From the IMG/VR virus record IMGVR_UViG_3300043772_002424, positions 1-21,898 of that record: a DNA stretch of 21,898 nt. The stretch is one strand, 5' to 3'. Of the stretch, positions 1 through 21,898 are shown piece after piece. The notes under the pieces are model-generated. The model ran no database searches. It saw only the letters and a list, made by a program, of their open reading frames with translations, and had not been told where the DNA came from. This stretch comes from a virus. Positions within the stretch are counted from its first letter, which is position 1, and every line of letters begins with the position of its first letter. Both the position numbers and the translations under genes were made by a program.

Positions 1-1552
1 CATTCTTGGTCTGAACGGCAAACACCTCGTCGTCGGGCATTTCCTCGGACTCAGTCGGGAACTTGGTGTCACCGTTGTCGCGACCGTAGGCGTCAGAACC
101 ATCAGACGTCTTGGGTTTGTTGACACCGTAGTCATCAGCACCGTCGTCGTACTGGTCCATGTTCTCGACCTGGTCGTGACCGTCTTCCTGGCCAGCCCAG
201 CGGCTTTCACCGTTAGCGTCCTTTGAAGACTTAGCGGTCTTCATGCGCTGAGGACCTTCAAACTCCGCGTTTTCTTTTGCAGTGTTCATGCGGTCGCTGT
301 CCTGTTCGCCGGACTTAGCAGTCTTCATGCGGTCAGAGCCGTTGCCGCCACCCGGAGCTTTGCCGACTTTCATGCGGTCAACGTAGCCGTTCTCAGAGGA
401 ACGAGCAGTTTCGTAACGACCGAACTCGTCGCCCTCGGCGTAATCGTCCTCATCATCGTCTTCACCGTGGTCAGCAGAGTGCTTACCTTTGGGGGAGACT
501 TTGCCAATGTTTTTCTTGAAGGCTTCAGGCAGTTCGCCGTGGTCTTCGGACATTTTCTTTTTGATGAAGTCAGGCATCTCTCCGCCTTTATCGGAGTCTT
601 CAGTTTTACCTTTGGCCTTGGCCTTCATTTCCTCGGCTTTTTTCTTAAAGGCGGCAGGCATTTCACCGTGCTTTTCTTCAAACCGTTTTTCGTCAGCTTC
701 TTCGTAGACGTTTTCTACGACCTGCATGACTTGGCCGTGAGCACCGTTGGCGCGCTTACGGCTGATTTTTCCGTCTTCCATAAATGATTCCTCTGGAAAT
801 TGATCTTCGAGGTCAGCCGTCTGCTGAGCGATTTCAGTACCTTCGCGACCTGAGTGTTTGGTGGTTTCTTTGAACTGAGGGGCATCTGGGTTTGCCATTT
901 GTGAAGCATCCGGTTGTTCAACGGACGAAGTGTCCGCAGCTTCACCAGACTTTTCAGTTGTTTGAGAGTCTTGGTTCTCCTGAAGTTCCTTGACAGCCCC
1001 TGACACGTCCTGACGGACAGCATCAAGTTTCTCACGGAGCATCTCCAGAGGGCTCTTCTCCACTATTAGAGTGGGTCCGAGGTTCTCGTCAAAGATGTCC
1101 GAGGGTGAGAGAGAAACGGCAAAGTCAAAGACCCCTTGCTCCTCCGAGAAAGAGAAAGGTTCCAGACCCTTGACTGCCGGAGGGGAAGCCCCCAGCAGAG
1201 CAAGATGGCGAGCGCTCCACTTCCCTTTGTGAGGGTTGATGGTGGACTCGGGTGAGTAGAACGAGATAGACACCTTTCGGTAATGCCCGTTCTTCACCAG
1301 ATCTTTTGCCGCGTCGGTGAACTCAACGTCAGCGTAAAGATTTCCACCTTGCTTGTTGAAACCCTTGATCCACCCGTACGAGGGTAGACTGTCGTTGTCC
1401 CCCGCGTGACCAATCACCAAAGGTGCTTCGTGAATGGAGGGGTCGTAAGTGTCGATGACCTGCTGGAGGTCCTTGTCAGAGAAGTTTCTCTGGACACCTT
1501 GGGCGGAAGTTTGGTCCCCCGCCTTGAAAACGTGAATCCTTTTTGTGAACAC
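1..1552 (-). CDS. Mu gpI-like prohead protease / scaffold protein, 3' partial
   Basis: An open frame runs from a GTG at 1552 past the left edge of the window (517 codons seen, no stop). No in-frame ATG lies near the start. The first ~150 residues resemble the Mu I-protein family of prohead proteases: a conserved His in 'APLVIGH', a candidate nucleophile Ser in 'YRKVSISFY', and the late segment 'HLALLGASPPAVKGL'. These catalytic assignments are inferred. A predicted coiled stretch ('LREKLDAVRQDV') and a long acidic Lys/Glu-rich tail follow, as expected of a scaffold fused to or nested in a protease. Near 242-376 the tail carries four 'RM(K/N)' motifs spaced 13-15 residues apart. The gene follows the portal with a GGGTAAAAC motif between them, fitting a portal-protease-capsid order. 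No Shine-Dalgarno sequence is obvious. The protein may be cleaved during capsid maturation. Confidence 0.8.
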   Translation of the reverse strand, partial: MFTKRIHVFKAGDQTSAQGVQRNFSDKDLQQVIDTYDPSIHEAPLVIGHAGDNDSLPSYGWIKGFNKQGGNLYADVEFTDAAKDLVKNGHYRKVSISFYSPESTINPHKGKWSARHLALLGASPPAVKGLEPFSFSEEQGVFDFAVSLSPSDIFDENLGPTLIVEKSPLEMLREKLDAVRQDVSGAVKELQENQDSQTTEKSGEAADTSSVEQPDASQMANPDAPQFKETTKHSGREGTEIAQQTADLEDQFPEESFMEDGKISRKRANGAHGQVMQVVENVYEEADEKRFEEKHGEMPAAFKKKAEEMKAKAKGKTEDSDKGGEMPDFIKKKMSEDHGELPEAFKKNIGKVSPKGKHSADHGEDDDEDDYAEGDEFGRYETARSSENGYVDRMKVGKAPGGGNGSDRMKTAKSGEQDSDRMNTAKENAEFEGPQRMKTAKSSKDANGESRWAGQEDGHDQVENMDQYDDGADDYGVNKPKTSDGSDAYGRDNGDTKFPTESEEMPDDEVFAVQTKN

Positions 1553-1578
1553 CGTGATATTTAGTGACCCATTAGCTT

Positions 1579-1588
1579 GGTTTTACCC
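1579..1588 (-). promoter_or_regulatory. GGGTAAAAC motif copy 1 (before protease/scaffold gene)
   Basis: The minus strand reads GGGTAAAACC and overlaps the last base of the portal stop codon. It ends 26 nt before the GTG start at 1552. It is one of seven perfect copies of a gene-boundary motif, interpreted as a late promoter or operator. Confidence 0.6.
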
Positions 1589-3084
1589 TACTTCTTCTTA
1601 GACTCAGCAACTGCTTCATCTTCAGTGACTTTCTCTTTCCCGAACGGTTGCTTAGCGGGTTGCTCTTCCTCCTCCTCACCGTCTGGTGCGGTTTCAGACT
1701 CTGACTCCTCGGGTTCCTCACCCTCAGGCACTTCGAAGTCATCGCCGAAGATCGATTTCAAAAGATCTTCATCTGATGCCTCTTCGGTGCTCTCCTCATC
1801 GGAAGGGAGAGTGGGGGCAGGTTCTCCCTCTTCGGGGGTGGGTTGAGCAGGTGTAGATTCGGCATCCTTCTGCTGGAGTTCCACACGGAAGTGACGTTCT
1901 ATCCACTCCTTACGAGGGGTGAAACCAGACTGAATCAGCAGAGCAACGTCGGGCATTGTCAGCGGGGACTCCTCGATGCGGAACTCTCGTGTCAGATAAG
2001 GCGCCGCCACGTCTGTTCCGAAGTTGAGGTCAACGATCCAACGAATGAGAGTCTGGGTCAGTGTCTTCGAGAGCGTCTCAGAAAGTTCGCTCGCACGAAT
2101 GACTCGGACAGTGTTCGCTACTTGAGAAGATGCCCGTGAACCTGCCTCCGCCATTCCTGCCTCGTTCTCACCGCAAAGAACCAGCGCGATCTCTTTGTCA
2201 ATGTAATCAATCAGGTTTTTGAAGACCTCCGGGGACCCGGAAGGGTTGAGAAACTCTAGTTCATACCCTTCGGGCAGAATCATCGCAGTCTCTTGAGAGA
2301 GATTGGAAAGGTGTCCGTAGAGTGTATCCAGTTCTCGAGTGCTTGCGCTGAGCGGTGCTTTAGCAACAGCAGTCGGCGTCGCGTAACGGTCGCCGTAGAG
2401 AACGTAAGATTCAATCGCTCTGCGGCGGAACTTGACGAGAGGATAAAGGATGCGCCCAAGAGCAGCACCATAGGGATCACCCTGGTGGGAAACATAGTAC
2501 CGTGAGACAATAAACTTTCGTTGAGGCAACTCAACACCTTCAAACATGCGATTGAAGGTCAGGCAACGCATCGTGAAACCTTCCTTGGAGTCCTCTTGCT
2601 CTTGGAACACGAAGCGGCGTTGATCGCGCATACGCACGTCAAACGGAATCACTCCTCGTTTGGTTTTCTTCCACATTACCTCTCCGACAGAGAATCCAGT
2701 GATGATGGACTCTGCCATTCCCGTGTAGAGGTCATCAATATTCATTTCCTCTAGGACCTCTGCCACGAAGTCCCTCACCGCCATATCGCCGGGTTTGTCT
2801 GAATACTCCTGAACGAACCACGGTCTGGACGTTACCTCTTGAAGCAACTTCCTGAAACACGCTTGCACCTGCTCGTCGTACAGCAGTCGCTGGTAGACAA
2901 TAAGGGCGCGGTTACCACCCTTCTGAATAAGCAAGTCGTCGTTGGGGCGTACAATCGTATTCCCCTGCCCCGTAAAGGGGGAGGAGGAACCGAACATGTA
3001 AATGCTCGAGAGATTATACGGATCGCTTGTGTATTTTGCGACCTCACCTGAGGGGACTGGTGCCGTCTTGAATCTTTGTGCCAT
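1588..3084 (-). CDS. Portal protein, DUF935 / Mu gp29-like
   Basis: This 498-aa protein matches the Mu gp29 (DUF935) portal family, the dodecameric ring through which DNA enters the procapsid and to which the tail joins. Supporting segments are the N-terminal 'RALIVYQRLLYDEQVQACF', the mid-protein 'SIITGFSVGEVMWKK', and 'GDPYGAALGRILYPLVKFRR' before the family's typical helical core. The last ~85 residues are extremely Glu/Asp-rich and end in a Lys triplet; this acidic tail is not part of the core fold and could contact the scaffold or be cleaved. ATG 3084 has a weak purine stretch (GAGAG) upstream. A GGGTAAAAC motif lies 33 nt before it, so the portal probably has its own late start site, followed by the protease/scaffold gene. 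Family assignment is from recognisable motifs, not a search. Confidence 0.9.
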   Translation of the reverse strand: MAQRFKTAPVPSGEVAKYTSDPYNLSSIYMFGSSSPFTGQGNTIVRPNDDLLIQKGGNRALIVYQRLLYDEQVQACFRKLLQEVTSRPWFVQEYSDKPGDMAVRDFVAEVLEEMNIDDLYTGMAESIITGFSVGEVMWKKTKRGVIPFDVRMRDQRRFVFQEQEDSKEGFTMRCLTFNRMFEGVELPQRKFIVSRYYVSHQGDPYGAALGRILYPLVKFRRRAIESYVLYGDRYATPTAVAKAPLSASTRELDTLYGHLSNLSQETAMILPEGYELEFLNPSGSPEVFKNLIDYIDKEIALVLCGENEAGMAEAGSRASSQVANTVRVIRASELSETLSKTLTQTLIRWIVDLNFGTDVAAPYLTREFRIEESPLTMPDVALLIQSGFTPRKEWIERHFRVELQQKDAESTPAQPTPEEGEPAPTLPSDEESTEEASDEDLLKSIFGDDFEVPEGEEPEESESETAPDGEEEEEQPAKQPFGKEKVTEDEAVAESKKK

Positions 3085-3116
3085 CCAAGTCTCTCGTGAT
3101 TTTCCCGTGTTGTTTA

Positions 3117-3125
3117 GTTTTACCC
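3117..3125 (-). promoter_or_regulatory. GGGTAAAAC motif copy 2 (before portal)
   Basis: Perfect minus-strand GGGTAAAAC, two bases after the baseplate gene's stop codon and 32 nt before the portal ATG. It belongs to the seven-copy boundary motif set. Confidence 0.6.
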
Positions 3126-3127
3126 GG

Positions 3128-3505
3128 TTAGTTCGCCAGGGTGAAAGTCAAAGGTGGTTGAGGAACCCCATTGACTGCGTAGATAATGTTGACGACGAAT
3201 AGACCGTCTTCGCCACCGGTTTTCCAGTCACCTAGGACACTGAGATCGGTCAGACCATCTACGTTTTGGAGTATGCTGTACTGTATCGCTGAGCAGATGA
3301 CACTCGGGTCCAGAATCTCAAGAACATAATCCCCGATTCCGTACTCGGCATGCATGACCCTCTCGTAATATCGAGTCTCGATCACACTTCTAATCTGTTG
3401 AGTCACGAGTTCATAATCGGTGCTCGTCGATAGATTCCCGTTCAACACTGTCAGAGGGTACTTCAACCCGCGTATCGACGGAGACAGAACTTCGGGGGAA
3501 CTCAT
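3128..3505 (-). CDS. Baseplate wedge protein, GPW/gp25 family
   Basis: This 125-aa protein has the layout of the P2 gpW / T4 gp25 family: an N-terminal 'GLKYPLTV' strand, the conserved helix 'ELVTQQIRSVIETRYYERVM', then 'EYGIGDYVLEIL' and a C-terminal beta segment. In contractile tails this protein nucleates sheath assembly at the baseplate and is one of the most conserved components. Length is normal for the family. Its ATG overlaps the stop of the upstream ribbon-helix-helix gene (ATGA), implying coupled translation. Its position near the sheath gene supports the assignment. Confidence 0.88.
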   Translation of the reverse strand: MSSPEVLSPSIRGLKYPLTVLNGNLSTSTDYELVTQQIRSVIETRYYERVMHAEYGIGDYVLEILDPSVICSAIQYSILQNVDGLTDLSVLGDWKTGGEDGLFVVNIIYAVNGVPQPPLTFTLAN

Positions 3506-3804
3506 CGTATGTATCGGCGAGAGATTTGAAACTCAATTGCGTTGACTCTTCTGCGAACCTCCTCAGTTGTGAGGTCGCTTTCTATGACTTTTCTTATCTC
3601 TTTCCTCAGCACGTCCAGCTGAAGAGAGGGATAGAAAGATGGTTCAATAAGAGAGCTGTCTTGTTTTTGACCGGAGAGAAGAGAGAAGCAAAGTTCCTCA
3701 AGTGAGACACCCTGCTCCTCCGCTTGTCGCCCCAGGTGAAAGAAGAGAGTCTCGGGAAGACGGAGGTTTAGATCCCTGAACATTGGTTTGACTCTCTCAA
3801 TCAT
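3502..3804 (-). CDS. Small ribbon-helix-helix (HicB/Arc-like) protein
   Basis: The start is the ATG overlapping the sheath stop (TGATG); a GTG one codon upstream is also possible. The ~100-aa product contains 'RDLNLRLPETLFFHLGRQA' followed by 'EQGVSLEELCFSLLS'. This is a beta strand plus two helices typical of ribbon-helix-helix DNA-binding domains of the Arc/HicB type (residues ~9-45). The C-terminal half is helical and charged, ending in a basic run. Such domains normally bind operators as dimers. Here the gene lies inside the tail operon between sheath and baseplate wedge, an unusual place for a regulator. It could be a late-gene autoregulator, or a structural protein that has reused the fold. 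No toxin gene partner is visible. The fold call is moderate; the function is unknown. Confidence 0.6.
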   Translation of the reverse strand: MIERVKPMFRDLNLRLPETLFFHLGRQAEEQGVSLEELCFSLLSGQKQDSSLIEPSFYPSLQLDVLRKEIRKVIESDLTTEEVRRRVNAIEFQISRRYIR

Positions 3805-6800
3805 CACACGCTACCGTTTCCGAGACCCTGGATGTCCAGTTCGTCTTGCATCTTGCCGATGGCAACACGGATGAGGTCGATCTGGATGCGCTCCAGTGTC
3901 GGCACAGGAGTCACGAACACCTTGGCATTCACGATTCCGTTCTCGAGGGACTCGGGCGGGTTGATCCGGCTGTCGCAGATAACCTGGAAAGCATCGGACG
4001 GGGTTGCTCCGAACAGTGCACCGCGAACGTACAGCTGGTTCAGGATGCTGTTGCCAACCGAGATGATTTGGTTGTAAACAATGCCGAAACCGTCGATCAC
4101 GTTGAAGATCTGGGTGTCGAAAGCACTCCGGAGTGAACCATACACCACGTTTAGAATAACGCGAGTGTTGACGAACTGATACAGGCGCTGCTGAGCATCG
4201 TCAGGATTGACGCGAGTCCGGCCACCCCAGATGAACACCGCGCTCTGCGGGTAACCGGGGAGAGTACGAACGGCGTTGCATCCCTTCGGATTGAGCAGGT
4301 TCTGCTGAGCAGAGTTGATGGGAATCTGAGCAGCCACAGCGTCAGCCAGCTGGTACTTGACACCGGCGGGCGGGAACTGATAGCCCTCAGCACGGTAACG
4401 GCGCAGCGCAACACCAGTCACGTAAAGTGAAGGGGGAATGTACTGACCGGCACCGTTCTCGATCCAAGGACCGTAGAAGGCAATGAAGCCGAAGGGGTTG
4501 AAGTAACGCTGAGAATCGTCAAAGAGACGGTTCACGTTGTCCACACCAGCTTCAATGAAGACAGCCTGAGGAACACCGTTGAAACCAACGCCACGCAGAG
4601 CACGGTCGATGATCTCAGTGGAGGTGATGGCGTCGAAGCGCCACAGACTTGAAGGAACAACCTGCTCAGGTGAGAAGGTCAACTCGACTTGAGCACCGTA
4701 GCAAACTTGGCCAACGGTTGTGAGGTCACCGCCTGCAGAAGCAGCGGCAACAACGGCCCAAGTGTAAGCGGTTCCGTTGTAAACAAGGGCGATCCGGTCA
4801 CCGGCAACTACAGCAAGTCCGCCAGGTCCGACGCCGCTGGCCGTGACGTTGAAGTAGCAACCAACCAGGTACTGTTGCTCAGCCACCAGTTGGGCACCTG
4901 AGGAGCCAACCGGAGCAACACCGGCAGCAGCCAGAGCAACCTGGTAGGCACTTCCAGAAGCAACGGCGAATGAACCTGTGCTTGCGTTGTCAATGCCAGA
5001 CACGTTGAGTGTGTTACCGCCGAAGGAGGAAGGAAGGGTCAGGCCAGTGTCGGTCGCAAGGTAACCCTGCCCGGCATTGTTAACCACGGCAGCAGTCACT
5101 GCGCCGGTTCCATCCACAGTCAGAGTGGCGGTCAGGCCTGAACCAGATCCACCCGAAACAACAACGTTGTTGTAAGTTCCGGCAGGCTTGGAAGAGGCAG
5201 CACCAACCGCAACCAGAGTGGTCGCAGGTCCAACTGTACCCGAGCCAACAACTCCGTTGTAGGTTCCCAGAAGGATGGGGTCAATCGATGGAGTGAAGTA
5301 AGCCTCGGGCTGGAAGAACTGGTCAACGGTCGGAGTGCAGTAAGCATTCAGAACCGCAGCAGCGGGGGAGGGATCCGGGATCACGGTGTTGAGCTTAGGG
5401 AGCCAACCACACTTGGTGCCGGAGCTGATATCCTCACCGTAAGGTGTGATCAGTGACTGACCCAGAGTCAGAGCCGAGTTGTTCAGCCAGATAGAGGTAA
5501 AAGCGTCGGTTGTTGCAACACTTGTGGGGGCAACAGCAGCACTCAGAGCTTGATTCCAGATCGAGTTGGAATCAAACTCATACTTCCGGCCGCGAATCAT
5601 CGGCAGAGTAATCAGTTCATTCGGTGAGATCTGTGTGAGCCCACGGCCCAGCATCCGGCTGTAGAAGATGCTAGGAACGGAGCTGACGGTGCCCGCAGTC
5701 GGGAACGACAGGAAAGCGCTCGTGGTGTAGTTCCCAAGGGAGCTCGCCAGAGCAAAGTTGTTGGCGTCAATAGCCTTGACCCAATAGGGACGGCTAACCA
5801 GCTTTGTGGTGGCGCTCACAAGTGAGGTCACTGAACCGCTGTTGTTAACAGTGATTGCTTGGGTGAAATAGATCACCATTCCACTACGCAAACCGTGTGA
5901 CTGAACGGTGAACTGGGCAGAACCAGCAGGAACAACGGTTCCACCGTAGTTCGAGATCTGAGCAGCAGGGCTCAGCAGGGTACGGCTGTACCAGTTCAGC
6001 AGGTACTGATTGGTGGCGTCCTGAAGAGTCCCGGGCAGGTGGAGGGTGTTCACACCAGCGCCAGAACCAGAAACGTTCTCAATCAGGTCTGAGGTTTGAC
6101 CGTTGATGTCAACAGGGAGATCCCAGTAAGGGTCAACGTAACTCAGAAGGGCAGTGTCACCGGTAGGTGAAGGAACAACAACCGAGCCAACCAGAGGGGT
6201 CAGAACATTCTTGGAACCACCCAGAAGTACAACTTGGTTGTACAAGTTGGACGCATCAGCGGCAGTTGTGGCCAGCATGATGTAGTTCAGTGAGTACTCG
6301 CTGCTTGCGGACAGGTCGTAAGGAGCAGCAACCACGTAAACCTCAGTTCCGGCGAGGCTGATTCCAGTGCTCCCTCCAACAACGTCAACGTTTGCAAAGT
6401 CAGAGCCAACGGCAACGCTGCCAACGGCAACCTTCTGAATAGGAAGAGAAACAGGCCAGTACTGGTCGGAGTCCAGTTCAAACACGCCGTCTACGCCAGT
6501 GGCAACTGCAGTCACGGTGTACTGACCAGCGTCCAGAAGACCAACTTGTGAGGCGTCTGAAACAAGATTCGCAGACTCATTCACAGCAACTTCGGCGCTC
6601 ACTCCGGGCAGCAGGGTCTGGTTGCTCAGGCGGTTGTAGCACACATCGCTTCCAACCCACTCGTAAATGGCGTTGTCAACGAGGTACTTCAGACCTTCCA
6701 GGAGGCAAGAAGCAGCTTTGTGGGGGACGTAATCCTGGTACTTGTTAACGTCAGTCACAAGAAAGGGACCGGGATCAGCCAGGGCCAACCACTTGAAGTT

Positions 6801-7784
6801 GTTGTTCTCGCAGTGAGCAGCAGCAGCAGCACCCACAAGAGCACGACCGGCAGCGTCAAACTGAGCGTAAGCAGTCGGTGTCACCAGGTAACCCTGGTCT
6901 TGCTGACCATCAAACGCAGTGTTGATGCACTGGGTGTAGTCCTGGGGAACGCGCTCCAGGTAGGTCTGACCGCCAACAATGTTGTTCACGTCGTAGGCGT
7001 TCTGCATGAACACGAAGTTGCTTCCAACTGGGAGCACTTCGGTCACCACGGACACGTTGCCATCGAAAGTTGTCGCGGCAATGGTCACATAGCTGTTCTC
7101 AGAGTTGCCTGAAGGGTCCAGATCGTTCACCATCCCGGTGTCACGAACGTAAACCGAGCTATTCACAGCAGGGTTTGACTCAATGGCGGCTGAAACAGCA
7201 GCTGCGATGGCGGCTGAAATCTTGCGGTTGTTGGCTTCATCGCCAGCAACATAGTTGACAGGGACGGTCACGGGGACGCCCAGCCATTCTCCATCGGCAG
7301 TGTAACCGGTGGAACCGTCGCCGGAAACCAGTTTGAGGCCGTTGATGATCATCTGCACGAACACCTTGTCACCTGCCATCAGGGCAGAGGGAAGGTCTGT
7401 GGTGTTGATCTTGGAGGCGGAAGGGAGGAACTCAATCTCAACGATTTGGTTGGGAGTGCCGACGCGAACAACGCGAAGGTCGCCAACCTGAGCATTCTGG
7501 AAGAACTCGTTGACGCAGTTGTAGCTGAGCAGGGGGATCCGGGTATCGGGAACAGTTGAAGTTCCGATGCGAATCAGTTCCTTGTAGTCGTTGAGAGACG
7601 TGACGGGAACGGGGACATTGAAAGGAAACTGAGTTACGGGGACGCCTTCCTCTGTCTCCACAAGCATGTACACGGTGCTGAAGTCAGCGAGGGCTGCATT
7701 AGCAGCACGACCGGCTTGCTCATTGATATAAACTCCGGGTGCTCCAGGGGTTACTCCTGAAGTCCCGAGGGAAAAAGTTGCCAT
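3804..7784 (-). CDS. Tail sheath protein, very large
   Basis: This 1326-aa contractile tail sheath subunit is about two to three times the usual 400-700 aa. ATG 7784 starts 'MATFSLGTSGVTPGAPGVY', the classic sheath N-terminus with PGVY and a following acidic residue; the frame remains open to TTG 7814 but lacks an upstream ATG. The C-terminal ~250 residues carry the conserved fold: 'GCNAVRTLPGYPQSAVFIWG', 'GRTRVNPDD', 'YQFVNTRVILNVV', and a terminal 'VTPVPTLERIQIDLIRV'. The middle is Gly/Ser/Val/Thr-rich and contains an inserted GxGY-type repeat segment (residues ~830-950, nt ~5000-5300) resembling the protein at 12962-13909. The extra domains probably decorate the outside of the sheath. A strong AGGAGG at 7803-7808 lies 18 nt from the ATG, longer than usual. 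A GGGTAAAAC motif lies 92 nt upstream. Confidence 0.96.
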   Translation of the reverse strand: MATFSLGTSGVTPGAPGVYINEQAGRAANAALADFSTVYMLVETEEGVPVTQFPFNVPVPVTSLNDYKELIRIGTSTVPDTRIPLLSYNCVNEFFQNAQVGDLRVVRVGTPNQIVEIEFLPSASKINTTDLPSALMAGDKVFVQMIINGLKLVSGDGSTGYTADGEWLGVPVTVPVNYVAGDEANNRKISAAIAAAVSAAIESNPAVNSSVYVRDTGMVNDLDPSGNSENSYVTIAATTFDGNVSVVTEVLPVGSNFVFMQNAYDVNNIVGGQTYLERVPQDYTQCINTAFDGQQDQGYLVTPTAYAQFDAAGRALVGAAAAAHCENNNFKWLALADPGPFLVTDVNKYQDYVPHKAASCLLEGLKYLVDNAIYEWVGSDVCYNRLSNQTLLPGVSAEVAVNESANLVSDASQVGLLDAGQYTVTAVATGVDGVFELDSDQYWPVSLPIQKVAVGSVAVGSDFANVDVVGGSTGISLAGTEVYVVAAPYDLSASSEYSLNYIMLATTAADASNLYNQVVLLGGSKNVLTPLVGSVVVPSPTGDTALLSYVDPYWDLPVDINGQTSDLIENVSGSGAGVNTLHLPGTLQDATNQYLLNWYSRTLLSPAAQISNYGGTVVPAGSAQFTVQSHGLRSGMVIYFTQAITVNNSGSVTSLVSATTKLVSRPYWVKAIDANNFALASSLGNYTTSAFLSFPTAGTVSSVPSIFYSRMLGRGLTQISPNELITLPMIRGRKYEFDSNSIWNQALSAAVAPTSVATTDAFTSIWLNNSALTLGQSLITPYGEDISSGTKCGWLPKLNTVIPDPSPAAAVLNAYCTPTVDQFFQPEAYFTPSIDPILLGTYNGVVGSGTVGPATTLVAVGAASSKPAGTYNNVVVSGGSGSGLTATLTVDGTGAVTAAVVNNAGQGYLATDTGLTLPSSFGGNTLNVSGIDNASTGSFAVASGSAYQVALAAAGVAPVGSSGAQLVAEQQYLVGCYFNVTASGVGPGGLAVVAGDRIALVYNGTAYTWAVVAAASAGGDLTTVGQVCYGAQVELTFSPEQVVPSSLWRFDAITSTEIIDRALRGVGFNGVPQAVFIEAGVDNVNRLFDDSQRYFNPFGFIAFYGPWIENGAGQYIPPSLYVTGVALRRYRAEGYQFPPAGVKYQLADAVAAQIPINSAQQNLLNPKGCNAVRTLPGYPQSAVFIWGGRTRVNPDDAQQRLYQFVNTRVILNVVYGSLRSAFDTQIFNVIDGFGIVYNQIISVGNSILNQLYVRGALFGATPSDAFQVICDSRINPPESLENGIVNAKVFVTPVPTLERIQIDLIRVAIGKMQDELDIQGLGNGSV

Positions 7785-7876
7785 GTTATCACAGGTGTGT
7801 GCCCTCCTTTTCAACCTTGCTACCGGTGAGGGAAGTCGCCGTTTAGTCTCCGCAGAGGCAAAGTCTACTTACAGAA

Positions 7877-7887
7877 GGGTTTTACCC
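7877..7887 (-). promoter_or_regulatory. GGGTAAAAC motif copy 3 (before tail sheath)
   Basis: The minus strand reads GGGTAAAACCC. The TAA of the motif is also the stop codon of the LysM-like gene. The motif lies 92 nt before the sheath ATG, the longest gap in the set, leaving an unusually long candidate leader with an AGGAGG near its end. Confidence 0.55.
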
Positions 7888-8262
7888 GTTCTGGTCACCT
7901 GTTATTGCAGCGAAACTGTCAAAAGTCAAACCATTTATGCTCTCTCTGTCCACAACTCCCTGAAGTGTGTAGCGGTTCAGGGCAGCAGTGTACTCTTCTT
8001 CTGTGTCAAACGGGTAAATATCTTGCTCCGGCACGCCGTTTGGCAAACCAAAGATGAAGGACCCCTGTGTCAAACCTCCAGGGGTTCCTCCGCTGTTCTC
8101 GGACGGCGAGATTTGGAGTTGCGCCCCAATCGGAGGCAACTCCGTAACCTTCCATTGCGCGTTCTGACTCAAGACTTCCCTGTAGTTCAGGGAGTCGGTA
8201 AAGTAGAGGTAACCCAACTTTCGCCAGGTATGTTCTTGCTGAAATGGAAGGGAAACAGTCAT
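7882..8262 (-). CDS. LysM-like tail protein (P2 gpX-type), probable
   Basis: This 126-aa protein contains 'WRKLGYLYFTDSLNYREVL', followed by 'SQNAQWKVTELPPIGAQLQI'. This is the LysM pattern: W..L, an alpha helix, an N..W segment, then a Pro-Gly turn and a final strand, as in short tail proteins such as P2 gpX. In phage tails these domains often join tube, baseplate hub or cell-wall contacts. The C-terminal half is acidic and aromatic with no recognised domain. The start codon overlaps the preceding stop (TAATG at 8262), and the sheath gene follows. The LysM call rests on pattern recognition only; a generic baseplate protein is the alternative. Confidence 0.6.
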   Translation of the reverse strand: MTVSLPFQQEHTWRKLGYLYFTDSLNYREVLSQNAQWKVTELPPIGAQLQISPSENSGGTPGGLTQGSFIFGLPNGVPEQDIYPFDTEEEYTAALNRYTLQGVVDRESINGLTFDSFAAITGDQNG

Positions 8263-8585
8263 TAGACTCTCTTCTGAGAACGAGCGATTAAGCGAGCACC
8301 GACTGAGGTGCCCCGATTGAGTTCAAAACCACTCTCCCTAGCAACATCGCCTGCTGCTTTCTCAAGAGAGGCAGGGTTGGAGGGAACGAAAACATCCTGC
8401 TGGTCAGTCTTTCGAACAAGTTTCTCACGAAAGTCAGTCTGAAGTTTCTCGGGTTCTGCGGCAGGGGCAGGAACAGTAGGTTCTTCAGATACGGTTACTT
8501 CTAGAGACACAGGGTCGGAGGGTGCTACCTCCTTGAGTCCGGTCTCTTGAACCTCGGGGTCGGTGGTGCGTTTGTTGCGTGTCAT
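8262..8585 (-). CDS. Hydrophilic protein of unknown function in tail operon
   Basis: The 107-aa reading starts at ATG 8585, which overlaps the stop of the gpG-like gene (ATGA). A longer open frame to 8822 is the antiparallel-frame shadow of that gene and is not used. The product is charged and disordered-looking: Pro/Ala/Glu-rich in the middle ('EEPTVPAPAAEPEKL'), ending in a basic segment 'GARLIARSQKRV'. It has no membrane segment or recognised motif. It is coupled at both ends (ATGA upstream, TAATG downstream), so it is expected to be made with the tail proteins. Function unknown. Confidence 0.7.
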   Translation of the reverse strand: MTRNKRTTDPEVQETGLKEVAPSDPVSLEVTVSEEPTVPAPAAEPEKLQTDFREKLVRKTDQQDVFVPSNPASLEKAAGDVARESGFELNRGTSVGARLIARSQKRV

Positions 8586-8998
8586 TTTGATGGAGTATAG
8601 AAAATGTTTTTCCAAGCAAGAGTCGACAAGTCCTTCATGGAAGTGTCGGGCACGCCCATCCAGGGTCGAGCAACAAGACGAGTCGTGCCAAACTGCTGGT
8701 ACTTTCCGTACCGTGTTGTCAGGACCTCGAGCCCGGTACCCTTGGGAACGATCTTGGCGGAGTCTTGCATTTGCCCCGAGTATCGGAGTATGGGTTGACC
8801 CGGGCGAGACCGGTCCTTCCACTCCTTGTACTTGGGACTGAGTGCTTTCCAGGGTCGCCCGGTCTGCGGGTCTCTCTGCTGAGGCCAGAACTTTTTATTG
8901 GCCTGAAGGAGTTTTGTAGCCCACTGCCTCTGGGTGCTGGGCCACCACCTTTCGTTAACGGGTTGAAACCCTCTGCCTTTGATTTCGAAGCTGATCAT
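8582..8998 (-). CDS. Phage virion morphogenesis / tail completion protein (Mu gpG / P2 gpS-like)
   Basis: This 138-aa protein has the layout of the phage virion morphogenesis family (PF05069-type): 'GRPWKALSPKYKEWK' near the N-terminus, 'PILRYSGQMQDSAKI' with the family's L..tG.l..s pattern, then 'YGKYQQFGTTRL' and 'ARPWMGV' in the C-terminal half. Members finish the tail or help join head and tail in Mu- and P2-type phages. ATG 8998 overlaps the upstream frame's stop (TAATG), and its own stop overlaps the next start. Immediate proximity to the tail chaperones and sheath supports the assignment. Confidence 0.8.
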   Translation of the reverse strand: MISFEIKGRGFQPVNERWWPSTQRQWATKLLQANKKFWPQQRDPQTGRPWKALSPKYKEWKDRSRPGQPILRYSGQMQDSAKIVPKGTGLEVLTTRYGKYQQFGTTRLVARPWMGVPDTSMKDLSTLAWKNIFYTPSK

Positions 8999-9423
8999 TA
9001 CCGTTTCCGTGCAGACTTTTTCGCCTCGCTGTTCTCTCGCTCAACGTGTTTCTGAAGAATGTCAACCATGAGAAAGATTTTGCTCATTGGTTGAGTCTCC
9101 AGCCAGTCCATCGAGGAGTCCCACCTCTGCTTACAAAGGTGAAAGCACAGTTCCATCCAGTTCTCGACCGTCAGCAACTTTTCGTTCAGAAGGTTTTCCA
9201 CAACCCATATGAGCACTTTTCTGAAGTCTCGCCCAGGGAGTTCGTCGAGGACCTCCTCATTTAGAAGAAGTCTCTCAATGAGTCCCATGTGACTCCCGCT
9301 GTTCGTTTGCCTAAGGATTTGAGCAAAGTAAAGGTCTTTGGGAGTCAACTCACGAAAGTGGAAAGGACCGTTCCCGTTGACCGTCACCTCATAAGTGAAG
9401 TCCTCGAGGTCCCTGACTGTTAG
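8998..9423 (-). CDS. Tail assembly chaperone frameshift extension (gpGT-like)
   Basis: This frame has a GTG at 9387, with no recognisable ribosome site. It is open upstream to exactly where a -1 slip at CCCAAAC (9423-9429) would enter it from the tail assembly chaperone. The extension is 141 aa from the CTA codon after the slip; the predicted fusion is 108 + 141 = 249 aa. It is helical with aromatic motifs such as 'FHFRELTPKDLYFAQIL' and 'NWMELCFHLCKQRW', and a basic C-terminus. In lambda and many other tailed phages the chaperone is made in two forms by -1 frameshifting, and the long form recruits the tape-measure protein. Standalone translation from GTG is the alternative. No tape measure gene follows here, which is unusual. 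Confidence 0.8.
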   Translation of the reverse strand, partial: LTVRDLEDFTYEVTVNGNGPFHFRELTPKDLYFAQILRQTNSGSHMGLIERLLLNEEVLDELPGRDFRKVLIWVVENLLNEKLLTVENWMELCFHLCKQRWDSSMDWLETQPMSKIFLMVDILQKHVERENSEAKKSARKR

Positions 9424-9746
9424 TTTGGGTCTTCGTCGTCGGCGCCATTTGCCTTGGTGACCAAGTCACTGAGTTTGCGGAAGTCTTTCACGCCAAGGTC
9501 GAGGATCTCCTCGTAGGTGATTTTATCGTCGCCCACAATCAGTCGCTCGATGATGCGCATCCCTTTTTCCACGTCACCGGCCTTGGTGAGGTCCTTTTCC
9601 ATGTAGATCAGGTCACGACCGGTCATCTCCCGGATCGTGATTTCACGACCGTCGGTCAGAGTGGTGCTGAATGTTTCCAGTTTTGTTTGTGCTTTCTTCA
9701 TTTGTTTGGGTTCGGCGTGTGCCACGTCGTCAGAGATTGTCCTCAT
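9420..9746 (-). CDS. Tail assembly chaperone (Mu gp41-like)
   Basis: This 108-aa protein contains 'LTDGREITIREMTGRDLIY', followed by a helical region and 'ITYEEILDLGVKDFRKLSDL'. That is the layout of Mu gp41-type tail assembly chaperones: a beta hairpin with DG, an acidic helix, then a D-F motif. It would coat the tape-measure protein during tail tube assembly. ATG 9746 lies inside the last codons of the 81-aa gene and 24 nt after a GGGTAAAAC motif; an internal ATG at 9701 is an alternative. Its last sense codons form the slippery heptamer CCCAAAC directly before TAA. The C-terminus is acidic ('GADDEDPN'). Confidence 0.85.
   Translation of the reverse strand: MRTISDDVAHAEPKQMKKAQTKLETFSTTLTDGREITIREMTGRDLIYMEKDLTKAGDVEKGMRIIERLIVGDDKITYEEILDLGVKDFRKLSDLVTKANGADDEDPN
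9423..9429 (-). other. Programmed -1 ribosomal frameshift site, CCCAAAC
   Basis: In the chaperone frame the last sense codons read GAC CCA AAC then TAA. This places the canonical X XXY YYZ heptamer C CCA AAC immediately before the stop. A -1 slip gives CCC AAA CTA and continues open through the next 141 codons. Both slipped pairings keep the first two codon positions. A short inverted repeat (AGTC/GACT) around CCTCGAGG lies just downstream and could act as a stimulatory hairpin. Confidence 0.78.
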
Positions 9747-9975
9747 TGTTTTTCTGTGAGAGGTTAGTTAGTTTTACCCGCAAGGCAAATAGGCGGTTCT
9801 CGAGTTCCATGTCCCCGCAACCCGGAGGTAAGGACAGGTAGATGGCATTCGCTTCCCTCCAACTGAACTCCGCGTCTTGCAACCAGTCGTCTGTTAGGCG
9901 ATCTTCAACGTCATCTAACCAGAAACCGACGCAGATTTTGCGAAAGTCGGGGTCCTCAGGAAGCGGAAATGCCAT
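9730..9975 (-). CDS. Unknown 81-aa protein
   Basis: The acidic N-terminal half is rich in Asp and Trp ('GFWLDDVEDRLTDDWLQDAEF'-like segment), followed by a helical region 'ENRLFALRVKLTNLSQK'. No signal peptide, membrane segment or known motif is visible. The ATG overlaps the stop of the 62-aa gene (TAATG), and its own last 17 nt overlap the chaperone start. A GGGTAAAAC motif (9771-9779) is embedded near its 3' end. It is the junction between polymerase operon and tail genes. Function not recognised. Confidence 0.7.
   Translation of the reverse strand: MAFPLPEDPDFRKICVGFWLDDVEDRLTDDWLQDAEFSWREANAIYLSLPPGCGDMELENRLFALRVKLTNLSQKNNEDNL
9771..9779 (-). promoter_or_regulatory. GGGTAAAAC motif copy 4 (before tail chaperone, inside 81-aa gene)
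   Basis: Perfect minus-strand GGGTAAAAC, 24 nt before the chaperone ATG. It lies inside coding sequence, where it encodes R-V-K-L, so it would be an internal start site letting tail genes be expressed apart from the polymerase. Confidence 0.6.
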
Positions 9976-10163
9976 TAGAGTGCTCGAAGCATGTTAACGG
10001 TTTGTTGAACTGAGAAGTAACGCGAGTTGTAAGCGCACTCCACCGAGGAGGGGATCACTCGGTTCTTCTTGTCGTAGGGTACGGTCATGTAGAAAGTGTC
10101 AATGACACCTTGAAACAGAACCACCCCGACATTCTCGACTCGTGACTTTTTGTTTTTGTTCAT
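9975..10163 (-). CDS. Unknown 62-aa basic protein downstream of polymerase
   Basis: The small product begins 'MNKNKKSRVENVGVVLF' and has a mixed beta-like core with several Tyr and Val residues. There is no recognised domain. Its ATG overlaps the polymerase stop codon (TGATG), so it is translationally coupled to the polymerase and probably made in a fixed ratio to it. A replication accessory role is possible from position only. Its stop overlaps the next gene's start (TAATG). Confidence 0.65.
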   Translation of the reverse strand: MNKNKKSRVENVGVVLFQGVIDTFYMTVPYDKKNRVIPSSVECAYNSRYFSVQQTVNMLRAL

Positions 10164-12928
10164 CAGATGACTCCTTTTTTGATGGCGGAATAGCGGTTTG
10201 TTAGTTTGTCGATGGCACCGATCTCGGCAAGTTCGTACATTGAGTACTCAGTGCCAAACGGTTCCTTCTCGCCACCAGGGTTAGACAAGGTGACCGTCTT
10301 TTCCTTGGGTGATTTGCGAAGGCGATCGTCAATCGCAACCGAGGAGAAGTACGCACGGGACAGAGGAAGTTCCGGGATGTCAACAGCAGAGTGGAACAGC
10401 GACCAGGTGTACATGTGAGCAATCTGGAACAGAACAGCAAACTGCTCTGCGTATCGCTCGGGTGTCATGAACCAGATCTCGTCGTGAATGCTGAGCACGA
10501 ACCTTGAGGGAATCTTGTATTCCTCTGCCAACCAGTGCACAGCAGTGAGCATGATTGACAGAATCTCAGCACCGGAGGACTGAATCGTCCAGTTAACTCG
10601 CCCAGTCTTAAAGTCGTCACCGACAGCAGCAGGACGCATCGCGGTCGAGATCTTGGTCCCAAGGCAAGGCAACTGAGGTACTCGTGACTTCATCGCAATC
10701 TCTTCCATGAAGTTGAAGCACCCGGAGTCAAGACCTGCTTCGTACAGACCGTTTTTCTGGGCGCCCTTCTTCTTCTGGATGAGCATGAAGGCAAGTTTCT
10801 TCGCCTCTTCAGGCGTCTTCTCGGGGTACTTGCGACGAATGTAGTTCTGAACGCCACGGACGCCAGCACCGTAAAGGATGGCGAAACCCACAATCTTGGC
10901 AGTGTCACGGTCCACGCCACAGACCTTTGCAAGGGCACTATGCGGGTCTGTGCCTGCCTCCTTGGACCCGCTGAGCACGTTGTACCCGAAGGGTGAGCAC
11001 CCGACGTGCCCGCCCTCCCACTTGTCGCTGTAGATAGACGCGATTTGCATCTCCTGACCGTCGAAGTCAGCGCCGACGATCTTCCAACCGTCAGGTGCCT
11101 GCACTCGTGACTTGAGTTCAGTGCCGATGCGCCAACTCTTTGTGGAGCACATGGTAACCATGAGCGACTCCACGGTGCGACGGGTAACCGTGCCGTGGCA
11201 GAGAATCTCAGGGAGAGTTACGAGGGAGTCAATACCGTGAGGGTTTGCAACCGGAAGGAAAATGCGGTCCATGACTCGCTTACGGACCGAAGTCCAGTAC
11301 GAGACTGCGTTTGCAATCTCAAGAGCACGTTTCGCCTCGGGCAGTTCGCTATTCAGGCGACCCACTTTCATATCGTCCACGAAGTCCTTGCTGAGGACTC
11401 CGCCGACGTTGTCGCCTGTCCCTTTCGGGTGAGGAATCCGTGTAAGGACTCCCTCCTCGTTGTGGAAGCACCACCCCATGTCTTTGGTGCAAGTCATCGG
11501 GGAACCTTCCCAGGTGAGTTTTAGCAACAGGTGAGACAGGTTGGACTTCACACCGATATGTGTCTCAGGGTCTTTGATGAAGGGGCGCACCCAGTTCGGA
11601 ATGCCAGCGTACTTCCCTTTCTCAGTCGCGACAGTCCAGTCCAGTTGAGTTAACCAGGGGTCCCTCTTCCAGTACGAATCGCTCTTCTCAGTCTTCAACC
11701 ACTCGTCGTAGTAAGTCCAAACCAAGTCCTGACAGAGTTTGGTCATTTCTTTGTTGTGACTCTCAAACGTTTTCTCGACGTTTTGAATCCACTCCTCCCA
11801 GTCAGGCACCAAGGGAATGACCGACCCGTTGAGGTGGTAGTGCCCACAGAGTGCCACGAGCGAGGGGGTGGAGTCTAGGTACTTGGGCCAGAGAGCCTGG
11901 AAGAGTTCTGCAGTGTAGAAGGCGTCCTTGACAGCGTAGTCAACTGCCTCGGTCAGCATCTGACGGATCTGACTCAGGTGCGTTGCCTTGACGAAAATGT
12001 CACGAACTGCCTTGTCTTCCTTGCCGAGCTGGAAGGCGTCATCGCCGAAGAACTTGCGCACCTCGTAGACGTGGAAGTTGTACGCAGCAACCAGCGAGTT
12101 GGTGGACCCTTCGTCCAACCACTTCGGTGCATACCTCAGTTTCCGCTTCTCGTCTTCCGTGAGGTTCTCTGGGTCCTTACCTGCCAGAACGTAAAGCCAA
12201 CGTTGACCGCCAGCAAGACCACTGACGCCGATATGAGCAGATAGGGTGTCAAAGTAGAAGTTCTCCGGTTTGGTGCGGTCAAGAGAGTACCCCTCACGAG
12301 CACGCACACGGTCGTAGGAGATGTTGTGACCAACAACGAAACGGTTCTCACCGATTGGAATCAAGTTGTGTTGGTCCCACTGATCCTCAGGAATCGTTGG
12401 ATCAATCAGTTCCGACGCCAACCAGACGTAGGATGCCTTGGCACTCATTGCAGTACCGATGATTGGAAAGGCGCCCGCGTGAACGAAGGTCTCGGTGTCG
12501 TAGGTGAACGCTTTCTCCAAAGGGTAAGGAACGGACTCAGTCTTCCACTTCCCTCGGGACTTTGTGTACCGGGTCCACCCAGGTTTGAACACGAGGACTT
12601 CTGCCGGAGGCACCTCAGGGAGTTTGCAAGTCGAGAACTCGTCAGCAAGTTCCTTGTACTCGCCGACTTGCGCCCGTGCAATCTCTTCAAAGTGAGTCTT
12701 CAGAGTCTCACCCTTGAGTTCGGGGAGAGGCAGCGGACCGTCGTAGAGGTGGTCGGGGTAATCAACGGGAGTCGGGATGTCAAACTCAGACAGCAGGTCC
12801 TCTGCTTTCTGCTTCGCCAGACGACGCATCTCTGGCGGTTTCTGCTTACCAAAAATCCTCGAGTGAGTTTCTTCACTGAGGACCGGATATCCGAGTGGCG
12901 TTTTGCGCATGGACGTTGTGTTTTTCAT
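10163..12928 (-). CDS. Family A DNA polymerase, full-length mitochondrial pol-gamma homologue
   Basis: This 921-aa replicative polymerase with proofreading is colinear with animal POLG, not Pol I or T7 types. The exonuclease is near residues 138-345: Exo I D144/E146 ('TYDTETF'), Exo II D206 ('VVGHNISYDR'), Exo III Y331/D335. The polymerase domain has motif A D621/E626 ('GADFDGQEMQIAS'), motif B R674, K678, F682, Y686 ('RDTAKIVGFAILYGAG'), and motif C D816/E817 ('LSIHDEIWF'). POLG-specific matches include 'PGWTRY', 'CSPFGYNVL', 'RVNWTIQSS', 'DIPELPLSRAYFSSVAIDDRLRK' (first 20 residues decisive) and the SNP near the end. It is shorter than human POLG (1239 aa) because the spacer insertions and mitochondrial leader are missing. 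A TTTACT-15-TATACT promoter lies so close that transcripts from ATG 12928 would be leaderless; ATG 12910 is an alternative start. It heads an operon with two small coupled genes. Confidence 0.97.
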   Translation of the reverse strand: MKNTTSMRKTPLGYPVLSEETHSRIFGKQKPPEMRRLAKQKAEDLLSEFDIPTPVDYPDHLYDGPLPLPELKGETLKTHFEEIARAQVGEYKELADEFSTCKLPEVPPAEVLVFKPGWTRYTKSRGKWKTESVPYPLEKAFTYDTETFVHAGAFPIIGTAMSAKASYVWLASELIDPTIPEDQWDQHNLIPIGENRFVVGHNISYDRVRAREGYSLDRTKPENFYFDTLSAHIGVSGLAGGQRWLYVLAGKDPENLTEDEKRKLRYAPKWLDEGSTNSLVAAYNFHVYEVRKFFGDDAFQLGKEDKAVRDIFVKATHLSQIRQMLTEAVDYAVKDAFYTAELFQALWPKYLDSTPSLVALCGHYHLNGSVIPLVPDWEEWIQNVEKTFESHNKEMTKLCQDLVWTYYDEWLKTEKSDSYWKRDPWLTQLDWTVATEKGKYAGIPNWVRPFIKDPETHIGVKSNLSHLLLKLTWEGSPMTCTKDMGWCFHNEEGVLTRIPHPKGTGDNVGGVLSKDFVDDMKVGRLNSELPEAKRALEIANAVSYWTSVRKRVMDRIFLPVANPHGIDSLVTLPEILCHGTVTRRTVESLMVTMCSTKSWRIGTELKSRVQAPDGWKIVGADFDGQEMQIASIYSDKWEGGHVGCSPFGYNVLSGSKEAGTDPHSALAKVCGVDRDTAKIVGFAILYGAGVRGVQNYIRRKYPEKTPEEAKKLAFMLIQKKKGAQKNGLYEAGLDSGCFNFMEEIAMKSRVPQLPCLGTKISTAMRPAAVGDDFKTGRVNWTIQSSGAEILSIMLTAVHWLAEEYKIPSRFVLSIHDEIWFMTPERYAEQFAVLFQIAHMYTWSLFHSAVDIPELPLSRAYFSSVAIDDRLRKSPKEKTVTLSNPGGEKEPFGTEYSMYELAEIGAIDKLTNRYSAIKKGVI

Positions 12929-12934
12929 GTAAGT

Positions 12935-12961
12935 AGTATAGGGGCGGCTGTTTCTAGTAAA
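12935..12961 (-). promoter_or_regulatory. Candidate promoter of polymerase gene (TTTACT-N15-TATACT)
   Basis: The minus strand carries TTTACT (12956-12961), a 15-bp spacer and TATACT (12935-12940). Only 6 nt separate the hexamer from ATG 12928, so transcription would begin at about the start codon. The architecture recurs before three other genes. Confidence 0.55.
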
Positions 12962-13909
12962 TCACATGGCGACAGCGGACCCACCACCACCACCACTGGT
13001 AGGGGGAGCTTGAAGGTAGCCAATGGGGGGTGCTTTCAGATTGTTGCCTGCCGGGTAGATAAAGGAGTAAGCGATTGCCTGCTGGTTGGCGTTAGGGGGG
13101 TCAAAGGCACTCACCTGAGTTTGAGAGAAGCGACGGGGGGACTGGGCCCAGCGAGGCTCAGCACCGGTGCCTGAGTCTGGGATTACGGTGGCGACAGGGG
13201 CGTAGAAACCGCTGCCTGAGGGGAGTCCGGGGGCCTCCAGAGAGTCTCCAGGAGTGTAGCCGGTTCCAGGGTTCACCAAGGTGAAACTTGTCACGGTTCC
13301 GCCGGTGCCAACAGCGTCAACTTGGCCGACGCCTGTTCCAGGGGTGACTGTGAAGGTGTCGCCCACTCGGTAACCGGTTCCACCAGTTGTTACAGAGGTC
13401 ACTTGTACCAGGAAGCCATTGTTGCTTCTGCCTTGAACCTTCAGTCCGGAGCCTGACCCGGTCAGAGTCACTGTCGTCCTGCCGGCGAAGTTCACGTTAT
13501 TGGAGGAATACCCGGTGCCAGCAGACACGAAAGACACGGCACTTGCTGGGCCCTCGTCGACGCCGACGGGAAGAGTTACCACAATGTCCGCTGTTGCGCC
13601 TGTGCCGGTGCCACCGCTGAGAGCCTCGCCCAGGTAAGTGCCGGGGTCGTAGCCGGAACCGGGAGAAAGCCAGCCGAAGGTGGAAATGCTGCCGGTTTCC
13701 TGGGTGTAGGAATTAACCCGGTACTCAAACGTTACCGGGTCGCCAGGGTTTACCCCGTATCCATTGGGTTGTAAGTTAGTATAATACTCCATGGAGTTGT
13801 TTTGCCATGACCTGTAAGTCGGTGCCAGCACATTCCCGTATTTTGTCAGGTCCGAAGGGCTTAGGAACGACTTTACAAGTTTTGACATTTGGACGGCACG
13901 AGGATTCAT
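12962..13909 (-). CDS. Glycine-rich probable virion protein with GxGY repeats
   Basis: The 315-aa reading starts at ATG 13909, which has AAGGAAG about 5 nt upstream; a GTG at 13924 is upstream in frame. After a helical N-terminal 60 residues the protein becomes Gly/Thr/Val-rich. It has at least four GxGY units ('PGSGYDPGTY', 'AGTGYSSNNV', 'GGTGYRVGDT', 'PGTGYTPGDS'), each followed by short beta strands. Such repeats form beta-rich decoration or fibre domains in phage virions; the same signature is inserted in the tail sheath here. The C-terminus ends in a poly-Gly run after a Pro-rich segment. A GGGTAAAAC motif 24 nt before the start groups it with virion genes. The exact role (head decoration, tail or fibre) cannot be settled. 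Confidence 0.7.
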   Translation of the reverse strand: MNPRAVQMSKLVKSFLSPSDLTKYGNVLAPTYRSWQNNSMEYYTNLQPNGYGVNPGDPVTFEYRVNSYTQETGSISTFGWLSPGSGYDPGTYLGEALSGGTGTGATADIVVTLPVGVDEGPASAVSFVSAGTGYSSNNVNFAGRTTVTLTGSGSGLKVQGRSNNGFLVQVTSVTTGGTGYRVGDTFTVTPGTGVGQVDAVGTGGTVTSFTLVNPGTGYTPGDSLEAPGLPSGSGFYAPVATVIPDSGTGAEPRWAQSPRRFSQTQVSAFDPPNANQQAIAYSFIYPAGNNLKAPPIGYLQAPPTSGGGGGSAVAM

Positions 13910-13933
13910 GCTCACTTCCTTCACACGTAAACT

Positions 13934-13943
13934 GGTTTTACCC
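13934..13943 (-). promoter_or_regulatory. GGGTAAAAC motif copy 5 (before GxGY-repeat protein)
   Basis: Minus-strand GGGTAAAACC between the stop of the 113-aa gene and ATG 13909, 24 nt from the start codon. The spacing is identical to the copy before the tail chaperone. Confidence 0.6.
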
Positions 13944-13945
13944 CT

Positions 13946-14287
13946 CTAGAACTCTAAATCCCAGCAAAGACGGCCCGGCTCCGGGTCGTAAAGTCCGAGG
14001 TTGCGGGCATCGTTGATGGCATCCAGGAGTGCCTTATCATTGTTGAGACGGCGGTGTAAACGTAGTCTCCACAGGCAGTAGGCGCGAGCATTCTTCTCGT
14101 CGGGTTTTTCTTGGTACTTTTGGTAGTATCTCTCAACGGTTTGCACGATGCCGATGCCAACCTTGGCAATGAGGTGGTCCTCATTCGTCAAAGCGCGTAC
14201 CGGTTTGACCTCCTCCCATTGCCCTCGCAGGAGAGGGTCGGCAAGCATCGCCTCTCGAGTTGCTTTGTCTCCGAAGTTTTTCTTCAT
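13946..14287 (-). CDS. Unknown 113-aa basic helical protein
   Basis: The product begins 'MKKNFGDKATREAMLADPLL' and is mostly helical, with 'CLWRLRLHRRLNNDKALLDA' in the C-terminal half. It has no cysteine pairs, membrane segment or catalytic signature that I recognise. It starts 5 nt after the stop of the 264-aa gene, making it the last gene of the three-gene operon starting at 15647. A GGGTAAAAC motif follows its stop, so the next gene is likely transcribed separately. Function unknown. Confidence 0.75.
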   Translation of the reverse strand: MKKNFGDKATREAMLADPLLRGQWEEVKPVRALTNEDHLIAKVGIGIVQTVERYYQKYQEKPDEKNARAYCLWRLRLHRRLNNDKALLDAINDARNLGLYDPEPGRLCWDLEF

Positions 14288-14292
14288 GTCAA

Positions 14293-15087
14293 TCAGAAAG
14301 AGAAGTGCTTGAGTTCAAACTCACGAAGTCCCGTCGTTCCGTAGATCTCGTCCTTGTGCCTGCGGTAGATCTCGTAAGCATCAAAGATTTTTGGAAAGTT
14401 CAGTGGGCGATCACCTGGAGATTCACGCCATAGAAGGATCTCAGGGAGAGACATCGGGACGTCAATGTCCCACTGCTCGTCCCGTGCCCCGTACAGCATC
14501 GGGAGTGCGTCGTTGCGCCACCAGTCAACAATGTACGCAATTGCCTTCTCCCAAGTCTCAGGATCGGTCAGGTGGGTGTCAAACTCTGAGCGAATCCAAG
14601 AAATGTGCTCTAGACCTCGCCTAATCACGACGGAGGTTGCTGTGGGGACGTGCTCGAGGTAGTATGCTTCCTCAGAACCATCTACGACTCGCTCATAGAC
14701 GGCAGGGAAGAGGAATGCCTCTGAAGCAAGGCGGAAGTCGTCGTTGCCTTGGCACATCAAGCGAAGGATAGAGTCCAGGATGGCAACGGTGGCGGCAACA
14801 CGAAGATCAGACTCGCTGACTGCGTCAGGTTTCGCCTTCCCGGAGGACTCTTGACGAAGAAGTTCTAGTTCTCGCTCGAGTCTCCGGACCTCGCGCCCCA
14901 TCTCCCGTTCGATGCGAGTCTTGTAGATCTCTGACTGCGAGATCACGTTCTCGACACGAGTCTCAATCTTTGAGAGTTCGCTCTCGAAGGACTCGAACTC
15001 GCCGCGAAGACTTGAGAGTTTCTTCCTCAGGGAAGTGACGCAAGTTTTGACTTTGTTGGTTGAGTGGAGTATGTTGTCGGATGCCAT
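14293..15087 (-). CDS. Unknown 264-aa protein with N-terminal coiled coil
   Basis: Residues ~10-85 form a long charged heptad-like coiled coil ('LRKKLSSLRGEFESFESELS', 'RRLERELELLRQ'). A globular, Trp- and acid-rich C-terminal domain follows, with segments such as 'ISWIRSEFDTHLTD' and 'MSLPEILLWRESPGDRPLNF'. No enzymatic motif is recognised. The start lies 2 nt after the stop of the 184-aa gene, so the two are probably coupled. It could be a structural or a DNA-associated protein; no evidence here decides. Confidence 0.8.
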   Translation of the reverse strand: MASDNILHSTNKVKTCVTSLRKKLSSLRGEFESFESELSKIETRVENVISQSEIYKTRIEREMGREVRRLERELELLRQESSGKAKPDAVSESDLRVAATVAILDSILRLMCQGNDDFRLASEAFLFPAVYERVVDGSEEAYYLEHVPTATSVVIRRGLEHISWIRSEFDTHLTDPETWEKAIAYIVDWWRNDALPMLYGARDEQWDIDVPMSLPEILLWRESPGDRPLNFPKIFDAYEIYRRHKDEIYGTTGLREFELKHFSF

Positions 15088-15089
15088 TC

Positions 15090-15647
15090 TCAGATTGGTT
15101 TGTAGGTGGCGCGAAGGATGTCTGCCTGGACGTCCAGGATGTCAACGTGGAAGGCGTATTGGCTGTCGGGGTCACTCAGAAGGTGGAAGGCACCTTCGAA
15201 GCGCTCGCCATCAATGGACCGAAGGTACGAGTTGCCAGGGGTTGGCGGTGAGCAGAGCGCAATGTTTCCGTCAAAGTCAGGGTTTGCTTCCACCAGCGAC
15301 TTGACGATTCGGTCATAGATTGCGCTGGCGGCTGCCATTTCGTGGTCGTTGGTGATCTGTGCCTTGATTTCGCCCTCGACTGGTTTGAGTACCGACGCGA
15401 GTCCGGAGTTGAGAGTCATTTGCAACTCTCCCGTGGAGTCGTCGATGCAGAAGCAAACCTCGTCGGCACCCATGCCAAACTCACACTCCTCGGGGTCTTC
15501 GTAGTCGGAGAGTCCGTACTCCATCAACTCATAGAAGGATTGTTTAAGCGTTTCACCGTCAGGGCCGTCAAAGAGGTTGGCAATCGCAAAGAAGATTCTA
15601 GGGTTTGCTAGGAGGCGGTCGACGGGGTAGAAGATCTCGTTAGTCAC
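15090..15647 (-). CDS. Unknown acidic protein, first gene of a three-gene operon
   Basis: The start is GTG 15647, chosen because GGAG lies 8 nt upstream; another GTG at 15656 is in frame but has no spaced ribosome site. The ~185-aa product is acidic, with a Cys-containing stretch 'ADEVCFCIDDSTGEL' and 'LKPVEGEIKAQITNDHEMAAA'-type segments (quoted in part). No domain is recognised. It lies downstream of both a TTTACC-N15-TATACT promoter and a GGGTAAAAC motif, the only gene here with both, so it may be expressed early and late. Confidence 0.75.
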   Translation of the reverse strand: MTNEIFYPVDRLLANPRIFFAIANLFDGPDGETLKQSFYELMEYGLSDYEDPEECEFGMGADEVCFCIDDSTGELQMTLNSGLASVLKPVEGEIKAQITNDHEMAAASAIYDRIVKSLVEANPDFDGNIALCSPPTPGNSYLRSIDGERFEGAFHLLSDPDSQYAFHVDILDVQADILRATYKPI

Positions 15648-15668
15648 AGGTATCACTCCAGCGATTGC

Positions 15669-15695
15669 AGTATAGTGACTTTGGACCCTGGTAAA
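15669..15695 (-). promoter_or_regulatory. Candidate promoter (TTTACC-N15-TATACT) of the 15647 operon
   Basis: The minus strand carries TTTACC (15690-15695), a 15-bp spacer and TATACT (15669-15674), about 21 nt before GTG 15647. It has the same hexamers and spacing as the polymerase promoter. A CCTGG/CCAGG inverted repeat overlaps its upstream edge. Confidence 0.6.
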
Positions 15696-15706
15696 GGGAC
15701 CCAGGT

Positions 15707-15716
15707 GGTTTTACCC
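15707..15716 (-). promoter_or_regulatory. GGGTAAAAC motif copy 6 (after topoisomerase, before 15647 operon)
   Basis: Minus-strand GGGTAAAACC, 6 nt after the topoisomerase stop codon and 59 nt before GTG 15647. It lies just upstream of a TTTACC-N15-TATACT element. Confidence 0.55.
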
Positions 15717-15722
15717 GGTTGC

Positions 15723-17663
15723 TCACAGTTTGACCTCCGTTACTGCAGCGACTTTGGCACCGTGCCCTCCGGGTTTGCCGGGTTTGGCAGAGACCGGGAA
15801 GAGTTCAACTTTCTTTTTGCGAGTTGAGACCCAGGGGACGGTGTAAGCACCCTCCCCGAAGTGAATGAGCGTGGCACCTTCTGGTACGAGTTTCTTTCCT
15901 TTCGACGTTACCTTGCACAGGTCTTCGCCCGAGACCGCCATTGCCTTGAGTTGGTCGCCAAGTGTAAAGACCACGAGGTATTTGCGTGTGGCAACCTCAG
16001 TTTCTTTCTTTGCGAGGAGGACCTCAGAGTAAGAGTCCCCGAGAGCACCTTTGAATGAAGAAGGAACTTTCTTCAGTGTCCCGTCTGCGAGAACTGCAAT
16101 GAGTTTGTCATTCTTTTCAAGGATGAGTGCGCCGCGAGGTCCCTTTGCTTGAGTAACGAGTCCTTTCTTGGTGTCGACCAGAAGGAAGCGGGGTTTTGCA
16201 ACGGTCGCCGCCACCCGCGAGGATCCCTTCTCCACTGTCAGACTTTCTGGCGGATCAATCAGTGCTGAGCGGCGTTTCTCACCGTATCTCACGCCGATTG
16301 CTTTGATTTCTTTGGTCATGTATGCTTTGCGCACCTTGCCGTCTTTGATCAAAGTGCTCAACTCAGCAATGCGCTCTTTCAGAGTGCCCTCCTCAGTTGC
16401 CAACTCTTCGGAGTCCAGATTGGTCAGAGCACGGAGTTTCATCTCAAGGATTGCTTGCGCTTGCGCCTTGCTAAACTTGAGTGCTCGGTTTGAGACAAGT
16501 TCAATCAGTGCTTCCTTTGGTGAAGCAGCAGCGCGAATGATTTTTATGACCAGATCAATCTTGTCAATTGCCTTGAGGTAACCTCGCACAATCTCTAGGC
16601 GGGACTCAGCCGCATTCAACTCGTGGGCAAACTGCACACCCAACCGATCCATCCGCCATGCCTGCCAACGCGCAAGAAGTTCACTTGGCGAGAGTTCAAC
16701 AGGTCGAGTCCCGTCCACAACCAGCAACCGCGCCGAATACTTAGAGTCCAGGTCGGAGTAATGGTAGAGTTGCCGAGTGAGAAGGTTGACGTTGGCCCCA
16801 GACTTGAGAGTAACCGTGAGACGGTCTCCCGTGAGATCAGAGTCGTCACGGACATTGCTGATTCCATCAATGTTTCCTTTGTCAAGTGCGTCTTTGATTT
16901 GTTGCCCGATCTTCTCAGGGTTTGTTCCTTGCGGCAGATTTGTGAATACGATTTCAGTTCTTGCCTTCCGCCCTGTCCCAGTTTCAGAAGTCTCGCACTT
17001 GGCACGGAGTCGCAGAGTGCCTGCCCCGGTCTTCACATAGTTCTCAAGACCCTCGTCCTGGATAATGTCGCAACCAGTAGGGAAGGAAGGAGTGAGTGGG
17101 GTGCCTTTGGTGATTGCTTCGCAGATGTCCCTGAGAGAATGCGGTGGAATCTTCGTTGCGAATCCTACGCCGATCCCGTCCTGCCCGTTGATTAGGACTG
17201 CGGGCACTTTGACGTTGAGTTCGACAGGTTCTTGGAGAGAACCGTCATAATTGTCGCGAGTTGTCCACGTTTCGGAGTGATCTAGGAGACAATCCCACGC
17301 AAATGGTGTGAGTTTCGCCTCAGTGTATCGGGAGGCAGCGGCACCATCTACGGAGGACCCCCAGTTGCCTTGGCCGTCAATGAATGGGAGGTTATTGTTC
17401 CAGGGCGCTGCCAAGGTGACCATCACGCCGTAGGCACCGCCATGCGGGTGCAACTTGCCCATTGTCTCCCCCTCGACGCGGGCCGACTTCATGTACTTCC
17501 CGTCAGGGCGCATCCCCATCCACTTCATTGCCGTCAGGACTCGGCGTTGCGCGGGTTTGAGACCATCTGTGAGGGATGGGATGGCGCGGCCAATGAGCAC
17601 TGCCATGCTGTACGCAAGGTAATCCTCCTTGACCTGGGTCGTCAGGTTGGTGGTTGTGTCCAT
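15723..17663 (-). CDS. Type IIA topoisomerase subunit A (GyrA/ParC-like)
   Basis: This 646-aa subunit cuts and rejoins DNA for replication and supercoil relief. The N-terminal breakage-reunion domain is clear: 'YLAYSMAVLIGRAIPSLTDG', 'LKPAQRRVL', 'GKLHPHGGAYG', then 'GAAASRYTEAKL' with catalytic Y113 preceded by the conserved Arg. 'LINGQDGIGVGFATKIPPHS' follows. A long coiled-coil region is around 340-470. The C-terminal ~160 residues look like a shortened beta-pinwheel with a degenerate GyrA-box-like 'TQAKGPRGALIL'. GyrA is ~875 aa and ParC ~750 aa, so the C-terminal wrap domain is cut down and wrapping may be weak. No GyrB/ParE ATPase subunit is present in this window; it must be elsewhere in the phage or supplied by the host. 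A promoter and terminator precede it. Confidence 0.95.
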   Translation of the reverse strand: MDTTTNLTTQVKEDYLAYSMAVLIGRAIPSLTDGLKPAQRRVLTAMKWMGMRPDGKYMKSARVEGETMGKLHPHGGAYGVMVTLAAPWNNNLPFIDGQGNWGSSVDGAAASRYTEAKLTPFAWDCLLDHSETWTTRDNYDGSLQEPVELNVKVPAVLINGQDGIGVGFATKIPPHSLRDICEAITKGTPLTPSFPTGCDIIQDEGLENYVKTGAGTLRLRAKCETSETGTGRKARTEIVFTNLPQGTNPEKIGQQIKDALDKGNIDGISNVRDDSDLTGDRLTVTLKSGANVNLLTRQLYHYSDLDSKYSARLLVVDGTRPVELSPSELLARWQAWRMDRLGVQFAHELNAAESRLEIVRGYLKAIDKIDLVIKIIRAAASPKEALIELVSNRALKFSKAQAQAILEMKLRALTNLDSEELATEEGTLKERIAELSTLIKDGKVRKAYMTKEIKAIGVRYGEKRRSALIDPPESLTVEKGSSRVAATVAKPRFLLVDTKKGLVTQAKGPRGALILEKNDKLIAVLADGTLKKVPSSFKGALGDSYSEVLLAKKETEVATRKYLVVFTLGDQLKAMAVSGEDLCKVTSKGKKLVPEGATLIHFGEGAYTVPWVSTRKKKVELFPVSAKPGKPGGHGAKVAAVTEVKL

Positions 17664-17682
17664 GCTTCTTGGTATCTGATTG

Positions 17683-17710
17683 AGTTTAGGTTGTTGGCTG
17701 GTGCTGTAAA
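17683..17710 (-). promoter_or_regulatory. Candidate promoter of topoisomerase gene (TTTACA-N16-TAAACT)
   Basis: The minus strand carries TTTACA (17705-17710), a 16-bp spacer and TAAACT (17683-17688), 19 nt before ATG 17663. It resembles the polymerase and 15647-operon promoters and lies directly after an intrinsic terminator. Confidence 0.5.
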
Positions 17711-17764
17711 TGCTTGGGTCGTGCTAAAGGTTTGATGAAGGATTACTTTGGAAAAATTCGCCGC

Positions 17765-17803
17765 AAAAAATTCGGGACTCGGGATTTTGAGATTCGGTCC
17801 CGA
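17765..17803 (-). terminator. Intrinsic terminator between hairpin array and topoisomerase gene
   Basis: The minus strand forms TCGGGAC (17797-17803) paired with GTCCCGA (17772-17778), 7 perfect base pairs. The run A-TTTTTT (17771-17765) follows. A second TCCCGA in the loop allows an alternative shorter stem. It would end transcripts coming through the repeat region before the topoisomerase promoter. Confidence 0.6.
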
Positions 17804-17927
17804 CGATAAAAATTCACCCGACCCCTGATGGTCCCGACTTCCGGGGGTTGCCGCGTTAAAGCACTGAGAGCACTGAGGAATCTTCATTGCTTCTTGCGCT
17901 GATCACTGCAGAGAATGCCCGCAGGGT

Positions 17928-17964
17928 GCGGTTGGATTTACAGACTCACACCCGTCCAACCCGC
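17928..17964. other. Stable hairpin upstream of the topoisomerase region
   Basis: GCGGTTGGA (17928-17936) pairs with TCCAACCCGC (17955-17964), nine pairs with one bulged base and an 18-nt loop. A smaller CTGC/GCAG hairpin (17906-17909 with 17921-17924) lies beside it. It could be part of a leader RNA or a replication structure. No RNA family is recognised. Confidence 0.45.
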
Positions 17965-18058
17965 CCCAAAATCCGCCCCCATCTCCTAAATAATCCTCCC
18001 GACCTCCAGGGGGCCCGGTGACCGCCGTGAAAGTTTGACCGTCGCGGCACTTTGCGGT

Positions 18059-18193
18059 TTACAGCCCTTCCACGAGTCCCCTCCGGACGGCTTCCTCACA
18101 GAGCGCCGTAAACTCCTCGGTGTCTGTTGCCTCCCCGAGCGCCGCCCACAGTTCCCCGATTGTCATTACCCGAAGGCCCTTTTCCTTTTCCAT
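18059..18193 (-). CDS. Small 44-aa protein inside the hairpin array
   Basis: ATG 18193 opens a 44-aa frame ending TAA at 18059. The product starts 'MEKEKGLRVMTIGELWAALG' and continues acidic and helical ('EEFTALCEEAVRRGLVEGL'). Its amphipathic, well-formed helices look like a genuine small protein rather than random translation. A TATGAT hexamer lies 6 nt before the ATG, so it may be weakly expressed or leaderless. The flanking and antisense sequence contains CCCGA repeat words. Function unknown. Confidence 0.5.
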   Translation of the reverse strand: MEKEKGLRVMTIGELWAALGEATDTEEFTALCEEAVRRGLVEGL

Positions 18194-18715
18194 AGATACA
18201 TCATACACGTTCCCCGACCGTTCCCCCGAGGGGAACCGTGCATTGACACTTTTCTTAATGACCCTTCAGGGTCCCGACCGTTCCCCTCCGGGAAACCCCG
18301 ACCTTCTGGGGTCCCGACCCCTGCAGAGTCCCGATTCTACAGGTCCCCGAAATTATCGGGATTATTTTCCCGAGGGAAGTTCCCGAGTTGCAAACTCCCC
18401 GATTTTACTCGGGTCTCGAATACCCACCCGTGCCCAGAGTCCTCGGTTTTGCGGAGTGCGGATTTGCTTGCTGGAAGACTCTATTTCCCCGAGTTTTACG
18501 GAGTTTAGAATACCCGAGTTTTGCCGACTTTGCTGTCTGGAAGGCACCTTTGCACAATGCCCGAACGTTACCCGGGCGCACAGTGCCCGACCCCTGGAGT
18601 ACCCGAACGCAAGGTCCCCGACCCTGAGGCACCGGCCCTGTGTGTCACCAACAAATACGGCAAAACCCGACCTTTGCAAGTCACCACCTGCAGAGATCGG
18701 GTATTTTTCGGGAGT

Positions 18716-19267
18716 CTAGAAATCCTCCGTATTTTCGGTACTCTCAGAATCCTCGGTATCAGGGTCCTGAAACACAAATTGGCTAATTTCCTCGATAAAT
18801 TCCCCTGGCGACAACGTCATGTAAGCATCCTTCATTCTTTCCAGCTCTGCCTCCAGATCAAAGTCAGGGAACATTTCGGCCTCTGCCTGAAACTCCCCGA
18901 GTGCGACAAGGAATTGCTCTCGACAGAAATGGAGCCAACGCTTGTACTGAGAGGGAGGAATCTTTCCAACCCATGCGGGAGAAATCGTATGAAGCCACTT
19001 CGGCAACGAGTCCTTCTCGAGTTTGTTCAAGAGGGACTTAGCACGAACGACAGCATTCCGCCAGTTGTCCACGTCCAGGGCATTGACAACTTCTTGCAAC
19101 TGCACCTTCGTTTTTTCAAACTCCAGACGCTCCCTATCTATTTTCCGCTTTGCATTTGGCACCGTTTCCGCACCTACGTGATCCAGTAGATCCTGGTGGC
19201 GACGCACCATTGCCTGAACCTGCTTGACTAGGAACTCGCTATCGTCGTCGCTCTTTTTCTTGGGCAT
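18716..19267 (-). CDS. Unknown coiled-coil-rich protein, ~183 aa
   Basis: The product beginning 'MPKKKSDDDSEFLVKQVQAM' is largely helical, with 'RERLEFEKTKVQLQEVVNAL' and Trp/Lys-rich 'LPKWLHTISPAW'. It ends in an acidic Asp/Glu/Ser/Thr tail. ATG 19267 is chosen because the upstream extension (open to a GTG at 19363, with another ATG at 19318) has poor, low-complexity sequence. No start has a good ribosome site, and a perfect inverted repeat (19281-19296) lies just before ATG 19267. A promoter at 19368-19394 precedes it. Downstream lies the hairpin array. No function recognised. Confidence 0.7.
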   Translation of the reverse strand: MPKKKSDDDSEFLVKQVQAMVRRHQDLLDHVGAETVPNAKRKIDRERLEFEKTKVQLQEVVNALDVDNWRNAVVRAKSLLNKLEKDSLPKWLHTISPAWVGKIPPSQYKRWLHFCREQFLVALGEFQAEAEMFPDFDLEAELERMKDAYMTLSPGEFIEEISQFVFQDPDTEDSESTENTEDF

Positions 19268-19280
19268 TGCACTTAATCGC

Positions 19281-19296
19281 GTGAAGATTTCTTCAC
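19281..19296. repeat. Perfect inverted repeat before the 18716-19267 gene
   Basis: GTGAAGATTTCTTCAC: seven complementary bases per arm with a 2-nt centre, 14 nt upstream of ATG 19267. It may be an operator or fold in the mRNA to control start choice. Confidence 0.4.
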
Positions 19297-19367
19297 CCTC
19301 CACCCCCACGGCTGTCATGCCTCTGAGGGGTGGGTGGTGAAATGTTCGCTGAGACTCCAGCACTGTT

Positions 19368-19394
19368 ATTCTAGGGATTGGTTCTCAAGGTAAA
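19368..19394 (-). promoter_or_regulatory. Candidate promoter (TTTACC-N15-TAGAAT) after the terminator
   Basis: The minus strand carries TTTACC (19389-19394), a 15-bp spacer and TAGAAT (19368-19373). The upstream hexamer begins within the trailing bases of the terminator hairpin. Expected transcripts would have about a 90-nt leader before ATG 19267. Confidence 0.5.
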
Positions 19395-19429
19395 CCCCCT
19401 CTGGGCACCACGCCGTGCCTTCAGGGGGT
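19394..19429 (-). terminator. Two-part hairpin terminator after the TET/kinase operon
   Basis: Outer arms ACCCCCT (19394-19400) and AGGGGGT (19423-19429) enclose an inner stem GGCAC (19404-19408) / GTGCC (19415-19419) with a 6-nt loop. On the minus strand it follows the 48-aa gene's stop by two bases and is followed by only TTTA. It may act as a terminator or as a 3' end protecting structure. Confidence 0.6.
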
Positions 19430-19431
19430 GA

Positions 19432-19578
19432 TTACACCCCTCCTGACAGCTGACGCTCAAGTTCCACTTTCACTTGAATTAAATGGGCCTTCAGGTGAGA
19501 CTCCCAACGATTTCCTTCCACCTTTTTAAGCAAGGCAGCCACTGAAGAAATCATTTCTTTCAGCTCGTTCTCAGACAT
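19432..19578 (-). CDS. Small 48-aa helical protein coupled to the kinase gene
   Basis: ATG 19578 opens a 48-aa frame that overlaps the last 8 nt of the kinase gene and ends TAA at 19432, just before the hairpin terminator. The product is helical and amphipathic ('ELKEMISSVAALLKKVEG', 'HLKAHLIQVKVELERQL'). The overlap and position as last gene of an operon argue that it is real. A role linked to the dioxygenase-kinase pair is possible only from position. Confidence 0.6.
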   Translation of the reverse strand: MSENELKEMISSVAALLKKVEGNRWESHLKAHLIQVKVELERQLSGGV

Positions 19579-20086
19579 GACTAAGCAGCGAAAACCCTTG
19601 CTCAACACAGGTCACAGGATAGTTCTCCCTGAGTTTTCTCATTCGTGTTGCCATTCCTTTTCGCCAAGCAGGGTTCTGGTTGCTTCTGTCGGCGTTTCTC
19701 TGGTTGAGCAGCTCGGAGTCTGCGTTCAGGGAGTAAATGGTAACATCGTTGCAGACGGACCCAGGTTGAAAGAAAAAGTCGAAAAACTTGCTGTTTGAGA
19801 ATCTCTCTCCTTCGAAGTAAAAGACCCAGTCCTTGAAAGTAACGTCAGCGCATTTCCGTGCCAACCACTCGCGGTACTGCGGACCGCACCCTTTCGAAGT
19901 ACGATCTGTTCCCGAAAACACTGCCTCGTCGTAGATTCCGGCAATGTACACCTTGTCCTGAGGAAAGACGGTGTAACAAACCAGACTCTCCTTCTGCACC
20001 CTCCCCTCGCCAAGAGTCTCGATAAGACCCCGCATCACCGTACTCTTTCCAGAGGCAGGTTCACCAATCAACCCAATAATCTTCAT
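19571..20086 (-). CDS. P-loop nucleotide/base kinase
   Basis: This 171-aa protein starts with Walker A 'GEPASGKST' (residues 8-16). 'YIAGIYDE' and 'GTDRTSKG' follow mid-protein, then 'VFYFEGERFSN', giving the layout of small phage deoxynucleotide-type P-loop kinases with a lid rich in Arg near 'NQNPAWRKGMATRMRKLREN'. The substrate cannot be read directly. Either a dNMP is phosphorylated for replication, or a modified base in DNA, as the 5-hydroxymethyluracil DNA kinases of hypermodifying phages do. The ATG overlaps the dioxygenase stop by ATGA, so the two are translated together, which favours the base-modification reading. Length is close to that of short phage kinases. Confidence 0.8.
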   Translation of the reverse strand: MKIIGLIGEPASGKSTVMRGLIETLGEGRVQKESLVCYTVFPQDKVYIAGIYDEAVFSGTDRTSKGCGPQYREWLARKCADVTFKDWVFYFEGERFSNSKFFDFFFQPGSVCNDVTIYSLNADSELLNQRNADRSNQNPAWRKGMATRMRKLRENYPVTCVEQGFSLLSHV

Positions 20087-21519
20087 GACTTTGCTCCAGC
20101 AGTTTCTGCCTCAAGTAACATAAGAATTTCCTCGTCTGGTAAATGCCCTGTGCAGTAGTAGTTCGTGTTGGAGCAACGCTCCATTCCCCGCGACTGCTTG
20201 TAAAGAACCCACTCGGGCGACTGCCACATCCCGCTCCAGGAACCAGTCCATTTCGGTTCGCCAGTTCCCTTGTGCTGATTGTGAATGACATTGTGATCCA
20301 TGAAGTCCTTCCGACATTGCTCACAGTCCAGGTCGTCGAGTCGGGTCACAGAATCTCTTTGGTACGCAACAAACATAATGTTCTCAGCGTCCGGGGTCTG
20401 CTCACTGAAAGGAAGCATCCCATGGATCAAAGATTGATTGTCGCCAACGAACACGTCCCCGGCACGAATGTCGAAACCGATTCCAAGTTCAGGGAACACA
20501 AACTCGCCACCCTTCCAGTCACCAATCTCCATGACACACAACGCAGCAGTGCCACCCTCTGCGTTATTGCCATCGCGATGGTACGCAACGTCAAAGTTGT
20601 TATTCACGGTCAGTGTCGTGAACACGGTGCCAAACAAGTTGTATCTCTCGTCCTTCACCTCAGAGAACCTCGCGTTCAGAAACTCAAACTTCTCAGGGAG
20701 CAACTCCTTGAACATTCCGCTGAGTTCCCGGTAGAAATCCTTGTGGGCAACCCAATCCTCCCAGCGCTTGACAGTCGAAGCAGTCAGCCGACCAAAGGGC
20801 AACCGACCCGAGCGGTCAATCGTTCCCATCACATTGCTGTAACACATGTTGCTGCGAGGTTGAATCGTAACGTACTTCTTCTTCCCTGCCTTTGCCACAG
20901 CAGGGCGCTCCGATTCAGGTGCCGATAACCAGGACTCTTCGAACCACTTCATGAACCACGCAAGTTTCGCCTTGTTACGATTGGCAGTCGCCTCCGCTTT
21001 CTCCTCCGCAGAAACATTCCTCTTTCGGCAGATACTGTCCCAACGCTCCACCTCCTCCAGATCTACCAGCCCGTCTGTTTCCGCTTTCTTCACATAGTAC
21101 GTGTTTCGACTTGGTTTCTCATTTGAGCGAATAACTGCGAGCGCCTCCGAGGCATCTACCAGCGGGTTCTTTGCGCGTGTCGCCAGAGAGAAGAACTCCC
21201 ATTGCCCGATAGTCAGGCGAATCTCAGGGTTCGTAACGATGTCCTTCCCTGCTGCATACCCCCGCTGGTCGGTCTTGAGCGCCTTGCTCACCCAGCGCCA
21301 GTACGCCAGCGCCTCGGGCGTCAGGGTCCCCCCTTGCTCCACAGGCAAGGTACTCTTGAGGGCACCCACCCGAAACGCGATCGCCTTCTCACCGCTCGGG
21401 AGAAAGACATCCACGTCCTCGTGGTAGATTACATCAATGTCCCCGGCCTTGGGCCAGGAACCTAACCAGTCTTTGTCAGGGCACTCTCTCAGTGCCTTCA
21501 GGTGGATTTGTTTGACCAT
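20083..21519 (-). CDS. TET/JBP-family 2-oxoglutarate/Fe(II) dioxygenase with C-terminal Cys-rich module
   Basis: The 478-aa reading starts at ATG 21519, because a GGGTAAAAC motif overlaps the possible upstream start at 21555. The catalytic domain covers residues ~290-385: 'FGTVFTTLTVNNNFDVAYH', iron ligands H314 and D316 ('HRDGNN'), 'WKGGEFVFPELGIGFDIR', 'AGDVFV' and distal H366 ('LIHGMLPF'). This matches phage TET/JBP enzymes that hydroxylate 5-methylcytosine or thymine in DNA. The usual 2OG-binding Arg after the distal His ('RxS') aligns with N380 ('NIMFVAYQR'), a notable difference. A compact CxxC...HxxxH segment (C399, C402) and a second Cys pair (C449, C456) with 'SPEWVLYKQSRGMERC' lie C-terminal and may bind zinc and DNA. 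The ~220-residue N-terminal region is charged and unrecognised. It is followed by the overlapping kinase gene. Confidence 0.82.
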   Translation of the reverse strand: MVKQIHLKALRECPDKDWLGSWPKAGDIDVIYHEDVDVFLPSGEKAIAFRVGALKSTLPVEQGGTLTPEALAYWRWVSKALKTDQRGYAAGKDIVTNPEIRLTIGQWEFFSLATRAKNPLVDASEALAVIRSNEKPSRNTYYVKKAETDGLVDLEEVERWDSICRKRNVSAEEKAEATANRNKAKLAWFMKWFEESWLSAPESERPAVAKAGKKKYVTIQPRSNMCYSNVMGTIDRSGRLPFGRLTASTVKRWEDWVAHKDFYRELSGMFKELLPEKFEFLNARFSEVKDERYNLFGTVFTTLTVNNNFDVAYHRDGNNAEGGTAALCVMEIGDWKGGEFVFPELGIGFDIRAGDVFVGDNQSLIHGMLPFSEQTPDAENIMFVAYQRDSVTRLDDLDCEQCRKDFMDHNVIHNQHKGTGEPKWTGSWSGMWQSPEWVLYKQSRGMERCSNTNYYCTGHLPDEEILMLLEAETAGAKS

Positions 21520-21541
21520 GGGTCCCCATGCTACTCGGTGA

Positions 21542-21550
21542 GTTTTACCC
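21542..21550 (-). promoter_or_regulatory. GGGTAAAAC motif copy 7 (before dioxygenase)
   Basis: Perfect minus-strand GGGTAAAAC, 22 nt before ATG 21519. It abuts a TATGCT hexamer (21551-21556), which itself sits 16 bp after TTGACG (21573-21578), so here the motif lies just downstream of a sigma70-like promoter and could be an operator. Confidence 0.6.
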
Positions 21551-21578
21551 AGCATAGCAAAGAGACCCTGGGCGTCAA
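21551..21578 (-). promoter_or_regulatory. Candidate sigma70-like promoter of dioxygenase operon
   Basis: The minus strand carries TTGACG (21573-21578), a 16-bp spacer and TATGCT (21551-21556), close to the bacterial consensus. It would start transcription near 21544, within the GGGTAAAAC motif. Confidence 0.45.
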
Positions 21579-21581
21579 CCC

Positions 21582-21755
21582 TCAGCCACCATCAAACTCA
21601 AACCATTCATAGATCGCAGACATGACGCAATCCTCGATTGAGGACATGATGGCTTCCTCAGTCGGGTTCTCAACGTACTTGAATGCTCTTCGGTAACCTC
21701 GTGCGACCCCTTGCTCAATGGCAAGTTCCAACACCTCTCGTGCTTTCGGTTTCAT
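21582..21755 (-). CDS. Small conserved phage protein of unknown function, 57 aa
   Basis: ATG 21755 has GGGGTG immediately upstream and overlaps the previous stop (ATGA). An upstream in-frame ATG at 21809 is rejected because it would run through the preceding gene. The product 'MKPKAREVLELAIEQGVARG' continues with 'YRRAFKYVENPTEEAIMSS' and an acidic aromatic tail 'YEWFEFDGG'. I recognise the G...YR(R)A.K...NPTEEA pattern as common among small uncharacterised phage proteins, but its role is not known to me. Confidence 0.7.
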   Translation of the reverse strand: MKPKAREVLELAIEQGVARGYRRAFKYVENPTEEAIMSSIEDCVMSAIYEWFEFDGG

Positions 21756-21898
21756 TTCACCCCGTTGAAACGTTGAAGAAAGTCGCGGCACGTTTTGAAC
21801 GTGACCCATTGCTCGTCAGTAAAGTCGTCAGAAGCGTAAGGCACACCCACGAGGGAGGCACAGACTCTGTTTGGATTGACTGTAATCATCTCCGCCTT
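21752..21898 (-). CDS. Small protein of unknown function, possibly 5' partial
   Basis: A frame open from the right edge ends TGA at 21752 and overlaps the next gene's ATG. An internal ATG at 21889 follows GGCGGAG with no spacing, so the true start may lie outside the window. The visible product includes 'MITVNPNRVCASLVGVPYAS' and 'FKTCRDFLQRFNGVK'. It has no recognised domain. Coupling to the 57-aa gene suggests one operon. Confidence 0.55.
   Translation of the reverse strand, partial: KAEMITVNPNRVCASLVGVPYASDDFTDEQWVTFKTCRDFLQRFNGVK

Follow-up and report, generated by a model that had tools for sequence, protein, structure and literature searches.

The question raised by this locus is whether a gene on an uncultured viral contig encodes a full-length homologue of the mitochondrial DNA polymerase gamma, to which phages it belongs, and what it can tell about the origin of mitochondrial POLG. 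The window is the whole stretch of DNA that was analysed, the 21,898 nucleotides of the IMG/VR record IMGVR_UViG_3300043772_002424.

The polymerase gene, its active site and its proposed role

The gene was found at 10163-12928, as the earlier note had stated. That note was silent on the strand, which is minus; the plus-strand frame over the same stretch is interrupted by stops. The encoded protein (P0001) was matched by the DNA polymerase profile PHROG 22619 at 2.6e-227. The POLG landmarks that had been read from the sequence, the N-terminal PLG, GWTRY, the three Exo motifs, DNVGG..SKDF and FSSVAIDDRLRK, were all present and colinear. P0001 would begin with an N-terminal domain, followed by a 3'-5' exonuclease that carries Exo I-III; a short spacer would then lead to the polymerase domain, which has the motifs A, B and C (Table 1).

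Table 1. Positions of the polymerase, its domains and motifs, and the neighbouring genes in the window.
Feature	Position	Strand	Evidence and remarks
Pol gamma-like DNA polymerase P0001, 921 aa	10163..12928	minus (12928 down to 10163)	ATG start
Mitochondrial-type 3'-5' exonuclease domain PF18136, residues 67-350	11879..12730	minus	1.5e-61; about 210 bits (211)
Exo I, residues 140-152 (D144, E146)	12473..12511	minus	alignment
Exo II, residues 196-212 (D206)	12293..12343	minus	alignment
Exo III, residues 327-342 (Y331, D335)	11903..11950	minus	alignment
Family A polymerase domain match PF00476, residues 603-834	10427..11122	minus	7e-13
Motif A, residues 617-632 (D621, E626)	11033..11080	minus	alignment
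Motif B, residues 672-692 (R674, K678, F682, Y686)	10853..10915	minus	alignment; F682 at the position of human POLG Y951
Motif C, residues 808-822 (H815, D816, E817)	10463..10507	minus	alignment
62-aa ORF directly downstream of the polymerase, syntenic with S-CBWM1 gp78	9975..10163	minus	40%, 1e-9
ORFs of 320 and 113 aa, located between polymerase and gp76 counterpart	12962-14287	minus	not at that place in S-CBWM1
ORF syntenic with S-CBWM1 gp76	14293..15087	minus	27%, 2e-24
ORF syntenic with S-CBWM1 gp75	15090..15656	minus	30%, 8e-19
Type IIA topoisomerase subunit A	15723..17663	minus	PF00521, 9e-101; 47% to S-CBWM1; upstream, same gene block as in S-CBWM1
Tet/JBP 2-oxoglutarate oxygenase domain	20083-21555	minus	PF12851, 1e-16

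All 12 active-site residues were present in P0001 (D144, E146, D206, D335, D621, E626, R674, K678, Y686, H815, D816 and E817). They were invariant in 75/75 distinct full-length relatives closest to P0001; these 75 are the sequences assigned to its type, out of 108 distinct ones from 161 full-length loci. With the residue roles that we take over from the alignment to POLG, P0001 would synthesise DNA from primers on the phage genome, with D621 and D816 serving two-metal catalysis, E626 would act as a steric gate against ribonucleotides, and mistakes would be edited via D144, E146, D206 and D335.

P0001 is very probably the replicative, proofreading Pol gamma-family DNA polymerase of an S-CBWM1-type tailed phage. 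A service in repair or recombination in place of phage replication is improbable: the remaining replisome components lie outside the window, which would suit such a service, but no second PF00476 match was found in the 21.9 kb record, and P0001 has the full proofreading architecture and shows no sign of decay, its active site being kept in the 75 relatives. Since the record is a fragment, another replicative polymerase may lie elsewhere in the genome. A search for the helicase domain DnaB_C (PF03796) gave no match in 12/12 related records, with positive controls; T7 was not among these controls, so a Twinkle-like helicase may still be encoded. The search for a single-subunit RNA polymerase (PF00940) gave no match, and its controls were equally silent.

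At the position of the human tyrosine Y951, phenylalanine was found in 75/75 distinct P0001-type sequences and tyrosine in 33/33 distinct S-TIM5-type sequences. In human POLG the exchange Y951F kept the activity and raised the dCTP/ddCTP discrimination 2,400-fold (excerpt of PMC5702650). With F682 in place of this tyrosine, P0001 is predicted to discriminate strongly against dideoxynucleotides, unlike mitochondrial POLG, and hence to resist them. The Mic1 paper noted that the motif B tyrosine is conserved in Mic1 and S-TIM5 and missing in S-CBWM1 and A-HIS (PMC7156551, excerpt). The sensitivity to dideoxynucleotides, the basis of the mitochondrial toxicity of some antivirals, is predicted to differ among the phage lineages at one residue. 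The S-TIM5 type also showed an unusual change beside a catalytic aspartate, as its motif C reads HDS, not HDE, in 33/33 distinct sequences (the full-length ones of the loci L148-L191).

Membership in the Pol gamma family and the gene neighbourhood

That the gene product is homologous to mitochondrial DNA polymerase gamma over its full length was confirmed by profile, PDB matches, predicted fold and catalytic residues. The score of P0001 with PF18136 compares with a cut-off of 26.7 bits, and this profile had no match in the T7 record nor in 14 control genomes. When P0001 was searched against the PDB with phmmer, 14/14 distinct sequences matched at E<=1e-3 were Pol gamma, the best being yeast Mip1 at 7.2e-118, with human POLG at about 1e-111. 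A profile made from five phage polymerases gave 577-665 bits for the 14 Pol gamma sequences and 51 bits for the best other sequence, a Pol I, among the best 60 of 65 matches. The phmmer alignments paired the residues 6-440 and 497-895 with human POLG 34-465 and 717-1180, and the residues 65-884 with yeast Mip1 71-933. The colinearity claimed beyond the shared family A motifs was therefore borne out, far above chance.

The missing POLG spacer had also been described correctly. P0001 has about 56 residues where about 251 lie between the human positions 465 and 717, and the long insert that marks the animal POLG subfamily is absent. In animal POLG this insert is the binding region for the accessory subunit POLG2; the spacer of P0001 would be without it. 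Yeast Mip1 likewise has no long spacer, so its absence is no phage peculiarity. The likeness to animal POLG stands as true homology and not as a special closeness, since P0001 is 33.7% identical to human POLG and 33.3% to yeast Mip1.

An AlphaFold model of P0001, for which 17 aligned phage sequences were the input, reached a pLDDT of 85.8 and a pTM of 0.86, with values below 50 at the residues 239-250 and 261-274. In Foldseek the ranks 1-36 were all Pol gamma (TMq 0.71-0.84), followed by the Klenow fragment at 0.38. VIA-align superposed the model on human Pol gamma with Z 39.6 over 848 residues at 3.0 A and on yeast Pol gamma with Z 29.4; the first other family was the Pol I of phage G20c at 18.9. 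The human alignment paired the model residues 6-916 with POLG 68-1236, and the colinearity thus extends over the whole length.

We consider it extremely unlikely that P0001 is a common family A polymerase of the Pol I or T7 type, with no more than the general family motifs in common with POLG. PF00476 is present and Pol I profiles give weak matches of 22-28 bits, where the cut-offs are 600 or more, but PF18136 matches at 1.5e-61, and P0001 is 16-22% identical to the T7 and E. coli Pol I enzymes, compared with 33-34% for POLG of yeast and human. The earlier note had proposed a tree to decide this, and in it the Pol I and T7 types lay beyond a 100/100 branch. Trees and profile scores alike refute the Pol I or T7-type identity. 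Taken together, PF18136, the colinearity, the catalytic residues and the tree position show that P0001 is a member of the Pol gamma family.

Profile searches showed that the window also encodes a portal and a head protease, and an ORF of 1,336 residues matched the S-TIM5 tail sheath with 35% over 275 residues. The Tet/JBP oxygenase may be a sign that the phage DNA contains modified bases. When the window polymerase was used as a query, 77 loci were found; a family profile recognised 183 relatives among 270 pattern matches, of which 80 were kept. In the IMG/VR contig stretch L022, 18/22 compared window ORFs were matched in order. Family membership alone would also fit a eukaryotic POLG, host-derived or contaminant, on a contig that was misassembled or had received the gene by recent transfer, as non-phage members are known from animal and fungal mitochondria, but there is hardly any chance of this: portal, head protease and topoisomerase genes flank P0001 on the same strand, the isolate S-CBWM1 has the same local gene order, the independent contig L022 has an 82% identical polymerase in the same neighbourhood and there are 77 related loci, and these repeated independent phage contexts refute contamination.

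Phage polymerases and the origin of mitochondrial POLG

Maximum-likelihood trees were built under the LG+C20 mixture with a careful search. The sample consisted of 17 representatives with less than 75% identity, taken from the 161 full-length sequences (108 distinct) with partial genes excluded, and the eukaryotes were represented by yeast and human only. L200, which is S-CBWM1 itself, was dropped from the 17 in the first whole-protein tree and six more representatives in the second. A third tree was built after removal of the outgroups and the divergent L203. For the trees with a T7-type or a Pol I outgroup four more representatives and L203 were removed, and for those of the exonuclease and polymerase halves five more and L203.

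In all of these trees, P0001 was a member of the S-CBWM1-type clade. The support of this clade was 98/100 with L078 and 99/98 without it (second whole-protein tree). The phage Pol gamma enzymes form at least four groups, the S-CBWM1, S-TIM5, A-HIS and Mic1 types, besides the single L203, whose place is unsure. Pol gamma was not close to the T7 polymerase in these trees.

Yeast and human POLG paired with the Mic1-type phages in all five whole-protein trees, with 98/100 in the first, 96/94 in the second, 100/99 without outgroup and L203, 94/89 with the T7-type outgroup and 99/99 with the Pol I outgroup. Trees of either half, exonuclease or polymerase, gave 99/98. Forcing the eukaryotes together with the clade of P0001 was rejected (p 2.5e-8, tree without outgroup), as was forcing them with S-TIM5 (p 4.5e-5) or A-HIS (p 3.8e-4). 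The uninterrupted Mic1-like polymerase L212 has 42.0% identity with both the yeast and the human enzyme; these two are 44.6% identical to each other, whereas P0001 is 33.7% identical to human. Mitochondrial POLG thus pairs specifically with the Mic1 type, and the similarity between them nearly reaches that between yeast and human. Mitochondria and Mic1 types also have two arginines in common, one placed two residues beyond the motif B tyrosine and one two residues beyond the HDE of motif C; the other aligned sequences do not have them. Mic1 itself is an isolate, and a terminase match marks the L213 contig (90.6 kb) as phage.

We slightly favour the reading that the opisthokont mitochondrial Pol gamma descends from within the cyanophage polymerases, with the freshwater Mic1 type as its sister and the S-CBWM1 and S-TIM5 types branching earlier. 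A single clade of all phage polymerases, with the eukaryotes outside, was 3.9 to 6.0 log units worse and was not rejected in 4/4 tests (p 0.29, 0.057, 0.106 and 0.118); in these trees the amino-acid make-up of human POLG is unusual and the outgroup branches are long. Given the root position and the two eukaryotic sequences, a reverse transfer from eukaryote to phage may also account for the pairing.

In the excerpted texts, Pol gamma in A-HIS1/2, S-TIM5, S-CBWM1 and Mic1 has already been published and a common ancestor with mitochondrial Pol gamma was proposed from an unrooted neighbour-joining tree (PMC7156551). As the earlier note stated, the mitochondrial-like polymerase of S-TIM5 has been used to argue for a phage origin; it is cited as support together with an Acaryochloris phage (PMC4928673, excerpt). 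Animals and fungi are described as having a T3/T7 phage-like Pol gamma and other eukaryotes a Pol I-like enzyme (PMC7050145, excerpt). Among literature titles and abstract openings, none was found to name the Mic1-type phages as the specific sister group of mitochondrial POLG. If a descent from the Mic1 side is true, it would sharpen the phage origin of POLG to a defined transfer out of a single phage lineage and would fit the Pol gamma distribution stated in the excerpt of PMC7050145. The pairing narrows where to seek the source of the mitochondrial replicase. P0001 had been offered as a further data point for this origin; it is a homologue, but a weak data point, since the Mic1 type comprises the phages nearest to mitochondrial POLG. 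P0001 adds one uncultured member to a published family, and its clade is a contrast to the pairing of POLG with Mic1.

Several of the polymerase genes are interrupted. In the Mic1 type the interruption lies in motif A directly after GADVDS, in L213, L214, L215 (insert after 5372), L209/L219 and L081 (Mic1); the genes of L211 and L212 are uninterrupted. The inserts of L213 and L209 contain an HNH_3+NUMOD4 homing endonuclease ORF, and a near-identical ORF was seen in L215. Rfam gave no match at gathering scores in the five loci with interrupted polymerase genes, and at a relaxed E-value one sub-threshold group I intron match (L213:6016-6234, 35 bits with a cut-off of 50, E 3e-5). In relatives of the S-CBWM1 type, two further sites carry inserts, near the window residues 490 and 668-674: L060 at 12031-12950, L069 at 7235-7951, with an encoded HNH match, and L077/L078 at two places. 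The frame changes in L069 and L077/L078 make introns likelier than inteins there.

The TRRAVE DNA pattern found two stretches, the real relative L203 and the unrelated L204. L203 (2252-4903 of a 49 kb viral contig) encodes a very divergent Pol gamma, about 31-32% identical to P0001, yeast and human, with NFNTLFDANK in the Exo II region and LMLFFGG in motif B, which is without the YGxG tyrosine. Relatives of A-HIS were 0/51 pattern matches in the viral contigs, judged by the A-HIS alignment. In the genome contigs one relative was found in 185 matches of two patterns, the partial S-CBWM1-like polymerase L147 (58%) on the MAG contig CALGUV010000157.1. The MAG is labelled Microbacteriaceae, and L147 is probably a phage contig binned by mistake.

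Comparison with known polymerases

The PF18136 scores were 271 bits for the Mic1 types, 211 for the window, 197 for S-CBWM1, 196 for A-HIS1, 186 for S-TIM5 and 110 for L203, with none for T7. The mitochondrial enzymes human POLG and yeast Mip1 have exonuclease and polymerase domains colinear with P0001 at 33-34% identity. P0001 differs from human POLG by F for Y951 and by the absent spacer insert; the yeast Mip1 chain has 1240 residues and its match stops at 933, leaving a C-terminal extension that has no counterpart in P0001. The polymerases of the Microcystis phage Mic1 and the Mic1-like contigs L211-L215 belong to the same family and are about 34% identical to P0001. Unlike P0001, they group with mitochondrial POLG and have Y..R in motif B as in mitochondria; P0001 shows neither this grouping nor the Y..R.

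The earlier note had tied the window to the lineage of the cyanophage S-TIM5 (Aurunvirus, NC_019516), which did not hold. The S-TIM5 polymerase is a full-length member of the same family, 37.7% identical to P0001, but it lies in a separate clade, outside the S-CBWM1-type clade of P0001, and has Y at the position of F682, HDS for HDE and a different gene order. Besides the polymerase, only the head protease and the sheath were found in common between the compared stretch of S-TIM5 and the window.

The nearest isolate is the Synechococcus phage S-CBWM1 (Aokuangvirus, NC_048106), whose polymerase is 57.7% identical over 99% of P0001 and has a longer segment before motif B. From S-CBWM1, the host of the window phage is probably a Synechococcus-like cyanobacterium. 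Both share the order topoisomerase, gp75, gp76, polymerase, gp78 and neck genes; the window has, unlike S-CBWM1, two extra ORFs between the counterparts of gp76 and the polymerase. By its polymerase clade and the shared gene order, the window belongs to the S-CBWM1 lineage of the Aokuangvirus type.

Follow-up and report, generated by a model that had tools for sequence, protein, structure and literature searches.

A lineage-specific array of short one-directional repeats beside conserved non-coding blocks upstream of the topoisomerase gene in S-CBWM1-like cyanophages

Control loci with fast-changing repeats are already known, and several described systems resemble the locus analyzed here. Iteron arrays, known from plasmid and phage origins, consist of many copies of a short one-directional motif, with a conserved AT-rich block alongside and replication genes close by, and their motif differs between lineages. 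In an iteron-type origin the motif is about 15-22 bp long and recurs with regular helical phasing. Chi-like directional recombination motifs may provide a second analogy, as they too are short, one-directional, lineage-specific and clustered in one place. Among phages, PMC4503421 names the promoter-early-stem-loop (PeSL) cassettes of T4-type phages (its references 36-37), in which stem-loops lie in a shuffling early-gene region, and reports for the cyanophage S-PM2 an 'ORFanage', a hypervariable small-ORF region next to an inferred packaging cut region and hence beside a proposed genome-end landmark. The parts of that article dealing with S-PM2 describe no repeat array there, and its ends were inferred from read density, whereas the present locus is known from contigs alone.

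The locus examined in this work shares with these systems a short, repeated, one-directional motif near replication genes and a hypervariable small-ORF region in its relatives. What is unusual about it is the combination of a five-letter motif, irregular spacing and partial palindromy with the replacement of that motif, in related phages, by other one-directional motifs.

The TCGGG array and its genomic setting

The stretch of DNA analyzed, hereafter the window, comprises positions 1 to 21,898 (21,898 nt) of the IMG/VR record IMGVR_UViG_3300043772_002424, and this 21.9-kb contig represents part of an S-CBWM1-like (Aokuangvirus) cyanophage. Phage families account for its portal, protease and neck genes, its DNA polymerase is of the gamma type, as in S-TIM5 and Mic1, and is 58% identical to that of S-CBWM1, and the topoisomerase II subunit shares 47% identity with that of S-CBWM1 and 58-77% with those of a set of IMG/VR contigs, which we define on this basis as close relatives. 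No relative of the topoisomerase was found in host genomes. S-CBWM1 has a large tail sheath gene, and by this analogy alone a very large ORF of the window (3804-7814, 1336 aa) may encode a tail sheath. Because the main genes of the contig all lie on the minus strand, the array motif, CCCGA on the plus strand, is read as TCGGG upstream of the topoisomerase on the coding strand. The features of the region are as follows.

15723..17663, minus strand: DNA topoisomerase II subunit (GyrA/ParC type), assigned by protein similarity
17683..17710, minus strand: promoter-like pair TTTACA-16-TAAACT ahead of the topoisomerase, from a promoter scan
17748..17804, minus strand: AT-rich block D with motif copies inside, the best match of its profile (E 0.0036 for the 22 kb searched)
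17797..17837, minus strand: three further motif copies beside block D, from the motif count
17910..18015, minus strand: block C, weakly recognizable, from alignment and profile
18059..18193, minus strand: possible early ORF of 44 aa, leaderless, MEKEKGLRVMTIGELWAALGEATDTEEFTALCEEAVRRGLVEGL, its ATG closely preceded by TATGAT
18134..18670, minus strand: core of the TCGGG array, 20 irregularly spaced copies with 15-17 nt as the modal interval, from a repeat scan
18213..18402, minus strand: hairpin-rich part of the array, its units being small imperfect palindromes (local folding z -4.7/-5.0 against within-unit shuffles)
18217..18239, minus strand: strong hairpin with 10-nt arms and a 3-nt loop, 5′ of the TATGAT box, from an inverted-repeat search
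18488..18670, minus strand: second part of the array, with the motif and no hairpin excess (z -0.2/+0.7)
18662..18705, minus strand: larger imperfect hairpin with 20-nt arms, a possible terminator, from an inverted-repeat search and folding
18716..19363, minus strand: gene encoding 215 aa, located upstream of the array; homologues seen by eye in L009 and L031

The array sits between the 215-aa gene and the topoisomerase. A search for the former among viral contigs returned no confirmed relative beyond the homologues seen by eye, and the larger hairpin directly follows its stop codon, with TTTT next on the sense strand. Phage and plasmid records yielded no DNA match to the array region.

An earlier note on this DNA, made from its letters alone, had reported 24 CCCGA pentamers between 17797 and 18715, and the count, on the plus strand, is exact. 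Over both strands of the whole window the pentamer occurs 87 times, against 52 ± 7 in shuffled sequences, and a scan of every 600-nt stretch places the array as the top repeat window of the contig. The 686 nt from 18030 to 18715 contain 20 sense copies of TCGGG; the commonest 5-mer of the shuffles averages 5.4 copies there, and none of 200 shuffles reached 20 copies of any 5-mer. Between 18200 and 18715 the motif is found 17 times in sense and 4 times in antisense, so that, as expected of an iteron-type origin, a single motif is repeated directly along one strand. The segment from 17797 to 18133 holds only 4 copies, together with the conserved C and D blocks and other sequence. Intervals between copies range from 12 to 165 nt. 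The spacing of 15-17 nt that the note had called dominant is indeed enriched in the 20-copy core (6 intervals against 1.5 expected, p=0.0016), but it is the mode of a distribution with no regular period, accounting for 7 of the 23 intervals (5 of them exactly 16 nt). With a core of only 5-7 nt, irregular spacing and a minority of intervals near the mode, the array departs from iterons in length and phasing, and its skew, described below, has the sign opposite to that of an origin.

The description of a real, degenerate, non-coding array next to the topoisomerase was borne out, and the statement that it takes up the whole of the largest non-coding gap comes close, apart from the possible 44-aa ORF (18193-18059, minus strand) inside it. 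This ORF contains three motif copies, and a search for homologues found none; by eye, its box-to-ATG layout is like that of some small ORFs of relatives. In L031 and L033, some early ORFs have a -10 box so near the ATG that their mRNA looks leaderless. A decayed protein gene, the identity that the note had set against its own reading, was not what we found: 32% of the intervals are divisible by three, no residual frame can be seen, and translated array pieces show no similarity better than chance to the loci of relatives. The stretch from 17797 to 18715 is therefore non-coding by its spacing and has no protein relatives, whereas in many coding repeats that share the motif elsewhere 100% of the intervals are divisible by three. 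Among the matches listed, dense CCCGA clusters elsewhere in viral contigs are coding repeats in threes or other repeat types, and the match in L013 is an unrelated GTCCCGACC/TAGGGAC cluster. CRISPR arrays also consist of many short repeats, but here the repeat is 5 nt long and its intervals vary over the range given above, which supports the earlier rejection of that identity; neither a conserved repeat of CRISPR length nor near-identical repeats of at least 20 nt with unique spacers of constant length occur. No canonical G-quadruplex motif with GGG spacers is present on either strand.

Folding of the array

The region 18200-18715 folds better than shuffled sequences (z -4.7 sense, -4.0 antisense), and local folding in 18200-18420 exceeds shuffles with z between -3.5 and -3.8, the excess being about equal on both strands. 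To dissect this signal, the motifs were held fixed, the letters were shuffled within units and local folding was compared. The claim that the segments between motifs are small inverted repeats is borne out in 18213-18402, where z is about -5. It fails in 18488-18670, where z is about 0, and many units, taken singly, form no fold. Shuffling the order of the units barely alters the energy, and the symmetry is therefore mostly inside units. Conservation of arm pairing in the face of changing arm sequence, also put forward in the note, retains weak support in the 18213-18402 part and is not general, since exchange of arms between units gave borderline results (p 0.02-0.08 within units). Palindromes centered on CCC, instead of between motifs, were likewise borderline only (p 0.04-0.13).

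Folding beyond shuffles on both strands would be compatible with a structured non-coding RNA, or a leader transcript, composed of many small hairpins, one of the options named in the note. However, the excess is limited to 18213-18402 and about equal on the two strands, Rfam covariance models gave no match to the region at gathering score, and the corresponding tracts of L006 and L034 fold little or no better than shuffles. The neighboring conserved block C has no consensus RNA structure and folds no better than shuffled sequence, and it is therefore treated as a DNA element. We consider an RNA function quite improbable.

Conserved blocks and lineage-specific tracts in relatives

Two non-coding blocks, C and D, are conserved ahead of the topoisomerase in about a dozen relatives (L002, L004, L006-L009 and L029-L034, in every case upstream of that gene). 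Profiles built without the window recover C in 12 loci and D in 9, and the order of the locus is array tract, block C, AT-rich block D and topoisomerase/polymerase operon. Block C follows the pattern GGGTCCCTTTT...TACGGG...GCANGT...CCCCCGCC; its profile has a best match in the window at 17956-17923, in the syntenic place and on the same strand, and the match is weak (E 0.41). The profile of block D has its first match in the window at 17804-17748, likewise at the expected position and on the minus strand. A search of the viral collection with the strict C pattern returned four contigs only, three of them already known and the fourth, L242, repeating the L007 sequence by eye. Neither block has a match in Rfam or a description in the literature searched, and inspection by eye of S-CBWM1 ahead of its topoisomerase revealed no such gap and no C or D block.

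The conserved block order, the strand-directional motifs and the position of D just upstream of the promoter-like site would suit an upstream regulatory region of the topoisomerase-polymerase operon, in which C, D and the repeats would bind a transcription or sigma factor. Promoter-like matches, however, are at chance level (1 found, 0.8 expected), 20 copies in 500 bp far exceed the usual operators, and in some relatives a small basic ORF or a large ORF intervenes between D and the topoisomerase; we regard this reading as unlikely. A small basic protein ending in GPMGWW is encoded directly before the topoisomerase in L004, L006 and L034, and was not seen in the window.

Immediately upstream of C, several relatives have a non-coding tract of 0.4-1.4 kb. 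None of the relatives found carries the TCGGG/CCCGA array, and the commonest motif of the tract differs by lineage. AGGTC occupies the tract site in L004 and L006, with forward:reverse counts of 18:1 and 17:0, and weaker tracts are formed by TTTGTTG in L009 (6:0) and TAAATAC in L033 (6:0); in all four, the tract motif is rare or absent elsewhere in the same locus. In a contig-wide scan the tract ranks first at both word lengths for the window, L004 and L006. At k=7 first rank extends to L033 (barely), L009, L031 and L002, the top word in the last three lying towards the early-gene cassettes and outside the tract itself. No strong tract emerged from the scan in L007, L008, L030 or L032, all of which have block C, and the strong cases are three genomes, not all. 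The 1.3-kb non-coding tracts upstream of C in L004 (1260-2650) and L006 (330-1620) have a GC content of 66-68%, and the genes of these contigs are nearer 50%.

The locus separates a variable early small-ORF region from the replication and structural genes, and in L033 some 9 kb of small early ORFs fill a gap that measures one kilobase in the window. Runs of such ORFs are seen in L030 (1-1600), L032 (2500-3950), L031 (900-1870) and L002 (1-1100), where by eye they carry hairpins (e.g. GTAGTACnnnGTACTAC) and sigma70-like promoters. These hairpin-promoter-small ORF cassettes recall PeSL cassettes, and the window retains one possible ORF of the kind, with a hairpin and TATGAT, so that the array hairpins could be degenerate relatives of T4-type PeSL cassettes, left from early genes that this phage lost. 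Yet a PeSL cassette has an early sigma70 promoter with each stem-loop, whereas the units of the array have neither a promoter nor a gene each, its promoter content shows no excess, its 15-17 nt spacing is too short for cassettes and its motif is not common to the cassettes of relatives. A PeSL ancestry is very hard to credit on these grounds.

Skew, contig ends and the role of the locus

On the coding strand, GC skew passes from positive values upstream of the locus to negative ones downstream, with gene orientation unchanged. The cumulative maximum falls at 17945 in the window, within block C, and lies at most about 0.2 kb from C in L008 and about 1.6-1.8 kb from it in L007 and L009. In L032 and L033, with early small-ORF cassettes in between, it is about 6-8 kb (up to 8.4 kb) upstream. 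A cumulative maximum usually marks a terminus, and an origin normally gives a minimum. Cumulative skew, which the note had suggested as a check for an origin, returned a maximum and no minimum in the window. Transcription-linked mutation is an alternative cause of the skew switch.

Contigs also tend to break here: 9 of the 16 close contigs end at most 3 kb upstream of the topoisomerase (2.0 expected, P 2e-5), and 0 of the 16 end within 3 kb downstream. L004 runs past the end of its sibling L003, the overlap there being identical by eye. Their differing ends rule out a fixed physical genome end as the cause, and the breaks are therefore best read as assembly breaks at a repeat or hypervariable region.

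Our leading interpretation, a tentative one, is that the locus is a conserved control element at the level of DNA, that its iteron-like repeats are quickly replaced, and that it would act in replication or packaging. The TCGGG excess, the AGGTC, TTTGTTG and TAAATAC tracts of relatives, block D and the C/D synteny, the skew switch, the contig breaks and the boundary between gene regions count for it; the skew polarity, the lack of gap and blocks in S-CBWM1, the C-bearing relatives with no tract, the differing ends of L003 and L004 and the weak block C match in the window count against it. Under this interpretation, the array would be the form that a fast-evolving tract takes in this phage, next to a non-coding locus conserved in S-CBWM1-like cyanophages. 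A DNA-binding protein of phage or host would recognize its repeated short motifs, and the locus would act in cis in replication (as origin or terminus) or in packaging and concatemer processing. Where the tract contains small palindromes, these may help strands to extrude or may have arisen from the way the repeats spread.

An origin or a packaging site, both among the options of the earlier note, would be compatible with the C and D blocks, the skew switch and the contig breaks; the missing skew minimum speaks against the former. Because of the skew sign, termination or recombination-dependent steps are likelier than classical origin firing, and a terminus or packaging role fits the skew maximum better than an origin. 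It is possible, though doubtful, that in S-CBWM1-like cyanophages this locus is a replication terminus or a packaging site at which each lineage renews the recognition motif, with 6-20 one-directional copies of 5-7 nt beside the two conserved blocks, co-evolving with a putative binding protein (initiator, terminase or host nuclease).

Nearly as likely as a control locus is passive growth of mini-repeats, in which palindrome-prone motifs would multiply, with no function, by slippage or template switching in a hypervariable insertion hotspot, each lineage growing its own motif. Such growth agrees with the different motif of each lineage, with the irregular spacing, with the absence of the tract from several relatives and with a gap length that differs by about 9 kb among them, and motif copies inside both block D and the possible 44-aa ORF fit a spread regardless of function. 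It accounts less readily for the motifs of L004, L006, L009 and L033, which are strictly one-directional, yet separated by differing spacers, since slippage alone yields one-directional motifs only for head-to-tail copies. Nor does it predict the over-representation of 15-17 nt spacing or a position fixed beside conserved blocks in at least 3 genomes.

To our knowledge, hardly any uncultured cyanophage has a known replication origin, terminus or packaging site. The conserved block pair and its lineage-specific tract provide a concrete place at which to map them. If a control locus renewed by lineage is indeed what these phages carry, it would correspond, among phages, to iterons with fast turnover or to sites of the Chi type, and if the motif changes along with its binding protein, the group would constitute a natural series for the study of co-evolution between a DNA site and its reader.

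Follow-up and report, generated by a model that had tools for sequence, protein, structure and literature searches.

Results

Gene arrangement at the locus

The window, by which we mean the whole stretch of virus DNA that was analyzed (a 21.9-kb fragment of 21,898 nt), carries on its minus strand three ORFs of 490, 171, and 48 amino acids that form one run (Table 1). All three genes of the original prediction are present, and Pfam identifies the first two as a TET/JBP-family oxygenase and a P-loop kinase. The stop-start overlap between these two is read directly in the sequence, and the kinase start overlaps a HAD or glycosyltransferase gene in the same manner in three related loci (L002, L003, and L004). 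The upstream edge of the window lies only 343 nt beyond the TET gene.

Table 1. Features of the cassette and its surroundings in the window
Feature	Position	Strand	Basis
TET/JBP-family Fe(II) oxygenase (predicted)	20083..21555	-	490-aa ORF, Tet_JBP PF12851 match, AlphaFold
P-loop kinase (Ploopntkinase3; PHROG_800), distantly homologous to 5-hmdU DNA kinases	19571..20086	-	171 aa, Pfam, PHROG, hhalign, BFVD
ATGA stop-start overlap, TET/kinase	20083..20086	-	sequence
48-aa ORF, unconserved, status uncertain	19432..19578	-	ORF list; start overlaps kinase stop by 8 nt
Hairpin 3' of 48-aa ORF, terminator-like without U-run	19378..19440	-	RNA fold, -27.3 kcal/mol
Promoter-like TTGACG-16-TATGCT	21551..21578	-	sequence scan
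75-aa ORF upstream of TET	21582..21809	-	homologue in L003
Mitochondrial-gamma-like DNA polymerase (context, outside cassette)	10163..12928	-	Pfam, comparison with S-CBWM1

The oxygenase probably starts at Met13 (codon at about 21519–21517) rather than at the first codon of the ORF, since several homologues begin with MVxxI and residues 1–10 are disordered in the structure model. The Met13 codon is preceded by GGGGA, and the promoter-like element would be suitably placed for this start, such sites occurring in near chance number. Farther upstream, the 75-aa ORF recurs ahead of the TET cassette in L003, with 62% identity over 55 residues.

At the other end of the run, the 48-aa ORF has no homologue among the loci compared and no Pfam match at an E value of 0.01, leaving its proposed role as an accessory factor unsupported. 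A PHROG match (0.036) and a Tet_JBP match (0.22) of this ORF were both at chance level and were rejected. A terminator had also been proposed here. The hairpin does exist, but it shows a mild excess of stability over shuffled sequences (z of -1.73, with 11 of 200 shuffles folding equally well), it lacks a U-run, and the terminator scan did not list it; a role as terminator is plausible.

The oxygenase lacks the conserved 2OG-binding arginine

The window TET matches the Pfam family Tet_JBP (PF12851) with 61 bits, against a curated cut-off of 34.9 (E = 1.1e-16). Each of the signature motifs from which the enzyme had been recognized (HxD plus NN, GG...P, AGD, and HG) was located in the protein, as HRDGNN at residues 326–331, GGEFVFPE, AGD, and H378-G. 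The aligned homologues conserve H326, D328, and H378, the predicted iron ligands, and the alignments place N331, Y398, and R400 at base-contact positions. NCBIfam called neither the TET nor the kinase of the window above cut-off, and in searches of viral contigs a single-sequence scan found no close homologue of the TET, whereas alignment-based scans succeeded.

The AlphaFold model of the protein, built from 19 aligned sequences, has a pLDDT of 88.9. Its VIA-align Z scores are 20.2 with TET2, 19.3 with CMD1, 18.2 with NgTET1, and 16.9 with CcTet; AlkB relatives, at a Z of about 14, score clearly below these TET-type matches. Model and alignment agree on a double-stranded beta-helix that carries an HxD...H iron site.

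In HsTET2 and NgTET1, Arg1896 and Arg289, respectively, bind the C5-carboxylate of 2OG, and this arginine has been termed strictly conserved (PMC7854593). TET2 Arg1896 aligns without gaps to Asn392 of the window protein (TRISLVFY in TET2 versus ENIMFVAY), so that the C5-carboxylate arginine of canonical 2OG-dependent TET enzymes is missing. Position 392 is Asn or Ser throughout the sub-clade to which the window TET belongs (L002, L003, L004, L006, L009, L021, L059, L063, L064, L067, L068, L070, L073, and near copies). The remaining phage TETs in the alignment have Arg there, and the S-CBWM1 TET retains this arginine. Lys or Arg at positions 127 and 197, found in the same sub-clade, could compensate for the lost arginine. 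Because that residue is absent, ordinary 2OG chemistry of the window TET is uncertain, and we class the protein as a TET/JBP homologue rather than as a proven 2OG enzyme. Of the Fe/2OG dioxygenase originally predicted, the iron site therefore stands, but the 2OG site departs from the norm across the whole sub-clade.

A partial parallel is CMD1, an algal TET homologue that uses vitamin C (PMC7854593). It resembles the window TET in fold, shares the arginine that is R400 in the window protein, and likewise departs from normal 2OG binding. It differs in having Asp350 at the position of window Asn331 and in retaining the aligned arginine, Arg410, which points away, whereas the window clade has no Arg there.

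The kinase is related to 5-hmdU DNA kinases

The 171-aa protein matches Ploopntkinase3 (PF18751) with 33.7 bits, against a curated cut-off of 27 (E = 3.3e-8), and contains an intact Walker A motif, GEPASGKS, at residues 8–15. It falls into PHROG_800 (E = 1.9e-13), a family labeled terminase small subunit, to which gp54 of phage M6 also belongs; M6 gp54 matches the Pfam family HMUDK_HMUD1. Comparison of a profile of 13 kinases with M6 gp54 in hhalign gave a probability of 94.6% (E = 7e-8, 127 columns), and the window kinase and M6 gp54 both have the Walker A motif, a G-x-Y...G-x-D stretch, and an EG motif. The structure model of the kinase has a pLDDT of 89.4, and its BFVD matches include proteins of SP10 and PhiW-14 named 5-hmdU DNA kinase; its fold matches in the PDB are adenylate/guanylate kinases and other small-molecule kinases. 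Unlike M6 gp54, the window kinase gave no match to HMUDK_HMUD1 (PF18748) itself, for which reason we regard it, from sequence and model, as a relative of the 5-hmdU DNA kinases and not as a proven member. A PADLOC search returned nothing but the Walker A match of the kinase.

The label of PHROG_800, whose members include M6 gp54, Cr30 gp114, and Nigel gp3, looks wrong, since one member at least, M6 gp54, is recognized by the model for 5-hmdU DNA kinases. The kinase domain also occurs at the C-terminus of a 433-aa ORF at 7275–8573 of L088, a 79-kb record in which TET and ADDT were not found by family search.

Kinase neighborhoods

Scans of viral contigs yielded 55 kinase loci, which form 36 clusters at 90% identity. 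Counting neighbors within 8 kb, we found an ADDT (amino-acid:DNA transferase) gene in 33 of the 36 clusters and a TET gene in 29. The relatives' ADDT belongs to the Pfam family that M6 gp51 matches. A hypermodification module of TET, kinase, and ADDT is well supported by this co-occurrence. The three clusters without ADDT comprise L066, which starts inside the cassette, with an inositol-phosphate synthase present and the upstream part cut off; L082, where the kinase lies 706 bases from an end of the stretch examined, although the 28-kb record has no ADDT either; and L083 with its cluster mate L088, the former having its kinase at the contig end and the latter lacking both ADDT and TET.

ADDT was not found in the 21.9-kb window with the family model in six frames, the window edge lying just upstream of TET. 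The cassettes closest to that of the window run in the order TET, ADDT, inositol-3-phosphate synthase, HAD, a glycosyltransferase or another ORF, and kinase; L002 additionally encodes an inositol-2-dehydrogenase-like protein, below the model cut-off. Both window proteins have their nearest relatives in such full cassettes, the TET in L002 (63%, partial) and the kinase in L005 (74%) and L002 (72%).

Several other arrangements were seen. L008 has an inositol-phosphate synthase, a HAD protein, and, as judged by eye, glycosyltransferase-like and GalE-like genes (1–3471), which other ORFs, spanning about 4.6 kb, separate from the kinase (8084–8593). Eight loci (L013, L014, L019, L020, L022, L024, L025, and L028) carry a tandem second TET paralogue that retains HxD...H and the 2OG arginine. 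In Stenotrophomonas phage Moby (L047), an inositol-3-phosphate synthase at 8982–10232, about 60% identical to those of the TET cassettes, adjoins GTP cyclohydrolase, QueC, QueE, and Tgt-like genes, apparently a set for 7-deazaguanine modification, so that more than one kind of base modification may draw on inositol.

Module exchange among related phages

The original prediction had taken cyanophage S-TIM5 as comparator, but the window polymerase shares 58% identity with its counterpart in Synechococcus phage S-CBWM1 and 38% with the one in S-TIM5, and the TET search, which matched S-CBWM1, DLP6, Cr30, C48C1, and HTVC112P, gave no match in S-TIM5, a phage with a C5-methyltransferase (PF00145). 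By sequence, S-CBWM1 is the closest isolate to the window phage, and most window genes with detectable S-CBWM1 homologues keep their order within two blocks. The TET homologues of S-CBWM1 (HOU61_gp009), Cr30 (gp129), and DLP6 (AAY80_030) are annotated as SNF2 DNA repair proteins, and S-CBWM1 HOU61_gp011, annotated as phosphoheptose isomerase, looks HAD-like.

Collinearity with the window extends over the portal, sheath, polymerase, and topoisomerase genes of a 41.6-kb contig (G005, locus L007), whose homologous genes are about 36–81% identical, most above 60%, with 80–81% for the polymerase. Where the window has TET and kinase only, this contig has TET, ADDT, inositol-phosphate synthase, HAD, an ORF, and kinase. 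At the same place, another collinear contig (G007, locus L009) carries TET, a TAGT glycosyltransferase, HAD, a nucleotidyltransferase, and APH; S-CBWM1 also has TET, glycosyltransferase, HAD, nucleotidyltransferase, and APH, but elsewhere relative to the polymerase. Mapped on the TET tree, cassette type shows no clustering beyond that of shuffles, with at least four changes for each type, so that modules have been exchanged. Most simply, the window represents an unusual, reduced form of the cassette, although an ADDT could possibly lie upstream of the window edge or elsewhere in the genome.

The modified base

The original prediction left the target as a methylated or a thymine base and pointed to cytosine methyltransferase and thymidylate-synthase homologues as genes to look for. 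The C5-cytosine methyltransferase family PF00145 was not found in the records of the window group, in a scan that took in the complete genomes of S-CBWM1, Cr30, and DLP6 and contigs of 118–277 kb and that gave matches in the control genomes. Three distant contigs with TET, kinase, and ADDT did contain it. The thymidylate-synthase family PF00303 was absent from 14 of 15 records and present only in Cr30. S-CBWM1 encodes an ordinary ThyX, a dUTPase, and a dCMP deaminase and has no annotated methyltransferase. The lack of PF00145 in the window group favors thymine and a JBP-like first step, which makes thymine somewhat more likely than 5-methylcytosine as the substrate in this lineage; possible sources of 5-methylcytosine would be methylation by the host or a divergent, unrecognized methyltransferase.

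The binding pocket does not decide between the two bases, because N331 of the window TET corresponds to Asn1387 of TET2, an enzyme acting on 5-methylcytosine, at the N4/O4 contact. N331 occurs in the group without methyltransferase and D331 in groups of which some have one, a correlation that is suggestive only as an indicator of the base. In CMD1, an Asp-to-Asn change gave no activity on T (PMC7854593).

Discussion

Pfam and PHROG assignments, kinship to M6 gp54, fold, and the co-occurrence of ADDT and TET all support the proposed DNA hypermodification cassette, and we think it likely that the TET-kinase pair is the visible core of such a cassette, acting after replication. From the observed gene order, homology, co-occurrence, and collinearity, we infer the following reactions. 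The TET/JBP enzyme, judging by its fold and iron ligands, would act on a pyrimidine of the phage DNA and oxidize its 5-methyl group to hydroxymethyl. The kinase, as a homologue of 5-hmdU DNA kinases, would then phosphorylate the hydroxymethyl group. In the relatives, ADDT would replace the phosphate by a nucleophile, as its homology to M6 gp51 suggests, and in some of them this nucleophile is probably inositol-derived. In the window, genes for this third step are not found between TET and kinase; they may lie beyond the edge or elsewhere, or the phosphorylated base may be the end product.

The same cassette could instead act on 5-methylcytosine, the reported substrate of other phage TETs, and yield phosphorylated or substituted 5hmC, a reading that differs in the base only and overlaps the one just given. 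The close solved structures (TET2, CMD1, NgTET1, and CcTet) are all of enzymes acting on 5-methylcytosine, the N331 equivalence with TET2 fits this base, and so does the methyltransferase in the three distant TET-kinase-ADDT contigs. The window phage group, one complete genome included, nevertheless has no PF00145 match, and the kinase and ADDT homologues with known function belong to thymidine pathways; 5-methylcytosine is a genuine but not the favored possibility.

That an ordinary dNMP or adenylate-type kinase, or a part of the terminase, neighbors TET here by chance seems to us very unlikely. The PHROG_800 label, the position of Nigel gp3 of the same family next to a terminase gene, and the small-molecule kinases among the PDB fold matches would suit this explanation, but ADDT is nearby in nearly all kinase clusters, M6 gp54 carries the same label and yet matches the HMUDK model, and the Walker A, G-x-Y...G-x-D, and EG motifs are common to M6 gp54. 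Somewhat less improbable, though still unlikely, is that the pair is the non-functional remnant of a cassette that has lost its ADDT and accessory genes. That ADDT is missing here but present in a collinear relative, and that the 2OG arginine is lost, would agree with decay; against it, both ORFs are intact, and neither the iron triad nor Walker A nor the family-invariant residues have been lost. The arginine loss, moreover, is common to a whole sub-clade with intact cassettes and so is not decay in the window phage. At the far end of our main reading, that of a base hypermodification cassette, lies a combined proposal: the window TET sub-clade abandoned the standard 2OG site for another co-substrate, much as CMD1 employs vitamin C, a phosphorylated hydroxymethyl-pyrimidine is final here, and the same step in collinear relatives yields a base derived from inositol. 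We regard the conjunction of all three as a long shot.

In phages M6, PhiW-14, SP10, and ViI, a 5-hmdU DNA kinase together with aGPT-PPlase/ADDT enzymes converts the hydroxymethyl group to a phosphate and then to a substituted base. The window kinase shares its PHROG with M6 gp54, and the relatives' ADDT shares its Pfam family with M6 gp51. In the M6-type pathway, however, a dUMP hydroxymethylase acts before replication, whereas the TET-like oxygenase of the window would act in DNA; the window kinase also belongs to another Pfam family, and no ADDT is visible in the window. Phage TET hypermodification of 5-methylcytosine was reportedly described by Burke et al. in 2021, who are said to have shown in part that TET products feed further enzymes. 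The order of TET and then decorating enzymes is similar there, and S-CBWM1-type relatives combine TET with a TET-associated glycosyltransferase, but the window group has no C5-methyltransferase match, and kinase and ADDT replace or alternate with glycosyltransferases. Iyer et al. 2013 are said to have predicted hydroxymethyl pyrimidines made by TET/JBP enzymes as starting points for further enzymes; to our knowledge, that work does not contain the module with inositol-phosphate synthase, the exchange of modules at a single locus, the TET-kinase pair stripped of other genes, or the lost 2OG arginine. PMC8670742 cites Iyer et al. 2013 for the clustering of modification genes.

Within 9 kb, the isolate Caulobacter phage Cr30 encodes TET, ADDT, a TAGT-like protein, inositol-phosphate synthase, a HAD-like protein, and a kinase of PHROG_800. 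It differs in being a T4-like phage whose TET is about 25% identical and retains the 2OG arginine; its TET is annotated as SNF2 and its kinase as terminase small subunit. Synechococcus phage S-B43 has a 5-carboxymethylcytosine system in which the carboxymethyl group is a handle for amide bonds, so that DNA hypermodification as such is already known in a cyanophage; the text describing it mentions neither TET nor kinase (PMC12783734).

That TET products feed further enzymes is thus already published, as is cyanophage hypermodification by another route (PMC12783734). What is new, as far as can be told, is the reduction to TET and kinase, the inositol module, the exchange of modules at a single locus, and a TET sub-clade without the 2OG arginine; in the literature searched, no paper was found linking inositol to the modification of hydroxymethyl bases in phages.

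The cassette joins two chemistries that have been treated separately, the oxidation of bases in DNA by TET/JBP enzymes and the kinase/transferase route of thymidine-hypermodified phages, and the isolates Cr30 and S-CBWM1 make it testable. It suggests that a DNA base derived from inositol may exist and points to a group of TET enzymes with an altered co-substrate site. The locus keeps TET while close relatives swap the decorating enzymes, as would be expected if host restriction exerts pressure on the final base.
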